DNA from: Lentisphaeria bacterium
GTDB taxonomy: Bacteria > Verrucomicrobiota > Lentisphaeria > Victivallales > Victivallaceae
Length of the DNA: 64,000 nt
Reading direction: 5' to 3'
Assembly: GCA_017507125.1 (NCBI GenBank)
Contig: JAFWBQ010000023.1
Coordinates: 1 to 64,000 of the forward strand
Part shown: positions 1 to 64,000 of the stretch, one piece after another
How positions within the stretch are numbered: position 1 is the stretch's first letter
How the letters are laid out: every line of letters begins with the position of its first letter
The notes under the pieces: generated by a model
The model's input: only the letters and a program-made list of their open reading frames with translations
What the model was told of the DNA's origin: nothing
Databases searched by the model: none
Made by a program: the position numbers and the translations under genes

Positions 1-138
1 CCTTTGCGGGCAACTGACAGGAAAGACGGTGCAGATTTGTACACAAGTTACTGAACCGCCGTATGCCGAACGGCACGTACGGTGGTGTGAGAGGACGGGA
101 CTGGCGAGGTTGTCCCTCAAAAGTCCCTCCTACTCGAT
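1..138 (+). mobile_element. 3' end of a group II intron (domains V and VI)
   Basis: Bases 55-86 fold as a group II intron domain V hairpin: an 8-bp lower stem (CCGCCGTA with TACGGTGG), a 2-nt CG bulge on the 3' side, and a 4-bp upper stem (TGCC with GGCA) closed by a GAAC loop. Bases 90-138 can form a domain VI-like hairpin (GGGAC with GTCCC) with unpaired adenines on its 3' side, and the element ends in the typical TACTCGAT. The reverse transcriptase gene and the 5' part lie to the left of the window. The intron runs in the same direction as the exporter operon and ends about 90 bp before its promoter. The domain V assignment is secure; the exact 3' splice site at about 138 is inferred. Confidence 0.8.
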
Positions 139-228
139 TGTTTAAATAATGAAATTGATACACCTTGTGTCAACAACAGGAGTATACCCGAAGTTAGAAC
201 AATATTCTTATATTTATCCAAAAAAATA

Positions 229-256
229 TTGAAAAAACACCAAACTGATTTATAAA
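229..256 (+). promoter_or_regulatory. Probable promoter of the exporter operon
   Basis: TTGAAA (229-234), 16 bp, then TATAAA (251-256). It matches the pattern repeated through this window and would start transcription near 263, about 20 bases before the ATG at 282. Confidence 0.5.
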
Positions 257-281
257 TATTTAAGAGGGGGAGGTGTTGAGG

Positions 282-1253
282 ATGGTTTCAGGTTCCGCAA
301 TAAAACGTACTGTAATTTTGCTTTCAGCCATGCTGCTTATGACTGCGGCCTGGGGAATTGATCGCATACCTGAAGCAAATTTACTGATGATTGTTTTTAC
401 TTTTCTGGCGTCAACTTTTCTGGCTGACGTCAAGAAGTTCAATCTCAGACTTCTGAAAGTGGTCATCTGGGCGTCTTATGGTTCAGCTGCACAGTTTTTG
501 ATTTCTGTTTCAGGAGTATTTCCTCTGCTGCAAACAATTATTGCCATGGGGCTGGCTTATTTCACTTTTTCGACTCTGACTGACCACCGCGTGGGCTGTG
601 TCGTGATGATAACCGGATATCTTGCTTTTCTGGCTCCACCGGGATTTGAGGCTGCCGTCGGCCGGAGCTTTGACATTTTTGCCGGAGCCGTTGTTATCAT
701 GGCAGTTACGACACTTGGCTCTATCGGAACGGGTGAAGACAAAGCACTTCTTGTGCCGGACAAGAAATATTCTCCCGGGCAGGCGCTGATGCTGTCAGCT
801 GAACTGGGAATAGGAAATCTTCTTGCCAATATGTTACAATTGAAGCAGGGCTCCTGGATCATGCTGACGATTTTGTTTATAAGAATGTGTATGAGTTCCG
901 CGTCTTCCGGGCGAAAACTTGCATTACAGCGTATTTTCGCCATTCCCATTGGAGTTGTTGTCGGCGGTTTTTTGCTCGGAACGTTTTGCCGTATGGATTA
1001 CCGCTTTGTGTTTCTGGTTCCTTTTGTTGGGGCATTGGGTTTTTTTGTCCTTTACAATTATGGTGATTTTTTCTTGTTTTCCATCATTTTTATGGCAGCG
1101 TTGACTGTTGCATCAGACTGGATCGCCGGACCGTATCAGCGTATCAATCTCTGGGAGAGCTTTTTTGCACGCAGCATATCCACTGGGCTGGGAACTTTGT
1201 TGGAACTCCTTTTTCTGAATCGTCAAAGTATGGAAAATGGAGACACTGCATGA
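282..1253 (+). CDS. FUSC-like inner membrane exporter protein
   Basis: About 323 residues with two blocks of hydrophobic segments, the layout of FUSC/aromatic-acid exporters such as AaeB, although shorter than AaeB. The second block has the FUSC-like stretch with a W-x-x-L-T segment, then a basic turn and an R-I-x-x-I-P-I-G-x-x-x-G segment. I chose ATG 282 because GGGGGAGG (266-273) lies 8 bases upstream; an in-frame GTG at 273 would overlap that ribosome binding site. It overlaps the next gene by 4 bases (ATGA). With the HlyD-like and TolC-like products it should form a tripartite pump through both membranes. The substrate is unknown; aromatic acids or drugs are guesses from the family. Confidence 0.7.
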   Translation: MVSGSAIKRTVILLSAMLLMTAAWGIDRIPEANLLMIVFTFLASTFLADVKKFNLRLLKVVIWASYGSAAQFLISVSGVFPLLQTIIAMGLAYFTFSTLTDHRVGCVVMITGYLAFLAPPGFEAAVGRSFDIFAGAVVIMAVTTLGSIGTGEDKALLVPDKKYSPGQALMLSAELGIGNLLANMLQLKQGSWIMLTILFIRMCMSSASSGRKLALQRIFAIPIGVVVGGFLLGTFCRMDYRFVFLVPFVGALGFFVLYNYGDFFLFSIIFMAALTVASDWIAGPYQRINLWESFFARSISTGLGTLLELLFLNRQSMENGDTA

Positions 1254-2278
1254 GTTATATCAAAAAGTATCTTCCTGTGATCGTGCTGTTGTGTCTGCTG
1301 CTCATGTGTTCCGGCTATTGGCTTTATTGGCATGTGAAACCTTTTACAGCCAATGCATTTGTGTTTGCCAATACCCGGCCGGTTTCCCCGTGGACTGCTG
1401 GATATATCACTGAGATTTTTGTGAAAAATAATCAATTTGTCACCGGGGGAACTCCGTTGTTTTCGGTGTTTGCTGCGCCGTATTTGCTTAAGAAAGAGGA
1501 ACTGAAACACGAAAAAGAAGAATTGGAAGCACGGTTGAAAAGTTCTGAGGCTCAATGGCTCCGAGCCCTTGAAGAGATCAAAACGTATCGTGCAGATATT
1601 GAAAAATTCCGGTATCTTTATTCAAGAGGAAAAGAGATGTTTAAGGCAGCTGCTGTTTCAGAAGACTATATAGTTGAACAGAAAAGGAATTTGCAGGTCG
1701 CTCTTGCCCGTGCTGCTGCAGCTGAGCATAATGCGGCAGCTCTGAAACATGATTGTACGGCTCTGGGGGCACGGATCAAAAAAACAGAAAAGGCTTTGAA
1801 ACTTGAGGAAATATGGTGTCAGCAGAGTGTGGTGACTGCTTTGAGTGATGGCTATGTGGTCAACATGACATTATCTCCCGGGGGATATTACAAACCGGGG
1901 GATGTGTTGTTTGCATTTGTTGATTCATCAGAATGGTTTGTTCAGGCAAATTTCAAGGAAAGTGAACTGTCATCTGTTAAACCGGGAACTGCTGCCCGCA
2001 TCTGGCTCCGCCAATATCCCGGGAAAGAATATCGGGGCAGAGTCTGTGGTTCCGGATGGGGAGCTGAGCGTCGTTTGACTTCCCGTCATACCGGAGTCGC
2101 TGAGGTCAAAAAGGAAAATGAATGGTTCATGCTGCCCCAGAGATATCCTGTACAAATCCGGATTTTGGATCCTGATCCGTACCTCTTTTTTCATCTGGGT
2201 GCCAGCGCCTATGTCGAACTGGAGATTCCGGCACGTCCTTTCAGGCAATTTTTCTGGGAGTTGTTTTTGTGGCGATGA
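1250..2278 (+). CDS. HlyD/EmrA-type membrane fusion protein
   Basis: 342 residues. A single N-terminal membrane anchor (about 7-28) is followed by a biotinyl-lipoyl-like half-motif (about 40-75), a charged alpha-helical coiled-coil hairpin (about 80-190), the second lipoyl half (S-D-G-Y-V-V-N, about 200-225) and a beta-barrel domain. This is the periplasmic adaptor that links an inner membrane pump to an outer membrane channel. It is translationally coupled on both sides by ATGA overlaps, which supports a dedicated three-part exporter with its neighbours. Confidence 0.85.
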   Translation: MSYIKKYLPVIVLLCLLLMCSGYWLYWHVKPFTANAFVFANTRPVSPWTAGYITEIFVKNNQFVTGGTPLFSVFAAPYLLKKEELKHEKEELEARLKSSEAQWLRALEEIKTYRADIEKFRYLYSRGKEMFKAAAVSEDYIVEQKRNLQVALARAAAAEHNAAALKHDCTALGARIKKTEKALKLEEIWCQQSVVTALSDGYVVNMTLSPGGYYKPGDVLFAFVDSSEWFVQANFKESELSSVKPGTAARIWLRQYPGKEYRGRVCGSGWGAERRLTSRHTGVAEVKKENEWFMLPQRYPVQIRILDPDPYLFFHLGASAYVELEIPARPFRQFFWELFLWR

Positions 2279-3741
2279 CGTGGTTACTGAGAATGCTGTT
2301 TTATGGAATGGCGATCTTGGGGGGAGTATTTGCCGCAGGCTGTGTAAAAATTCCTGCCCCTTTGGAAAATGTTGATGATTTTTACCGGAGATTTTCTGAA
2401 AGAAAGGCTTCTCAAGTGATACCGTCAGAAAAAGAGTTGACATTGAAAAGAGCCGTGGAAATCGCGCTGCTCAATAATCCGACCAACCTGGCGGCAGCCC
2501 GGGCTGTAGTGGCTGCAAGGTACGGATATTTCAGGGCATTGGCAGCTTATGCTCCGGAAATCAACGCAACCTATTCTCTCGGTCATACTCTTTCCCGCGG
2601 ATGGGATTTGAAAAATCCTCCGGAGGGAGTGATGAAAAGAAACGATCATTTTGTTACTGCAGGAACCATCCACGCAAGTTTTCTTTTGTTTGACGGATTT
2701 GCCAGAGAATTGGAAAGCATCATTGCAAAGCAGGAATATAATAGAAGTACAGAAGCTGAAAAAAATGTCAAACGGTTGCTGGAACGGGCGGTGATTTATG
2801 CTTATTACGATATGTATCTGGCAGGGGAGGAAATGATCATTTACGGAGAAGATCTGGATTTTCAGAATAGCGCACTGGTTCAGGAAAAAGAACGTTTTAT
2901 CAACGGTCATGTGTCAAAGGCTGCCGTATTGAATTTCAAAATTCTGGCTGCGAGAGCCAGAAGCAGTATCAGTAATGCCCGTTATCGCCGTCAAGTGGCA
3001 TTTCATGCTCTTTCGGCTCTGATGGGATGTGACATCAGGCAATTTCCGGATAAGTTTGTTCTTCAGAAGAGTACTCCGGGAGCTGCACTGCAAATTTATG
3101 ACGAGGAGCTTTATCTTGAACTTGCAGTCCGGAATCGTCCGGATCTTTCTGCAGAAAAGATCGCTTTGGATACGGCTTATCGGAGAGCGCAGAAAGTGTG
3201 GGCTGAATTCCTGCCGGAGTTAAGGATCTTTTCAGGATTTTCATTTGATACATATAAAGCCCGATACGGAGGCTACCATGTTTCAGGTTCTCACAGCCGG
3301 CAAGGTTCTTTTGCCTATGGAATAGAAGGAAGATGGAACATTTTTCGTGGTTTTGATTCTGTCAATAAACTCAAGCGGCAGAGAGTACTGGCAGAAATTT
3401 CAATGTGGGGGCTGAATGCAAAGTTTTTGGAAATCGTTGCAGAAGTCAGGGATGCTTTGGAAAATTGTAAAAACACCCGTTACCAGATTGCAGTGTTTCA
3501 GGAGATGGCGGAGTGGGTCCGTGAACAGAGAGATTTGGTTTTCAGTGAATACCGTAATGGCAGAGAAACGATCACCCGTTTGAATGAAGCGCAAAATATT
3601 TTAGTTGAAGCCCGGAACCGACTGATTGTTTCCGTTGTTGAATTCAACAAAGCTCTTGCCCAGCTGAATGCTGCCACGGGAACTGGAATGTGCCATCTTT
3701 TTTTATCATATTCAGACACTTCGGGAAAAGCAGAACCATGA
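2275..3741 (+). CDS. TolC/NodT-family outer membrane efflux lipoprotein
   Basis: About 488 residues. The N-terminus carries a lipoprotein signal with lipobox F-A-A-G-C. The body shows the two alpha-helical repeats of outer membrane efflux proteins (for example a W-N-I-F-R-G-F motif near residue 360). I prefer ATG 2275, which overlaps the upstream stop as ATGA, over an in-frame GTG at 2269. It would form the outer membrane channel of the exporter and could also serve the type I secretion pair at 8-12 kb, which has no channel of its own nearby; that second role is inference. Confidence 0.88.
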   Translation: MTWLLRMLFYGMAILGGVFAAGCVKIPAPLENVDDFYRRFSERKASQVIPSEKELTLKRAVEIALLNNPTNLAAARAVVAARYGYFRALAAYAPEINATYSLGHTLSRGWDLKNPPEGVMKRNDHFVTAGTIHASFLLFDGFARELESIIAKQEYNRSTEAEKNVKRLLERAVIYAYYDMYLAGEEMIIYGEDLDFQNSALVQEKERFINGHVSKAAVLNFKILAARARSSISNARYRRQVAFHALSALMGCDIRQFPDKFVLQKSTPGAALQIYDEELYLELAVRNRPDLSAEKIALDTAYRRAQKVWAEFLPELRIFSGFSFDTYKARYGGYHVSGSHSRQGSFAYGIEGRWNIFRGFDSVNKLKRQRVLAEISMWGLNAKFLEIVAEVRDALENCKNTRYQIAVFQEMAEWVREQRDLVFSEYRNGRETITRLNEAQNILVEARNRLIVSVVEFNKALAQLNAATGTGMCHLFLSYSDTSGKAEP

Positions 3742-3750
3742 ACAGCGGCA

Positions 3751-4080
3751 GTGTAACGAATTTTCTGTAAAATTGCCTATGCCGGAAGCGAGCAAGTTTA
3801 CATTAGGGCGCAAACCTGCGAGAATGGGGCTCTAAACTCGTCGGAGGCAGATTTGCGAAGTGTGTGTAACTTGGTTGAAATTCTTGAAAAACGTGATAAA
3901 TTCTCTAAAAGACTCCTGAGAAAAGTCAAAAACAAGAGGATTTATCACCAATAGAACCGGTACATTAAGTTGCGGCTTTCCGGAAAATATACTTGTGTTC
4001 AGGCTCCGGTGTCACGGGCAAAGAGCTGAGTGTGGAACGGAGTTCCCGGGAAGTTCTGATCGAAGATGAGAAACACGCCC
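3751..4080 (+). mobile_element. Probable 5' (domain I) fragment of a group II intron; no gene
   Basis: This gene-free stretch behaves like structured RNA. CGCAAACCTGC (from about 3809) pairs with GCAGATTTGCG (to about 3858) with a single mismatch and encloses a smaller GAG/CTC hairpin. Further on, GGGC...GCCC closes a region around a GAGCTGAGTGTGGAACGG-type segment that looks to me like group II intron domain I. It begins with GTGTAAC, close to the intron 5' consensus GUGYG, and stops before any domain IV reverse transcriptase or domain V. It has the same orientation as the intron end at 1-138. The call is inference from structure and memory; other structured RNA is possible. Confidence 0.45.
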
Positions 4081-4112
4081 TTTTTTTAATTTCACTTTGT
4101 TTTATTGGCGGC

Positions 4113-4155
4113 AAAAAAATTATGAGAGCCTCAGAAGAGCTCTCATAATTTTTTT
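4113..4155. terminator. Bidirectional intrinsic terminator
   Basis: A perfect stem (AAAAAAATTATGAGAGC with its complement, 4113-4129 and 4139-4155) with A-rich and T-rich ends. It can end the rightward exporter transcript and the leftward kinase transcript. Confidence 0.9.
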
Positions 4156-4173
4156 GGGGTATCCTCGACGCTT

Positions 4174-6753
4174 TTAACGCAAAAGAGAGTTGGGGATCCT
4201 CAAGGAAGGAATGGAACGCTTGAAAACCTTGATAAATCTGCTCCAGTTTTTGGAAGGCAGCATGGCAGGAGTCATTGGCGTTCTGAATTTCCCCTCCATA
4301 AATTCGTAAAAAAACGCTGCATTTTTGATTTTTGCTTCTGCATTCAAGTAGTCATAAATATCTGTACGCAGTCTTCTATTCAGCTTTATTTTCACAAGCT
4401 TTTTCTGCTGATTTACTTGAACCGCTTTGTAAACCCCTTGTGGCGGCGGATCGATTCTGACGATTTCGATATCCATACGCGAACCGGCAGCTATACTTTT
4501 ACTCATAGTTACGCCTTTAAGATGTTCTTGGAATCGGGCAAACTCTTTGAAGGCTTGGGGGAGAAATTGGTCACGGAATGTTTTAAATTCCTCCAACATA
4601 CCGTACTCAGTATTGGTGGCATTGGGAACAGAAAAGTCTGCAAACTCTGTCATAACGCTCTTTAATGTCTCAATATTGTTGGTCCGGATGGATGTTAAAA
4701 AGGCTTCTGCCAACTTTTTGTACATCACATCCAAATCGTTCTGCAGTTTTTTGAGACGTGCATCACGCTCTTTTTGAGCTTCTTTCTGCCGTGCTGCCGC
4801 AGCTGCCTGCTGAGCAGCAAGTTTTCTTGCTTTTTCCTCAGCTGCCCTCTTGGCATCTGCAGCAGCTTGAACTTTTGCATCCAATTCTTTCTGGAGTTTT
4901 TCTATCACAGCTTTGCGGTAATTCTGTGCCCGGACACCTTCATCCACAGAGGCGTAGATTTTGCGGAGAGACTTATAGGTTGCACTTTCTTCTTTGGTCA
5001 CAGTGGGAAGATAACGCTGCTGAAGTTTTTCAACCCCTTCAAGAAAGCTGATGGAATTTTTTGCCGGATTTGAACGGTAAAAGCCTTTCAGACGGTCGAT
5101 TTCAGAAATAAATTCTTTACGCGTGACCGGCGCTGGAGGCGGGGGCGGTACACTTACGACAGGTTTGGAAACCTTTTCCGGAGCTTGCGGAGTTTGAGCT
5201 GTTTCGCTTTTTTTGTCGGGAGATTTTATCCCTATTGAGGAGGCCGCAGAAAGAGCGAACTTCTGCATTTTAGCTCCTAAAAAGCCCTTATAGGCTGTAA
5301 AAAACAGAGACGCAATAAGAGCAATCAGCAACAACGGCAGAAGAATAAGAAGGAGGATTTTTGCGGTTTTGGATCCAGATCCTTTTTCTTTGTTATCCTT
5401 TTTACCATTTTTACCCTGTTTATTATCGGCAGATTTATTTTCAGAATCCCCTTTTTCTTTCTCTTCAGCCTTGGGCTTGGATGCCTTAGGGGCCAACGAG
5501 ATTTCGCCCTCAGATTTACCTTGTCCTTTTTCTTGAGGGGCCGGAACTGGAGCAGGGGCCGGAGCAGGTGCAGGGGCCGGAGCAGGTGCAGGGGCCGGAG
5601 CAGGTGCAGATGGCGGAGTCGCCGGTACCGCCGGTTTTGAAAGAGACGGAGCTGCGGGTGCCGCCGGTTTTGAAAGAGAGGGAGCAGGCGCTGCCGGTTT
5701 TCCGGGGGCGGGCGCTGTCGGCTTCGTGGACATTCCCGGTTTTGCTGCCGGGGCAGCCGTTTTCTTATTGAGATTCAATTTAAGTTTGGGAACCGCCATC
5801 GACGAAATTTTTTTCTGTTCTGTATAGGCATCAAGGGCTGCGATAACGTCATTGGGAGTTTGGAACCGTTCATCTATATTGCGCGCCATCATTCTGACAA
5901 TGATATCGCTCAATTGAATCGGCAGTTCAGGATTTATCTTTATGGGAGGTGTCAGATTTCCTTCCACATGTTTGCGCGCCATTTCTTCAGCTGTTTCTTC
6001 AGGATAGGGGAATTGCCCCGTGACGAACTGATAAAATGTGGCTCCAAGGCTGTAAAGATCACTGCGGACATCAGTAGGAACTCCAGTCAGCTGTTCCGGA
6101 CTGATATATTGAGGGGTGCCCATGACTTCATTTTCATCTTCTCCGGGGCCGGAGTCTGTATTTGCGCTGCGTGCCAATCCCAGATCTGCCAATTTGGAGA
6201 AACCATTGCTCGCCAGCATGATATTGTCGGGTTTGATATCCTGATGGACCAGTTTCTGCTCACTCCATGCCGCCTGAAGCGCACCGCAGATTTCACGGAT
6301 AACCTTGACCGCCTGAACAAAGTCAAGGATATTCTGTTCTTTGAGAATCTGTTTGAAGGTTTTTCCTTGTATGTACTCCATCGCGAAGTAAAAGATGCCG
6401 TTTTCCTCGCCGACAGCATAGGCCTGGACAATGTTGGGATGAGTCAGCTTTGCAGCAGCCCTGGCCTCCCGGAAAAGACCATCAATGTATTCTTTATTGC
6501 TGGCAAATTTATCATGAAGCACCTTCAATGCCACCGGACGGTCAAGAGAAATCTGGCGTGCCAGATAAACAACTCCCATGCCGCCGCTGCTTAAGGGCTT
6601 TTCCAGAAGAAAATCACCGATGACAGCTCCGGGGGAAAGAGGCGATTCGGGAACTTGTACTGTTCCGGAACATAAGGGGCAGGTGACCTCATGAGCATCT
6701 GCGGGAATTTCAGGCTCAATGACCTTGCCGCAATTATTGCAGAAAATTTTCAT
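4174..6753 (-). CDS. Membrane Ser/Thr protein kinase with N-terminal zinc ribbon
   Basis: 859 residues. A zinc ribbon (C5, C8, C25, C28) precedes a PknB-type kinase domain (about 45-310): glycine loop L-S-S-G-G-M-G-V-V-Y, Lys77 in V-A-L-K, catalytic loop H170-Q-D172 with Asn177, D190-L-G, and S-P-E at 218-220. The usual HRD arginine is Gln, so it may not use RD-type activation. A Pro/Ala-rich linker and a Lys/Glu-rich segment lead to one transmembrane helix, then an Ala/Lys/Gln coiled coil and a C-terminal domain that would be periplasmic if the kinase is cytosolic. Its start overlaps the stop of the upstream PPIase gene (ATGA). Targets are unknown. Confidence 0.93.
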   Translation of the reverse strand: MKIFCNNCGKVIEPEIPADAHEVTCPLCSGTVQVPESPLSPGAVIGDFLLEKPLSSGGMGVVYLARQISLDRPVALKVLHDKFASNKEYIDGLFREARAAAKLTHPNIVQAYAVGEENGIFYFAMEYIQGKTFKQILKEQNILDFVQAVKVIREICGALQAAWSEQKLVHQDIKPDNIMLASNGFSKLADLGLARSANTDSGPGEDENEVMGTPQYISPEQLTGVPTDVRSDLYSLGATFYQFVTGQFPYPEETAEEMARKHVEGNLTPPIKINPELPIQLSDIIVRMMARNIDERFQTPNDVIAALDAYTEQKKISSMAVPKLKLNLNKKTAAPAAKPGMSTKPTAPAPGKPAAPAPSLSKPAAPAAPSLSKPAVPATPPSAPAPAPAPAPAPAPAPAPAPVPAPQEKGQGKSEGEISLAPKASKPKAEEKEKGDSENKSADNKQGKNGKKDNKEKGSGSKTAKILLLILLPLLLIALIASLFFTAYKGFLGAKMQKFALSAASSIGIKSPDKKSETAQTPQAPEKVSKPVVSVPPPPPAPVTRKEFISEIDRLKGFYRSNPAKNSISFLEGVEKLQQRYLPTVTKEESATYKSLRKIYASVDEGVRAQNYRKAVIEKLQKELDAKVQAAADAKRAAEEKARKLAAQQAAAAARQKEAQKERDARLKKLQNDLDVMYKKLAEAFLTSIRTNNIETLKSVMTEFADFSVPNATNTEYGMLEEFKTFRDQFLPQAFKEFARFQEHLKGVTMSKSIAAGSRMDIEIVRIDPPPQGVYKAVQVNQQKKLVKIKLNRRLRTDIYDYLNAEAKIKNAAFFYEFMEGKFRTPMTPAMLPSKNWSRFIKVFKRSIPSLRIPNSLLR
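5537..5608 (-). repeat. 18-bp tandem repeat in the kinase linker
   Basis: Three identical copies of ggggccggagcaggtgca (5555-5608) and one diverged copy (5537-5554). They encode alternating Pro-Ala and keep the reading frame, so copy-number change would lengthen or shorten the linker without breaking the kinase. Confidence 0.9.
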
Positions 6754-7718
6754 TTTTTATTCACTCCTTCAGGGATAGGAAAGAAATATTCTATGACAGC
6801 ACCGTCACGGAGTCTCCGGGCATATTCAGCACAACACTGACGGTAATTTTCACTTTCCATCTTCTTTTTTATTGCTTCTGCATGTTCTCTGAATATTGCT
6901 TTCCGGGACGGCTGGTATTTCAGTATCTTTATAAAATATACGCCATCGGCTGTTTCTACGCCGGAATAGATTTTGCCCTCTTTTATCTCTTGCATGGCTT
7001 TTGCAAACTCCGGACGCAATTTGTCAAGTTCTATGGAACCGATAGAACCGTTTGTACCGGGTACTACGGCATAAAGCTGGGCGAATTGATCCCATTGAGA
7101 CGGGTTCTTTGACAGACTTTTACCCACATTTTTTATGTTGCTGCTGTCATTTTTTGCAAATTTAAGGAGAGCCAGTTCAACATTTCCGGGGAAAGATAAC
7201 TGTTTTTCTTCTGTTTTGAAGCGTTGATATACTTCGGCTGGAGTAGGCGTGCCGGCAAGAAGGTATTCTCTGCGGCGCATAACTTGCACGATCATCCGGT
7301 TCCGGATCTTTTCACGGAACTTCGCGAATGTTATGCCGGATCTTTTGACCCTTTCCTCAAGCTCCCGGCGGGAGTGGCATCCGATGTGGGCCCCCAAACG
7401 ATCCAGTTCATTTTCAACTTCCTGGGGAGGAATGGCAAGTTTTTTACTGTGGAAATCTGCGACGATAAGTTTCTGATCGGCAAGTTCCTCAACAGCACGG
7501 AACCTGAGTTTCAGGATCTCTTGCTCCAACACTTTACCGGAGTAGGCACTGCGAAGCTGGAGTTCCTTTTCACGCACAGCAGGGAGAATTTCGCTGAGAG
7601 TTATGGGGTCGCCGTTGACTGCCGCCAGAACAGAATCCGTTTCGGAGTATACCAACGCAGCCGCAGCGATTTTTACAGTCAGCAGCAAAAGGAACAAAAC
7701 TATGATTTTTTTCGTCAT
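6750..7718 (-). CDS. SurA/PrsA-like peptidyl-prolyl isomerase
   Basis: About 322 residues. A signal peptide or anchor at the N-terminus (K-K-I-I-V-L-F-L-L-L-L) is followed by a SurA-N-like helical region opening with A-A-V-N-G-D-P-I-T, and a parvulin-like domain (about 160-270). It should act as a folding chaperone in the periplasm. The upstream promoter puts the transcript start near 7732, so the start is ATG 7718 or ATG 7730; I prefer 7718 because it leaves a short leader and begins directly with the basic part of the signal. It overlaps the kinase gene by ATGA, so the two are co-translated. The parvulin domain is diverged and its activity is uncertain. Confidence 0.75.
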   Translation of the reverse strand: MTKKIIVLFLLLLTVKIAAAALVYSETDSVLAAVNGDPITLSEILPAVREKELQLRSAYSGKVLEQEILKLRFRAVEELADQKLIVADFHSKKLAIPPQEVENELDRLGAHIGCHSRRELEERVKRSGITFAKFREKIRNRMIVQVMRRREYLLAGTPTPAEVYQRFKTEEKQLSFPGNVELALLKFAKNDSSNIKNVGKSLSKNPSQWDQFAQLYAVVPGTNGSIGSIELDKLRPEFAKAMQEIKEGKIYSGVETADGVYFIKILKYQPSRKAIFREHAEAIKKKMESENYRQCCAEYARRLRDGAVIEYFFPIPEGVNKK

Positions 7719-7738
7719 CTTATTTACCATCTGAACAT

Positions 7739-7766
7739 AATATACACCGGGATGAGCAGAAATCAA
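7739..7766 (-). promoter_or_regulatory. Promoter of the PPIase-kinase operon
   Basis: Read leftward: TTGATT (7761-7766), 16 bp, TATATT (7739-7744). It gives a start near 7732 and excludes an in-frame ATG at 7766. Confidence 0.65.
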
Positions 7767-7955
7767 GCCCCTGCTTCTGCTGAAACTCTTTTATTTCTTA
7801 TTTCAGAGAAGCGCTGCCGGTAACATTCAGTTTCAATTTCCATCCCATAAGAAGAGGATCCAAATACGCCGGAAAGTGAAAACAAACTGCCATTTCCAAC
7901 TCCTGATGACCGGAGGACCGCAAGACGCTGAAAAGGTAAGCGGCCCGGCAGTTCG

Positions 7956-9272
7956 TCACGGTTCTCTGGCTGTTTCGTCAAGGGCCTTTATCAGAGGATG
8001 CAGGACAAATTCAATGACCCGGCGTCTTCCGCATTTGATTTCGCATTGCGCTTCCATACCGGGAATCAGGCGGAAGGATTCTTTTACGCCGGTGAGTTTG
8101 CCGCTGACAGTGACTCTGCCGCGGTAGTAGGTCAACTCCTGACCTTGAATATTTTTCTGCAGAGTGTTCTCTGAAATATCACGTACTGTTCCCTGTAAAG
8201 TGCCATGTTTCTGGAAAGGATAGGCATTGAGCTTGACCCGCGCCACAGCACCTTTGTTCACTTTGCCGATATCCTGAGTGCGGATCTCGGTTTCAAGCTC
8301 AATGTTGCCATTGAGAGGAATCAGGGTGATCAGAGCTTCTGCTTCCTGCACGGCAGAGCCGGGAGAGAACGAGGCGATCTCATGGACAACTGCGTCACAG
8401 GGCGCACGGAGATAGACATATTCAATAAGACGGGCGACCTTTTCATATTCTTTGGTCGTTGAGGTGAGATTACGGTCTGCAGTAACCATCTGTTCGGAAA
8501 TGCTGTTGCGCCACTCCTGAATGAAGGAATTGCGTTCTGCAATAATGGAGCCGCGGCGGTGATTGAGTTCCAACAGATCGTTTTCCAACTGATCCACATT
8601 GGCTTCCATTTCCATACGGGTCACTGACATCTGAAGCAGATCTTTAAGTGAAGCGGCCTTTTTACCGTGGAGTTCCTTGAACATATCTTCGAGTTGCTTG
8701 ATGGCTCCGAGACGTTCCCGTTGTTTGGCAAGGTTGTCCGTTTTGCTTTTCTTTGAAGCGGCGATCTGCGAAAGGGCTTCTTTGAAGTAGTTCATCCTTT
8801 CACGATAGTATTCCGCACGCTGCCTGTAGATGGCAAGCTGCCATTTCTCGAACTGACCGTTACCGCCTTTATATTCTCTGTCCCGGAACTCGTCAGCAAG
8901 ACGATTACGCTGTGCCTGAAGCGCCAGCATCTCATTTTTGAGTCTGGCAGCTTCTGCATTGTTGAATGCCGGATCAAAGGTGATAAGGACCTGGTTTTTT
9001 TTGACGATATCTCCGATTTTTACGTTGATTTTTTTGATGACGGAACGTTCAAGAGGCTTCATTACTATCGTAGGCTGATCCGTGACCAGTTTACCCGTGC
9101 CTTGGATCACAACATCCACCTGGGCAAGGCATGCCCAGATAATGGCGGCTGTGAGCACGAAGAAGGGGATCCATACCCCCAACCGGATCGGCAGGGGAAG
9201 CGTTTCGTTTTTGATTTCCAGTGCATCAGGCTGATATTTGATGATCTCTTTGGGAGTGTCGTTGGTATTCAT
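7956..9272 (-). CDS. Type I secretion adaptor (HlyD/PrtE family)
   Basis: 438 residues. A short cytoplasmic N-terminus leads into one transmembrane helix (about 32-50), a lipoyl half (G-T-G-K-L-V-T-D), a long coiled coil (about 120-280), the second lipoyl half and a beta domain ending G-M-E-A-Q-C-E-I, the usual HlyD C-terminal form. It bridges the ABC exporter and an outer membrane channel. It starts 2 bases after the exporter gene with its ribosome binding site (GAGGAGAG) inside that gene, so the pair is coupled. No substrate or TolC gene is adjacent; the TolC-like protein at 2275-3741 is a candidate partner. Confidence 0.9.
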   Translation of the reverse strand: MNTNDTPKEIIKYQPDALEIKNETLPLPIRLGVWIPFFVLTAAIIWACLAQVDVVIQGTGKLVTDQPTIVMKPLERSVIKKINVKIGDIVKKNQVLITFDPAFNNAEAARLKNEMLALQAQRNRLADEFRDREYKGGNGQFEKWQLAIYRQRAEYYRERMNYFKEALSQIAASKKSKTDNLAKQRERLGAIKQLEDMFKELHGKKAASLKDLLQMSVTRMEMEANVDQLENDLLELNHRRGSIIAERNSFIQEWRNSISEQMVTADRNLTSTTKEYEKVARLIEYVYLRAPCDAVVHEIASFSPGSAVQEAEALITLIPLNGNIELETEIRTQDIGKVNKGAVARVKLNAYPFQKHGTLQGTVRDISENTLQKNIQGQELTYYRGRVTVSGKLTGVKESFRLIPGMEAQCEIKCGRRRVIEFVLHPLIKALDETAREP

Positions 9273-9274
9273 GA

Positions 9275-11821
9275 TTACTCTCCTCTCATTTGCTGAGTCC
9301 AGAATTCGCGGTAGATACCGGGGACTTTCAGCAGCTCTTCATGTGTGCCGGCAGAACTGAGTTCGCCCTGATCGATGGTGATGATCTTATCTGCATGACT
9401 GACAATGCTCAACCGGTGTGAAACGATGATGACTGTTCTGCCGCGTGCAATGTTTTTAAGGTTGGTACGGATGACCTCTTCGCTTTCGGGGTCAAGAGCA
9501 CTAGTTGCCTCGTCAAAAATCAGAATGGGGGGATTGGTCAGAAGAGCACGGGCAATGGCAAGGCGCTGTTTCTGACCGCCGGAAAGGTTGGAGGCGTTTT
9601 CTTCAAGTACTGTGTCATAGCCTTTGGGCAGCTTCTGAACAAATTCATCTGCTCCGGCAAGTTTACAGGCATAAATGATCTCTTCGAGAGAAGCATTCTG
9701 TTTGGGCAATGAGACGTTCTGTCTGACTGTGCCGCTGAAGAAATAATTTTCCTGAAGAACCACGCCGATGTTCCGGCGCAGATGTGCCTTGTCGATTTCA
9801 CGGATATCAATACCGTCGATCTTGACCAGACCGCGTGTGACAGGATAGAGTCCCTGAAGCAGTTTGGTCAGAGTTGTCTTACCGGAACCGGAGCGTCCAA
9901 CGAAACCGATGGTCGATCCGGCGGGGATCTCAAGTTTGAAGTTTTTGATCACGTCAGGCAAATCGCTGCGGTAACGGAACGAAACATCTTCAAATTCCAC
10001 AAGCCCTTTGAAGGGATTGCGGACACCGCCGCCCGCCGGCTCCGGAGGCGTATTCATCACAACACCCAGCATCCGGACAGAAAGGGCGATCTGCTGGTAT
10101 TCATGGATAAGACCGACCATCTTGACCAGAGGACCGGTAACTCTTCCGGCGAGCATCTGGAAGGCGATAAGCTCACCGATGGAAATTGTGTGGTTGAAAA
10201 CAAGATGAGCTCCCACCCAGATGACACAAACGGTCATCATCATTTCAAGCATGTGACTGATGCTCTGTGCGGTCATGGAAATGGTGCCCACACGGAAGTG
10301 GGACTTGATGGCATAAGCTGTTGAATCATCCCAAATTTTCCGCTCAACAGGTTCAAGAGCGAGAGACTTTACGGTACGGACACCGTGGATGGATTCAACA
10401 AGCATGCTCTGACGTTTACCTTCTGCCTGGTAGAGCTCATCAAGACGGCGCTGGAAAGGCTTGATCAAACTGGCGATGACCAGCGCCATAAGAAGTGAGA
10501 AGCCCAGCACGATCAATGTCAGGGTCGCACTGTAAAAAAGCAGAAAGGGAACGAAGATGCAGAGCGCGAAAATATCAAGGATCGTAAAGAAGAGATTGCC
10601 CGAAAGAAATCCGCGGATCTTTTCATTCTGCTGCATGTGTTTGAGCAGAACTCCCGAGGGAACTCTTTCAAAAAAGTCAACGGGCAGTTTCATCAGATGT
10701 GCAAAGGTCTTGGTCGCCGTCGAAATATCGATCTTATTGGTGGCGAAAAGAAGCAGATAACTGCGGATGTAACTGACAATCGCATTGACAACGATGGCAA
10801 GAAGTATGCCGATACCCAGCACGTTGAGCGTATTGTATGCTTGATTGACCAGCACTTTGTCAACAACGATCTGGAAGAACAGAGGGATGACAAGTGAAAA
10901 GATGGTCAGCATGACCACCATCAGAGCGATCTGACCGAAGATCCCTTTGTTTTTGATGAACTCCGGAATAAACCAGCGCAGGCTGAAAGGCTGGTTCTCG
11001 TCGGAAAGTTTATAGATTTTTTTGAGCAGGATGAAGCGTCCGGAAAATTCCTCTTCAAATTCTTCCCTTGAGAGGAAAATAAAGTGATCGGGGGCACTGA
11101 AATTGTCAGATTCAGGGTCGACAACGACTGCATCAACGATTTCAGGATTATCCTTTTGAGGACGGAACCCGCAGAAAATAGCATATTTGCCGCTCTTTTT
11201 TATGGCAATACAGGGCAATACACTGCCGGATTTCTGCAATTTTTCCCAACTCAGTTTTACATTTTTGGTCTTGAACTGTTTATCCGCTGCGATTTGACAG
11301 AAAAGGTTGTCTTTTACCTCTTCATCAGAAACAGCATACTCATGCATGATTTCGCGGATATCCACCTGAGTGTTGTGGTGCTTTGCCACTGCCACAAAAG
11401 AGGTCAGCTTGGTCTGCTTTGCCGCGTCGACCTGAGCGAGGTTGCGGAAAATAATGGCGCAATCCCCGAAACGTTCCTTGAATTCCTGAGTGGAAACGCT
11501 GATGATCTTCTGCCCGGCAGAGGGATCAAGGATCGCCATAGCTTCTTTGTTGATCTGAGCACTGTTGACCACAAGGATCCAACCGTCGCTCTTCATCCGG
11601 GCGAGCATCGGTCCGTTATAGTTGCTTACCGCTTCAAGTGAAGCGATTTTTTCACTGCGCAGTTCCTGGGCTTCGGTCAGTTTGAAGAGGGTATCAAGAT
11701 CATTTTCCTGATACTGTTTTTGAATATCGTCGGTTATGAGAGCCGCAAAATTCACCCCTCTTCTGAACTGTGCCAGAAGAACTCTCAGGCATATCAGTCC
11801 GGAAGGATTTTTGATTTCCAT
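9275..11821 (-). CDS. Type I secretion ABC transporter with two degenerate C39-like domains
   Basis: 848 residues. Residues 1-127 and about 135-270 each resemble the C-terminal half of a C39 peptidase-like domain (D-P-x-x-G or V-D-P, then S-x-x-E-F and a G-x-x-I/L-L-like end), but neither has the catalytic Q-x-x-x-x-C-G motif. An ABC membrane domain follows (about 295-590), then a nucleotide-binding domain with Walker A at 642-650, L-S-G-G-Q at 746-750, Walker B at 766-771 and H802. A cysteine-less C39-like domain is the RTX/hemolysin type of exporter, which binds substrate without cutting it. Two copies are unusual. Ribosome binding site GAGGAAA is upstream. Secreted cargo is not identified here. 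Confidence 0.92.
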   Translation of the reverse strand: MEIKNPSGLICLRVLLAQFRRGVNFAALITDDIQKQYQENDLDTLFKLTEAQELRSEKIASLEAVSNYNGPMLARMKSDGWILVVNSAQINKEAMAILDPSAGQKIISVSTQEFKERFGDCAIIFRNLAQVDAAKQTKLTSFVAVAKHHNTQVDIREIMHEYAVSDEEVKDNLFCQIAADKQFKTKNVKLSWEKLQKSGSVLPCIAIKKSGKYAIFCGFRPQKDNPEIVDAVVVDPESDNFSAPDHFIFLSREEFEEEFSGRFILLKKIYKLSDENQPFSLRWFIPEFIKNKGIFGQIALMVVMLTIFSLVIPLFFQIVVDKVLVNQAYNTLNVLGIGILLAIVVNAIVSYIRSYLLLFATNKIDISTATKTFAHLMKLPVDFFERVPSGVLLKHMQQNEKIRGFLSGNLFFTILDIFALCIFVPFLLFYSATLTLIVLGFSLLMALVIASLIKPFQRRLDELYQAEGKRQSMLVESIHGVRTVKSLALEPVERKIWDDSTAYAIKSHFRVGTISMTAQSISHMLEMMMTVCVIWVGAHLVFNHTISIGELIAFQMLAGRVTGPLVKMVGLIHEYQQIALSVRMLGVVMNTPPEPAGGGVRNPFKGLVEFEDVSFRYRSDLPDVIKNFKLEIPAGSTIGFVGRSGSGKTTLTKLLQGLYPVTRGLVKIDGIDIREIDKAHLRRNIGVVLQENYFFSGTVRQNVSLPKQNASLEEIIYACKLAGADEFVQKLPKGYDTVLEENASNLSGGQKQRLAIARALLTNPPILIFDEATSALDPESEEVIRTNLKNIARGRTVIIVSHRLSIVSHADKIITIDQGELSSAGTHEELLKVPGIYREFWTQQMRGE

Positions 11822-11845
11822 GGATACTATTTCCTCAAATTTTCT

Positions 11846-11868
11846 GAGGCACTTTATGAAATTGCCTC
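11846..11868 (-). repeat. Short inverted repeat in the secretion leader
   Basis: GAGGCA...TGCCTC, 23 bp, sharing GAAATTGCCTC with the ends of the element at 11888-12052 and of the lepA leader repeat. It lies 25-47 bases before the exporter start codon. Confidence 0.6.
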
Positions 11869-11882
11869 TCTAAAAAAATGAT

Positions 11883-12057
11883 AATTCGAGGCAATTTCAA
11901 AACTCCTCAAAATTGTCAAAGCGCCCTCGCTTCGATCTGATAAAGGGAGCGTTTTCGGCTGTTACCTTGCAGGTAGCAGCCTCAAACTACCCTTTACAGC
12001 TCTTGGCGAATGACATCTTTGTCATTTTTTGAATGACTTTTGAAATTACCTCAATTC
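11883..12057 (-). repeat. MITE-like inverted-repeat element in the type I secretion leader
   Basis: A 165-bp element (11888-12052) has 15-bp terminal inverted repeats, GAGGCAATTTCAAAA and TTTTGAAATTACCTC, with one mismatch. It is flanked on both sides by AATTC (11883-11887 and 12053-12057), like a 5-bp target duplication. Inside are three hairpins: GGCTGTTACC with GGTAGCAGCC (11957-11981) nested within TAAAGGG/CCCTTTA (11941-11996), AAGCG/CGCTT (11919-11932), and AATGACA/TGTCATT (12009-12026). It contains no gene. It lies inside the roughly 290-base 5' leader of the exporter transcript, so it may also act as RNA. Confidence 0.6.
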
Positions 12058-12115
12058 CAGTAAAATTCAGACAACGAAAAAATTTTTTCGCCGAAAATGA
12101 AAACAACCTTTTTTT

Positions 12116-12144
12116 AATATAGCATAAAGTTGAGTGTATTGCAA
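12116..12144 (-). promoter_or_regulatory. Promoter of the type I secretion operon
   Basis: Read leftward: TTGCAA (12139-12144), 17 bp, TATATT (12116-12121) with the extended element TGC in front. It predicts a start near 12109 and therefore a leader of about 290 bases. Confidence 0.75.
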
Positions 12145-12238
12145 GCAGTTGTCAATGCAAATCCTGAAAAGAAAAAGGTTTATTGACGTTTTTTTTCAGA
12201 CAGAAAAAGCCGGTCGGGGATATACCTGTTTTCTGAGG

Positions 12239-12285
12239 AAAAAAAAGACCTGCATTTCCCCTTTGAAAAAGGTGAAAAAACAGGC
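12239..12285 (-). terminator. Intrinsic terminator of the DUF1501 gene
   Basis: On the minus strand a hairpin (CCTG...CAGG outer, CACCTTTTTC with GAAAGGGG-like inner pairing, 12248-12285) is followed by a run of T. It lies about 40 bases after the DUF1501 stop codon. Confidence 0.65.
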
Positions 12286-12325
12286 CCTCATGAAAAAGCA
12301 TTCTGCCGGATTTGCGGGGAGTGCT

Positions 12326-13633
12326 TTATTTGTAGATCTCACGCAGTCTCGTTGCGGCAGACGACTCCAGAATAGGGGATTTCAAACCGATGGGATTGGT
12401 GGGGAAGGGCTGATCCGGATTGACCCCGCAAAGCTCATAGAGACTGCCCAGAAGATCCGCCGGAGAAACAGGGCGGGTCGCGGGAAAATCTGTGGTGGCA
12501 TCTGATGAGCCGACCACTTTCCCTCCGGCGAAACCTCCGCCTGCCACCATGGCACAGAAGCAGCTGCTGTGATGGTTGCGTCCGCCCTGCCAGGGGGCGT
12601 GCCAGTCTATGCGGGGAGTACGTCCGAATTCTCCTGTCCACCAGACAATGGTCTGGTCAAGAAGGTTCCGTTCGTGAAGATCCGAAATCAGCGCTGCAAC
12701 GGCACGATCCATTTCCGGAGCAATGCGGTTGAGAGATTCAAAATGCTTTTTGTGTGTATCCCAACCGGAGGCGTTGATGGTGACATAGGGAACTCCCGCT
12801 TCTACAAGGCGCCGGGCGCAGAGGCAGGATTGACCGAAACGGTTCATGCCGTAGCGTTCACGCATGGCTTTGGGTTCAAGGGAAAGGTTGAAAATGTCCG
12901 CAGCTTTGCCGAAAAGGATCGTACGGGCTTCTTCACCTGACGCGGCAAACTGTTCGATTGCCGGATAGTTTTTCCCTTCGCGGGCGAAGGTGTCGAGTTC
13001 TTCAAGCAGTTTGAAGCGGCGCCGAACCTCGTCCTTTGAAGCTCCGCCGGCAGGACTGTAACTGTCGACCTGGAACACGGGACTCTCCGGACGTCCGCCT
13101 GTTGAGAAGGGTGAATAGCGATCTCCAAGAAATCCGCATTCTGAAAAACGTCCTTTATTGGTGGTCAGAGCCACGTAGGGAGGCAGATTGTGCTGTACAT
13201 TGCCTTTGTTCAGCATAGCAAGCATGGCACCGATGGCGGGATAGGTGATGCCGCCTCCAGGCATGCGTCCGGTCTGCATGAGATAAGTGGCTGACTCGTG
13301 ACCCCGATGGGGATGAGTCATACTCCGGATAATGGAGTATAAATTGGCTATTTTCGCCAGTTCCGGCATATATTCACTGATCCGGATCCCATCGACATTG
13401 GTAGGGATATCCCCCTTGCCGCCGTTGTAGTCAAAACTTGCCTGCGGTTTGGGGTCGAAGGCTTCAAGCTGGCAGGGACCTCCCCAGATCCAGATCTCGA
13501 TAACACTTTTTGCCTTTCCTGAGGTACGGTTTTTTTTAGGAAGATCCATTCCGGCAAATGCCGGACTCATCCGTGATACGGCACCCAGTGCCCCCATTGT
13601 CAAGCAGGCTTTGAGAAATTCACGGCGTTTCAT
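12326..13633 (-). CDS. Tat-exported DUF1501 protein
   Basis: About 435 residues. The N-terminus K-R-R-E-F-L-K followed by a hydrophobic stretch is a twin-arginine signal. The body is DUF1501 (sulfatase/alkaline-phosphatase fold): W-I-W-G-G-P-C-Q-L-E-A-F-D-P-K-P near the start, M-T-H-P-H-R-G-H-E-S-A-T-Y in the middle, then N-A-S-G-W-D-T-H and G-E-F-G-R-T-P near the end, all typical motifs. Its reaction is not established. ATG 13633 is chosen because AGGAGGAAATT lies directly upstream and the Tat motif follows at once; a longer in-frame extension would cross the promoter. Such proteins often lie beside DUF1549/DUF1553 cytochrome-like proteins, which are absent here. Confidence 0.9.
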   Translation of the reverse strand: MKRREFLKACLTMGALGAVSRMSPAFAGMDLPKKNRTSGKAKSVIEIWIWGGPCQLEAFDPKPQASFDYNGGKGDIPTNVDGIRISEYMPELAKIANLYSIIRSMTHPHRGHESATYLMQTGRMPGGGITYPAIGAMLAMLNKGNVQHNLPPYVALTTNKGRFSECGFLGDRYSPFSTGGRPESPVFQVDSYSPAGGASKDEVRRRFKLLEELDTFAREGKNYPAIEQFAASGEEARTILFGKAADIFNLSLEPKAMRERYGMNRFGQSCLCARRLVEAGVPYVTINASGWDTHKKHFESLNRIAPEMDRAVAALISDLHERNLLDQTIVWWTGEFGRTPRIDWHAPWQGGRNHHSSCFCAMVAGGGFAGGKVVGSSDATTDFPATRPVSPADLLGSLYELCGVNPDQPFPTNPIGLKSPILESSAATRLREIYK

Positions 13634-13648
13634 AATTTCCTCCTGTGT

Positions 13649-13677
13649 ATTATAACTGTTGAAAAAGTGTTCAACAG
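13649..13677 (-). promoter_or_regulatory. DUF1501 promoter with palindromic operator
   Basis: On the minus strand a perfect TATAAT (13649-13654) has a weak -35 region. That region is covered by a perfect inverted repeat CTGTTGAA-aaagtg-TTCAACAG (13656-13677), a likely binding site for a dimeric regulator. A weak -35 and strong -10 suggest activation or tight repression. No regulator gene is adjacent. Confidence 0.55.
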
Positions 13678-13751
13678 TGAACATAATTCCAAAAAATGGA
13701 TTTTGCAAATGAAAAACATAAAAAAAATGATTTTTTTTGCTTTTGCGCCAT

Positions 13752-13787
13752 AAAAAAACCTGAAACTCCATACAGAGGCGTTTCAGG
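13752..13787 (-). terminator. Intrinsic terminator of the DUF1846 gene
   Basis: Perfect 8-bp stem CCTGAAAC/GTTTCAGG (13759-13766 and 13780-13787) followed on the minus strand by seven T. Confidence 0.9.
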
Positions 13788-13821
13788 GAGAACTGTGAAA
13801 TTCAAACGGCAAAGGAGCTCA

Positions 13822-15342
13822 TCATTCCATGAAAAGATTCTTGCTGGTGTAAACAGGGTCACAGGTAAAAGTGATCCCCAGTTTCCGCAGAGGTGCAAGA
13901 TCCCCTTCCGGAACGATGTGGGTAAAGTGCATTTGACATCCTTTGAGGAGCGGCAGCTTGGACATGGCAAGCTGCGCTGCAGGATTGGAAGGTTCACTGA
14001 CGCTCAAGGCGATAAGGGCTTCATTCAAAGTCAGCGAAATGCGCTGATCCTGATAGAGCTGCTGCTTGAGTTTGCCCACGGAGTCGATGACCAGCTGGGG
14101 AAGCAGATGAAGATCCGCCGGAAGCTCCGCAAGATGTTTGATGGCATTGAGCACGCAGCTTGTGGCGGCGTGGAGCAGAGGGGAGTTTTTGCCGGTGATA
14201 ATGGTTCCGTCGCTGAGCTCCAAAGCGGCGCCGCAGAAGACATTGACACCGGCGTTTTCGCCACTGTATTTCTTTTCTGCCTCAAGGGCGGCTTGCCGGG
14301 CAGGAGCCACAACGGAACGGCAGCTTTCATTGACGCCCAGTGAATCCATCAGCAGTTTGCATCGTTCTGGGACACTTTTTTCAGCAATGCCTGAGGCATA
14401 GTCGCAACAGGCTCTGAAATAACGGCGGATGACCTCCTGAGTGGCAGCTTCACGGACCGCGGCATCATCAGTAATAGCAAAACCAACCCGGTTGACCCCC
14501 ATGTCTGTTGGGGAAACATAGAGCTGTTCCGGAGCCATGATCCTTTCACAGATGCGGCGGACAACAGGGAAAATCTCCACATCCCGGTTGTAGTTGATCG
14601 CTGTTTCCTGACAGGCGGCAAGGTGGAACGGATCTACCATATTGACATCGGCAAGATCGGCGGTGGCAGCCTCATAAGCCACGTTGACAGGATGATCCAG
14701 CGGCAAATTCCAAACGGGGAAGGTCTCAAACTTGGCGTAGCCGGAACGGATCCCGCGGAGCTGCTCGTGGTAAACCTGTGACAGGCAGGTCCCCATTTTA
14801 CCGGAGTTGGGACCGGGGCCGATCACCGCAACGATGGGACGGGTTGTTTCAATATATTCATTGGCGCCGTAGCCGTGTTCGCTGACGATGGCGTTGACAT
14901 CAGTGGGATATCCTTCAATGGGGCGGTGAAGGTAGACTTTGATCCCCTGACGGGTGAGGCGGTTCAGAAAGAAGCGGACTCCCGGTTGATTGCAGTAACG
15001 GGTCACAACGACGGCTTTGACTTCAAGTCCCCACTTTCTCAGATCGTCAATGGTCCGCATGGTATCGGCTTCGTATGAAAGACCGAAGTCGGCGCGCATC
15101 TTCTTTTCTTCAATGGCGCCTGCGTGGATACAGATGATGATGTCCACCTTATCCTTGAGCCGCTGAAGCAGTTTGATTTTTGCATCCGGGTCAAATCCGG
15201 GCAAAACCCGGGCGGCATGGAAATCGCAAATCAGCTTGCCGCCGAACTCAAGATAAAGTTTACCGTCAAATTTTCCTGCCCGGGCAATGATTGCCTCGGA
15301 CTGTTCCTTCAAATATTTTTCACTGTCAAAACCGATTTTCAT
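13822..15342 (-). CDS. DUF1846 family protein
   Basis: About 506 residues, the normal length of DUF1846 (PF08903). Typical segments are G-F-D-S-E-K-Y-L near the start, L-Y-L-E-F-G-G-K-L, C-I-H-A-G-A-I-E, V-V-V-T-R-Y, and G-P-G-P-N-S-G-K-M-G-T-C-L. The last is a phosphate-loop-like segment. The family is widespread in anaerobes, crystal structures exist, and no reaction is firmly assigned as far as I know. The start at 15342 has AAGAGGG upstream and the promoter at 15364-15392 rules out a longer form. It is a single-gene unit with its own terminator. Confidence 0.9.
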   Translation of the reverse strand: MKIGFDSEKYLKEQSEAIIARAGKFDGKLYLEFGGKLICDFHAARVLPGFDPDAKIKLLQRLKDKVDIIICIHAGAIEEKKMRADFGLSYEADTMRTIDDLRKWGLEVKAVVVTRYCNQPGVRFFLNRLTRQGIKVYLHRPIEGYPTDVNAIVSEHGYGANEYIETTRPIVAVIGPGPNSGKMGTCLSQVYHEQLRGIRSGYAKFETFPVWNLPLDHPVNVAYEAATADLADVNMVDPFHLAACQETAINYNRDVEIFPVVRRICERIMAPEQLYVSPTDMGVNRVGFAITDDAAVREAATQEVIRRYFRACCDYASGIAEKSVPERCKLLMDSLGVNESCRSVVAPARQAALEAEKKYSGENAGVNVFCGAALELSDGTIITGKNSPLLHAATSCVLNAIKHLAELPADLHLLPQLVIDSVGKLKQQLYQDQRISLTLNEALIALSVSEPSNPAAQLAMSKLPLLKGCQMHFTHIVPEGDLAPLRKLGITFTCDPVYTSKNLFME

Positions 15343-15363
15343 ATTGCCCTCTTGCGTTTTAAT

Positions 15364-15392
15364 AATATACCCCGGAAGTTCTTTTTTTTCAA
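15364..15392 (-). promoter_or_regulatory. Promoter of the DUF1846 gene
   Basis: Read leftward: TTGAAA (15387-15392), 17 bp, TATATT (15364-15369). It lies just behind the lepA terminator and fixes the start at 15342. Confidence 0.75.
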
Positions 15393-15404
15393 GAGCGGTT
15401 TTAT

Positions 15405-15448
15405 TAAAAAAAGAGCGGAAAAACACAGCTCTGCACCGGTTTTTCCGC
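15405..15448 (-). terminator. Intrinsic terminator of lepA
   Basis: Perfect 10-bp stem GCGGAAAAAC/GTTTTTCCGC (15415-15424 and 15439-15448), then TCTTTTTTT on the minus strand. Confidence 0.9.
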
Positions 15449-15463
15449 CTGTCAGATTTACGA

Positions 15464-17278
15464 TCACTGGCTGATTTCCTGAGCTTTAAGCACAGAGACA
15501 AAGGCCTCCTGAGGAATATTGACCTGACCGATTTGTTTCATGCGCTTTTTTCCCTCTTTCTGTTTTTCAAGCAGTTTGCGTTTCCGGGTGATATCACCGC
15601 CGTAACATTTGGCAAGAACATTTTTTCTCAGCTGGCGGATCGTCTCACGGGCAATGACTTTACCCCCCACCGCCGCCTGGATCGCAATCTGGAAGAGCTG
15701 AGGCGGAATGGCATCTTTGAGACGTTCTGCTATCTGGCGTCCACGCTCGTATGCCATACTCTCATGGACGATGGAACTGAAGGCATCAACAGGCTCACCA
15801 TTCACAAGGATATCCAGTTTGATCAGCTTGGAACTCTGATAAGAGGCCTGCTCATAATCCATGCTGGCATAGCCTCTGGTAATGGACTTCAGTTTATCGT
15901 GGAAGTCGATCAGGATCTCGTGCATGGGCATATCTGCTGTAATAATAACATGATCGGCATCAATGCTCTGAGTGTCAGAGCAAAGTCCCCGTTTGCTCAT
16001 GACCAGATTCATCACATCACCAATATAGGTGGAAGGGGTCATGATGCGGCACTTGATCATGGGCTCCTCAATGTGCTCGATGGTGGAGGGATCGGGAAGG
16101 AAGACCGGATTGTCGACATTGATCTTTTCGCCGGATTTGAGAAATACATGGTAAATCACCGACGGATAGGTGGCAATAATGTCCATATTGTATTCACGGC
16201 GCAGACGCTCCTGGATGATTTCCATGTGGAGCAATCCCAGAAAGCCGCAGCGGAACCCGAACCCGAGGGCGGCAGAACTTTCTGCCTGATATTGGAACGC
16301 GGCGTCGTTGAGCTGCAATTTCGCCATACTGGCCTTCAGCTGGTCGTAATCGGCAGTATCAATGGGGTAGATGCCGCTGAAGACCATGGGCGTGGCTTCC
16401 CGGAATCCCGGCAGAGGTTCTTTGCAGCTGTCTGCCGTGTCGGTCATGGTATCGCCGATTTTGGTGTCGGCGGGACTTTTCAGGTTGGGGATCACATAGC
16501 CCACTGAACCGGCAGTCAGCTCTGCATCGGCACGCATGGAGGGATTGAAGAACCCCACCTCTTTGAGTTCACTTTCTATGCCGTTGCTGAAAAGACGCAC
16601 CCGGGTTCCCCTTTTGAAGGAGCCGGAACTGACTCTTACATAGTTGACGACTCCCCGGAACGCATCATAGTAGGAGTCAAAAATGAGTGCATTGGTTCCG
16701 TCGGCAGGTTCAGGGATCGTCGGCGGCGGAACCCTTTCAATGATTGCCTTCAGCAGCTCTTTTACACCTTCCCCGGTTTTACCGGAAACGCACAGAGCCT
16801 CTTCCCGGGGCAGTGCCAGGATCTCTTCCATCTGTTCATAACAAAGTTCGAGATTGGAAGCCGGCAGATCGATCTTATTGATCACGGGGATCACGTGAAG
16901 GTTCTGCTTGAAAGCAAGTTCCACGTTGGCGACGGTCTGCGCCTGAACACCCTGAGTCGCATCAATAAGCAGAATAGCGCCCTCACAGGCTCCCAGTGAA
17001 CGGGAGACTTCGTAAGAGAAGTCAACGTGTCCGGGCGTGTCGATCAAATTGAGTTCATAGGTTTTTCCGTCACCGGGGTCGTATTTCATACGCACCGGAT
17101 GGGATTTGATGGTAATGCCCCGTTCCCGTTCCAGATCCATTCCGTCAAGAAGCTGTTCCTGAAGATCCCGGGCCGCTACGGTGCCGGTGATTTCCAGCAG
17201 ACGGTCGGCAAGGGTTGATTTACCGTGATCGATGTGGGCGATGATGCAGAAATTTCTGATTAAACTGAGTTCAGCCAT
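15464..17278 (-). CDS. lepA: Elongation factor 4 (LepA) GTPase
   Basis: 604 residues, the usual LepA length. GTPase motifs are A-H-I-D-H-G-K-S-T-L (about 12-21), the switch I R-G-I-T-I-K, D-T-P-G-H-V-D-F and N-K-I-D-L-P. The C-terminal LepA-specific part contains a Y-G-G-D-I-T-R-K-R-K-L-L-E-K-Q-K-E-G-K-K-R-M signature. It acts on the ribosome and remodels mistranslocated or stalled complexes. It has its own promoter and an 80-base leader that holds an inverted repeat also found in the type I secretion leader. Confidence 0.98.
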   Translation of the reverse strand: MAELSLIRNFCIIAHIDHGKSTLADRLLEITGTVAARDLQEQLLDGMDLERERGITIKSHPVRMKYDPGDGKTYELNLIDTPGHVDFSYEVSRSLGACEGAILLIDATQGVQAQTVANVELAFKQNLHVIPVINKIDLPASNLELCYEQMEEILALPREEALCVSGKTGEGVKELLKAIIERVPPPTIPEPADGTNALIFDSYYDAFRGVVNYVRVSSGSFKRGTRVRLFSNGIESELKEVGFFNPSMRADAELTAGSVGYVIPNLKSPADTKIGDTMTDTADSCKEPLPGFREATPMVFSGIYPIDTADYDQLKASMAKLQLNDAAFQYQAESSAALGFGFRCGFLGLLHMEIIQERLRREYNMDIIATYPSVIYHVFLKSGEKINVDNPVFLPDPSTIEHIEEPMIKCRIMTPSTYIGDVMNLVMSKRGLCSDTQSIDADHVIITADMPMHEILIDFHDKLKSITRGYASMDYEQASYQSSKLIKLDILVNGEPVDAFSSIVHESMAYERGRQIAERLKDAIPPQLFQIAIQAAVGGKVIARETIRQLRKNVLAKCYGGDITRKRKLLEKQKEGKKRMKQIGQVNIPQEAFVSVLKAQEISQ

Positions 17279-17317
17279 TATATTACTGTCTTTGGTTAAT
17301 TGTTTTTTTAATATGAT

Positions 17318-17353
17318 GAGGCAATTTCAAAATTCCCCAAATGAAATTACCTC
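17318..17353 (-). repeat. Inverted repeat in the lepA leader
   Basis: GAGGCAATTTC (17318-17328) and GAAATTACCTC (17343-17353) form a hairpin with one wobble pair. The left 21 bases match the left end of the element at 11888 in 19 positions, so this may be a deleted copy of that element. It lies at the 5' end of the predicted lepA leader. Confidence 0.65.
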
Positions 17354-17363
17354 TTATTTTTAT

Positions 17364-17392
17364 AATATAACCCGGGAAACACTTTTTTTCAA
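17364..17392 (-). promoter_or_regulatory. Promoter of lepA
   Basis: Read leftward: TTGAAA (17387-17392), 17 bp, TATATT (17364-17369). It begins 6 bases after the stop codon of the debranching enzyme gene. Confidence 0.75.
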
Positions 17393-17398
17393 GGGCAT

Positions 17399-20300
17399 TC
17401 AGGATTTTTGCATTATTTCCCTTACTCTGAAAAGTTCTGTGACGCTCCATGCCTGTGCCGGACAACCGCCGGCGGCATGGGGCGCTGAACCGTCTGCAAC
17501 TTCAGAAAGTTCTCCGGGGATCGCCTGTTCAAAGTATTCTGCTCCTGAAGAAAGCAGACTCAGGGCTCTTTCTTTCTGTTTTGTTCCGCCGCAGCAGAAA
17601 AGTGCTTCGCAATATGCCGGAAATGTCCAGCACCATGCGGTACCGTTGTGATAAGCCTTTTTCCGGGATTCGTTTTCCGGACCGGCATAGGTACCGCAAT
17701 AAGGGTACTCCGGATCATTGATAAGTCTGCCGTTGTATCTGACGGGCAGGGGATAGCTGACTTTCCGGTCCGCAAGGGATCTGAGTGCTCCCGGAATGAG
17801 GAGTCGGGCGGAGCTCTCAATGATTTTTTGACACAAGCGGGGATCCTCCACTGCCTCCATGGTAATAAGAAGCAGGGCGTTGGAACGGATGTGATCGTCC
17901 GGAATTGCCTGAGAAGCCGGTGTACCGCTTCCGCAGTGGAGACAGTCGGAAGCACCTTCAAAGGAGGCCGGGAAAAAATATTTTTCAATGGAACGCCGCA
18001 CCTGCTGAGCAAGCTGCTCTCTTCCGGTAAATTTCAGCGCGGTATACCAGAGAGCCTGTATTTCGACCGGATAGCCCTCCCGGGGGGTACCGGCGGGGAA
18101 ATTTGTATCCATCCATGTAAAATGCGATGGACTGAAAATAAGAGCACTTTCCGGATCCATCTTTATCCCGTTGGGTGTGCCGGAAATATAGTGGTCGATG
18201 ATGGAGCCTATGACCGATGAGAGGTTTCTGCCGGCACAATCCGCGTTGAGGATCTCTTTGTCTCCTGTTTCAGAGATATAGTCCCTGACCCCGATAATGA
18301 GATAGAGAGGCGCATCACTGGTATCCCGGTTGGAGTCATTGCTGCCCTGAAGAACATTGGGGATCGTCCCCTGTTTTTCAAAACCGGCGAAGGCGCGGAT
18401 TATATTTGCACACCGTTCCCGGAACTCCGGCGCTTTCAGCAGACCGCGCAAGGCGATAAGTGTATCCCGCCCCCAGTCAAGAAACCAGGGATAACCGGCA
18501 ATGACTGTGCTCAAATTCCCTCTTTTGACCACAAAACGGCGCATGGCGGCAACGAGGGGATCTGAAGCGTTTCCGGCTGGGGAGGTCCAGATGATTTCTG
18601 AACCGGTGGTGGCTCTCAGGGTAAAACTTTCATTCTCTTTCAGGGGGACATGAAAGTACCCGGGACTGAACCGGTCGGTCTTATCTTCAAGTCCGTAATA
18701 GCGTTCCGCCGGCAGGTCGCACATGTAATGCCACTCCCTTTCCGGGTGCCAGAAGCCTTTGTCTGTTTCCACTTTGAGTTTCCGTTCCCCGGGAGCGAAA
18801 ATGAACCCCCGGGAAAGATCATTGACGGCCGCGGGGAATTGCCATTCCGGCCCTGTGCTTGCTTTAGTAACTTCATGGTTGATCCGGTCTTCCACATCCG
18901 GACGGAGAATGAGCGCAGCCGGAGTGGTCTCCGGGACCCCGGAGTTATCAGGACGACGGAAGGTCAGTTCTATGGCATTGCCGGAAAACGCAAAGCGGAA
19001 ACCTATTTCCAATTTCATGCTTCTGCCTTGTCCGGCAGGTACATTGAAATGCCAGACGCCGCTGTTTTCCATGCCGGGAGAAAAAGAGACAAGCGTGTGA
19101 CTGTCGACCTTTCCGGAGTATCCCTCTGCTGCCAGATAGATATTCAGACCGGTGAACATGCAATAACGGTCAACCGGGAAATTTTCATCATTGTTGACGG
19201 CGAGAAATGCTTCATATTTGCTTGAGAAACTGTTCCATGAAGCAGGGAAAAGCGCGTAGGAGCCTGTATCACTTGAACCGAATGCCTGAAGTTTACGGGG
19301 CAAAACATCTTTCCTGTCATATCCGGTACGGAACGCAAAATTGTCGTAACGGGGAAGCTGACAGAGCTGACCTTTGTATTTGGCACATTTCTGATCTTCA
19401 AATGACTCAAAAAGAAGTGTGAGAGTGCGTCTTACCGGCAGAGGATCGGGCGTCAGAGTCATCAGTGCGCCGCAGCTGCCGTCTTTCATGGGAACGCTGC
19501 TGATAAAACCGGTACCCAGTTCCGGTATCCTGCAGCGGAAAGGTACCGGATTGGTTATGAAAAGCAAATCTCCCCAGGGAACGGGAACAATGCGATGGTG
19601 ATCCTTTCCGCCGTACCAGACCGTCAGGGGCGCCGGGAAAAGACCGCTCACTTCACTTGCAAACTGCCAGGGGGAATCTGTGAAAGAAATGTCAGGCAAT
19701 TTTTCATTTTCTGTATGGTGGAAGGCTCTGAATGCTTTCTTTTCCATGAGAGAGATGCGCTGCTGCAGTGCCGGATCTCCGCTCTCAGTACGGTCCAGTT
19801 CAACGGCAAAACCGCTGCCGGGAGGGAGAGCCAGCCCCTGCCGGCTGCCGTGACGGTCAAAGAATATGGTTCTGCCGCTGAAAAGATCTCTGCCTGACTC
19901 CGGCAGATCAGCAGAAAACTTGACATAAGTACTTGAGGAACAATCAAGGTTCAGCAGAATCAAAACTCTTGAATTGCCGGCGGCATCACTGCGAAGTACC
20001 GCCATGCCTTCTCCTTCGCTTTCAGTGACACAGTTGAGTATTGAATTGCCTGTGAATGCCGGATGAAGAGATGAAAGAAGATTGATCCTGCTGATCAGCG
20101 CACAGAGATTGTCTTCATTGCCGTAATTCAATGCGGCGTTGCCGTGGACATCAATTTTTTCTTCAGCGAAAAATTCTGCGCCGTTGGCAAAACCGAAAGC
20201 CCCGTTTGTGGAAAGCAGTCCGCAAACCATGAAGCGGAGACGGGCAAAGGTTTTTCCGGAGCTTGCCAGACGATTGTTGTCATGGGTCTCTGAAAAACTC

Positions 20301-21508
20301 ACCAGATTTCCCACCCTTGTGGCACTGCGGGTCATGACTTGCAGACAGTGTTCGATTCCCGGACGGGAGTAATTTTGAAACATCTCCGAGTAAGCAAAGT
20401 CCAGTCCTGAGTGTCTGAGAAGCTGCTCCTGTTTTTCCATGGGACCGCCCAGGCCTTCCAGCAGAAAGAGCGTGTCGGGGAATGAGTTGCGTACCCGGGC
20501 GACAATATACTCCCATGCCTCTGCCGGAACCATATATCCGGCATCGCAGCGGAATCCGTCAACTCCTTTGGCGCACCAGAAGAGGAAGACTTCAGCCATT
20601 TCTTCTGCGACTTCTTTACGGGAATAGTCAAGTTTACACAAATCTTCCCAAACGATCCCCCAGGCGCCCGGACTTTCAAAGGTTCCGTCCGCTCTTCTTA
20701 CGAAATACTCAGGATGTTCCTGCTGGAGTTTTGATGCCCATCCTGTATGGTTGACCGGAATATCCAGAAAAATCCTGCCGTTTCGGGCATGAACGGCATC
20801 GACCAGCTCTTCAAACTGTTCCATGGGGGAAACTTGAGGATCAAATTCTCCCAGAGACGGCTCCACTGCAAAGTAGTCCAGTGCGGCAAAAGGACTGCCG
20901 AATCTGCCCATCCTGCCATACTCTGAAGGCACCGGGTGTATGGGCAGAAGCTGGAGTATGCGGCAGTTGAGAACGCCGAAAATATGATCCAGCTGCTTTT
21001 TCAGCTGGCGGAAGGTGCCGGAGGAAGGCAGAAAAGTATAGCCTTCTTTTTCAAGTTGAGAAAGAGTTTCAGGTTCTGCCGGAGTCCGCTCCTTATACAA
21101 ATTTGCTCCGAACTGACGTACAAAGGCTGCGTAAATGGTGGTTCCGGCAATGGATGAAGCAGCGGTGACTTTGAATCTGACGTTCCCCCCCTGACACCAG
21201 ATGATGGGCGAACCGTTTTCAGGAATAAAGCAGCATTTGCCTTCAAATATCCCCACATCTGTCAGAGGCAGCTTTACAGAACGGGTGGCACCGCTTCCCG
21301 GGATCTCAATGTCATGCCAGTCAAGATCCTGAAATGGGGCTCCGGTTTCGTGATGGCGGATTATTTCGTTCCGCCTCTGTCCGGCACCGTACAGATTGCT
21401 CCTGAATACGGCTTTGCCGGGGATATCAGGGATGTTGGCAAGTTCAACAGTTATACTTTCTCCTGCATAGAAAATCCCCTTGCCGGGGGTGATGGTTTGC
21501 TGAAGCAT
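17399..21508 (-). CDS. GH13 + GH133 fusion, glycogen debranching enzyme-like
   Basis: 1369 residues. After an N-terminal beta-domain (about 1-120) comes a GH13 alpha-amylase barrel (about 140-560): Asn253-His254 in P-V-N-H-T-G, nucleophile Asp322 in G-F-R-C-D-A-G-Y, acid Glu351 in L-L-E-G-L-G, and His409-Asp410 in S-E-T-H-D-N-N-R. A middle beta-rich part leads to a C-terminal GH133 amylo-1,6-glucosidase domain with F-L-D-W-G-R-D-T-L near residue 1010. This is the two-activity layout of eukaryotic glycogen debranching enzyme (4-alpha-glucanotransferase plus amylo-1,6-glucosidase). It probably trims limit-dextrin branches of glycogen or starch. There is no signal peptide, so it is cytosolic. 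AGGAG lies upstream of the ATG. Confidence 0.88.
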   Translation of the reverse strand: MLQQTITPGKGIFYAGESITVELANIPDIPGKAVFRSNLYGAGQRRNEIIRHHETGAPFQDLDWHDIEIPGSGATRSVKLPLTDVGIFEGKCCFIPENGSPIIWCQGGNVRFKVTAASSIAGTTIYAAFVRQFGANLYKERTPAEPETLSQLEKEGYTFLPSSGTFRQLKKQLDHIFGVLNCRILQLLPIHPVPSEYGRMGRFGSPFAALDYFAVEPSLGEFDPQVSPMEQFEELVDAVHARNGRIFLDIPVNHTGWASKLQQEHPEYFVRRADGTFESPGAWGIVWEDLCKLDYSRKEVAEEMAEVFLFWCAKGVDGFRCDAGYMVPAEAWEYIVARVRNSFPDTLFLLEGLGGPMEKQEQLLRHSGLDFAYSEMFQNYSRPGIEHCLQVMTRSATRVGNLVSFSETHDNNRLASSGKTFARLRFMVCGLLSTNGAFGFANGAEFFAEEKIDVHGNAALNYGNEDNLCALISRINLLSSLHPAFTGNSILNCVTESEGEGMAVLRSDAAGNSRVLILLNLDCSSSTYVKFSADLPESGRDLFSGRTIFFDRHGSRQGLALPPGSGFAVELDRTESGDPALQQRISLMEKKAFRAFHHTENEKLPDISFTDSPWQFASEVSGLFPAPLTVWYGGKDHHRIVPVPWGDLLFITNPVPFRCRIPELGTGFISSVPMKDGSCGALMTLTPDPLPVRRTLTLLFESFEDQKCAKYKGQLCQLPRYDNFAFRTGYDRKDVLPRKLQAFGSSDTGSYALFPASWNSFSSKYEAFLAVNNDENFPVDRYCMFTGLNIYLAAEGYSGKVDSHTLVSFSPGMENSGVWHFNVPAGQGRSMKLEIGFRFAFSGNAIELTFRRPDNSGVPETTPAALILRPDVEDRINHEVTKASTGPEWQFPAAVNDLSRGFIFAPGERKLKVETDKGFWHPEREWHYMCDLPAERYYGLEDKTDRFSPGYFHVPLKENESFTLRATTGSEIIWTSPAGNASDPLVAAMRRFVVKRGNLSTVIAGYPWFLDWGRDTLIALRGLLKAPEFRERCANIIRAFAGFEKQGTIPNVLQGSNDSNRDTSDAPLYLIIGVRDYISETGDKEILNADCAGRNLSSVIGSIIDHYISGTPNGIKMDPESALIFSPSHFTWMDTNFPAGTPREGYPVEIQALWYTALKFTGREQLAQQVRRSIEKYFFPASFEGASDCLHCGSGTPASQAIPDDHIRSNALLLITMEAVEDPRLCQKIIESSARLLIPGALRSLADRKVSYPLPVRYNGRLINDPEYPYCGTYAGPENESRKKAYHNGTAWCWTFPAYCEALFCCGGTKQKERALSLLSSGAEYFEQAIPGELSEVADGSAPHAAGGCPAQAWSVTELFRVREIMQKS

Positions 21509-21548
21509 CCGGCAAAAAACTCCTGAATCGTTGAAATGACTTATCTAT

Positions 21549-21577
21549 AACATAGCATGTTTTGCACTTCAAGTCAA
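21549..21577 (-). promoter_or_regulatory. Promoter of the debranching enzyme gene
   Basis: Read leftward: TTGACT (21572-21577), 17 bp, TATGTT (21549-21554), with TGC ahead of the -10. Confidence 0.7.
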
Positions 21578-21591
21578 ATTTAATACGGACA

Positions 21592-21626
21592 GAAAAAAAC
21601 TTCCCTCCTGTGAAAGGAGAGAAGTT
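21592..21626 (-). terminator. Intrinsic terminator of the lactate/exchanger operon
   Basis: Stem AACTTCCCTCCT/AGGAGAGAAGTT (21598-21609 and 21615-21626) with one internal mismatch, followed by a T run on the minus strand. It ends the unit whose last gene is the Ca/Na exchanger. Confidence 0.85.
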
Positions 21627-21650
21627 CTTGCTTTACTGGAGCATCCTCTG

Positions 21651-22610
21651 TTACAGAACTTTGTAAACCAGAAAACCTACGTAAAGGAAATTTATCACCA
21701 ACAGCAGTGTGCCTTCTGCACGGTTGAGTTTTTTGCCGAAGATCATCATAATCCAGAGCAGAGCCGCGATACCGAGCATAAGTCCCATATCAAGGTAAGT
21801 GATCCCCTGCGCCGTGACAGGTTTGATCATGGGGGTAATACCCATGATGCTGAGGATGTTGAAGATGTTGGAACCCACCACGTTGCCGATGGCGATATCC
21901 TGTTCATGTTTGAGGGCAGCTACCACAGAGGTGGCAAGTTCGGGCAGACTTGTGCCGAATGCAACTACAGTCAGTGCGATGACTGCTTCCGGAACTCCCA
22001 GACGGGTGGCAATAAAGGTTGCACATCCGACGAAAAACTTTGCGCCGAAGACCAGGGTCAGGAGTCCGGCAATGACAAGTCCGATGGAAAGAAGTACACT
22101 GACTTCTTTCATTTCCACTTCATCCCCGCCATCATTTTCAGAAACGCCCTCTTTGCGGGAGGCGTAAACAGACCAGACCGTATAGGTGACAACACCGATA
22201 AAAAGCAAGGCGCCCTGCCAGCGGTTGACTCCGTTGTTGAACCAGAAAAAGAGTGCCAGAAGCAATGAGGCAGCCATCATCAGCGGCATATCCAGTTTCA
22301 GCAGTTTCTTATTGATGGGCAGGGGAGCTATGAGCGCTGAAAGTCCCAGAATAAGAGCGATATTGCAGATATTGGAACCCACCACATTGCCCATTGCCAC
22401 ATCTCCGTGCCCCTTCAATGAGGCGTCAATACTGACTGCCAATTCGGGGGCGCTGGTGGCAAACGCGACCAGAGTCAATCCGATGACCAGGGGCGATACT
22501 TTGAACTTCAAGGCGATGGAAACACCGCCTTTGACCAGAAATTCTGCTCCGTAATAGAGCATGACACCTCCGAGAATACCCAGGAGTATATTTGTCAGCC
22601 AAACAACCAT
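21651..22610 (-). CDS. Calcium/sodium antiporter (CaCA family, YrbG-like)
   Basis: About 319 residues, about ten membrane segments in two homologous halves. Each half has the alpha-repeat: F-A-T-S-A-P-E-L-A-V-S with G-N-V-V-G-S-N-I-C-N, and F-G-T-S-L-P-E-L-A-T-S with G-N-V-V-G-S-N-I-F-N. It exchanges Ca2+ (or another cation) for Na+ across the inner membrane. ATG 22610 is chosen because it starts directly before the first helix. It lies 52 bases after larA in the same direction with no terminator between, so it is probably the last gene of the lactate operon. Confidence 0.92.
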   Translation of the reverse strand: MVVWLTNILLGILGGVMLYYGAEFLVKGGVSIALKFKVSPLVIGLTLVAFATSAPELAVSIDASLKGHGDVAMGNVVGSNICNIALILGLSALIAPLPINKKLLKLDMPLMMAASLLLALFFWFNNGVNRWQGALLFIGVVTYTVWSVYASRKEGVSENDGGDEVEMKEVSVLLSIGLVIAGLLTLVFGAKFFVGCATFIATRLGVPEAVIALTVVAFGTSLPELATSVVAALKHEQDIAIGNVVGSNIFNILSIMGITPMIKPVTAQGITYLDMGLMLGIAALLWIMMIFGKKLNRAEGTLLLVINFLYVGFLVYKVL

Positions 22611-22662
22611 TTTTTTGAATTTTCCTTTCCTTTCTTTTCTTATCTTTTCTTTTTGATATATT

Positions 22663-23940
22663 TTATTTGGATGTGACAATAACAGAAACGCCGTCAGGGA
22701 TAACAGAGATCCGGGGGTGTTCCCTGCCGCATAATTTCCGGGCCTGTGCAAGAGCCTCTTCAAGAGTTGATGCATGCTTCAAATGCATGGAGCGGGGGAG
22801 TTCTGGATCAATATCGGGGGAAACCAGTATGACAGAACTTTTGCAGAGGACTCTGGCAAGGATCTGTGACTCCCATTGATCGGGGATCGTTTTATTCCTT
22901 GGAACTTTGAAAATCTGTTCCAGAACCGCTTGAGGGGAAGGGGCTTCAGCAAGAGTTTTTCTGAAAGATTCTCCTCCATGGCCGTCGGCACAGGCGGCGC
23001 AGATGATGATGACACCCCCCTGACGGACGGCGCTTTCACCTGCGGTCATGCCTTTAACTGACTGGTAAAGATTCTGGTCAAGGGGATATCCGCCGTTTCC
23101 GGTGATGACGATGTCGGATTCAGGAACCGATACCGTTGCCAGATCTTTCAGAAAGGCACAGCCTGCAGCATGGGCAGCTTCAACTTCACCGGCAAAGGCT
23201 TTGACGATTTCTTTGTCTTTGTCTATGACTACATTGACGATGAAGGCAAGTTTTGCCGCTTTGGCAGCATAAAGCATATCCTCATGGATGGGATTGCCGG
23301 AAATGGAACCGGTCCGCGCCAGGGGATGAGAGATAAATTCGGCGCAATGATTGGCAAGCACCGTTTCCCTTGCAGCGATACCGGGCAGGACGCTTTTACG
23401 TCCCCCGGAAAAACCTGCAAAGAAGTGAGGTTCGATAAAGCCTTCTGATACAAGAAGTTCTGCTTCGATGGCAAGTTTGTTGACGGTCAGTTCTCCTCCG
23501 GAAGGGAGAGTCCCCAGGCGGCGGAGCATGGAACGATCACTTGAGTCGTGGACAACGATCTTTTCTCTTTCAAAGATCTCATCGCCCACCTTGGCACGGA
23601 GTTCCGCTTCAGTAGTGAGTCTGTGAAATCCTGTGGCAACCAGAAGTGTGATATCAATGGCGGCATTATTCCGGCGCAGCTCTGCAAGCATTTGAGGCAG
23701 TATGTGACGGCTGGGGACCGGACGGGTATGGTCGCTGATGATGACCACTGCACTTTTCTTGCCTTTGGCAAGCTCAGACAGGGGAGGGGAGTTGACAGGC
23801 TCCCGTAACGCCCGCGCCACTTCTCCGTCAGGATCTGATGCTTTGGGGGGGAGTGTCCCGTGAAAAATCCCCAGCAGTTCAGACGCCGGGATATCAGCAG
23901 AAACAAATCCTCTGCCGCATGGTATTTTTACTTCAGACAT
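22663..23940 (-). CDS. larA: LarA-family nickel-dependent lactate racemase-like protein
   Basis: 425 residues, full length for LarA. Motifs: S-D-H-T-R-P-V-P (about 70-77), G-F-H-R-L-T-T in place of G-T-H-R-P/L-T, and the core P-H-F-F-A-G-F-S-G-G-R-K-S-V-L-P-G-I. LarA interconverts D- and L-lactate with a nickel-pincer cofactor (NPN) bound to the lysine of the G-G-R-K motif. Its place directly after a lactate dehydrogenase and EtfAB repeats the Acetobacterium woodii lct cluster, where a racemase feeds D-lactate to the dehydrogenase. LarB, LarC and LarE for the cofactor are not in this window. Other LarA-like proteins racemise other 2-hydroxy acids, so lactate is inferred from context. Confidence 0.85.
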   Translation of the reverse strand: MSEVKIPCGRGFVSADIPASELLGIFHGTLPPKASDPDGEVARALREPVNSPPLSELAKGKKSAVVIISDHTRPVPSRHILPQMLAELRRNNAAIDITLLVATGFHRLTTEAELRAKVGDEIFEREKIVVHDSSDRSMLRRLGTLPSGGELTVNKLAIEAELLVSEGFIEPHFFAGFSGGRKSVLPGIAARETVLANHCAEFISHPLARTGSISGNPIHEDMLYAAKAAKLAFIVNVVIDKDKEIVKAFAGEVEAAHAAGCAFLKDLATVSVPESDIVITGNGGYPLDQNLYQSVKGMTAGESAVRQGGVIIICAACADGHGGESFRKTLAEAPSPQAVLEQIFKVPRNKTIPDQWESQILARVLCKSSVILVSPDIDPELPRSMHLKHASTLEEALAQARKLCGREHPRISVIPDGVSVIVTSK

Positions 23941-23962
23941 GATACATGACTTTTTTTTAAAT

Positions 23963-25354
23963 TCAGAATACTTTTCCGGGATTCAGAATGCCTTTGGGGT
24001 CAAAGGCGTGTTTGACCGCAGCCATCAGTTCAAGCTGATCTTCACCCCGTGATTCTTTGAGGAACGGACGTTTTACATAACCGATACCATGTTCTCCTGA
24101 AACCTGGCCACCCATTTCAAAGGCTTTTGCATAGAGGGCATCAAAGACCTGCTTCAATTTGCTTTCCCAATCTGTCTGAGAGAGTTTATCCCGCAGAATG
24201 TAGATGTGAAGATTGCCGTCACCTGCGTGTCCGAAACTGCGGATGCGGATGCCGAAACGCTCTTCCAGAGTCGCGGAGTAATTGATGAAATCCGCAATAA
24301 GTCTTCTGGGGACCACCACGTCGCATTCATCCATTTCGGTGGTTGAGCTTTTGATCGCCTCAAGAAAAGCGCCTCTGGCTTTCCAAATGGCTTCATTGCG
24401 CTCAGGCGTGTTGGAAATAAGCACATCCAGCGCTCCATTGGCAAGGCAGATCTGTGCCGCTTCATCATAGGCTTTTTCGATCTCTTCCGTTGAATTGCCG
24501 TCAAAGGTCAGCAGCAGATAAGCGTCGGCACTTTTATCGGGATAGGCGCGTCCCAGAAACTCTTCCGCCGCCAGAATGACGGCACGTTCCATGAATTCAA
24601 CTGCAGTGGGGGTATTCTTAGACTTGATGATCTCAGGGACTGTTCCGATCGCCTGGGCAAGAGAGGGGAAGGGCACCAGCAGACTGACTGCCTTGGGGGG
24701 CAGGGGGATCAGTTTCAATATGGCTTTGGTCACAACGGCAAGGGTCCCTTCACTGCCGACGATGAGTTGAAGCAGATTGTAACCTGAGCTGTTTTTGGCA
24801 ACTTTTCCGCCGAGTTCCATGACTCTGCCGTCGGCAAGGACAACTTCAAGCCCCCGTACATAATCCCGGGTGACTCCGTATTTCACGGCCCGCATGCCCC
24901 CGGCATTGGTACTGATGTTGCCGCCGATGGAAGCACTCTTTTCGCCGGGGTCAGGGGGATAAAAGAGTCCCATATCCTGAATGGCAGGAGGGATCTCCAT
25001 AAGGAGAACGCCCGGTTCCACGGTCATGGTCAGATTTTCCCGGTCGATCTCAAGGATCCTGTTCATGGCGGTCATGTCGAGCATGATGCCGCCGTAAAGG
25101 GATACGGAGCCGCCCACAAGTCCGGTGCCCTGACCTCTGGGGGTGACGGGGATGTTGTTGGCATAAGCATATTTCATTACAGCCGAAACTTCTGCCGTTG
25201 AGCGGGGACGCACCACGGCTTCAGGGGGATGGGGGACTCCCGCGAGTTCATCGTGAAAGTAGTCCTCATGTATCTGAGAACCGGTCAGAACTTCAGAGAC
25301 GATCTTTTCAAGTTCGGCAATATGTTTTGCATCAAGCTGTGTGAAGTTCTTCAT
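23963..25354 (-). CDS. FAD-linked lactate/glycolate dehydrogenase (LctD/GlcD-like)
   Basis: 463 residues. The N-terminal FAD-binding PCMH domain has [32 protein letters not shown] and N-S-S-G-Y-N-L-L; the C-terminal cap has [10 protein letters not shown] and G-E-H-G-I-G (active-site region). It oxidises D-lactate or glycolate. It overlaps etfA by ATGA and is followed 22 bases later by larA, so electrons should pass to the EtfAB pair. In A. woodii this trio drives lactate oxidation with NAD+ at the cost of reduced ferredoxin. Confidence 0.9.
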
Positions 25355-26547
25355 CTGACACTTCCTTTCCTGATTTGTTCCAGCAGTGCCGGGATCACCT
25401 CATAGATATCCCCCACAATGCCGATATGTGCGATTTTGAAGATGGAGGCGTTGGGATCGGTGTTGATGGCAATGATCTTGTCTGCGCCCTTCATCCCGGC
25501 TGCAAACTGGACAGAACCGGAAATCCCGCAGCAGATGATCAGCTTCGGGGCGACAGTCCTGCCTGAAAGTCCGATCTGCTGTTTGTGATTGAGCCATCCT
25601 GCTTCCACAAGGCAGCGGGTCCCTGCCACTTTGCCGTGGAGCGCTTCTGCCAGATCACGTATCATTTGGAGATCTTCCTGACGCTTGATGCCCTTTCCGG
25701 CTGCGACGATGACCTGAGCTTCTTCAATACCCTGTTCTTCAGGCAGGGGTTCGATCCCCTCGACAGTAATGGCAGAAGCCAGTTTGCCGGGAGCAAGAGT
25801 ACGGCGGATTTTGATGCCGGCAGGTGAATCTGCTTTTTCCGGGAAAGGGAAGATCTTGTAGCGTACCGTGGCAAACTGAGGACGGTGGTTCGGGGTGTTG
25901 ATGTGTGCCATGATGTTGCCGCCGAAGGCAGGCCGGATCTGCTCAAGGTCGCTGTTTTCTTTGATATCAAGCACTGTGCAGTCGGCAGTCAGTCCGGTCC
26001 GGAACCTTGCTGCCGCACGGGGAGCAAACTGTCTGCCGATCACCGTACCGCCCACAAGGACGACTGAGGGCTGACGGAAGTTGATAAAATCTTCAAGCGC
26101 GGCAGTGAAAGGCTCCGCCCGGAAATATTTCAACGCTTCATCATCATAGATCACGATTTCATCTGCGCCGTAACGGAAAAGTTCTTCCGCAGAACTTTCC
26201 ACATGGAAACCTGCGATAAAGGCCAGGACTTTCTGATTGACTTTGGCGGCAAGTTCTCTTGCTTTACCCAGCAGTTCCAAGGTGACAGGGTGAAGCTCAT
26301 TTTTCTCTGTCAGCTCTGCAACAACGGCAATGCCCTGCCACTGAGATTTGTCGATTTGCGGAACGATACTTTCCTGATACTCAAAGATTTCCGGAAAACG
26401 TTTGGTACAGAGACGGCACATCTTGCACGCCGCATTGATGGAAAGAACGTTGTCAACGGCTTCGATCGCCCCGAAAGGGCAGATTTTGATCACTTCGGAA
26501 ACGTTCTGGACTTTTTCGTTGTGTATGATTATTCTGCTCATAGCCAT
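25351..26547 (-). CDS. etfA: Electron transfer flavoprotein alpha with N-terminal ferredoxin module
   Basis: 398 residues. Residues 1-55 form a small ferredoxin-like module with Cys23, Cys41, Cys44 and Cys47, enough for one 4Fe-4S cluster. The EtfA domain follows, with the FAD-binding C-terminal part ([33 protein letters not shown]). An added cluster in EtfA is known from LctC of A. woodii and related confurcating enzymes. ATG 26547 abuts the etfB stop; ATG 26541 is an alternative start. Confidence 0.92.
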
Positions 26548-27348
26548 TTACCTCGGATTCTGGAGAAATTTGCCCTCTTCAAGGAACGCGGCAAGGCGCA
26601 GGGCATTTTCCTGGCCGCTGCCCTCCCAACGTTCCTGCCGGGTGTTGTGTTCCGGGGGAAACACCCTGACCACCCGGGTCGGAGAACCGCTCTGACCGTA
26701 ATGACTTTCATCCGTGTCGGTAAAATCTTTGAGAGAAAGGAGTTTTATTTTCCGGTCTGCTGTGGCAAGTTTCAGCTTATAAGAGGGCAACCGGGGTTCG
26801 GCAATACTTTCATCAACAGCGATGAGCGCCGGGAGCTGCATGGAAATCTGCATACGGCAGCCCGGCAGCAGCACTGTCGCCTGGAGCTGTTTTTCTTCCA
26901 GAGAACGGATCTTGATGACATTGGCGGCGTGGGGAATGTGAAGGAGCTCTGCAAGTTCCGATCCCACCTGAGCGGTGTCGCCGTCAGTTGTCTGTCTGCC
27001 GCAGATGATGAGATCAAAGGGACCGGCACACTCAAGTGCCTGAGCCAGAGTGTAACTGGTGCTGAGAACATCGGAGCCTCCGAACTTACGATCCGAAACG
27101 AGGACCGCTTCATCGACTCCCATCATAAAGGCTTCGCGCAGAATACTTTGTGCCTGAGGCGGCCCCATGGTCACGGCGGTAAGAGAGGCACCGCAGGATT
27201 CTTTGAGCCGCAGAGCGGTTTCCAGAGCGTAAAGATCACAGGGATTGAGTTTTGATTCCACCCCATCCCGTTTCAATGTTCCGGTCACAGGATCGACCTC
27301 AACGGCAGTGGTTCCCGGGACCTGTTTTATGCAAATGGCGATCTTCAT
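26548..27348 (-). CDS. etfB: Electron transfer flavoprotein beta, bifurcating type
   Basis: 266 residues. Signature segments are K-L-N-P-C-D-L-Y-A-L-E-T-A, V-T-M-G-P-P-Q-A, A-V-L-V-S-D-R-K-F-G-G-S-D and C-G-R-Q-T-T-D-G-D-T-A-Q-V-G. The last, with the long C-terminal arm, is typical of EtfB proteins that bind a second, bifurcating FAD and NAD. It is the first gene of the operon etfB-etfA-lctD-larA. With EtfA and the dehydrogenase it should couple lactate oxidation to NAD+ reduction with ferredoxin as co-donor; this role is from family knowledge. Confidence 0.92.
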   Translation of the reverse strand: MKIAICIKQVPGTTAVEVDPVTGTLKRDGVESKLNPCDLYALETALRLKESCGASLTAVTMGPPQAQSILREAFMMGVDEAVLVSDRKFGGSDVLSTSYTLAQALECAGPFDLIICGRQTTDGDTAQVGSELAELLHIPHAANVIKIRSLEEKQLQATVLLPGCRMQISMQLPALIAVDESIAEPRLPSYKLKLATADRKIKLLSLKDFTDTDESHYGQSGSPTRVVRVFPPEHNTRQERWEGSGQENALRLAAFLEEGKFLQNPR

Positions 27349-27400
27349 AAATATCTTTTCCGAAAGTTGACTGATTTGATATGGAGTTGTTCATCTTCAT

Positions 27401-27429
27401 AATTTAGCACAGAAAGGCGTGTATTACAA
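27401..27429 (-). promoter_or_regulatory. Promoter of the lactate operon
   Basis: Read leftward: TTGTAA (27424-27429), 17 bp, TAAATT (27401-27406) preceded by GTGC. It predicts a start near 27393. Confidence 0.65.
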
Positions 27430-27517
27430 GCAGGAAAAAACTGTTTTTTTACTCTGAGAAAAATTTCAATCGCGTCTTAACGATACAGAAAGAGTTTTTT
27501 TGACTTCTGTCGTGAAC

Positions 27518-27546
27518 TTGAAATTTCTGCATTTTTATGCTATATT
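27518..27546 (+). promoter_or_regulatory. Promoter of the sodium symporter gene
   Basis: TTGAAA (27518-27523), 17 bp, TATATT (27541-27546) with extended TGC. It predicts a start near 27553 and is divergent from the lactate promoter. Confidence 0.75.
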
Positions 27547-27597
27547 ACTGAAAGTTTTTTTTAACTTACAGATTATATAAGGAGCTTATCTCTTTAC

Positions 27598-29124
27598 ATG
27601 AAATTGCCTGAACTTTTCGCAATGGGGCTGTATCTGCTGCTGGTTCTCGGGATCGGTGTCTATTTCTTCATCCGGGAAAGAAAAAAATCCGGATCTGAGA
27701 AATCCTATTTTCTCGGCGGCAGAATGATGAATGGTTGGGTTTCAGCTCTGTCCGCAGGAGCTTCGGATATGAGCGCCTGGGTTCTTATGGGATTGCCCGG
27801 GGCGATCTATCTCTCGGGTATGGGGCAAGTCTGGATCGCCATTGGACTTCTGATCGGAACTGTGACCGCATGGACAACAGTTGCTCCGGTATTGCGGCGC
27901 TACTCCATTGTTGCCGGCGATGCCATTACCATTCCTCAATTTCTTACCCGGCGTTTCTGTTCCGGCCGCAAAGAGATCATGGTGCTTTCTGCCATCGTCT
28001 TTGTGGTGACTTACTGTATTTACTCTGCGGCAAGTCTTTATGTCTGCGGAACTCTTTTTCATACCGTGCTGGGAGTTGATCCCAAGACCGCCATGATCGT
28101 TTCGACTGTCGTTATTGTTGTCTACACCTTTCTCGGCGGATACAGTGCCGTCTGCTGGACCGATTTCTTTCAGGGATTGCTTATGCTGGCGGCTCTGATG
28201 CTGATCCCCATTGCCTGCGGTGTGATCATGAGCTGTGAAAACTTTGTTGCGCCTGCGGCAAAACTCTCTGAGAACTACTGGAATTTCCTTTCTACAGGAA
28301 AGGCGGATTGGAAAAGCTGCTGCGATATCATCACCGGTCTGGGCTGGGGACTCGGATATTTCGGTATGCCCCATATCCTGATCCGCTATTTTTCGGTGAA
28401 AGATGAAAAGGAGATGAGAAAATCCCGTATCATCGGCTGTACCTGGTTTGTGCTGATCCTTGCCGCTTCCTGCGCCGTGGGGCTGGTCGGCAGAAAATAT
28501 CTGGGTGATATCCTCATCGCTCAGAATGGCTCCGAACTGGTCTTCATCAATATGATCCGCAGTGTTTTTGACAAGGTGGGAAGCTCTACCGGTCTGACTG
28601 TCACAGCTGTGTTTCTGGGGGGGATCACTCTCTCGGCGATCCTTGCCGCTGCCATGAGTACAGCTGATTCCCAGCTTCTTGCTTCTTCTTCAGCCTTTGC
28701 GTCGGATCTTTACAAGCCCATCATACGCAGAAAGGCTTCTGAAAAAGAGATGCTCTGGGCGGGCAGAAGCATCGTTGTCATCATTTCATTGGTTGCCTAC
28801 TGCATTGCGGCAAGTCCTCAATGTCAGGGGCTGATGGCTCTTGTTTCCTGTGCCTGGGGCGCTTTCGGAGCCGCTTTCGGCCCTGTCATACTTCTGGCTC
28901 TTTACTGGAAACGCCTGACTTACTGGGGCGCCTTTGCCGGGATCCTCGCCGGATTTGCGGTGGATATCTGCTGGTATCTCTTTATGCAGTGGACTTTGAT
29001 CTATGAGATCATTCCGGGATTCATTGCCGGACTTGCCGCTGCTGCTGCGGTTTCATACTGCGACGCTGCTCCCGGTGCTGATGTGATTGCGAACTTCAAC
29101 AAATCACGGGAAAAAATTGATTGA
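27598..29124 (+). CDS. Sodium:solute symporter (SSS, PutP-like)
   Basis: 508 residues, about 13 membrane segments. The order of segments is that of the SSS family, with Y-F-L-G-G-R-M-M-N-G-W-V-S-A-L-S near residue 40, F-L-G-G-Y-S-A-V-C-W-T-D near 170 and the family signature A-A-A-M-S-T-A-D-S-Q-L-L-A-S-S-S-A near 350. The sequence is closest in style to PutP (Na+/proline), but the substrate cannot be told. It may serve the neighbouring sugar-release genes or, since it is divergent from the lactate operon, carry lactate; both are inference. AAGGAG lies 13 bases upstream of ATG. Confidence 0.9.
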   Translation: MKLPELFAMGLYLLLVLGIGVYFFIRERKKSGSEKSYFLGGRMMNGWVSALSAGASDMSAWVLMGLPGAIYLSGMGQVWIAIGLLIGTVTAWTTVAPVLRRYSIVAGDAITIPQFLTRRFCSGRKEIMVLSAIVFVVTYCIYSAASLYVCGTLFHTVLGVDPKTAMIVSTVVIVVYTFLGGYSAVCWTDFFQGLLMLAALMLIPIACGVIMSCENFVAPAAKLSENYWNFLSTGKADWKSCCDIITGLGWGLGYFGMPHILIRYFSVKDEKEMRKSRIIGCTWFVLILAASCAVGLVGRKYLGDILIAQNGSELVFINMIRSVFDKVGSSTGLTVTAVFLGGITLSAILAAAMSTADSQLLASSSAFASDLYKPIIRRKASEKEMLWAGRSIVVIISLVAYCIAASPQCQGLMALVSCAWGAFGAAFGPVILLALYWKRLTYWGAFAGILAGFAVDICWYLFMQWTLIYEIIPGFIAGLAAAAAVSYCDAAPGADVIANFNKSREKID

Positions 29125-29184
29125 CTTTGCTGCCGGGGTGAATCCCGGCTGAAAACTTATACAACAATAAGGAAAGGTTGGTAA

Positions 29185-30369
29185 ATGATGAAAAAAATGA
29201 TGTTTCTGCTGGGTGCACTTCTCGGTTTCTCCCTGGCTGCGTCAGAAGTCCCCGTGAAGGGATTTCTTAATGCCCGCTGCTGGAGAAGACAGAATTTCGC
29301 GCAGTTGGTCAAAGAAAACGGCAAGGTCGTTGCCGTGAAACTTCTGCCCGGAAATGCCTACTGCGGGCTGGGCAATTACGGATATCCCATTGACGGCGGC
29401 AAAGATATCAACGCCCTCTATGAAGGTATCTCCTTTGAAGTCAAAGGCGACGGCTCAAATGAATGGGGCGCTGTTTCCATCGGCGAATCAAGAGCGTTTC
29501 AGGCTCATGCCTATTTTCCTCTGAAAAGCAAAGAGTGGAAGAAATATACTTTCAGTTTTGCTGACATGTCGCCTTCCAGCGACTACAACGCCGGTATCTG
29601 GGCGAAAATGCCTGTGACCCGTCTGGGAAGCCTCTCTTTCGGCGATTCCTGGCGCATCACCTGGTGCAATGCCAGGCGCGTTCCTTTTTCTTATCAGGTC
29701 CGTAATCTTTCTCTGCTGAAAAAAGCCGCCCCGAAATATGATTATGCCAAGTACAAGAAAGCCATGGATCTTTCTGCTGCTGTCAAAATGATGAAAAGTA
29801 AACAGAAAGTTCAGATCACCTGTTTCGGTGACTCCATCACAGCCGGAACCGGTCTGCGCTCAACTGAGAAACGCTATGCAGTTCTCATTGGTGAAATGCT
29901 TGCCAAAAAATTCAACAATCCCAACATCAAAAGTGAGTGTGTCGCTGTTGGTGGCGCCCGTACCAAAGACTCCATCGCCTGGCTTGACCGTGATTTGACC
30001 AAAGGTCTGCCGGATGTCGCCACCATGCTTATCGGCTACAACAACCGTTCCGGCGGCCAGTCTGTTGAGCTCTTCAAAAAGCAGCTTGAGATCTGGATCA
30101 CCCACCTGCTTGCCCGTACAAATGGAAAAACTGCTATTGTCCTTATCCCCACCGTCCCCGGCGTTCCCCGCTGGTATGCTCAGGATGATATGGCAAAGGC
30201 TGTCTATGAAGTCGCTGCCAAATACAACTGCACTGTGGTGCCTATGGAAAAGATCATCAAAAAAATGGGCCCCTTTGAATACCGCGCAAAATATCTCTGT
30301 GATAGTGTTCACCCCAATCAGGCCGGTCACATGATGTTTGCCAATGAGATCGTCAAATATTTCAAGTGA
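29185..30369 (+). CDS. Exported SGNH/GDSL hydrolase
   Basis: 394 residues. Signal peptide (about 1-19, ending A-A-S), a beta-sandwich-like N-terminal domain (about 25-180), then an SGNH esterase domain: F-G-D-S217-I-T-A-G, an atypical G-Y-N-N block where G-x-N-D is usual, and D-S-V-H-P-N near the C-terminus. It probably removes acyl groups from a polysaccharide in the periplasm or outside. It follows the symporter by 60 bases and ends in a strong terminator. AAGGAAAGG precedes two in-frame ATGs at 29185 and 29188. Confidence 0.85.
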   Translation: MMKKMMFLLGALLGFSLAASEVPVKGFLNARCWRRQNFAQLVKENGKVVAVKLLPGNAYCGLGNYGYPIDGGKDINALYEGISFEVKGDGSNEWGAVSIGESRAFQAHAYFPLKSKEWKKYTFSFADMSPSSDYNAGIWAKMPVTRLGSLSFGDSWRITWCNARRVPFSYQVRNLSLLKKAAPKYDYAKYKKAMDLSAAVKMMKSKQKVQITCFGDSITAGTGLRSTEKRYAVLIGEMLAKKFNNPNIKSECVAVGGARTKDSIAWLDRDLTKGLPDVATMLIGYNNRSGGQSVELFKKQLEIWITHLLARTNGKTAIVLIPTVPGVPRWYAQDDMAKAVYEVAAKYNCTVVPMEKIIKKMGPFEYRAKYLCDSVHPNQAGHMMFANEIVKYFK

Positions 30370-30387
30370 TTTTCTTTGCCGCACTGA

Positions 30388-30418
30388 GCGTCCGGATTCT
30401 TCCGGGCGCTTTTTTTTC
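30388..30418 (+). terminator. Intrinsic terminator after the SGNH gene
   Basis: Stem GCGTCCGGA/TCCGGGCGC (30388-30409) with one wobble pair, then nine T. Confidence 0.92.
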
Positions 30419-30462
30419 TTTGAAAATGTCATGAATTATATATTTTTTCAAGAAAATATATG

Positions 30463-30491
30463 TTGTAATTCTTTTTTTCAGGTGCTATATT
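30463..30491 (+). promoter_or_regulatory. Promoter of the DUF4838 gene
   Basis: TTGTAA (30463-30468), 17 bp, TATATT (30486-30491) with extended TGC. It predicts a start near 30498 and so excludes in-frame starts further upstream. Confidence 0.75.
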
Positions 30492-30535
30492 TAGTCCGGT
30501 TTCTGTTTTTGTCACTCATTTCAAGAGAGGTGCTT

Positions 30536-33493
30536 ATGTTGAGAAATATTGTGCTGGCAGGCATGTTGTGCTGCCTGAGTGCCGGAGCTGCTCCGGCGGT
30601 GAAATTGGATTACAAGTTCCAACCGGATCTCCCCCGTTCCATCAAGATCGGTGAAAAGCCGCTTCTGACACTGGTTTCAGGCGGGAAAGTCCAATTTGAG
30701 ATCGTTGTTCCTCCTGCGGCTTCACCCGTGGCGAAAGATGCCGGCAAAGAGGCGGCAGCGCTTCTTTCACAGGCTTACGGCACAAAGATTTCGGTTCAAC
30801 AGAAACCCTCCGGGAAATGTTCCGCCATTATCATCGGAGACCGGGAACTTGCCCGGAAAAACGGACTTCAGCTTGATAAGATCGACCGTGACGGCTTCTT
30901 CATCAAGACCATCGGGAACAATGTTCTCGTTATTGGCAGAGACGATCCGAAACTTGCCGTCAAACAGATGAAATTCCACGGCGACGGCGGTGAACGCGCC
31001 ACACTTTTTGCCGTTTATGACTTTCTGGAGCGTTTTGCAGGTGTCAGATTTTACTTCCCCGGAAAACTGGGAACTGTTCTCCCCCGGAAGCAGGAGTGGA
31101 AACTGCCTGAGATCAATATTTATGACCGTCCTGATAAAGTGCAGCGCAGTACCTATTCTTCATGGCGGCCCCGCCATCTGACTATGCCCCCTGAGCTGGG
31201 CAAGCCTTTCAATATGCGGGAATACCGTATGCGTATGAGATACAACTCCTGGACCTGGCCCTGCTGTCACGGTCTTGAAAAACAGGGCTTTATTCCCCGC
31301 TATGCCAAGAGCAATCCTGAATACTTTGCCCATAATGCTCAGGGCAAATCTGTGCTTGAGTTCCGCACTGATAAGCAGAATCAGTTATGTTTCAACAGCG
31401 GGATCCGTGAAGAGATCTATAAAGACGCTCTTTCATTCCTGAAAGGAGAACCCGCCTCAAAGCGGGGGATCCGTCCCTATCATCACAAACCGAACTATGT
31501 GGGATGGCACAGTCAGCTTGACCTGAAGATCCCTGTTTATGACATTACTCCCGATGACGGATATTATCCCTGCCGCTGCCCCAAATGCCGGAAAAGTTTC
31601 CCCGATGTTGAAGGAAGAAACAACAAAGCTCTCAGCGATTTCATGTGGCGCTATTATGCCGATGCCGCCAACTATGTGAAAGATTACGGTTATATCGCTG
31701 CGTGGATCTATTATCCCACTTTGCTGACTCCCAGCTTCAAACTGCCTGAAAATCTTCTCTTTGTCATGTGTCCCAAAGGTCCCTGGAGCTGCGGCAGCGA
31801 AGAGATCTTCAAAAAAGAAATGGAACGGGTGAAAATCTGGGGTGAGATTACCGGCAGCCGCATGAGATTGTGGAACTATATGATCAAGTATCCCCACGGA
31901 TCTTATCCCGGAGTTCCTTCAAACGCCCCCCGCGCCGTTGCCCGTTATTACAGAGAGGCGGCGCCCTACATCTGCGGCGCTTTTGCTGAAGTCGGCATGG
32001 AGCGTTTCATGTTCCAGTATCTGAATTTGTATGTCTATTACAAGGCACTCTGGGACAACAATCTGGATATTGAAGCTCTTCTTGCTGAGCACCATAAACT
32101 CCTTTTCGGCGCTGCCGCCAAACCCATGAGCGCTTTTTACGATGAAATTGAAAAAATCTGGCTGGGACTTGTGGGCAACAGCGTCGATACGCCTGAAGGT
32201 CCAAAAACTGTGATGATCTCCGACTTTGAGATCTGGACCAAACGCTACTCTGAAAAGGTCATGAAGAGAATGGAAAGTCACCTCAAGGCTGCCGAAGCGG
32301 CAGTTCCGAAAAACTCCATGGAAGCTGAAAGGATCCGTTTCATCAAACGGGAAGTCTGGAAGACCGCCGTTGACCGGCGCAAGAGTTTTATGGAAACCCT
32401 TGAACAGAAAGACTCCTGGCGCATGAGTGCCGCTGAAGCAAAAACGCCTGTCACGATTGACGGAAAACTCAATGACAGGGCGTGGAAAGCTGCCACCCCC
32501 ATCTATCTGACCCGCTTCGGCAAGGGAAAAGTTGAAGTCAATACCATTGTGAAGATGCTTTATGACAAGGAGAACTTCTACTTTGCTTTTGAAAACTTTG
32601 AGCCTGATACTGACAAGATCCAGGCTGTTGATTATGCCCATGATGACGGCAGACGCTGGGCGAACTCCACCTCTGAGATCTTCCTCAATCCCGATAATAC
32701 CCGGACAAACTTTTACCAGCTGATGATCGACTCCAAAGGAAAAGTGACCGATTATCACAATGTCAAGGGACTTTTCAAGACCGACTGGAACAGTAACGCA
32801 GAAATCAAAACATCCATCGTGAAAGGGAAAAAATGGATCGCTGAAGTGAAACTTCCCCGGAAAAGTATGCAGGGCAGCTCCTCTGCGTTCCCCATAAACT
32901 TTTCACGCCACCGTGCCCGTTCCAATGAAAAAGGCGAAGTCTATACTTGGAATCCTTTTATGCGCCGTTTCCACGAAGTTGACAAGTGGGGATGGTGTTT
33001 CCTCGGTAAAGATCCCAGCACCAATATCATTAAATACGGCGACTTTGAAGTGCCCATCCGCAGCGGGCGCTGGATCGGACCCTGGTATGGGCAGAAAGTC
33101 CTTCACGTTGATGAGAAAGTTTTTCTTGCAGGCGGCCGTTCCGTGAAGTTGACTCTGGCGGGCGTCAGTGATGTGACGCAGCGTTTCAAGCTGAAACCTG
33201 ACACCGAATATGTGGTCAGTTATTTTGTGAAACTGGAAAATCTTGCCACCGACGGCGTCGGCGGTCTCAGAGCCAGATTTGATGAACGCGGCGGCAATGT
33301 CCACTGGCTGCCCCGGGCCTATCTCAGAGGCACTATGGATTGGACACGGATCTCTATGAAGATCAAAACAAGTCCCCAATGCGGCTCCAAGCGCAAAGGC
33401 AGTCTGACAGAGTACCTGAGCATCGCCCTCGGTAAGGGAACCAAGGGCAATGCATGGGTCGACCATGTAGAGATCCGCGAAATAAAAAAGTAA
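30536..33493 (+). CDS. Exported DUF4838/alpha-glucuronidase-like protein with CBM-like domains
   Basis: 985 residues from ATG 30536, which is preceded by AAGAGAGG and starts a signal peptide (L-A-G-M-L-C-C-L-S-A-G-A-A). Domains: a GH67-like N-terminal alpha/beta domain (about 55-190), the DUF4838 barrel (about 195-560, with D-I-T-P-D-D-G-Y-Y-P-C-R-C-P-K-C), a CBM9-like beta-sandwich beginning T-I-D-G-K-L-N-D-R-A-W (about 640-800), and a C-terminal jelly-roll (about 835-985). It probably binds and cleaves uronic-acid-rich plant or host glycans outside the inner membrane; the reaction is inferred from fold only. A longer in-frame reading (from 30338) crosses the terminator and promoter and is unlikely. 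Confidence 0.85.
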   Translation: MLRNIVLAGMLCCLSAGAAPAVKLDYKFQPDLPRSIKIGEKPLLTLVSGGKVQFEIVVPPAASPVAKDAGKEAAALLSQAYGTKISVQQKPSGKCSAIIIGDRELARKNGLQLDKIDRDGFFIKTIGNNVLVIGRDDPKLAVKQMKFHGDGGERATLFAVYDFLERFAGVRFYFPGKLGTVLPRKQEWKLPEINIYDRPDKVQRSTYSSWRPRHLTMPPELGKPFNMREYRMRMRYNSWTWPCCHGLEKQGFIPRYAKSNPEYFAHNAQGKSVLEFRTDKQNQLCFNSGIREEIYKDALSFLKGEPASKRGIRPYHHKPNYVGWHSQLDLKIPVYDITPDDGYYPCRCPKCRKSFPDVEGRNNKALSDFMWRYYADAANYVKDYGYIAAWIYYPTLLTPSFKLPENLLFVMCPKGPWSCGSEEIFKKEMERVKIWGEITGSRMRLWNYMIKYPHGSYPGVPSNAPRAVARYYREAAPYICGAFAEVGMERFMFQYLNLYVYYKALWDNNLDIEALLAEHHKLLFGAAAKPMSAFYDEIEKIWLGLVGNSVDTPEGPKTVMISDFEIWTKRYSEKVMKRMESHLKAAEAAVPKNSMEAERIRFIKREVWKTAVDRRKSFMETLEQKDSWRMSAAEAKTPVTIDGKLNDRAWKAATPIYLTRFGKGKVEVNTIVKMLYDKENFYFAFENFEPDTDKIQAVDYAHDDGRRWANSTSEIFLNPDNTRTNFYQLMIDSKGKVTDYHNVKGLFKTDWNSNAEIKTSIVKGKKWIAEVKLPRKSMQGSSSAFPINFSRHRARSNEKGEVYTWNPFMRRFHEVDKWGWCFLGKDPSTNIIKYGDFEVPIRSGRWIGPWYGQKVLHVDEKVFLAGGRSVKLTLAGVSDVTQRFKLKPDTEYVVSYFVKLENLATDGVGGLRARFDERGGNVHWLPRAYLRGTMDWTRISMKIKTSPQCGSKRKGSLTEYLSIALGKGTKGNAWVDHVEIREIKK

Positions 33494-33627
33494 AGCGCTG
33501 TTCCCGACAAAGGTCGGTAAAAAAGGTTCAGGGAGTTGGGGCGGGGGAAAAGCCCTTTTGAGGAAAGGTCTTTTTCCCCCGCCCCAAACCCCACCCCCTT
33601 TTCCCAAACCTTTTTCAGTAACGCTTT
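33492..33627. repeat. Long nested hairpin element
   Basis: A 136-bp nested palindrome. The inner stem is 16 perfect pairs (TTGGGGCGGGGGAAAA, 33536-33551, with 33572-33587). Outer pairings include AAAAAGGTT with AACCTTTTT and AAAGCG with CGCTTT, and a small CCGAC/GTCGG hairpin sits on the left arm. It begins at the stop codon of the DUF4838 gene and may act as a terminator or mRNA stabiliser, or be a member of a dispersed repeat family. Confidence 0.75.
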
Positions 33628-33735
33628 TCATTTTTGAGTTCTCAAAAATAAAAAGCGGTCTGTAAAAGTCTTTTGTAAAAAAATATTTTACCTACCCGTG
33701 AAGGGAACAGAGCAAAAAGTAAGAGGAAGTTAATT

Positions 33736-35664
33736 ATGGTCTCTATGACTCAGGGCAATGCTCTTCAAGATTTTTTTCTTGACAGATTCCGTAAACACAG
33801 AGCGCAGAGAGCAGCAAAGCTCCGGCAGCTGAAAAATGCTGCTGATGCAGAAAAGCATGTTTCATCTCTCAAAGAAAAAATAAAAAAATGTTTTCATGCC
33901 CCGGCGGAAAAAACTCCTTTGAACGCCCGGACCACCGGCGTATTGGAGTACCCTGAGTTCACTTTGGAAAAGATCCTTTTTCAGAGTCGCCCCGGATACA
34001 CCGTCAGCGCCAACTTTCTGCTGCCGCGCAAGCGGGAAGGAAAGATCCCTGCGATCCTCTTCCTTTGCGGACACTGTGATGAAGGAAAGGCTTATACTGT
34101 TTACCAGACCGCCATGCGCGGACTGGTCAAGAGCGGTTTTGCCGTTTTGACCTTTGATCCCATAGGGCAGGGGGAGCGCCGGCAGTTCAATCAGATCAAA
34201 GAGTGCCGTTTCTCCCCCACAGAGCAGCACAATCTCATCGGCAAACAGCTTCTTCCTGTGGGTGAGGATCTCTTTTCATGGCATCTCTGGGATGCTGTTC
34301 GCGCCCTGGACTATCTGGAATCCCGTGCAGAGATCGATCCGGGCCGCATCGGCGCCCACGGCAACTCCGGCGGCGGAACCACCACCATCTGGCTTGCTGC
34401 TCTTGATGAACGTGTCGCCTGGGCTGCTCCCTCAAGCGCTGTGACCACATGGCTCCACAATGTTGAAAACGAAATGGCAACAGACTGGGAGCAGATCCCT
34501 CCTCTGGCTGCAAAGCAGGGGTTGGATTACTCCGACTTCCTTATGGCGGCAGCGCCCCGTCCTCTGATGCTGCTGGGGCAGAAGCATGACTTCTTCGATC
34601 CCCGGGGCTTTGATGAAGCAGAGGAAGATTTGAGAAAAGTCTACACGCTTCTGGGGGTTCCGGAAAAATTGGGGCATTTTCTCGGCGACAGCCATCACGG
34701 ACTTTCCGGACAACTGCGGGAACAGGCATACAAATTTTTCTGCCGCTGTGCAAATTTGCCTGAGCCTGCGGTGGATGAGTCAGAGATCACATTGTGCGCT
34801 GAAGAGGAGCTTTATGCTGCCCCCGGCGGTGATGTGTATAATCTTGAGGGGGAAAAGAAACTTCATCAACTTGCCGCAGATAAAGCCGCTGCCCTGAAAA
34901 AGAAAAGAAAAACTCCTGCAAGAAAAGTGCTGGCACAGCGTCTTTCAAAGCTTCTGGGAATCGGTCAAATAAACGAGCCCTATGTCAGACGTTTGATCTA
35001 CCGCTATTTTCTCCACGAGGGAGCACACCAGAATTATTCACGTTTCGGGCTTGAAACCGAACCCGGACGGGTGATGGCGGTGCTTCACCGTTCAGCCAAA
35101 AAAGCTCTTTACTACAATTTCAATCCGATCCAGGGGGAAACGGTGCTTTACATTCCCTCCATTGATTGCGCGGAAGAACTTCTGCTGCGGGAGCCGGAAA
35201 AGGAAGACGCTCTTTACAGTCTGGACTACCGCGGTGTGGGGGAATGTGCCTCAACGGCCTGTGAGCAGATGCCGGTCAAGGATTTCTTCTATTACTACGG
35301 CGCAGATTTCTACTTTACTTCTCTTTATATGATGTGGGGTGAAAGCTACTGTGGCAAAAGAGTCAAAGATATCCTTGAAGCTCTTACACTGATCGGACCT
35401 GTTGCCGCTTCTGAAAAAGTGACCATTGAAGCTCATGGATTCGGCTGTATCCCGGCACTTCTGGCGGCAGTGATCTCTCCTTACACCAAAGAAGTCAAAC
35501 TCAGCGCTCTGCCTGCTTCATGGGAAGAGATGGTATCTGCACCCCTTGCTTCTTTTGATGAGGCTCCTGTTTCGGCCATGCCTTACAGGATCCTTGAGGC
35601 AGCGGATATTCCTGAACTGATCCGTGTGCTTGAAAATGCAGGCATCAAAGTGACCTGCTGCTGA
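33736..35664 (+). CDS. Alpha/beta hydrolase, acetyl xylan esterase-like, with second degenerate module
   Basis: 642 residues, no signal peptide. The first half (about 60-340) is an alpha/beta hydrolase of the Axe/dienelactone-hydrolase type: nucleophile Ser211 in G-A-H-G-N-S-G-G-G, acid in Q-K-H-D-F-F-D-P (about 285) and base in D-S-H-H-G-L-S-G (about 317). The second half (about 400-642) looks like another hydrolase fold with a nucleophile-elbow-like A-H-G-F-G-C where the serine is Phe, so it is probably inactive. The role is likely deacylation of imported glycan fragments. AGAGGAAG lies upstream of ATG. Confidence 0.8.
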   Translation: MVSMTQGNALQDFFLDRFRKHRAQRAAKLRQLKNAADAEKHVSSLKEKIKKCFHAPAEKTPLNARTTGVLEYPEFTLEKILFQSRPGYTVSANFLLPRKREGKIPAILFLCGHCDEGKAYTVYQTAMRGLVKSGFAVLTFDPIGQGERRQFNQIKECRFSPTEQHNLIGKQLLPVGEDLFSWHLWDAVRALDYLESRAEIDPGRIGAHGNSGGGTTTIWLAALDERVAWAAPSSAVTTWLHNVENEMATDWEQIPPLAAKQGLDYSDFLMAAAPRPLMLLGQKHDFFDPRGFDEAEEDLRKVYTLLGVPEKLGHFLGDSHHGLSGQLREQAYKFFCRCANLPEPAVDESEITLCAEEELYAAPGGDVYNLEGEKKLHQLAADKAAALKKKRKTPARKVLAQRLSKLLGIGQINEPYVRRLIYRYFLHEGAHQNYSRFGLETEPGRVMAVLHRSAKKALYYNFNPIQGETVLYIPSIDCAEELLLREPEKEDALYSLDYRGVGECASTACEQMPVKDFFYYYGADFYFTSLYMMWGESYCGKRVKDILEALTLIGPVAASEKVTIEAHGFGCIPALLAAVISPYTKEVKLSALPASWEEMVSAPLASFDEAPVSAMPYRILEAADIPELIRVLENAGIKVTCC

Positions 35665-35676
35665 AAATAAAAGAGT

Positions 35677-37092
35677 TCACTCAGAAAGGGCATTTTCACA
35701 GAGAAACTCTTTTACAGTTTCAAGGCCTTTTCTGAGTTCCTCCAAAGTTGCCGGTGAAGAGATGGCAAAGCGCAGAAAAGCTCCCGGGTTGCGGCTGACT
35801 GTGAAACGCCGGGCGTGGTAGATGCTGATGTTCCGCAGCATCAGCTCCCGCTCCAGCTCCACACCGTTTAATTTCAGGCGGGGCAGAGGGAACCAGCGGA
35901 AAAATGCCGCCGGAGAGCCCGGAGGAAGCTGTCCCGGAAAGACAGAATCAAAGACTCTGTTTCTTTCAATGGCAAGTTCGCTTTTCTGCTCCAGTATTTT
36001 CCTTCCTTTGCCGCTGAGGATCAATTCGGTCATGATCTCAGCATCAAGGGAGGAGGTTTTGATGTTCAAATGAAAGAGGGCATCCAGCAGCCGTGAGCGG
36101 AATTTCTCCGGGAAGGCGGCAAAGGCGACCCGCAATCCGCTGCAGAGTGCCATGGTGGAGTTGCACACATGTATGGTCTGCTCAGGCACTCTGGTGAACA
36201 TGGAGTGGTAATCTGAGGCAGCCGCGAGGGGAGTTCCGGTATTGTCATCCTCAATAAGAGTGAGCTTGTGAGTAAGGATAATATCTGCCAGTTCATCTTT
36301 GCGTTTTTCCGAAAGAGTGCAGGTGGTGGGATTGGCACAGTTGGGCATGAGAAAAATGCCTGAAATATGATTTTTACGGCAGAGTGAACGCAATTCATCA
36401 GGCACCATGCCATGGGTATCGCCCCGGACGGGGATCAGCTGGATATGGGAAAGTTTTGCCGTTCCGATCAAGTTGGAATAGGTGTATTCATCTACCGCCA
36501 TTTTATCCCCCAGACGGAAAAGTGAAAGCAGCGCCGTACTGATGGCGTTTTGAGCACCGGAAAAAATGGCTGTATGTTCGCTGTCTGTGCGGACATCCAT
36601 TCTGGCCATCCAGTGTGCCCCTGCTGCACGCTGATGAAGATGCCCGGCGGGCTCAGTGTATGAGTAAAGTTCCTCTATATAACCCTTTTTCAATACCTCC
36701 CCGGTGGCCTCGATCACAGGAGCTCTCAAGTGGTCAAAACCGGTGACCAGTCCGAGTTCTGTGAAGTGTTCCGCCGTCGTGCGTTTCCCTGTCAGAGTGT
36801 TGCCGGGGAGCGGGGAAACAAAAGAGCCTTTGCCGACCACTCCGTAGAGCAGATTTTTTTCCCGGCAGAGATTGTATGCACGGGTGACAGTGGTAAAATT
36901 CAGATCCAGAAAATCAGCCAGTTCTCTTTGGGGCGGAAGGCGTGTCCCGGAGGCAAGTTTGCCTGAAATAATATCAGATTCAAGGGCGTTGGCAAGAGAA
37001 AGATAATAAGGACGGGTCAGTTTCTTCCTGTCAGGAGTCCAGCTCAGAAAAAAATTGTCAAAAGAGTTTGTCGGCATTTTATTGTAATCCAT
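35677..37092 (-). CDS. MocR-type (GntR-aminotransferase) regulator, PdxR-like, lacking the PLP lysine
   Basis: 471 residues. A GntR winged helix (about 27-95; L-P-P-Q-R-E-L-A-D-F-L-D-L-N-F-T-T-V-T-R-A-Y) is joined to a fold-type I aminotransferase domain. The usual N-P-T-G site appears as N-P-T-T (about 254) and the E-D-D motif is kept (281-283), but the Schiff-base lysine of S-x-S-K-x-L-x-P-G-L-R is Met314 and the E-D-D-Y tyrosine is Asn284. Its divergence from pdxS-pdxT points to a PdxR role, normally activating or repressing PLP synthesis in response to PLP. Here it must sense without the usual covalent bond, or sense something else. Confidence 0.88.
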   Translation of the reverse strand: MDYNKMPTNSFDNFFLSWTPDRKKLTRPYYLSLANALESDIISGKLASGTRLPPQRELADFLDLNFTTVTRAYNLCREKNLLYGVVGKGSFVSPLPGNTLTGKRTTAEHFTELGLVTGFDHLRAPVIEATGEVLKKGYIEELYSYTEPAGHLHQRAAGAHWMARMDVRTDSEHTAIFSGAQNAISTALLSLFRLGDKMAVDEYTYSNLIGTAKLSHIQLIPVRGDTHGMVPDELRSLCRKNHISGIFLMPNCANPTTCTLSEKRKDELADIILTHKLTLIEDDNTGTPLAAASDYHSMFTRVPEQTIHVCNSTMALCSGLRVAFAAFPEKFRSRLLDALFHLNIKTSSLDAEIMTELILSGKGRKILEQKSELAIERNRVFDSVFPGQLPPGSPAAFFRWFPLPRLKLNGVELERELMLRNISIYHARRFTVSRNPGAFLRFAISSPATLEELRKGLETVKEFLCENALSE

Positions 37093-37141
37093 ACAATTTT
37101 ATGATTTGTATTAATATACTTCCCTGATATATTAAATGCAA
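37091..37141. promoter_or_regulatory. Overlapping divergent promoters and operator, pdxR-like/pdxST
   Basis: Rightward: TTGTAT (37106-37111), 16 bp, TATATT (37128-37133) for pdxST. Leftward: TTGCAT (37136-37141), 17 bp, TATATT (37113-37118) for the regulator. The two -10/-35 sets interlock. An inverted repeat ATACAA-N9-TTGTAT (37091-37111) overlaps the regulator start and the pdxST -35, a good site for the regulator to act on both genes. Confidence 0.65.
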
Positions 37142-37173
37142 GTCAACAACAATAAAATTATGGAGTTTTACAA

Positions 37174-38049
37174 ATGAACAACGAACAGTACGAACTGAAT
37201 TGCAATCTGGCTCAAATGCTCAAGGGCGGCGTTATTATGGACGTGACCACACCGGAACAGGCAAAAATCGCTGAAGATGCCGGCGCCTGCGCCGTTATGG
37301 CTCTGGAACGGATCCCCGCCGATATCCGCGCCGCAGGCGGCGTTTCACGCATGAGTGATCCCGGAATGATCCGCGGTATCCAGGAGGCCGTGACCATTCC
37401 CGTCATGGCAAAGTGCCGTATCGGTCACATCGCTGAAGCCCGTATCCTTGAAGCTATTGAGATCGACTACATTGACGAAAGCGAAGTTCTCAGCCCCGCT
37501 GATGATATCTACCATGTGAACAAAAGAGCCTTCAAGGTTCCCTTTGTCTGCGGCGCCAGAGATCTGGGCGAAGCTCTGCGCCGTATTTCCGAAGGGGCCG
37601 CTATGATCCGTACAAAGGGTGAACCCGGAACCGGTGACGTTGTGCAGGCTGTCCGCCACATGCGTAAAATGAATCAGGAGATCCGCCGGGTGGTCAACAT
37701 GGCTGAAGATGAACTTTATGAAGCCGCCAAACAGCTTCAGGTTCCCTTTGAACTGCTCATGTATGTCCACAAAAACGGTAAGCTCCCTGTGGTGAACTTT
37801 GCCGCAGGCGGTGTGGCAACTCCCGCTGATGCTGCTTTGATGATGATGCTGGGCGCTGAAGGTGTGTTTGTCGGTTCCGGTATCTTCAAATCCGGCGATC
37901 CCGCCAAGCGTGCTGCCGCTATTGTCAAGGCCGTGACCAACTATCAGGATTACGGTATGCTGGCTGACCTCTCTGCCGGACTCGGCGAAGCCATGGTTGG
38001 TATCAATCCCTCTGAAATCAAGATCATCATGGAAGAACGGGGGATTTGA
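37174..38049 (+). CDS. pdxS: Pyridoxal 5'-phosphate synthase, PdxS subunit
   Basis: 291 residues, full length. Segments typical of PdxS/SNZ are [32 protein letters not shown] (catalytic Lys), D-Y-I-D-E-S-E-V-L and [11 protein letters not shown] (second Lys). With PdxT it makes PLP from ribose 5-phosphate, glyceraldehyde 3-phosphate and glutamine-derived ammonia (DXP-independent route). GGAG lies 9 bases upstream. Confidence 0.98.
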
Positions 38050-38621
38050 TGAAAGTCGCACTCCTCGCCTTACAGGGGGACTTTGCAGAACATGAAGCGG
38101 TGTTCCGCGCTCTTGGGGCAGAAACGCTTCAGCTCAGGCAGAAAAAAGATCTTGAACAGCACTTTGATGCTCTGATCCTCCCCGGAGGGGAAAGCACTGT
38201 TCAGGGCAAACTTCTGCGGGAGCTTGAAATGTTTGAGCCCCTTAAAGAGATGATCGAACAGGGGATGCCTGTTCTGGCAACCTGTGCCGGAGTCATTCTT
38301 CTTGCCAGACAGCTTCTGGATGATCCGACGGTTCACCTCGGAACACTCAATGCTGTTGTCCGTCGCAATGCCTACGGGCGGCAGCTGGGGAGCTTTTTCA
38401 TAAGAGGCAGCTTTGCCGGAGTCAGGGATGTGCCCATGAGTTTCATCCGGGCGCCCCAGATCGAATTCTGCGGTTCCGGTTGTGAAGTCCTTGCCGAGCA
38501 CGAGGGCAGGATCACTGCCGTGCGGCAGGGAAATCAGCTGGCAATGACCTTTCATCCGGAATTATGCGATGATCACCGGGTGGCACAATATTTTCTTTCT
38601 GAAATCGTCGGAATGAATTAA
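38049..38621 (+). CDS. pdxT: Pyridoxal 5'-phosphate synthase, glutaminase PdxT
   Basis: 190 residues. Class I glutamine amidotransferase: G-G-E-S-T (46-50), nucleophile Cys79 in A-T-C-A-G-V and the F-H-P-E-L His-Glu pair near the C-terminus. It feeds ammonia to PdxS. ATG 38049 overlaps the pdxS stop by one base (TGATG), so translation is coupled. A terminator follows. Confidence 0.97.
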   Translation: MKVALLALQGDFAEHEAVFRALGAETLQLRQKKDLEQHFDALILPGGESTVQGKLLRELEMFEPLKEMIEQGMPVLATCAGVILLARQLLDDPTVHLGTLNAVVRRNAYGRQLGSFFIRGSFAGVRDVPMSFIRAPQIEFCGSGCEVLAEHEGRITAVRQGNQLAMTFHPELCDDHRVAQYFLSEIVGMN

Positions 38622-38642
38622 AAATATCTCTTTCAGAACAAC

Positions 38643-38674
38643 AAAAAAGCGGAGCTTGAAAACTCCGCTTTTTT
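38643..38674. terminator. Bidirectional intrinsic terminator
   Basis: Perfect 12-bp stem AAAAAAGCGGAG/CTCCGCTTTTTT (38643-38654 and 38663-38674) between the convergent pdxT and ceramidase-like genes. Confidence 0.93.
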
Positions 38675-38697
38675 TATTTTCATAAAGGATCTTCAGC

Positions 38698-40038
38698 TTA
38701 CTTGAGAAGCTCAAGTCCCCCCTGGATCATGGCATCGCCCACGGTGCGGTCGGCAAGACCTCTGGAAGGACTGGTCTCATAACCGCCGTTGCCGTAGTGA
38801 CGGGAAAGTCCCACATAGCCGATTTCGCCCATGCCCAAAGCGGCAAGCATAGTCTTGGGATATTTGGAGCCTTCACGGATGCCGTATCCGATTTCCACGA
38901 AAGGTTCAGCGGGCAGAGAGACGATGGCAAGTTCACTTCCGAAAGTGATGGCAACCTGAGTCTCAACACGCTTTTCCCTGATGGGATTTTCGCGGCAGCC
39001 GATGGCGCGTTCTGCGAACATCTTTTTCACTGCGGGAACGCCTCTTGCGATATCTTCACTGGTAAGGTCGCGTCCGGCTTCCATGACGGCGTCTTTATTT
39101 TCTTCATAGACTTTCTTGGCTTCGGCATATTCTTCATCGGTCAGTTGGAGATAGGGCGCATCAAATTCTCTTCTGCCGAAGGTGATGGAAGTTTCATCCA
39201 CTTTCTTCATGCGGTAAAGGGCGGCAAGGATCACATTGGCGTAGCCTTTGCCGATACGCTTGGCTTCTTCATAACCGGTCTGATTACCGGGAGTGGTCAC
39301 GTCAAAGTGGTTGATGTTGCCCTGAGGTGCGATAATGGTCATAACAGGGATATCATAACCGAAAGCGTTCTGGATCTCAACTTCCATGCGTCCGGGCCAG
39401 TCGGCAGAAACGATATCTCCGCCAATGGTGTCGGTGTGGTTGGAAATATTTGCCATCAGCATGACAGCACGGCCATCCTGACGGATCTCAGCCATGATGA
39501 TTTTGGGATCGATTCCGCCTTCGGGGTGGTCAATCTCAGGATTGAGTTTTCCGGGATTGGTGAGAGTCTTGCCGTTTTTCATGATGTAGCGGCGGTTGAA
39601 AGCCAGAGTGGTGCATTCAGTCTCAGCCACATAGAGTTCTGCTTCAGCAAGAGAGGCGTAAGCCTTTTCCAGAGAGGCGATGGTCTTGGCGACAACATCG
39701 TCAACATAGTCCGGATCAACAGCCTTTTCATCGCCGAAAATACCGCAGACAAAGGGACCGGTGTGGGTATGGGTGGCGCAGAAAAGAACCTTTTCCGCCA
39801 GAGGGGATTTCTTTTCGAGAAGGATCTTTTCCAGTCTTTTGACAAAACTGGCCGGGAAAAGACACAGGTCGTAAGAGACCAGACCGCAGCACTCATCTCC
39901 ATTGCGGAATACGGCAGTTTTCACCGCCAGACGGTCATAGGCCCCCCGGTTGGGACGCAGATTGAAGTAACCGCAAAGACCCAGTCCGCAACGGGGAGTG
40001 ATGTCTTCTTTTGCAAATCCGAATTCAAACTTGCTCAT
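38698..40038 (-). CDS. Neutral ceramidase-like hydrolase (no signal peptide)
   Basis: 446 residues. The N-terminal block (D-I-T-P, G-Y-F at 13-25) and T-H-T-H-T-G-P near residue 90 resemble neutral/alkaline non-lysosomal ceramidase (PF04734), with a zinc-binding His pair. Bacterial proteins of this kind lie in many carbohydrate loci and rarely have proven ceramidase activity. There is no signal peptide, so it would act in the cytosol. It follows the SNF transporter gene by 36 bases and likely shares its transcript, so its substrate may be what that transporter imports (inference). AAAGGAG lies upstream. Confidence 0.78.
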   Translation of the reverse strand: MSKFEFGFAKEDITPRCGLGLCGYFNLRPNRGAYDRLAVKTAVFRNGDECCGLVSYDLCLFPASFVKRLEKILLEKKSPLAEKVLFCATHTHTGPFVCGIFGDEKAVDPDYVDDVVAKTIASLEKAYASLAEAELYVAETECTTLAFNRRYIMKNGKTLTNPGKLNPEIDHPEGGIDPKIIMAEIRQDGRAVMLMANISNHTDTIGGDIVSADWPGRMEVEIQNAFGYDIPVMTIIAPQGNINHFDVTTPGNQTGYEEAKRIGKGYANVILAALYRMKKVDETSITFGRREFDAPYLQLTDEEYAEAKKVYEENKDAVMEAGRDLTSEDIARGVPAVKKMFAERAIGCRENPIREKRVETQVAITFGSELAIVSLPAEPFVEIGYGIREGSKYPKTMLAALGMGEIGYVGLSRHYGNGGYETSPSRGLADRTVGDAMIQGGLELLK

Positions 40039-40074
40039 TGTAATAACTCCTTTTAGATTTATGTTGTTTGAAGA

Positions 40075-41448
40075 TCAGCTGAATAACTGTTTATATCCGA
40101 AAAACATGACTGTCAGCACCAGCAGCGGCAGCAGATAACGGAAATACCACTTCAAGGCGGTGGGGAATTTCAACCCTTTCCCGGTGTTGGCTTCTTTTAC
40201 GAAGTTCGCCCATCCCCAGCCGTATTTGTAAGAACAGAACAAAGCAAGGGTGACAGCGCCAAGAGGCAGCAGGTTCTGACTGACAATAAAATCTTCGAGG
40301 TCAAGGATCGTCGATCCCTTGCCGAGAGGATGGACACTTGACCAGATGTTGAAACCGAAAACACAAGGCAGCGCGCCGAGAGCCACGGAAATGCCCACAA
40401 AGAAAGAGGCTTTTTTGCGGGAAAAACGCCATTCATCCATCAGGTAAGCGATCAGATTTTCAAAGACCGCCACAACTGTTGTCAATGCTGCAACAGCCAG
40501 GAAGATGAAAAAGAGCGCTCCCCACCAGCGGCCGCCGGACATCTGGGCGAAGGTGTTGGGCAGTGAAACAAAGATCAGTCCGGGACCTGAACCGGGATTG
40601 ACCCCGAAAGAGAAACAGCAGGGAAAAATAATGACACCGGCAAGCAGTGCGATCATTGTGTCTATGGTGATAATGGCGACGCTTTCGCCGGGGAGTGAAC
40701 GCTGTTTGTCAATATAACTGCCGAAAATAGCGATACTTCCCACGCCGATGCTGAGGGTGAAAAAGGCCTGTCCCATGGCGGCGTAGACGGTTTGCCCGAT
40801 GTTGTTGGTGAATTTTGCCATATCCGGCTTCAGATAAAAACTCATTCCCTCCTTGACGCCCGGCAGGGTAAGAGCATATCCTGCAAGAAGCAGAATCAGA
40901 AGAAAGAGAAGAAACATCAGAATTTTTACGCTTTTTTCAACACCTTTCTGAAGTCCGCAGCTGCATACTGCGGAAGAAACGGCAACTGTTCCAAGCATGA
41001 AAGCGGTGCTTTCCCACGGGGAGGCGCAGAGGGTGTCAAAAAGTTTTCCGTAGTCCCCAGGAGTTTTGCACTTTGCGACATAGTTGGTCAGGTAATACGA
41101 AGTGTAGGCAAAAAGCCACCCTGAAACCACAGTGTAGTAGATCATCAGGATAAAGTTGCCCATGAAAACGATTTTGAAGGGGAGCGTCCACAGTTTTTTG
41201 TCAGAAGACGCAAGGTTGCGGACACTGCCCACCAGATTGGCTCCGCCGCCTCTGCCCACGCTCAACTCCGCAATAAGCAGCGGAAATCCCAGAAGCACCA
41301 GAAAGAGGAGATACAGCAGCACAAACATGCCCCCGCCGTAATGTCCTGTGATGTAAGGGAAACGCCAAACATTACCCAATCCGACGGCACAGCCCACCGA
41401 CAACATGATAAATCCCAGTCGGGAACCGAGAGTTTCTCTTTCTGACAT
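40075..41448 (-). CDS. Sodium:neurotransmitter symporter family transporter
   Basis: About 457 residues, 12 membrane segments. The N-terminus R-E-T-L-G-S-R-L-G-F-I-M-L-S-V-G-C-A-V-G-L-G-N-V-W-R-F-P-Y is the SNF/LeuT signature, with the Na+-binding turn. It imports amino acids or related amines with Na+. ATG 41448 fits the conserved N-terminus and the promoter. It is the first gene of a unit with the ceramidase-like gene. Confidence 0.95.
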   Translation of the reverse strand: MSERETLGSRLGFIMLSVGCAVGLGNVWRFPYITGHYGGGMFVLLYLLFLVLLGFPLLIAELSVGRGGGANLVGSVRNLASSDKKLWTLPFKIVFMGNFILMIYYTVVSGWLFAYTSYYLTNYVAKCKTPGDYGKLFDTLCASPWESTAFMLGTVAVSSAVCSCGLQKGVEKSVKILMFLLFLLILLLAGYALTLPGVKEGMSFYLKPDMAKFTNNIGQTVYAAMGQAFFTLSIGVGSIAIFGSYIDKQRSLPGESVAIITIDTMIALLAGVIIFPCCFSFGVNPGSGPGLIFVSLPNTFAQMSGGRWWGALFFIFLAVAALTTVVAVFENLIAYLMDEWRFSRKKASFFVGISVALGALPCVFGFNIWSSVHPLGKGSTILDLEDFIVSQNLLPLGAVTLALFCSYKYGWGWANFVKEANTGKGLKFPTALKWYFRYLLPLLVLTVMFFGYKQLFS

Positions 41449-41487
41449 GATAAAATCCTTGAAAACATTTATAGATCTACGGCAAAT

Positions 41488-41516
41488 AATATACAGCATG
41501 ATTGGCTTTTTTGCAA
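41488..41516 (-). promoter_or_regulatory. Promoter of the SNF transporter gene
   Basis: Read leftward: TTGCAA (41511-41516), 17 bp, TATATT (41488-41493). It predicts a start near 41481 and rules out an in-frame start further right. Confidence 0.78.
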
Positions 41517-41556
41517 AAAAAAAGATGAGAATAATCAAAAAAATATTCAGAATCAT

Positions 41557-41585
41557 TTGCAATTCCGGCTGCGGAGTGATACATT
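41557..41585 (+). promoter_or_regulatory. Promoter of the second SGNH hydrolase gene
   Basis: TTGCAA (41557-41562), 17 bp, TACATT (41580-41585). Divergent from the SNF promoter, with 41 bases between the -35 boxes. Confidence 0.65.
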
Positions 41586-41661
41586 ACCCGGCGCAACTGA
41601 ATTATACCGGAACAGCGGGAAATATTTTTTTCTGCCCCAAAAATTTTAAGGAAAGTGTATT

Positions 41662-42579
41662 ATGCAGAAAATTGATCTTGATTCAAGATTGGAACTCTTT
41701 CGCGGATGTGTGACGCCGGGAGTGCGTATGAATGAAGCACTGCTGGATTTTTACAGCGATTCTGAAGCCCGGGTGATCCGCGCCCGGAGCGCTTCAGGAG
41801 TGCGTGTCGCCTTCATGACCGATGCCGTTGAAATGACTTATTCTTTCACCTGCGGCGGCTGCGCCCGGAAAATTTTTACCACAGATGTGGTCATCAACGG
41901 CGAAAAGAGCACTCTTGAGGGGGAAGGTCCCCATAAGATCACCATGGAGCCCGGTGAAAAAAGCGTTGTTATCCATCTGCCCCATCTGATCATCGTCAAC
42001 GATCTTGAAATTGCTCTCAACGACGGTGCGTTTGTTAAAGAAATGGCGCTCAAAGAGAAAAAACTGCTGATCTGCGGTGACTCCATTCTTCAGGGAATGA
42101 CCTGTACTACTCCCACGAAAGCTGTGGGAACGCTGCTGGCTGAGAAATTGGATGTTGAATTTCACAACACTTCAGTCGGTGGAGCAGAAATGCGTTTTGA
42201 ACCTGTGGAACAGACTTTGACTCTTGGCGGTGATGCCGTTGTGGTCTGTTTCGGTATCAATGATGCCGCTCACGGTGTGGCACATGATCTTTTCCGCGAA
42301 AGGACACGGCGGGTGTTGGAACTTCTGAAAGATTTTTCCGGCAAGTCCTTTATTATCGTCCCAATCCCCAATATGAACGTTGATGCTGAAAGCCGCGAGG
42401 CGCTTTGCCGTATCATCAGAGAGGAACAGAGAGCCTTCCCCGAAGTTGCCATTATTGAAGGCGCTTCATTCTACCCTGCCTGCAATGAATTTTTCGTTGA
42501 CGGAACACACCCCAATGATGAGGGAATGAAGATCTACGCTGAAGCCCTTGCCGAAATCATCGCTCCGGTACTCGGCTGA
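41662..42579 (+). CDS. Cytosolic SGNH/GDSL hydrolase, CE-type
   Basis: 305 residues, no signal peptide. A beta-sandwich N-terminal domain (about 1-130) is followed by an SGNH domain with C-G-D-S141-I-L-Q-G, F-G-I-N-D near residue 198 and D-G-T-H-P-N near 281. The layout resembles acetyl esterases of the CE2/CE3 kind with a carbohydrate-binding-like N-terminus. It probably removes acetyl groups from imported sugars. AAGGAAAG lies upstream of ATG. Confidence 0.85.
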   Translation: MQKIDLDSRLELFRGCVTPGVRMNEALLDFYSDSEARVIRARSASGVRVAFMTDAVEMTYSFTCGGCARKIFTTDVVINGEKSTLEGEGPHKITMEPGEKSVVIHLPHLIIVNDLEIALNDGAFVKEMALKEKKLLICGDSILQGMTCTTPTKAVGTLLAEKLDVEFHNTSVGGAEMRFEPVEQTLTLGGDAVVVCFGINDAAHGVAHDLFRERTRRVLELLKDFSGKSFIIVPIPNMNVDAESREALCRIIREEQRAFPEVAIIEGASFYPACNEFFVDGTHPNDEGMKIYAEALAEIIAPVLG

Positions 42580-42617
42580 TTTTTTCTTTCAGCTTGAAAT
42601 GACAGCGGGAAAAGCAC

Positions 42618-43610
42618 TTATTCGCTTTTCGGGGCACGGGTCATGAGCTCATCAATGACTTGGGGAACCTCTCTTGAGTCATAAAGAATGGCATGGATAC
42701 CATTGATGATGGGCGTATCAGCTCCGGCTTTTTTTGCCAGAGCAAATGCACCGCGGGCGGTGTAGACACCTTCGGCGACCACCATTCCCATATCCTTGAG
42801 GATTTCCGGCAATTTTCTGCCTTTGCCCAGTTCTTCTCCAACATGGCGGTTGCGGCTGTGCCCTGAACAGCAGGTGACGATCAGGTCGCCAACGCCGCTC
42901 AGACCGGCAAAGGTACTTTTTTCTCCTCCGAGCATTTCGCCCAGATTCCCCATTTCATGAATACCCCGGGTCATGAGAGCTGCTTTGGGATTGTCTCCGA
43001 GTTTCATCCCGTCAAGGATCCCGGCGGCGATGGCAAAAACATTTTTTAAAGCGCCGCCCAGTTCCACACCCACCACATCAGAAGAAGTGTAAACTCGGAA
43101 ATTCTTATTCATGAATATCTTCTGAACCAGCAACGCGTTTTCCGGATCAGCGGAGGCTGCCGTTACCAGTGTCGGAACCTGACGGATGACCTCTTCAGCA
43201 TGGCTGGGACCGGAAAGAGCAACGTATGGAATGCTGCCCAGTTCCTCCTGCATCATTTCACTGATCCTGAACCAGCTCTCTTTTTCAATGCCCTTGGCGG
43301 CATTTACGAATAACTTTTCCTTTATGCCCGGAAGAGCCGCAAATTTTTTGAGCGTTTGCCTGAGAAACTGGGTGGGGGTGACAAACAGGAGTATTGAAGC
43401 ATCCTGCACTGTTTCCGCCGGATCAGAGGTGAATTTTAAATTATCGGGCAGTTTGATGCCGGGGAGGAACTTGACATTTTCCCGACGGGTCTGCATCTCT
43501 TCAAGATAATCGGGGAAGGGGCCCCAAAGAGTCACCTCATGACCGTTTGCAAGAAGAACGCAAGCCAGAGCCGTCCCCCATGCTCCATCACCGATAACGC
43601 CGATTTTCAT
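42618..43610 (-). CDS. gpsA: Glycerol-3-phosphate dehydrogenase (NAD(P)+)
   Basis: 330 residues. N-terminal Rossmann motif G-D-G-A-W-G-T-A-L, then S-G-P-S-H-A-E-E-V, catalytic-region G-G-A-L-K-N-V-F-A-I-A-A-G and a C-terminal T-C-C-S-G-H-S-R-N-R-H-V-G. It makes sn-glycerol 3-phosphate from dihydroxyacetone phosphate for phospholipids. A separate enzyme for the opposite enantiomer is encoded at 53928-55229. Confidence 0.97.
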   Translation of the reverse strand: MKIGVIGDGAWGTALACVLLANGHEVTLWGPFPDYLEEMQTRRENVKFLPGIKLPDNLKFTSDPAETVQDASILLFVTPTQFLRQTLKKFAALPGIKEKLFVNAAKGIEKESWFRISEMMQEELGSIPYVALSGPSHAEEVIRQVPTLVTAASADPENALLVQKIFMNKNFRVYTSSDVVGVELGGALKNVFAIAAGILDGMKLGDNPKAALMTRGIHEMGNLGEMLGGEKSTFAGLSGVGDLIVTCCSGHSRNRHVGEELGKGRKLPEILKDMGMVVAEGVYTARGAFALAKKAGADTPIINGIHAILYDSREVPQVIDELMTRAPKSE

Positions 43611-43645
43611 TATTTGATTCTCCGTTTGATTTTTTACTTCCTGTT

Positions 43646-43674
43646 AATGTACTGCCGTAAGAAGAAAAAAGCAA
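43646..43674 (-). promoter_or_regulatory. Promoter of gpsA
   Basis: Read leftward: TTGCTT (43669-43674), 17 bp, TACATT (43646-43651). Confidence 0.6.
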
Positions 43675-43690
43675 TACAATTTTTTGAAAT

Positions 43691-43718
43691 TTGCAAAAAA
43701 TTTTTTTTGAAGTATATT
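43691..43718 (+). promoter_or_regulatory. Promoter of the zinc-ribbon rhomboid gene
   Basis: TTGCAA (43691-43696), 16 bp, TATATT (43713-43718), predicting a start near 43725. Divergent from gpsA. Confidence 0.7.
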
Positions 43719-43753
43719 ATTGAAACCATATCAAATAAAGTTGGAGAAATGCC

Positions 43754-44920
43754 ATGGCGCTTGAAATGAAATGTCCTGAATGCGGCGGGAGTTTGGAACG
43801 CCGCTTCTTCAAAGACAAAATCAGCTTCAGCTGCAGAACATGCGGCGGTTCTCTTGTTGCTGTGGGCGTGCTGCGTTCTCTGTGCCGCAGCAAAGAGTTT
43901 GTCAACAGTTTATGGAAAATTTCAGCGTCAGCACCTTTGGCACCCGGAAAAAAATGTCCCTGCTGCAATCAGACTATGCGAAGATGTTGTCTTGCCGGTG
44001 ACAACGGAGCTGTGACATTGGAACTTGATCTCTGCCGCGCCTGCCAGATGGTCTGGTTTGACCCGGGAGAACTTTCTCAAATTGCGCTTACTGAAGCACA
44101 GCAGATGAAATTGCCGCCACGGGCAAGGGAGATCATGGCTGAATATCAGGTAAAAAAGATCGCTGCCGCAGAAGCGGGGCGAACTATCGGTTACGGAATA
44201 GAGGATGATGAACCCCTGCAGCCATGGAAATGGCTGCCCGGCCTTCTGGGACTGCCGGTTGAGATGGAAGAAGAAAGTACATGGAGCTCCATTCCTTTTG
44301 TGATGCTGAGTGCCCTGGCGCTTTGTCTTGTCGTTTTTTTATTTACAGCGGGAAATCTTGCTCAAGTGATTCAAAAGTACGGATTTATTCCAGCTCAGCC
44401 TTTCAGAGAATACGGCGCAACACTTTTCAGTTCCATGTTTCTCCACGGTTCTGTGTGGCATCTTGTGGGCAATCTCTATTTTCTCTTTGTATTCGGGGAT
44501 GATGTGGAGCTTGAACTGGGAAAACTGAAAATGATGTACCTGCTTTTCCTTTCAGGCTTTTCCGCACTGTTTTTTCATTGGCTTTGTGGTTCTGCAAGTA
44601 CGATCCCCTGTGTTGGAGCAAGCGGATTTATTTCAGGTATCATCGCCTTTTATGCCGTGACCTTTCCATGGCGCAGAGTGGGATTCTGTTTCAGAAACAG
44701 GTGGTATGGCGGCTTCGGCTGGATCTCTTATCCCGCCTGGCTCCTCTTTGCCGTCTGGTGCGTTTTTCAAATCATCATGGCAATGATCGCCGCCAAAGCG
44801 GAAACGTCGGGGGGCGTTGCTTACTCTGCCCACCTGGGAGGAGCCATCCCCGGTGTCGTCTGGGGCGTGCTTCAGCGCCTTTCTTCCCGTTGGAAAGAAC
44901 AGGGAGGCGTGCCGTTGTAA
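43754..44920 (+). CDS. Rhomboid-family intramembrane protease with N-terminal zinc ribbons
   Basis: 388 residues. Two zinc-ribbon-like modules lead (cysteines 7, 10, 27, 30 and 68, 71, 94, 97), the second with a W-F-D-x-G-E-L pattern as in zf-TFIIB-type domains. A rhomboid domain follows (about 180-375): H-G-S-V-W-H-L-V-G-N on helix 2, catalytic Ser290 in G-A-S-G-F-I-S-G and His360 in A-H-L-G-G. It should cleave transmembrane substrates; the ribbons may select them from the cytosolic side (inference). Its 3' end overlaps the convergent CysZ-like gene by 49 bases. GGAG lies upstream. Confidence 0.92.
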   Translation: MALEMKCPECGGSLERRFFKDKISFSCRTCGGSLVAVGVLRSLCRSKEFVNSLWKISASAPLAPGKKCPCCNQTMRRCCLAGDNGAVTLELDLCRACQMVWFDPGELSQIALTEAQQMKLPPRAREIMAEYQVKKIAAAEAGRTIGYGIEDDEPLQPWKWLPGLLGLPVEMEEESTWSSIPFVMLSALALCLVVFLFTAGNLAQVIQKYGFIPAQPFREYGATLFSSMFLHGSVWHLVGNLYFLFVFGDDVELELGKLKMMYLLFLSGFSALFFHWLCGSASTIPCVGASGFISGIIAFYAVTFPWRRVGFCFRNRWYGGFGWISYPAWLLFAVWCVFQIIMAMIAAKAETSGGVAYSAHLGGAIPGVVWGVLQRLSSRWKEQGGVPL

Positions 44921-45618
44921 AGTATTGAGGCCCCAATTATGATGCCGGGAAGTGTCAGGGGCAGCAGCAGGGGCAGCAGCTGGATCAGATAGACTGCAAT
45001 TCCGAATCCGAGAACTTCCGTGCCGCGGTTTCTGAAAAAGAACCGCGTTTCACGGACGTTTTGCCCCCTGATAAAGCCCGGTGCAAAAAGGAGCGAATAC
45101 GCCATCCTTATGCCCATGATAATGATCAGCAGGATCTGACCCGCCAGAGGCAGAAAGAAACTGAGGGTAAAAAAGAGCAGGAACAGAATGGTTGTATTGA
45201 GACCGAAATGTACCGCCTGCAGAGTGAATTCAAACTGACGGGAAAGAGGAATATCAGAAAGCTCTGTCCGATAATATTTTTTTTCAAATTCTTCGAGAAG
45301 TTTGTCAAAAAATATGCTTCCGAAGATCTCAAAAAGTGTACCCAAAGTAGTCAGAATGATGACTGAAGCAAGCACGACCGCAATGACAGTCAGACTCCCT
45401 TCAAGCAGGGATTTGAGAAATTCAGGATAGTCTGCCATCCGTGAAGTCAGGTAATTACTGAGAATGTTGGAGAGATGAATCAGGAGCCATATCATGCCGG
45501 TATAGACCGCCAGCAGCATCAGCCAGGGGGCCGTCGTAAATTTCCAGAGAGCTCTGTCTTTATAAAAACAGTTGATCCCTTCAAAGGCACAGAAGGCGCC
45601 GTGGAAAAAATTCTTCAT
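44872..45618 (-). CDS. EI24/CysZ-like membrane protein
   Basis: 248 residues, about five membrane segments. The N-terminal G-I-N-C-F-Y-K-D-R-A-L-W-K-F-T-T-A-P pattern and overall layout fit the EI24 (PF07264) family, which includes the sulfate permease CysZ. The substrate is unknown. Its start overlaps rlmN (ATGA), and its last 49 bases overlap the rhomboid gene in the opposite direction. Confidence 0.8.
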   Translation of the reverse strand: MKNFFHGAFCAFEGINCFYKDRALWKFTTAPWLMLLAVYTGMIWLLIHLSNILSNYLTSRMADYPEFLKSLLEGSLTVIAVVLASVIILTTLGTLFEIFGSIFFDKLLEEFEKKYYRTELSDIPLSRQFEFTLQAVHFGLNTTILFLLFFTLSFFLPLAGQILLIIIMGIRMAYSLLFAPGFIRGQNVRETRFFFRNRGTEVLGFGIAVYLIQLLPLLLPLTLPGIIIGASILYNGTPPCSFQREERR

Positions 45619-46655
45619 GATTTTTTCTCCTCTGCCTTGATTCTCAACTGGCCGCAGGCAGCGTTTTTTCCGCTGCCGCGCTCAATGCGCCGGGTGACAA
45701 CGGCCCCTGCTGCAAGAGCGTTCTTTTCAAAACTTTCGATCCGTTCTCTGGAAGGACGCCGGAAAGCACTTCCCGTTGAGTTGTAGGGAATCAAATTTAC
45801 TTTTGCATGGTGGGCAAAAGCAAGACGGCCGAGAGCTTCTGCCTGGGCATCGGAGTCATTGATCCCTGCCAGAAGCGTGTACTCCAAAGTGACCATGCGG
45901 CCCGCTTTTTCCCGGTAGGTGTCAACGGCACTCAGGATATCTTTGATGGGAAAGCGCAGAGGATCGGGGATGATTTTAGCACGGGTTTCCTCATCGGGTG
46001 CGTGAAGACTCACTGCCAGAGTGTACTCCTTTTTCAGCTCAGCGAACTTAAGCATTCCGGGGATATAGCCGCTGGTGGAAACTGTGATCCGCCGGGGGGC
46101 AAAACAGAAGCCTGTTTGCGAAGAGAGCATTTCAAGAGCCGGGAAAAGTTCATTGCAGTTGAGAAGTCCTTCTCCGATCCCCATGAAAACGATATTATCG
46201 CATCTTCTGCCCAGATAATTGCATCCCAGCAGAAACTCTTCAAGGATCTCTCCTGTGTGAAGATTACGCTTCAAACCGTTTTTACCTGAAGCGCAGAAAC
46301 GGCATCCCACCGGACACCCCACCTGCGTGCTGAGGCAGAATGTGACTCTGCCGTCGCCCGCCGGAATGATTGCCATTTCGATGTGTTCGCCGTCGAAAAG
46401 TTCAAGAAGCAGTTTGGTGACACCGTCAGAAGAGGACTCTTTCTCTGAAATTTTCATCGAGGGCGCATAAAAATTCTCCAACAGTTTCCGGCGCAGCTCA
46501 GCGGGAAGATTGAGCATCTTTTCCGGTTCAATGATCAGTTTCTCTCTGATCCACTGCTGAAGTTGTTTTGCCCGGAATCCGGGGAAGCCTGATTCTTTGC
46601 ACCACTGGCTCAACTCTTCAGCAGTTTGGGCAATGAGAAATTTTTTTACTTGCAT
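45615..46655 (-). CDS. rlmN: Dual-specificity RNA methyltransferase RlmN-like
   Basis: 346 residues. Radical SAM cluster Cys114-x3-Cys118-x2-Cys121, the N-terminal HhH-like region and the C-terminal A-A-C-G-Q-L catalytic Cys of RlmN. It methylates C2 of A2503 in 23S rRNA and A37 of some tRNAs. The common G-M-G-E-P-L motif reads G-I-G-E-G-L here (159-164), a variation worth noting. It overlaps the upstream TPR gene by 10 bases. Confidence 0.9.
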   Translation of the reverse strand: MQVKKFLIAQTAEELSQWCKESGFPGFRAKQLQQWIREKLIIEPEKMLNLPAELRRKLLENFYAPSMKISEKESSSDGVTKLLLELFDGEHIEMAIIPAGDGRVTFCLSTQVGCPVGCRFCASGKNGLKRNLHTGEILEEFLLGCNYLGRRCDNIVFMGIGEGLLNCNELFPALEMLSSQTGFCFAPRRITVSTSGYIPGMLKFAELKKEYTLAVSLHAPDEETRAKIIPDPLRFPIKDILSAVDTYREKAGRMVTLEYTLLAGINDSDAQAEALGRLAFAHHAKVNLIPYNSTGSAFRRPSRERIESFEKNALAAGAVVTRRIERGSGKNAACGQLRIKAEEKKS

Positions 46656-48226
46656 GTTTCTCTTTTCTTTCTGACGGAAGCCGCATTGAATTCCATTTCA
46701 AAAGGAGCATATTTCAAGGCAAGATCGTAGTAACGGCGGGGAGATTTTCCCTGTGCCGCAGCGATGTCACCTGCATGTTCAAAAATAGTGGCGATTCCCT
46801 CACGGGGCTTGATGCGTGCAAGAGCCTTGTTGATCAGCTGCTCCGCCTCGGCGTAACGCTTTTCTCTGAAGGCGATCCAAGCCATGCTGTCAAGATATGC
46901 GACATTTTCCGGTTCTTTGCTTAAAGCGTAGGTCAGAAGTTTCCGGGCGTTGGGAAGATCCAGGTTCAACACTGCAGAGACATATCCCACAGAGTTGGCA
47001 AAAGCAGGCAGTTGCATCTGGGGCGCCAGGATCTTTTCTGCCATGCGGAACATGTCAGGATCCTTCAGCTTTTCTGCAAGCGACAGAAGAATGTGACCGA
47101 TCCGGTAGTCCGGGGGAGTTCCTGATTGAATGGCTTGGGAAATAAAGCGATAGAGCGTTTTCCACTCTTTTTTCATTGTGAGAAGCTGGCAGTACAATGT
47201 AAAATGATGTTTTTCCGGAAGTTTTTTCAGAGCCTTTTCTGCTTCAGCATACATACCGGCGTTGAGTAATGTTTTGAAAAGGAGTTCCGTTGTATCAAAC
47301 CGGGGATTCATTTCAGTGACTGCGGATGCCGCATTGTTGAAGTCAGCCACGCTGCCGCACTCTACCGCAGTTGTAAGCAGCCAAATATTGGACTCAGTAC
47401 TGCGGATGCGTTTGTCGTAATCCCGGGCAAAGGCAATGGCTTTATTCTTCATTATAAAACGGAACTTTATATAGAAATACAATACGGCATCAGCACTCCT
47501 GCGGTCTGAGATTTTTCCGGAACCGGCATCAATGAGTGCTGTTGCCTCGTTGAAACACTTTTCAAGTGCTTTGCCCCGTTCTTCGGCTCCGGTGGCATAA
47601 GATTGGGCTGCTGCTGTATAACAGTAGTCCGCCAGAACAAGCCCGGAAAGCATGGCGTAGGGAGAAGGAGCTTTCTGCCAGAGCTGGAAAAGAGAGAGAA
47701 GTTTATCGTATTCCCCCGCCTGGACCATCGCATCAGCTGCAGCCGGAAGCAAATGAAAAAGATGCTCTTTTTTCCACAACAGACGTGTCGTGAGCCGCTG
47801 TGGGGGGAGTGTTAACAGAGGAGCAAGCTGTTTGATCCGGAGTGACGCCGGTACATCGCAGGCACGATTCAGGGCACTGCCGTGAAGAGCCGCCAGAATA
47901 TGATCCGGATTTTTTTCCCACATGGCATTGTATTTCTGCAAAACAGCATCGCACTTCTTAAGTTTTTGGAAAGCTGTCCTGAAAGCCTGCAGGGGCGTTT
48001 CTGCATTGTTCAGATCCTTCTCAATAATGTCAAGAAGTTTGAAACACTGTTGTTCCGGATCCTTTTCAAGAAGTGCATTGACAAAAAGAGCAAGAACCTC
48101 TTCCCGTGGAGCAGGAGCTTTTGCCTTGAGGACAGGGAGCGGTGCTGCATCTGAGGCAATGCCTGCCCCCGCAGAGAGCTGTACTGCTGTCAATGCGCCA
48201 AGGAAAATAAAAAGTTTTCTGATCAT
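46646..48226 (-). CDS. Exported TPR-repeat protein
   Basis: 526 residues. Signal peptide (about 1-22, ending S-A-G-A-G), then helical repeats through most of the length with a clear TPR near the end (Y-L-D-S-M-A-W-I-A-F-R-E-K-R-Y-A-E-A-E). Probably a periplasmic scaffold. I do not recognise a more specific family. It heads a unit with rlmN and the CysZ-like gene. Confidence 0.8.
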   Translation of the reverse strand: MIRKLFIFLGALTAVQLSAGAGIASDAAPLPVLKAKAPAPREEVLALFVNALLEKDPEQQCFKLLDIIEKDLNNAETPLQAFRTAFQKLKKCDAVLQKYNAMWEKNPDHILAALHGSALNRACDVPASLRIKQLAPLLTLPPQRLTTRLLWKKEHLFHLLPAAADAMVQAGEYDKLLSLFQLWQKAPSPYAMLSGLVLADYCYTAAAQSYATGAEERGKALEKCFNEATALIDAGSGKISDRRSADAVLYFYIKFRFIMKNKAIAFARDYDKRIRSTESNIWLLTTAVECGSVADFNNAASAVTEMNPRFDTTELLFKTLLNAGMYAEAEKALKKLPEKHHFTLYCQLLTMKKEWKTLYRFISQAIQSGTPPDYRIGHILLSLAEKLKDPDMFRMAEKILAPQMQLPAFANSVGYVSAVLNLDLPNARKLLTYALSKEPENVAYLDSMAWIAFREKRYAEAEQLINKALARIKPREGIATIFEHAGDIAAAQGKSPRRYYDLALKYAPFEMEFNAASVRKKRETCK

Positions 48227-48240
48227 ATTGTTACCCTGTA

Positions 48241-48311
48241 TTTAAAAAATTAAAGCGTCCGCTGATCGGAAATGAAATGAATCAGATTCATTTCAACCGC
48301 AAAACGGACGC
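48241..48311 (-). terminator. Composite hairpin terminator after the bS22-like gene
   Basis: On the minus strand GGCGTCCG/CGGACGC (48305-48311 with 48255-48261) encloses a second perfect hairpin (GAAATGAA/TTCATTTC) and is followed by TTTAATTTTTT. The two-part shape is unusual; partial read-through could feed the TPR operon that starts just after it. Confidence 0.75.
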
Positions 48312-48393
48312 CTCCAAGAGTGCGAAATAAGTCCCGCCGCACCTCTGAAACAGAGGTTGTCTTTCCGCTGTGCGGAAATTTTATGGCGACGAC

Positions 48394-48486
48394 TTATTTC
48401 TTGTTCTTGTGCCGCAAGGACTTGAGCTGCTTCTTGCGCTTGTGCTTGGCGATTTTTTTACGCCGTTTTTTCTTGAGATTGCCCAT
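48394..48486 (-). CDS. Tiny basic ribosomal protein, bS22/COX24 (AURKAIP1) family
   Basis: 30 residues, M-G-N-L-K-K-K-R-R-K-K-I then K-H-K-R-K-K and a Lys-rich end. The pattern is that of the small AURKAIP1/COX24-domain proteins (bS22 in mycobacteria, mS38 in mitochondria), which bind the small ribosomal subunit near the decoding region. It sits behind a strong promoter and ahead of a composite terminator, as expected for a highly made small protein. It is easily missed because of its size. Confidence 0.85.
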   Translation of the reverse strand: MGNLKKKRRKKIAKHKRKKQLKSLRHKNKK

Positions 48487-48533
48487 GATGATACCACATT
48501 TGTTCAATTAATTAACAAAACCGATTGTATCAT

Positions 48534-48561
48534 AATATAGCACTCTTAACGAAAAAAACAA
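48534..48561 (-). promoter_or_regulatory. Promoter of the bS22-like gene
   Basis: Read leftward: TTGTTT (48556-48561), 16 bp, TATATT (48534-48539) with extended TGC. Start near 48527, about 41 bases before the ATG. Confidence 0.7.
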
Positions 48562-48676
48562 CTCAAAAGTGAAGATATTTATGGAAAAAATGCAAATATT
48601 TTCCATTTTTATCCTTGAAACTCTCTCTCCGGGAATTTTTTTTGCAGCAGCTCAGGTGCTTCCCGGAAAAAAGAAA

Positions 48677-48703
48677 AGAAAAAACGCCGGGATTTCCGGC
48701 GTT
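48677..48703 (-). terminator. Intrinsic terminator of recJ
   Basis: Perfect 8-bp stem AACGCCGG/CCGGCGTT (48683-48690 and 48696-48703) followed on the minus strand by TTTT. Confidence 0.85.
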
Positions 48704-48725
48704 CCAGGGTGAAATTTCTTCAGCT

Positions 48726-50435
48726 TCAGCAGCAGTGGATGTCCACGATACTCAACTGCGGTTGTTCAATGCCCTGATGGGTATTGAGCTGAGGCGTTGC
48801 CAAAATATCACAATATTCAGAAGAGAAGTTTTCCACCCCCTGGTTAAAGGCGATGAAGTCCATGGAAACATTTCTCTGACGCATAAGTCCTCTTGTATGA
48901 CTTCCGCCGCACGTAGCGCTGCATCTGATGATCTGCACGTCGTTGAAACGGAAGACCGGGCGCGGATTGCTGTGACCGAAAGGAGAAAGTTTTCCCAGGT
49001 ATTCAAAGAATTCCCGCGTCAGTTCAGAGAAAAAGATCTCACCATCGTAGGAAATGGAATTTTCAAGATCTGCCGTGTCGATTTGACGTCCGATCTCTTT
49101 ATTCATCATGTCAAAGAAATCTGCGATTTTTTCTGTTCTGAGACCGACTCCCACTGCCATGGGGTGTCCGCCGTAACGTTCAAGCAGATGGGCACTCTTT
49201 GAAAGCACTTCTACAAGGTTCAAATTGGCAATGCTGCGGCCTGAGCCGTAGGCGACATCTCCCTGTACCGTCAGAACGATGGTGGGGCGGTTGTACTCTC
49301 TTGCCAGACGGGAGGCCACAATACCGATGACTCCCTGATGCCAGTTTCTGCCTGCCACAAGGAGTGCGCAGGGGCTCATCCAGGCAAGATGACGCTCGAT
49401 CTGTTCCCGAGCCTCCTGATAAATCTCCTGTTCTTTCTGCTGTCGGTCGCGGTTGAAGCGCTCAAGCTGTGAAGCACAGGCATACGCTTCCACGATCTGA
49501 CCGGATTGGAGCAGTTTCAACGCAACATTGGCATCCCCGACCCGGCCGGCGGCATTGATCCGCGGCGCAAGACGGAAGGTGATGTCGGCGGGGGTGAGTT
49601 CAGAACGGAGTTTGGAACTTTCTATAAGTGCACGGACTCCCGGGCGCAGCTGACGTTGGAGCGCTTCGATCCCGTATTTGACCATGATCCGGTTTTCCCC
49701 CAGCAGAGGTACGATATCGGCAACGGTTCCCAGAGCCACATAGTCCAGAACCTCCTCAAGCCGGGTGGTGAATCCGCCCAGATTGTTTTCTCTGCCGTAT
49801 TTGACGAAAGCGTGAGAGAGTTTGAAGGCTGCACCTGCTCCTGAAAGCAGCTGCAGATCCGCAAGTGCCGGGTAGACCTTGGGATTGATGACCGCCAGAG
49901 CATCCGGCAGCGAAGGACCTGCTTCATGGTGGTCTGTGACGATCACGTCGATCCCCATCTCCCTTGCCCGTGTTACTGCGTCGCAGCTGGTGATACCGCA
50001 GTCCACTGTGACAAGGACACCGCAGATACCGAAAGACTCAAGCGCTTTGTCAAGGGATTCCGGAGTGAAGCCGTAACCATCATCAAAGCGGTGGGGAATG
50101 AAGGAGTTTACGATTGCGCCGTTGCTGCTGAGAACCCACGCCAAAAGCGCACTGGCGGTAATACCGTCAGTGTCATAATCACCATGGATCAGAATAGGCT
50201 CTTTGTTGGCAACAGCTTTCCACAACCTCGCCGCCGCTTCCCGGATCCCCGGGAAACGGTAGGGGTCGCTCAAATTTCCGAGCCGCGGATTCAGGAAACT
50301 TTCCACCTGATCCGCACCGATGCCGCGCGCGGCAAAAATGAGGGCTATGGGACGGGGGAGATCGAAACTCCGCTGCAGTCCTCTGATTTCTTCCTCAAGA
50401 TTTCCGGCGTTGACTTTCCACTTGTTTACACCCAT
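48726..50435 (-). CDS. recJ: Single-stranded-DNA exonuclease RecJ
   Basis: 569 residues, typical length. DHH domain motifs H-G-D-Y-D-T-D-G (about 81-88), V-D-C-G-I and T-D-H-H-E (about 168), DHHA1 motif G-G-H-P-M-A-V-G near 430. It degrades single-stranded DNA 5' to 3' in recombination and repair. Confidence 0.97.
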   Translation of the reverse strand: MGVNKWKVNAGNLEEEIRGLQRSFDLPRPIALIFAARGIGADQVESFLNPRLGNLSDPYRFPGIREAAARLWKAVANKEPILIHGDYDTDGITASALLAWVLSSNGAIVNSFIPHRFDDGYGFTPESLDKALESFGICGVLVTVDCGITSCDAVTRAREMGIDVIVTDHHEAGPSLPDALAVINPKVYPALADLQLLSGAGAAFKLSHAFVKYGRENNLGGFTTRLEEVLDYVALGTVADIVPLLGENRIMVKYGIEALQRQLRPGVRALIESSKLRSELTPADITFRLAPRINAAGRVGDANVALKLLQSGQIVEAYACASQLERFNRDRQQKEQEIYQEAREQIERHLAWMSPCALLVAGRNWHQGVIGIVASRLAREYNRPTIVLTVQGDVAYGSGRSIANLNLVEVLSKSAHLLERYGGHPMAVGVGLRTEKIADFFDMMNKEIGRQIDTADLENSISYDGEIFFSELTREFFEYLGKLSPFGHSNPRPVFRFNDVQIIRCSATCGGSHTRGLMRQRNVSMDFIAFNQGVENFSSEYCDILATPQLNTHQGIEQPQLSIVDIHCC

Positions 50436-50468
50436 TTGTTTCTCTTTTCTTATTTAATCTTCTTTATT

Positions 50469-50497
50469 AACATAACTCCGAAATTGAAATAATCCAA
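50469..50497 (-). promoter_or_regulatory. Promoter of recJ
   Basis: Read leftward: TTGGAT (50492-50497), 17 bp, TATGTT (50469-50474). Confidence 0.5.
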
Positions 50498-50548
50498 ACG
50501 AAAATTTAAAAAAAATGCAAAATTTAGTGAAAATTTCTGATTTTCGGG

Positions 50549-50577
50549 TTGAAAAATGCTTCTGAGAGAAGTATTGT
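50549..50577 (+). promoter_or_regulatory. Promoter of the six-hairpin glycosidase gene
   Basis: TTGAAA (50549-50554), 17 bp, TATTGT (50572-50577), start near 50584. It places the in-frame TTG at 50578 upstream of the transcript. Confidence 0.6.
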
Positions 50578-50595
50578 TTGTCTGAAACTTTCTTT

Positions 50596-53391
50596 ATGTC
50601 GTCATTTGGGGATTGGGATTTTATGGGGAATATGTGTTTTCCGAAGTCTGTATCCGGACAATGGATCTATTTGGAACGTCTGAAAAACAGCAAAGACACA
50701 AGCGTGTTGATGAGACGCAATTTTGTACTGACCGGTGATATCGGTGATGATCCGGTACTTTTTGTCAGCGCTAATACTTCTTATCAACTTTATGTCAACG
50801 GGCGCTTTGCCGGGGCCGGGGCCAGAGCTCATCAAAGTCCGGGAACAAGCTACATTGATGCTTACGAGATCGGCTTCTATCTGGAACCCGGAGCCAACCT
50901 TATTGCCATTTATGTTCACAACTTACTGGACAGTCAGAGAGGCGATCATTCCCGGACCCCCGGTATGTGGTGCCAGCTGCAGTGTGATGGAAAGACTCTG
51001 TTCCACAGTGATGACTCCTGGGAGATAATGGCTCTCGAAGGCATCAATCAGCCACGTCCCAAAGTTTCCGCACATGGCAGGCTTGCTTCTTTTATTGACC
51101 TGCGTCTTCTTCCCGACGGTTGGAACATGCCGGGGCAGGGGGATAATGGAACGTGGGAAAAACCGGATATGCTGATACTTCCCGGAGAAGAAGGGGCATT
51201 GATCGAACTGCATCCCGTTCCGCCGGCCATCGTCAATGCTGAATCTGTCGCGTTTGAAAACGTCTGTCAGGGACACATCGGAGCGATGCCCGGTTTTTCA
51301 TGCTGTTCTTTCCCCAAAAATGCAGTGGGGAAAACTGCTGCTGCCGCCTCCTACGTTTTCTGTGATGAACCGTGTTCTTTGAACGTGAAATTTTATACCG
51401 ACGATCCCTGTAAATTTTTCTGCAATAAAAAGAAGTTGTTTGACGGAGTCGGGGCAAGAGGAATCGACATCGAGATCCCTTTGAACAGAGGACTGAACCG
51501 TCTGACTCTCTTTGCAAAGCCTGAAACAAACAGCATGGGGGTCATGCTTGTAAGTCCGCAATGGCCGGCTGAATTGACTTTTTTGAGCGATATGCTTGAT
51601 ACGGCGGATCCGGGATGGTGCATCGGTACTGTGTCCAGAATAAAATATGAGGAGTGCACCCCCGCTGTCAGAATAGAGTCCCTGCCGGATCTTTCTTTTG
51701 CCCTTTCCAATTTGCACACCGTCTGCGATGTTTGGGATCTGCTTTGCTCTGCCGGATTTGACAGAGAGGAAACGGAAAGTGAATTCCTGTTTCAGGGAGC
51801 GTGGAGACTTTTCAAACTTCCCCGTATGCATTACGGAACTGTACGCATTTCTGTAACTGCCGGTGCCGGAGATGTGGTCGATATGATCGTCGGTACTGAG
51901 ATCAATGAAAACACTTTCTTTCCCGGCTGTGCCAATGGGGATAACAGAGAATGTATCAGTTTCATCTGCCGGGAGGGGAAAAATGATGTTTCAGCTTTGG
52001 TTCCCACTGATTGCCGGTGTCTTCTGATTTATGTCCGGAAAACCGGAAAAGGTGTGCAAATAACCACCCCGGTATTAGATGAACTTTCCAGGAATTTCAA
52101 CAGGGAATGCAGCTTTTCCTGCTCCAATCCTTTCTGGAACAGGATCTGGCAGACCGGACGTGATGTCCTGTCACGGTCAAGTGTGGCGATATTTCCCGCT
52201 GACGGCTTCCCGGATCATGATCTTTACATGCTGGATTCCTTTTTTGAAGCAGTCAATGTGGCTGCTGTGTTTGGGGATTACGGGTACATCACTGCACGTT
52301 TGAGGCAATTTGCCGGAGGACAGCTGGAAAATGGCGCCATCGTTTCCCTTGCTTCAGGCAACGGGTATGAACAGGCGTTTTTTCACATGTTTTTCTTCCC
52401 GGGATGGATCCTGGCCAACTATCGTTTTTCCGGCAATCTGGTAGAAATGCGCAGCATGATGCCCAAATTGGATGCCGCCAAAAAGTTTCTCTTGTCGTTT
52501 TGGGATGAGGAAAAGCATTGGCTGGATCCGGAGTTGTCAGGCAGCTGCACCGGGTGTGAAACAGATCCCGTTGTCACCTGCCGTCTGCCGGTCGTATTGA
52601 ATGCTCTCTTTTGCAGATTCATGATTTCCGCCTCTGAGATCTACGATCTTTTTGAGCGTACTTTTGATGCCCGGGAGTGCCGTCATTTATTGCGGCGCGC
52701 GTCTGCCAGTCTGATTGAGAACTTCTTTGATGAGGAAGCCGGTCTCTTTGCCGATTTTCCCATAACCGGTAGCGACGAAAGCGAAGAGTTTTCTCTTCTG
52801 GGGAACTTTTTCCCCCTTCTTGCCGGCATCAAAACAGAAGAGTGCTTCGAGAAGTTTGTCAATACATTTTTCGAGTTTGAAACCGGAGCCGCCCGTACTG
52901 TGGAAGCAGAATCTCCCTGTTTCCATTACCTGTTTGCCGAAATGTTGTTTGCTCTCGGTCAGAAAGAGTGGGGGTTCCGCTACCTGAAAAACTACTGGAG
53001 TCAGCGCATGGATCACAGCGGAGGTGTTTGGCGCGATCCTGTTTCCGGTATTGTCAGAACATCGCGCTTTGCCGACGGCAACTCTGTTGTACCGAATGTT
53101 TTTCTGGTGCGCGAGATCATCGGAGTCAGGGTGGGTGAGCCTGCCCACTCTCTGATTTATTTTGATCCGGCCTATGAATTGGTCGATCAGGCTGAAGCGG
53201 CGATCCCCACTGCCCAGGGACGCATACATATTTCCTGGAAAACGCAGCCTGACGGGGGATTGGTCGTCAATATTTACTCCAGCCATCCTTTGAAGGTTCT
53301 GCCTGAATTTCCGGAAGAGGTTATAAAGAAATCAACTTTCAGCCTCAGTGAAAATGTGATGCTGGTCAAATCTGCTGTTCAGGAGGGGTGA
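50596..53391 (+). CDS. Alpha-L-rhamnosidase-like six-hairpin glycosidase
   Basis: About 931 residues, no signal peptide. The N-terminal half has beta-sandwich domains like the CBM67/rhamnosidase N-terminal parts (F-V-S-A-N-T-S-Y-Q-L-Y-V-N-G, F-I-D-L-R-L-L-P-D-G-W). The second half (about 530-850) is an (alpha/alpha)6 barrel. The common GH78 D-G-P-x-R-E-R-x-x-x-x-G-D stretch appears as P-A-D-G-F-P-D-H-D-L-Y-M-L-D, without the arginines, so substrate or activity may differ. The start is set at ATG 50596 from the promoter; ATG 50623 is another option. Confidence 0.7.
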   Translation: MSSFGDWDFMGNMCFPKSVSGQWIYLERLKNSKDTSVLMRRNFVLTGDIGDDPVLFVSANTSYQLYVNGRFAGAGARAHQSPGTSYIDAYEIGFYLEPGANLIAIYVHNLLDSQRGDHSRTPGMWCQLQCDGKTLFHSDDSWEIMALEGINQPRPKVSAHGRLASFIDLRLLPDGWNMPGQGDNGTWEKPDMLILPGEEGALIELHPVPPAIVNAESVAFENVCQGHIGAMPGFSCCSFPKNAVGKTAAAASYVFCDEPCSLNVKFYTDDPCKFFCNKKKLFDGVGARGIDIEIPLNRGLNRLTLFAKPETNSMGVMLVSPQWPAELTFLSDMLDTADPGWCIGTVSRIKYEECTPAVRIESLPDLSFALSNLHTVCDVWDLLCSAGFDREETESEFLFQGAWRLFKLPRMHYGTVRISVTAGAGDVVDMIVGTEINENTFFPGCANGDNRECISFICREGKNDVSALVPTDCRCLLIYVRKTGKGVQITTPVLDELSRNFNRECSFSCSNPFWNRIWQTGRDVLSRSSVAIFPADGFPDHDLYMLDSFFEAVNVAAVFGDYGYITARLRQFAGGQLENGAIVSLASGNGYEQAFFHMFFFPGWILANYRFSGNLVEMRSMMPKLDAAKKFLLSFWDEEKHWLDPELSGSCTGCETDPVVTCRLPVVLNALFCRFMISASEIYDLFERTFDARECRHLLRRASASLIENFFDEEAGLFADFPITGSDESEEFSLLGNFFPLLAGIKTEECFEKFVNTFFEFETGAARTVEAESPCFHYLFAEMLFALGQKEWGFRYLKNYWSQRMDHSGGVWRDPVSGIVRTSRFADGNSVVPNVFLVREIIGVRVGEPAHSLIYFDPAYELVDQAEAAIPTAQGRIHISWKTQPDGGLVVNIYSSHPLKVLPEFPEEVIKKSTFSLSENVMLVKSAVQEG

Positions 53392-53394
53392 GGC

Positions 53395-53826
53395 GTGAAA
53401 AGTCTGCTGGTACTCCTGAGCTTGTATTTGGCCATGGGAGCTCTTTACGGAGCTCCCGCAGCTGTTGCGCCACTTGCTTCAAAAAAGGAGCGCATTTCAA
53501 AGGAGACACTGCTCAAAAACGATAAGTTGATGCGTTATACGACAACCAAACCCTGTTATCTTGACAAATACAAGTATTTCTGCTGTCCTGTCCGCAAGAT
53601 CGTCAGACGGCAGGCCGCAGAAGGCAAGTGGACTGACTACTGTTACAACGGTAGAGATGAACTCATAGGAATACGCAAAGGAGATCATCGCGGTTCTGTC
53701 AAACGCAGTGATTTTTCTTCAGTCAGCGGCTGTACCCAATGCCGGAACAGTGAGATACGGCAACGTTCCTGGCGGCATAATACAAAACCGAAACTGGCAC
53801 CGCCCAAAAGAAAAAAGAGACGGTAA
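53395..53826 (+). CDS. Small exported cysteine-containing protein, unknown function
   Basis: 143 residues from GTG 53395, with AGGAGG ahead of it. A signal peptide (about 1-20, ending A-L-Y-G-A), seven cysteines in the mature part (including F-C-C-P and C-T-Q-C) and a very basic tail (P-P-K-R-K-K-R-R). I recognise no family. It starts 3 bases after the glycosidase-like gene and shares its transcript, so the two may work together. Confidence 0.65.
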   Translation: MKSLLVLLSLYLAMGALYGAPAAVAPLASKKERISKETLLKNDKLMRYTTTKPCYLDKYKYFCCPVRKIVRRQAAEGKWTDYCYNGRDELIGIRKGDHRGSVKRSDFSSVSGCTQCRNSEIRQRSWRHNTKPKLAPPKRKKRR

Positions 53827-53873
53827 AAACTTTCCGGGAAAAGACTCCCTTTTCTGTATAAGGTGGGGCATGT

Positions 53874-53913
53874 AAAAAAACGGCTGCTGCAAAAATTCTG
53901 CAGTGGCCGTTTT
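53874..53913. terminator. Bidirectional intrinsic terminator
   Basis: AAAACGGCTGCTGCA pairs with TGCAGTGGCCGTTTT with two wobble pairs, flanked by A-rich and T-rich runs. It separates the two convergent units here. Confidence 0.88.
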
Positions 53914-53927
53914 CTGAGGTAATTCGT

Positions 53928-55229
53928 TTATGCCATCATACGCTCAAGATTTTTCATGGCTTCTTCAAGAAGACCTGCTTCATAGAGAAGATCCAGGATC
54001 GTATAGCGGTTGCGGATCAGTTGGGCGGTCCTGATGCCATGAAGGAATTGTTCGCAACTCAAGCCTATTTCTGCCGGCGTTACAGGACAATTTGCCTTTT
54101 TCAACATCCCCCGGAGTTCCTCAAAAGTATAAAGTTGCCGGGCAAGTTTTTTACCGAGATCTTCCCAGATCCCTGCAATGAGTTCCCGCCGCTCTGCAGC
54201 GGCCTTGCCCGTACGGAATTTGGCAAGAGAGATCTTTTTCGGTTCCGCACCGTAACAGCCCCTGATAAGAAGAGCGTCTATTTCGGCGATCCTTTCCTCT
54301 TCAGAGAGAACCGGTGCGGCTTTGGCAAAGGCCTCATTGACGGGAGTGTTGATGATATACTCCATCAGAAGAGAGGTCGCGAGCAATCCCACGCCTACCT
54401 TGAAACCGTGTGAGACATCCTGACCGTCTTTCTGAAGTCCCTCCATCTCCCAGACATGGCTGAAAAGGTGTTCCGAACCGGAGGCCGGCCGGCTGTCAAG
54501 CATCATCTGCATGCTGTAGCCCGTGGCGGCGAGTCCTTCAAAGATATTGAGCATATCTTCAGAGTCAGCGACCCAGCGGCGGATGTTCCCCTGGATCAAC
54601 TGCCACACATCTTCGCGGATCGGCTGTTCATCGGTGGCATCGGCAATGATCCAGTCAGCTCCGGCAACCACCTTGGTCAGCAGATCGGCAAAGCCGGAAC
54701 TCAGCATGGGCGCAGGAGCCGTCGCCATAATGGTGACATCCGCACAAAGGGCGGCGGGGGCAGGGCACTTGACAGTCTGCTTGTTGTGATTTACAGCCAA
54801 TGCTGCTCCGGCTGAGGTGAAGCCGTCAACGGAACAGGCCGTGGGGACGCAGCAGTAGGCGACCTTTTTCAATCCGGAGGCGCATTTGACAAGATCATTG
54901 ATGACACCGGATCCGACTGCCACAGGAACGCATTTTTCAGGCATGACAGCACTGAGCTTTTCTGAGTAGGCAAAGTCCGGATGAAGCACTGGCGTTCCGG
55001 GGAATATCCATGGTTCAGCAGGTTTCATCCCGGCTTCGAGCAGATATTGCTGCGCTGTGTTTCCGGCGGCTTCCCATGTATTTGTATCTGCCACGATCCA
55101 GGGGGTGAGACCGGGAAATTCCTGCTTCAGAAGCTGAGGGAGATATTTCAAAGCTCCTTTTCCAAGGACAAAACATCTGGTATCAAGTCCCGCTGGAACG
55201 GGGATCACCGGCATGGTATTATCTGACAT
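53928..55229 (-). CDS. sn-glycerol-1-phosphate dehydrogenase (AraM/EgsA family)
   Basis: About 433 residues. Iron-dependent dehydrogenase fold: V-G-S-G-V-I-N-D-L (about 100), P-T-A-C-S-V-D-G-F-T-S, and metal-binding H-L-F-S-H-V-W-E-M with H-G-F-K-V-G-V-G. It reduces dihydroxyacetone phosphate to sn-glycerol 1-phosphate, as AraM of Bacillus does. Its product is the backbone of archaeal lipids and of heptaprenylglyceryl phosphate in some bacteria. ATG 55229 is chosen over in-frame starts further upstream for its GGAG. It follows the metallophosphoesterase gene by 16 bases. Another family member, such as a sugar-phosphate dehydrogenase, is possible. Confidence 0.8.
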   Translation of the reverse strand: MSDNTMPVIPVPAGLDTRCFVLGKGALKYLPQLLKQEFPGLTPWIVADTNTWEAAGNTAQQYLLEAGMKPAEPWIFPGTPVLHPDFAYSEKLSAVMPEKCVPVAVGSGVINDLVKCASGLKKVAYCCVPTACSVDGFTSAGAALAVNHNKQTVKCPAPAALCADVTIMATAPAPMLSSGFADLLTKVVAGADWIIADATDEQPIREDVWQLIQGNIRRWVADSEDMLNIFEGLAATGYSMQMMLDSRPASGSEHLFSHVWEMEGLQKDGQDVSHGFKVGVGLLATSLLMEYIINTPVNEAFAKAAPVLSEEERIAEIDALLIRGCYGAEPKKISLAKFRTGKAAAERRELIAGIWEDLGKKLARQLYTFEELRGMLKKANCPVTPAEIGLSCEQFLHGIRTAQLIRNRYTILDLLYEAGLLEEAMKNLERMMA

Positions 55230-55245
55230 GATAAGGACTCCTGTT

Positions 55246-56376
55246 TCAAATATTTCCGGGGACAACATCAATGGAATCAGTGATGACTCCAGACTCATTC
55301 ATGTAATCGACGCGGATCTTTGTGGGGGAAAGGGTAATGGCGCCACCGGTGAAACCGCTGTAATCTTCCCCGGGAGTGGGCACGCCGGCAACGATGGCAG
55401 GAGCGCCCTGATTGAAAATGTCATTTGCACTTCCGGGAAGAGTGACATAGTTCCGGTGTTTGTGACCGTAGAAATAGGCACAGGGCTTGATTTCTTCACG
55501 GATGAGTTTGCACCACTCCGAGTAAATGTCATATTCGATGTCAAAGGGAGGATTGTGGGGCTCTGAAAAGTTGATGTGTGAAACGACCATCCGGTATTGG
55601 ATCCCGGGGGCATTGTATTCAGACTCTCCGGATGAGGTTATTTTTTTGAGGAACGCAGTTTCACGTTTGCGGAAGATGTGACAACAGTTCACACCCCCGT
55701 ATTCGATGCTTGGGTCGGGTTTATCCTCCGCGCAGTCCAGTACGATCCCCCAGACGGGTCCCAGACGGAACGTGTAATAAGAATTGCCATTTGCAGTGGG
55801 AACAAACTCCGCCTGACGTTCCGCCCAGGCGCCCCGCAGATCGTGATTGCCCCGTGAGAAGACCACGGGGATCTCGCCGCCGGTGATTTCTGAGGCGATG
55901 CGGTGGACATACAGCAGACGCTCTGCGCTTTCACTGTTGTCGTGGATATCGCCGTTGACAATAAGAAAATCCATCCCCTTGAAGGAGTTTGCAGCATTTA
56001 TCCCGGCTTCAATGTGATTGTGAACGTCAGACAAGAGATAAAATTTGGGCGTCGGGGTATCGACTTTCCGGAAAGTGAAAGAGACTTCTCCTTCAAGATC
56101 CGGTTTGTTGTAATAGGAAACGCGCTCCTGAAAACGGCGGTATCCGATGGTATATTGACCGGCGGCATCAAGATCTGCTGCAGGCACTGTGATTTTGTGG
56201 ATCATGGTTTCCGAGCGCAGAACTCCGTTAGATTCATCATAATACTCATTGTCGCCGATGCGGCACCACATTACGTTTCTTGATGAAGGAATAACGAAGA
56301 TCTGATATGTGTCACCGACAGCATAAACAATAGGGGTCGAAGCAAATATTTCACCCGGCAAATCAGCAAGTGTCAT
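55246..56376 (-). CDS. Metallophosphoesterase (calcineurin-like)
   Basis: 376 residues, no signal peptide. An N-terminal beta-sandwich (about 1-100) precedes the catalytic domain: L-S-D-V-H-N-H (about 114), N-G-D-I-H-D (about 140), R-G-N-H-D (about 175), a late V-V-S-H-I-N and G-H-K-H-R-N. Two metal ions are expected. It is transcribed with the G1P dehydrogenase, so it may hydrolyse a related phosphoester; that is a guess. AAGGAAAA lies upstream. Confidence 0.85.
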   Translation of the reverse strand: MTLADLPGEIFASTPIVYAVGDTYQIFVIPSSRNVMWCRIGDNEYYDESNGVLRSETMIHKITVPAADLDAAGQYTIGYRRFQERVSYYNKPDLEGEVSFTFRKVDTPTPKFYLLSDVHNHIEAGINAANSFKGMDFLIVNGDIHDNSESAERLLYVHRIASEITGGEIPVVFSRGNHDLRGAWAERQAEFVPTANGNSYYTFRLGPVWGIVLDCAEDKPDPSIEYGGVNCCHIFRKRETAFLKKITSSGESEYNAPGIQYRMVVSHINFSEPHNPPFDIEYDIYSEWCKLIREEIKPCAYFYGHKHRNYVTLPGSANDIFNQGAPAIVAGVPTPGEDYSGFTGGAITLSPTKIRVDYMNESGVITDSIDVVPGNI

Positions 56377-56433
56377 AATATTTTTTTTCCTTGAGTTGGA
56401 GCTTTACAGTCACTGGGAACGGACCGTTTTTAT

Positions 56434-56462
56434 AATATAATGTCTCTTTTATATGATTGCAA
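56434..56462 (-). promoter_or_regulatory. Promoter of the phosphoesterase-G1P dehydrogenase operon
   Basis: Read leftward: TTGCAA (56457-56462), 17 bp, TATATT (56434-56439), the same as the SNF and type I secretion promoters. Confidence 0.78.
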
Positions 56463-56490
56463 GATTGACAGGGGGATTTATTCTGCTGAA

Positions 56491-56528
56491 AAACAAAAAA
56501 GTCCCGCACCCCTGTGAGGCTGCGGGAC
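56491..56528 (-). terminator. Intrinsic terminator of the nagA-like gene
   Basis: Perfect 8-bp stem GTCCCGCA/TGCGGGAC (56501-56508 and 56521-56528) then six T on the minus strand. Confidence 0.9.
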
Positions 56529-56547
56529 CTGGAAAAAACGGAAAAAC

Positions 56548-57456
56548 TTATTTGCTGTTGAGCAGATTGAGAGCATTGGTGCGTCCCATTTTGGTCAGCT
56601 CTTCTTCTGTCCAGATGTTGAGGGATTCAAGGAATGCCATACACATACCGACGGTGGAGGCGGAACCCACCAGACATTTTTTCACAGGATTGTGGAGTTT
56701 GCCGTTGGGTTCAAGAATGGCGTCATTGCCCAGCACATGATAGCGTCCGGGTTTGAATCCGGTGGCTTCAGCCTGGTCACTGGTGATGATCATCTTGTCA
56801 ACACCCTTGGTGCGGATGAAGACTCTGAGCAGATCTCCGGGCAGGTGGTGACCGTCAGAAATGCACATGGCGGTCAGACGTTCTTCTGCGAGGCCTGCCC
56901 AGACGGGGTTGTTGTGGCGGTCAAGCAGATTGGGACATCCGTTGCCAAGGTGGGTCAGCAGTTCAGCACCGGCGTCGGCAGCAGCTTTCACCTGTTCGTA
57001 ATTGGCCATGTGATGACCGACGGAAACATGGATGCCCACTTCACGGGCGCGGGCGATGGCTTCAGGCGCATTCTGAGCATCGGCACCGATGGTGATGATC
57101 TTGATGAAACCGTCCGCATTCAGTTCGTCAACAGCAGCTTTAGAGGGGATCTGGACCCATGCCGGATTGTGAGCCCCCACGGCTCCGGGAGTGTTGGAAA
57201 TGAAAGGTCCCTCAAGGTGAACGCCGGGAACTTTGTCGGCATAACCGTGAGATTCTACAGCCTTCTTGATGATGGGAATGTTGCGGCGGTAAAGTTCCAT
57301 GGGACCGGTGATGATGGTGGGCAGGAAGATTTCGGTGCCGGCGGCAAAAAGTTCTTCGCAGGCTTTGATGACCATATCGGCGGTCAGTTCGGGATTGGAA
57401 AAGTCAACACCATTATGACCGTTGACCTGAAGATCGATCCATCCGGGATTTTTCAT
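56548..57456 (-). CDS. nagA: N-acetylglucosamine-6-phosphate deacetylase-like amidohydrolase
   Basis: 302 residues, shorter than the usual 380 because the N-terminal beta-sandwich is missing. G-W-I-D-L-Q-V-N-G-H-N-G-V-D-F opens the barrel as in E. coli NagA; H-L-E82-G-P-F holds the metal ligand; V-G-H-H, T-H-L-G-N and a C-terminal T-S-D-Q (in place of T-D-A) follow. It should deacetylate GlcNAc-6-phosphate. The shortened form may change stability or substrate. It has its own promoter and terminator. Confidence 0.85.
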   Translation of the reverse strand: MKNPGWIDLQVNGHNGVDFSNPELTADMVIKACEELFAAGTEIFLPTIITGPMELYRRNIPIIKKAVESHGYADKVPGVHLEGPFISNTPGAVGAHNPAWVQIPSKAAVDELNADGFIKIITIGADAQNAPEAIARAREVGIHVSVGHHMANYEQVKAAADAGAELLTHLGNGCPNLLDRHNNPVWAGLAEERLTAMCISDGHHLPGDLLRVFIRTKGVDKMIITSDQAEATGFKPGRYHVLGNDAILEPNGKLHNPVKKCLVGSASTVGMCMAFLESLNIWTEEELTKMGRTNALNLLNSK

Positions 57457-57501
57457 TTTTTTTCTCCTTGAAATTTAGGTGACGTTTTGTGTGAATGATT
57501 T

Positions 57502-57530
57502 AATATATACCCTGAAAGTTATTTTGACAA
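57502..57530 (-). promoter_or_regulatory. Promoter of the nagA-like gene
   Basis: Read leftward: TTGTCA (57525-57530), 17 bp, TATATT (57502-57507). The -35 lies inside the end of the RlmD-like gene. Confidence 0.75.
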
Positions 57531-58649
57531 GGTCAATATCGTAAAAGTTTCAAAATGTGCCGTACAGGGAAACATATCAAGGGCTCCTGCCTGGAGAACC
57601 TGATATTTTTCCGAAAGAAGCTGCAGATCCCGGCTGAGAGTGTCCGGACCGCAGGAAATGTAGAGAAGTCCGGGAATTCCGCTTTTCAATATTTTTTTGA
57701 CCAGCTTTCCGTCAAGTCCGCTGCGGGGAGGATCAAGAAGAAGAATGTCATACTTCTCTTTTGCCGGGAAATTACAGGCGTCTCCGGCTTGAAAACAGCA
57801 GCGTTCTTCCAGTGCCCACTGCCGTGTATTGTATACGGCAGCAGTGATGGACTCCTGTGAAAGTTCGATTCCGGAGGTGTGCAGATCTTTTATTTGTGCC
57901 GCAGCAGCAAGAGAAAATACGCCTGTGCCGCAGAAAAGTTCAAGCATCTTTCGGGCTCCGGAGTCCTTTATGGCTGCCGTGACACGTGAACAAAGCTCTG
58001 CAGCTACCGCCGGATTGGTTTGGAAGAATCCGGAAGGTGGAACGGAAAATCTGCCGATGCCGGGCAATTCCTCTGTCAGATATCTCCCGCTGAAACTCTT
58101 GATTTCACCGCACCATGAGAAAGTGGAACGGAAAAAGAGTGTGCCCTCATCCGGGAGGACCGTTTCTTTGAAAGAAGTGTTGATATCCGGGGAAACAAGC
58201 ATGCATCTGTCAATGGGGAGCAAAGTGACATTGTCAAATCCGCGATATCCTGCTTTCCCGTTTTCGCAGCTGACTTTGAGCCGGTTTCGCCAGCCGAAAC
58301 GGCGGGGAGAGGGGAATATGGGGAGACGCTCACCCGGAAAATTTTGAAGAAAACGTTCAAACTGCCGCTGTTTCCACTCAAGTTCCAGAGTGTAGTCACA
58401 GTGCTGGAACGAGCACCCGGGACAAATTTCTGCAAACGGACACTCCGGCGTGATCCTGAAGGGGGAGCGTTCATGCAGAGCGGTAAGGCGTCCGCGGAGA
58501 AAACGTTTCTTTTTTTCTGTGATCTCGACTTCGACCTTTTCTCCGGGAAGCGCACCTCTGACAAAGCAGACCTCGCCGGAGTCCAGACGCCCGAGCGCCT
58601 CACCGCCGTAGGCAATGGCGGTGATGGTGAGTTGTTCCTTGCGGCTCAA
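57519..58649 (-). CDS. RlmD/TrmA-family RNA (uracil-5) methyltransferase
   Basis: 376 residues. A TRAM domain (about 1-58), 4Fe-4S cysteines 70, 76, 79 and 84, and a SAM-dependent methyltransferase with D-P-P-R-S-G-L-D and the catalytic Cys in Y-I-S-C-G-P-D-T (about 335). It methylates uridines, most likely U1939/U747 of 23S rRNA. It is shorter than E. coli RlmD and could also be an RlmCD-like enzyme. Last gene of the six-gene run at this end of the window. Confidence 0.9.
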   Translation of the reverse strand: MSRKEQLTITAIAYGGEALGRLDSGEVCFVRGALPGEKVEVEITEKKKRFLRGRLTALHERSPFRITPECPFAEICPGCSFQHCDYTLELEWKQRQFERFLQNFPGERLPIFPSPRRFGWRNRLKVSCENGKAGYRGFDNVTLLPIDRCMLVSPDINTSFKETVLPDEGTLFFRSTFSWCGEIKSFSGRYLTEELPGIGRFSVPPSGFFQTNPAVAAELCSRVTAAIKDSGARKMLELFCGTGVFSLAAAAQIKDLHTSGIELSQESITAAVYNTRQWALEERCCFQAGDACNFPAKEKYDILLLDPPRSGLDGKLVKKILKSGIPGLLYISCGPDTLSRDLQLLSEKYQVLQAGALDMFPCTAHFETFTILTLSK

Positions 58650-59752
58650 AGCACAAGCTCCTTCTGCAGTTTGACAGCGGCCTTCAGATCTCCAAGAAGT
58701 ATGGCACCGGTCAGATTGCCCTGTGAGTCCCGGATCAGGCGCTGATAATTTTCACCTGAGCAGCTTGTTTCAGTGAAAGCGTCATTGATTTTACCGGCAG
58801 AAAAGAGTTTGAGTCCTAAAGCCATAAGCCGCACAGGATAGACCTCGGGGACGAAAATTTCATCACCGCCGCCGGCGTTGATACCTGCAGTGTGCCCCAT
58901 GGATTTGGCGGCACTCAGCAGAGTACATACGCCGCAGGGGGGCTCTGCCGCGTCTCCGCAGCTGAAAATGTCCGGATCTGAAGTTTGCATTTTCTGATCG
59001 ACAATAATGCCGCGGCGGGCAGGGAGTCCTGCGTTTTCGGCAAGTTTGGTACAGCACCTGACCCCGGCAGAAAAAACGGTCAGATCTGAACTGATGATTT
59101 CGTTTTCAAGCTCAACGCTTTCCGGTGTGATACGTTTTACCTCAGTTTGTGTTCTGATAGAAAGATTGAGGAGCGCTGTAAGATGTTCCATGACTTTTTC
59201 GGCACTTTCCTGATCCAGGTTCCGTGACAGCACTGTGGGACCAGTTTCGATGAGAGTGACGCTGCAGTTTCTGCCAAGAAGAGAGTCCGCAAGCTCCAAT
59301 CCAAGTACACCGCCGCCGATAACGACAGCTTTGGCGGCTCCTTCGGCGATTTTTCCCCTGATCTTCTGAAGATCTTCAAAGTTTCTCAGCGTAAAAGCAT
59401 ATTCTGCTCCGGGGAGGGGGGGGGTAAAAGCATCTCCTCCTGTGGCGAGGATCAACCGGTCATAGGCAAGTGTACTGCCGTCTTTGAAAGCAACTTTATG
59501 CTGCCGGAGGTCAATTGCAACAGCTTCTTTATTCAGCAAAACCGTGATATTTTTTTCCTGAAAAAAAGCACTGTTTTTGAAATAAAAGGCAGTATCGCTC
59601 AATTCTTCCATGACCATCCGTGACAGTGCCGGACGCCTGTAAGGAAGAACTGCTTCTCTGGAGCAGACAGTTACGCGATGCTCTTGAAAAGAAGCCGCTG
59701 CAGTGGCAGCTTCGAATGCGGCAACACCGCCGCCGATAATGAGAATATTCAT
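58646..59752 (-). CDS. NAD(P)/FAD-dependent oxidoreductase (rubredoxin/nitrite reductase-like)
   Basis: 368 residues. Two dinucleotide-binding motifs (I-G-G-G-V-A-A-F-E-A at 5-14, and V-I-G-G-G-V-L-G-L-E-L), a Y-R-R-P-A-L-S region and a C-G-D-A-A-E FAD motif near 285. It resembles NADH:rubredoxin oxidoreductase and the NirB N-terminal part; the partner is not known. It overlaps the next gene by ATGA and follows the kinase gene by 3 bases. Confidence 0.88.
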   Translation of the reverse strand: MNILIIGGGVAAFEAATAAASFQEHRVTVCSREAVLPYRRPALSRMVMEELSDTAFYFKNSAFFQEKNITVLLNKEAVAIDLRQHKVAFKDGSTLAYDRLILATGGDAFTPPLPGAEYAFTLRNFEDLQKIRGKIAEGAAKAVVIGGGVLGLELADSLLGRNCSVTLIETGPTVLSRNLDQESAEKVMEHLTALLNLSIRTQTEVKRITPESVELENEIISSDLTVFSAGVRCCTKLAENAGLPARRGIIVDQKMQTSDPDIFSCGDAAEPPCGVCTLLSAAKSMGHTAGINAGGGDEIFVPEVYPVRLMALGLKLFSAGKINDAFTETSCSGENYQRLIRDSQGNLTGAILLGDLKAAVKLQKELVL

Positions 59753-59755
59753 GGA

Positions 59756-61699
59756 TCATGCCTCCTCTTTTTGGGCAACATCAGGTAAAAACAGCCGGAA
59801 GGTACTTCCCTGTCCCGGAGTACTTTCAACAGAGATCCAGCCACCGCAGTTGGTGATGATGCCGTATGCCATTGAAAGTCCCATTCCACTGCCTTCGCCC
59901 TGGGGTTTCGTAGTGAAAAATGGTTCAAATATTTTGGATATGGTCTCTTTATCCATGCCGCTGCCGTTGTCTGCAATGTCAATACAGCAGTAGTCCTTTG
60001 AGGCTGTGGAATTCACCTTTATGCCCGGCGGAACCGCGAAAGCCCCGTCGGGAAGTTCTGCTGCCGGAAAAAGCGTTACAGCAAGGATCTTGTCGTTTTC
60101 ATTTTTGTCCATGGCGTAAATGGCGTTGATGATGATGTTTACCAGAACCTGCTGAAGCTGCAGCTGGTCGCAGTGGATCAGAAAACGATTTTCCGGAATT
60201 CTGGTCTCTATTTGTACCCCGGAGAGTTTTTTGGGCCCGATAAGGTCAAATGTGCTCCGGAAAAGTAGGGCTGGGTCAAAGTCTGTTTCCACATAGTTGC
60301 CCCGGCGGGCGAAGCCCAGAAGCTGTCTGGTGAGTTCGCCGGCTTTTTCTGAAATCGTAATGACCTTGTTCAGGTGATCGTCGATTTTCCGGGTCCAACT
60401 CTGTTCTCTGGCACCTATCAGTTTTGCCAGATCAATGTGACCGAGAATGGCATGGATATAGTTGTTGAAGTCGTGGGCGACACCTCCGGCAAGGACACCG
60501 AGAGATTCAAGGCGCTGTGAGTGGACAAGCTGTTCATGGAGCGCTCTTTTTTCTTCTGTCAGCTTGATTTCCTGTGTGATGTCTCTGGCGATCAGCATAC
60601 GGTATTCTTCATTCATGAGCTCCATGATGTTCCATGAGCCGAAAAGTTTGATTTCCTCTGCCCCGGATTCCGGCGTAAAGCTGCACCGGAATGTGGCGGT
60701 TCCGTTGAAAGGCGCGGTGAAAGAAAACTCTTCCGGTTTCAGGATGACAAGTTTTTTCAACAGACCTGAGGCTCCGGATTTTGCGGCGTTGCCGAAGATC
60801 CGGCGGGCGGCGATATTGGCTTCTCTGACACAGTTCCTGCCGTCAAAGATCACGATGATCTCAGAGGCATTGTGAAGCAGCAGCCGGTAACGGTTCTGCC
60901 ATGCGGTCAGATCCTGTTCCAGCTCTTTACTGCGCCCGTAGCTGCCGAAAAAGGCGAAGATAAGATCCAGTGGACGGCGGCGTGCCGTGGAGCTGCTTTC
61001 GCTTTCAGTCAGTTTCAAATAGGTCCCCAGAAGTATCCCAAGCCACAAATTGAGGAAGAATTGGGCCAGTTGTTCACCGGAAAACCACTCCGGCGTGATC
61101 CCGGAACCCAGCTGAAGAAGCCAGTTGGGGACCGTGATGATGACCTGAACTCCGAGCATTGAGACCACTGATGCCCAAAATTTGCTGAAGCCGAGTTCTG
61201 TCAGACTTGAATAGAGAATAGGCAGGGAAAAAACTGAAAATACAATGGGGATCACTGCTGCTGTCAGTGCGCGTTTTGCTCCGTTCAGCAGCATTTCCAG
61301 CGCGGTACCGGAAAAACCTGCAGAAAGGGAAAATGTACTCCAGGAGCATTGCAGATAGATTATCTCTGTTATGTAGATCAAAACAAGAAAAACTGCCAGA
61401 AAACCATAGATCAGCCGTTGGGCACTCAGTGTTCCCTCAACGATATATGTGAGCAGAAAAATCGCCATGACGGGGGTGAACATAATGACTCTGGGGACCG
61501 AAAAGAAAAGACCGCTCCAGAGATGTGCCTGAATATCCGCTCCCATGGCAAGGAAGGTCAGAAGAAGCAAAGCGGAAAATGCCATGACAAAAGGGGTTTT
61601 TCCGATGTTGGCGCGCTGATAGAAAAGCAGGGCCAGCACCGTGAAAATAAAGGTGCTTTCAAGAAGAAGAAGAAGGGGAACCCCGATGAAATACGGCAT
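59756..61699 (-). CDS. Membrane sensor histidine kinase
   Basis: 647 residues. Seven or so membrane segments (1-240), a PAS-like domain (about 270-380), a HisKA variant domain with G-V-A-H-D-F-N-N-Y near 408, and an HATPase domain (N-I-I-I-N-A-I near 525, D-N-G-S-G-M, F-E-P-F-F-T-T-K and G-M-G-L-S near the end). There is no receiver domain and no response regulator gene beside it, so its partner is elsewhere. The stimulus is unknown. It follows gmhB by 5 bases. Confidence 0.9.
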   Translation of the reverse strand: MPYFIGVPLLLLLESTFIFTVLALLFYQRANIGKTPFVMAFSALLLLTFLAMGADIQAHLWSGLFFSVPRVIMFTPVMAIFLLTYIVEGTLSAQRLIYGFLAVFLVLIYITEIIYLQCSWSTFSLSAGFSGTALEMLLNGAKRALTAAVIPIVFSVFSLPILYSSLTELGFSKFWASVVSMLGVQVIITVPNWLLQLGSGITPEWFSGEQLAQFFLNLWLGILLGTYLKLTESESSSTARRRPLDLIFAFFGSYGRSKELEQDLTAWQNRYRLLLHNASEIIVIFDGRNCVREANIAARRIFGNAAKSGASGLLKKLVILKPEEFSFTAPFNGTATFRCSFTPESGAEEIKLFGSWNIMELMNEEYRMLIARDITQEIKLTEEKRALHEQLVHSQRLESLGVLAGGVAHDFNNYIHAILGHIDLAKLIGAREQSWTRKIDDHLNKVITISEKAGELTRQLLGFARRGNYVETDFDPALLFRSTFDLIGPKKLSGVQIETRIPENRFLIHCDQLQLQQVLVNIIINAIYAMDKNENDKILAVTLFPAAELPDGAFAVPPGIKVNSTASKDYCCIDIADNGSGMDKETISKIFEPFFTTKPQGEGSGMGLSMAYGIITNCGGWISVESTPGQGSTFRLFLPDVAQKEEA

Positions 61700-61704
61700 G
61701 ATTT

Positions 61705-62253
61705 TTACTTTCCGGCAGAAGTGACCATCTGAACTGCTTCCAACACAGTCGGAGCCGTCTCATAACCTGCTGCTCTGGCTTTAGGGGCATGTTTGTCCCA
61801 GTAAAAAGAGTCCACCAGAAAGCCCTGACGGCATCCGGCATTGCGTCCGGCTTCCAGATCAGAGATGCGGTCGCCGATCATATAGGAAGAGGTGATGTCA
61901 ATATCCAGGTCTCTTGCCGCTTTGAAGATCATTCCCGGATTGGGCTTGCGGCAGGAACACTCTCCGGTGACTTTCTGATGATGGGGACAGAAATAAAATC
62001 CGTCGATTTTTTCCCCCCAGAGTGCAAGCAGCTCCTGTATCCTTTTGTGGCAGGCGTGAACGGCATTTGCTTCGTACATGCCCAAAGCGATCCCTCCCTG
62101 ATTGGTGATGACCACAGCCAGAAAACCTGCCTCATGCAGTGCTTTGAGTCCTTCGGCAAAACCGGGTTTGAGTTCGATTTTTTCCGGTTCATGACAATAG
62201 CGGACATCATAGTTCACCACGCCGTCCCGGTCAAGAAAAAAAGCTTTGTTCAT
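61705..62253 (-). CDS. gmhB: D-glycero-D-manno-heptose 1,7-bisphosphate phosphatase-like (GmhB)
   Basis: 182 residues. HAD motif D8-R-D10-G-V-V-N, N-Q-G-G-I-A and a zinc-binding C-P-H-H...C-x-C segment (about 88-104), typical of GmhB. It removes the C7 phosphate to make heptose 1-phosphate for the LPS core or for other heptose glycans. It follows ispE by 7 bases. Confidence 0.93.
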   Translation of the reverse strand: MNKAFFLDRDGVVNYDVRYCHEPEKIELKPGFAEGLKALHEAGFLAVVITNQGGIALGMYEANAVHACHKRIQELLALWGEKIDGFYFCPHHQKVTGECSCRKPNPGMIFKAARDLDIDITSSYMIGDRISDLEAGRNAGCRQGFLVDSFYWDKHAPKARAAGYETAPTVLEAVQMVTSAGK

Positions 62254-62260
62254 AAAATTT

Positions 62261-63130
62261 TCAACACTCCAATATTTTCATGCCCGTTTCCAGATTTTCC
62301 GGAACCGCGAGCGCTTGAACCGCCTCTTTCCGGGAAGAGGTATCTTCAAAGAGGGCAAAAAGGGCCGGACCGCTGCCGGATACATGAACACAAAGCGCTC
62401 CATTTTCCCAAAGGACCCTGCGGAGCTGCGTCAGAAGCGGAAACTTGCTGAAAAGAGGCGCTTCCAAATCGTTGGCGCACAGAGCCGCTGCTTTACGGAA
62501 CTTCCTTTGACGCAGTGCGTTGACCAGTTCCGCAAGTTCAGCTTCCGCGTTTTCAGGAGCTGTCATTGTCTGCAAATGTTTATATGCCCAGGCGGCGCTG
62601 ACGGGGAAATTGGGGAACACAACCAGAATTTCCGGCATGGGGAGTTGACCGGTATATTCAAGTTTTTCGCCGATACCGCGTGCCGCAGCATCACCGGGAG
62701 AAAGGAAAAAGGGAATATCAGCACCAATGGCGGCGGCAAGAGCATTCAGTTCATCGCCGGGACATCCGGGGAACTGCTCAGCAAGAAATTTGAGAATGGT
62801 TCCTGCATCTGAACTGCCTCCGCCCATTCCGGCAGCGACGGGAATGTTTTTCTTCAACTCAAAATGCCAGGTCGGTGTGATCCCCATTCTGCCGGCGAAA
62901 GCCGCAGCTGCTCTGGCACCGAGATTTCCGTCATTTTCCGGAACTTCAGGCGATGCACAGGCAAGTGTGATGCCGGGGGAACCTTTCAAGTCGGCACAGA
63001 TTTCATCCGATACCGCCGGCACCGGATGAAAAAGAGTGACAAGTTCGTGGTAACCGTCAGCTCTTTTTCCGGTGATACGCAGCAGCAGATTTATCTTTGC
63101 CGGAGCACGGAGGATATATCTGGAGTCCAT
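62261..63130 (-). CDS. ispE: 4-diphosphocytidyl-2-C-methyl-D-erythritol kinase
   Basis: 289 residues. GHMP kinase: A-P-A-K-I-N-L-L-L (about 8-16), the ATP loop P-V-A-A-G-M-G-G-G-S-S-D-A-G (about 95-108) and a C-terminal V-S-G-S-G-P-A-L-F. It phosphorylates CDP-methylerythritol in the MEP isoprenoid pathway. Confidence 0.97.
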   Translation of the reverse strand: MDSRYILRAPAKINLLLRITGKRADGYHELVTLFHPVPAVSDEICADLKGSPGITLACASPEVPENDGNLGARAAAAFAGRMGITPTWHFELKKNIPVAAGMGGGSSDAGTILKFLAEQFPGCPGDELNALAAAIGADIPFFLSPGDAAARGIGEKLEYTGQLPMPEILVVFPNFPVSAAWAYKHLQTMTAPENAEAELAELVNALRQRKFRKAAALCANDLEAPLFSKFPLLTQLRRVLWENGALCVHVSGSGPALFALFEDTSSRKEAVQALAVPENLETGMKILEC

Positions 63131-63142
63131 GGGCTTACTGAA

Positions 63143-64000
63143 TCACTCTTCAACGTTTTCCTGCACGGGAGCGAATTTGAACCCGTAGTGCTCATTGTAA
63201 CGTCTTGCTTCGTTTTCAATAGCGACCGCCAGTTTCAAGGCGCGCAGACCCTGAACGCCTGAGACTTTGGGATCGACTACTGTGCCGGTGGCTTTTGTCT
63301 GGCGGACTGCTGCAAGAAAATCGTCAAGTTCTGCAGCGAGGGCATTTTTTTCATCCAGGTTCACATCTTTCCGTGCCAGACCGATCTTATTGCGTTTCAG
63401 AACCATGCCGCAGTGTTTGCCGTAGTCCATTGAAATGTAGCCGTCATCCTGAAAGACTCTGAAGCGGCGCATCGGCTCCTGGCTGACCCGGCTGGCTGTG
63501 AGTGAGGCACAGCTGCCGTTGACGAATTTGATGCGGGCATTGACAATATCTTCGGTTCCGCTGAGAACAGGGATCCCCACTACGTCAAAGCGTTCCACTT
63601 CGGATTTGACCATGGTCAGAACCAGATCTATATCATGGATCATCAGGTCAAGGATGACACTGACTTCTGTGCCTCTGCGGGGCATGCCGGGACGCGGGGG
63701 GGGATAGGATGCCAGACGGTGGGCTTCGATGAAACGGGTGGTCGCGTGATGTTTTTCAAGAAAGTCCATGGCTGGGTTGAAACGCTCCACATGGCCCACA
63801 CCGAAAACGACCTGGTTTTCAGCAGCGGCTTTGACCATCTTTTCAGCTTCCTCCACGCTGGCGGCAATGGGTTTTTCAACCAGAACATGCTTTTTCATTG
63901 CCAGCAGGGGCAGCGTGGTGGAGCAGTGATAGGTGGCGGGGACCGCAACACTGAGAGCATCACACTTTTCGGCAAGTTCTTCCCAGTTGTCAAAGACCTT
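63143..64000 (-). CDS. Gfo/Idh/MocA oxidoreductase, 5' end beyond the window
   Basis: At least 285 residues, open at the right edge. The reading frame stays open from the ATG at 63898 to base 64000 and gives a normal Rossmann-linker segment, so the ATG is internal. Motifs are V-E-K-P-I-A, G-V-G-H-V-E-R-F-N-P and H-D-I-D-L. The missing part should hold the NAD-binding G-x-G-x-x-G. Close to ispE and gmhB it may act in lipid A or cell-surface sugar synthesis (for example a UDP-GlcNAc 3-dehydrogenase of the GnnA kind), but this is inference. Confidence 0.85.
   Translation of the reverse strand, partial: KVFDNWEELAEKCDALSVAVPATYHCSTTLPLLAMKKHVLVEKPIAASVEEAEKMVKAAAENQVVFGVGHVERFNPAMDFLEKHHATTRFIEAHRLASYPPPRPGMPRRGTEVSVILDLMIHDIDLVLTMVKSEVERFDVVGIPVLSGTEDIVNARIKFVNGSCASLTASRVSQEPMRRFRVFQDDGYISMDYGKHCGMVLKRNKIGLARKDVNLDEKNALAAELDDFLAAVRQTKATGTVVDPKVSGVQGLRALKLAVAIENEARRYNEHYGFKFAPVQENVEE

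Follow-up and report, generated by a model that had tools for sequence, protein, structure and literature searches.

In GabR and EnuR, two regulators of the MocR type, a lysine holds PLP and is then exchanged for the amine of the inducer. To our knowledge, the characterised PdxR proteins respond to PLP with this lysine in place. The residue has been regarded as a constant of MocR proteins, and the MocR clusters share, as conserved residues, both the Schiff-base lysine and the aspartate facing the pyridine nitrogen; Tyr281 characterises only the GabR cluster, the EhuR/EnuR-like branch being without its equivalent (PMC6677901). In EnuR, Lys302 was conserved in 278 of 278 proteins examined and is required to answer the amine-derived inducer; its replacement freezes the protein, the Lys302His variant being a constitutive repressor in which PLP is no longer visibly carried (PMC8739950). 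For PdxR, the known pattern is activation of pdxST and self-repression by the apo-protein, with PLP acting as the off switch (PMC5320631). Our search of the open-access literature found no paper on a MocR protein without the lysine (an earlier report is possible).

A MocR-type regulator beside the PLP synthase genes

The window, that is, the whole stretch of 64,000 nucleotides of Lentisphaeria bacterium DNA analysed here, carries a regulator gene divergent from pdxS and pdxT, as a preliminary description of this DNA had stated (Table 1). The gap to pdxS is 81 bp, or 96 bp if translation begins at Met6. MPxNSF is the N-terminus of most homologues, and residues 1-5 of the annotated regulator are mainly operator sequence read in frame; Met6 (37077) seems a likelier start than the annotated one. 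Both pdxS and pdxT scored well above the NCBIfam cut-offs. The regulator adjoins pdxS in 35 of the 44 members of its family (35 of about 41 among those with enough upstream sequence), and a contig end cuts off three of the non-adjacent members. On its other side, a two-part alpha/beta-hydrolase-like protein is encoded at 33736-35664, convergent and ending 12 bp from the regulator stop codon; among the relatives checked, this gene was adjacent to the regulator only in L002 and the near-identical L021.

Table 1. Features of the regulator-pdxST locus in the window.
Feature	Position	Strand	Basis
MocR-type regulator, 471 aa	35677..37092	minus	ORF; divergent from pdxS-pdxT
Regulator start conserved in most homologues, Met6 (MPTNSF)	37077	minus	
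GntR-type winged helix-turn-helix, residues 30-92	36817..37005	minus	Pfam PF00392
Aminotransferase class I/II domain (Aminotran_1_2), residues 136-454	35731..36687	minus	Pfam PF00155, AlphaFold/Foldseek
Met314 (ATG), position of the PLP Schiff-base lysine	36151..36153	minus	codon and profile alignment
Asn284 (AAT), position of GabR Tyr281	36241..36243	minus	codon and alignment; PMC6677901
Asp282, equivalent of the Asp pairing with the pyridine nitrogen; invariant	36247..36249	minus	alignment
Arg321, equivalent of the phosphate-binding Arg; invariant	36130..36132	minus	alignment
Arg441, equivalent of the substrate-carboxylate Arg; invariant in the regulator's family	35770..35772	minus	alignment
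pdxS, PLP synthase lyase subunit	37174..38049	plus	NF003215, 499 bits
pdxT, PLP synthase glutaminase subunit	38049..38621	plus	TIGR03800, 205 bits
Three-box operator, TTGTA-N5-TACAA-N9-TTGTA(TT); box direction alternates; overlaps the regulator ORF at its 5' end	37082..37112	plus	footprint in relatives
Candidate pdxST promoter, TTGTAT (37106-37111), 16 bp, TATATT (37128-37133)	37106..37133	plus	read from sequence and conservation

In the protein, an N-terminal GntR winged helix-turn-helix (wHTH) is followed by an aminotransferase domain of fold type I. The fold was confirmed by an AlphaFold model (a monomer with no ligand, mean pLDDT 81), which does not address ligand binding; its top structural match was GabR (4n0b, E 3e-26). 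Among NCBIfam models, the best match was the EhuR/EnuR model NF052286, over the full length with 270 bits, below its cut-off of 480. With the PdxR equivalog NF052282, the regulator scored 125 bits against a cut-off of 320, whereas L077, a canonical PdxR of the same class, reached 488 bits. The neighbours are pdxST and the hydrolase gene, not ectoine genes as expected beside EhuR/EnuR, and the column equivalent to Lys302, which binds PLP covalently in EnuR, holds a methionine. Divergence from pdxST and operator boxes in the common intergenic region, both seen here, are among the functional marks of a PdxR. Thus, the name PdxR-like given in the preliminary description fits the job that the protein appears to do, but not its sequence, which by these scores belongs to neither PdxR nor EhuR/EnuR. 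By its domains the window regulator classifies as a MocR protein, one that lacks the lysine once held constant.

The cofactor pocket and the lysine column

A profile alignment to solved aminotransferases placed residue 314 in the catalytic lysine column and residue 284 just after E-D-D. Codons and alignment bear out the earlier observation that the Schiff-base lysine is replaced by Met314 and the tyrosine of E-D-D-Y by Asn284, the other cofactor-site residues being kept (D282, D283, N254, Y205, Q181, R321 and R441, almost invariant among relatives). These two losses had been named side by side. The lysine loss is indeed unusual, but the tyrosine loss carries no weight and was dropped as evidence, since the branch is normally without this tyrosine (PMC6677901) and 41 of 46 Bacillota relatives have isoleucine at the position. 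From the alignment, an asparagine there is ordinary for the EhuR/EnuR-like branch; the lysine change is not.

Full-length or nearly full-length relatives occur in 40 of 198 genomes of the class, and further ones come from Kiritimatiellae assemblies and from a single rumen MAG that bears a Proteobacteria label. Many of the sampled genomes are metagenome assemblies, some of them incomplete. A search of viral contigs found no relative of the regulator. In the 44 distinct members, the lysine column holds methionine (25), arginine (13), serine (1), alanine (1) or lysine (4). Asp282 is kept and the lysine absent both here and in 39 relatives. G179, Y205, N254, D282, D283, R321 and R441 do not vary across the same 44 members. 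Since 40 of the 44 members, drawn from several MAG projects, hold M, R, S or A, the loss can be read as neither a local mutation nor an assembly artefact. The preliminary description had reasoned that close homologues with the lysine would suggest a local mutation; four such relatives exist (L015, L022, L044 and L107, all pdxST-linked), but loss is the norm throughout the clade. The history of the column was followed as counts of label changes on a maximum-likelihood tree built without that column, which required at least four changes between lysine and non-lysine, and eight state changes.

One of the lysine-bearing, pdxST-linked members (L107:2501-3868) has an in-frame TAG in the regulator gene, and one TAG was also seen in G124. 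Pairwise dN/dS between lysine-less members was 0.04-0.14 (approximate values, dS being high in several pairs), which shows these members to be under purifying selection. Decay in host-associated genomes, with the regulator becoming a pseudogene, could be imagined from the in-frame stop in L107 and from the many gut metagenome assemblies. It is hardly credible, and largely excluded by these ratios: the lysine-less members have open frames, an invariant pocket and a conserved operator, and the single broken member is one that retains the lysine.

A Schiff base made by another lysine, which would have overturned the first interpretation of this protein, is highly improbable. Four lysines of the domain (136, 265, 345 and 370) are well conserved, but each is also conserved in the lysine-bearing Bacillota relatives, so none is a replacement; moreover, K345 is an arginine in the R314 group and no lysine lies within about 10 residues of 314. 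In the alignment of relatives, lysine-bearing Bacillota included, no lysine column was gained along with the loss, and this candidate was rejected. As the lysine is absent from an otherwise retained cofactor site, covalent PLP in the window regulator is very unlikely, and loose binding of a B6 vitamer is the best reading; the preliminary description had suggested loose binding of PLP or of another metabolite.

The aminotransferase domain could instead be only a dimerisation scaffold that takes no B6 vitamer, the protein being a fixed activator or repressor or reading a signal at another site. The loss of the PLP-anchoring lysine would agree with this, as would EnuR Lys302His, a fixed repressor without PLP (PMC8739950). 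We consider a pure scaffold unlikely: it would be expected to lose the pyridine-nitrogen residue, the phosphate Arg, the NPT Asn and the stacking Tyr, which are invariant over 43 relatives while the lysine column varies, and lysine-bearing and lysine-less forms have the same operator and B6 regulon.

Operator, B6 regulon and proposed mechanism

The regulator-pdxS intergenic region carries TTGTAATCCATACAATTTnnnnnTTTGTATT, an operator whose three boxes alternate in direction, an arrangement familiar from MocR regulators (PMC5320631). One copy was found in the regulator's own genome, in a search with up to three mismatches. In a survey of the class genomes with a 17-base core and one mismatch allowed, the core occurred in 40 genomes: 35 of the 40 with the regulator and 5 of the 158 others (Fisher p 4e-28, not corrected for relatedness). 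In one of these five (G022), the contig ends at the operator ahead of pdxS. Where the regulator lies elsewhere (G176, G012, G038 and G131), the operator still precedes pdxS. Second operators were found about 80 bp upstream of a pyridoxamine-kinase gene in G134, G038 and G131, the regulator being of the lysine type in G134 and of the arginine type in G038 and G131; the G134 kinase scored 302 bits against a cut-off of 231. As the operator stands before pdxS or the kinase gene with both types of regulator, the B6 regulon appears well supported in trans, and does not differ between lysine-bearing and lysine-less types.

The candidate pdxST promoter has a -35 element coinciding with the third operator box; relative to the predicted start of pdxST, the operator would then lie at about -58 to -30. 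A consensus promoter scan returned no usable pdxST promoter, and the candidate was not among its listings.

Some members differ in the layout of the locus. In L043 (G090), about 1 kb of extra, partly repeated sequence lies between regulator and pdxS, and the operator remains on the pdxS side. A gene resembling GltS-type (sodium/glutamate) symporters, a family assigned by eye, follows the operator-controlled pyridoxamine-kinase gene in G038 and G131 (L195/L196), and in G012 and G028 a gene of the same type, also assigned by eye, is transcribed divergently from the regulator (L017:3-1277; L019:3-1334). It is perhaps a member of the B6 regulon, possibly a B6 vitamer transporter. Also, in G176 (L041:555-1435) a split DMT/EamA-type transporter gene, not pdxS, is divergent from the regulator across the same operator, and is another candidate B6 transporter.

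We think it probable that the window regulator is a functional MocR regulator of B6 genes that binds the three-box operator and senses PLP or another phosphorylated B6 vitamer noncovalently. The protein would bind the operator between its gene and pdxS, and its regulon would consist of pdxST and, in three related genomes, also of the pyridoxamine-kinase gene. PLP, or PMP or PNP, would be held reversibly in the retained pocket without an internal aldimine. By analogy with PdxR, the apo form would be an activator of pdxST and a repressor of its own gene, and B6 binding would turn pdxST off; an operator at about -58 to -30 of pdxST that overlaps the regulator start fits this pattern. From the invariant Asp facing the pyridine nitrogen we infer a ligand with a pyridine ring, and from the phosphate Arg a phosphorylated one, so that noncovalent PLP is favoured. 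The lysine would be dispensable because the signal is the vitamin itself and, unlike in GabR and EnuR, no amine must displace it. Against noncovalent PLP stand the four family members that keep the lysine, and EnuR Lys302His, which shows that loss of the lysine can abolish stable PLP holding (PMC8739950).

Other lineages and comparison with known MocR systems

By reading the genes adjoining pdxS elsewhere in the class, we found a second clade (clade 2: L245, L246, L248, L250, L259, L260 and L261), whose members are divergent from pdxS and lack the lysine in seven of seven cases (M, M, M, Q, R, L and L). They are about 20% identical to the window protein and nearer to the PdxR and YczR models (below cut-off). 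Like the window regulator, they combine divergence from pdxS and loss of the lysine with retained EDD, NPTG and GFR; they are without the carboxylate Arg. Also, L218 (L218:1486-4152), with 456 bits against the PdxR model (cut-off 320), has an arginine at the PLP lysine, and its neighbour is a pyridoxamine-kinase-like (pdxK-like) gene whose 210 bits fall just short of the 231-bit cut-off. Lysine-bearing clades separate the window family, clade 2 and L218 in a tree of MocR proteins. Three lineages and, in addition, the changes within the window family make up the count of independent losses, since members of one clade are not independent; several of the recorded losses are nested and share ancestry.

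This recurrence in two further B6-linked MocR lineages is new with respect to the preliminary description. Sequence comparison shows a lost lysine with a retained pocket, operator, B6 regulon and purifying selection, and separate losses; that the lysine is lost in two unrelated groups of B6-linked regulators as well suggests that PLP sensing itself does not need the covalent bond. The loss seems to be permitted and not required in B6-linked MocRs, because the lysine is present in five of five canonical PdxR proteins that neighbour pdxST in the class (L215, L216, L217, L271 and L272). Sampled homologues with no B6 neighbour detected keep it in all 86 cases (46 of 46 in Bacillota and 40 of 40 in the phylum, some of the latter maybe plain aminotransferases without a wHTH, and with flanks of only about 1.5 kb). 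We give roughly even chances to a broader view, in which B6-gene regulators would have become noncovalent PLP sensors by convergence: no fewer than three distinct MocR lineages would have lost the lysine and kept the pocket, because sensing an end product calls for binding but not for transimination, and because a looser, reversible hold would suit homeostasis.

The Bacillota relatives (L108-L157) are 45-49% identical to the window regulator over the full length. All 46 keep the lysine, and 41 of the 46 are divergent from azlC-azlD; a few adjoin ridA/phzF genes in place of azlCD. The intergenic regions of these loci contain an operator much like that of the window family, ATTGTAATCCATACAATT...ATTGTATGGATT. 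L109 from Bacillus haynesii (L109:1293-3886) is one example of these apparently undescribed azlCD-divergent MocR regulators. With their operator, ATTGTAATCCATACAATT...ATTGTAT, they resemble the window family, and they differ from it in their PLP lysine and in having branched-chain amino acid exporter genes as neighbours. Our search of the open-access literature found no paper on regulation of azlC by a MocR protein. From the similar operator at azlCD and pdxST, DNA recognition appears to have been preserved while the target switched between amino acid export and B6 synthesis, the lysine being constant only on the exporter side.

R441, the equivalent of the carboxylate-binding Arg, is invariant in both the lysine-less branch and the lysine-bearing azlCD branch, and an amino acid or keto acid as part of the ligand is possible. 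The pocket could take up a preformed Schiff base of PLP with an amino acid, or PMP together with a keto acid, and so read B6 and amino acid supply jointly; such an adduct would form in solution and need no lysine. This is quite unlikely, as R441 could be structural and clade 2 stands at pdxST though it has lost both the lysine and the Arg column, so that B6 control does not generally depend on an amino acid partner. Reversible binding of the vitamer without such a partner remains our preferred explanation.

Holding PLP and using it chemically are two roles that commonly go together; they are pulled apart in natural regulators that have no lysine yet retain pocket, operator and B6 regulon. Pairs with and without the lysine (L044 versus L046; L015 and L022 versus L011) are ready-made for the question of the covalent bond, and the azlCD branch of Bacillota, with its similar operator and its lysine, offers a matching amino-acid-linked control.

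Compared with GabR of B. subtilis, which has Lys312, forms an external aldimine with GABA and possesses Tyr281, the window regulator lacks both the lysine and the tyrosine. It resembles EhuR/EnuR, the regulator of ectoine catabolism, in missing the equivalent of Tyr281 (PMC6677901), and differs in that its targets appear to be B6 genes, not ectoine genes. With the PdxR proteins of C. glutamicum, Listeria, Streptococcus and B. clausii, it has in common the wHTH and aminotransferase fold, divergence from pdxST, B6 genes as presumed targets and operator boxes in the shared intergenic region, with mixed direct and inverted boxes in both (PMC5320631). Unlike PdxR, it has neither the PLP lysine nor the EDDYDSEF motif, and it is only about 15% identical to L216, a canonical PdxR of the same class.
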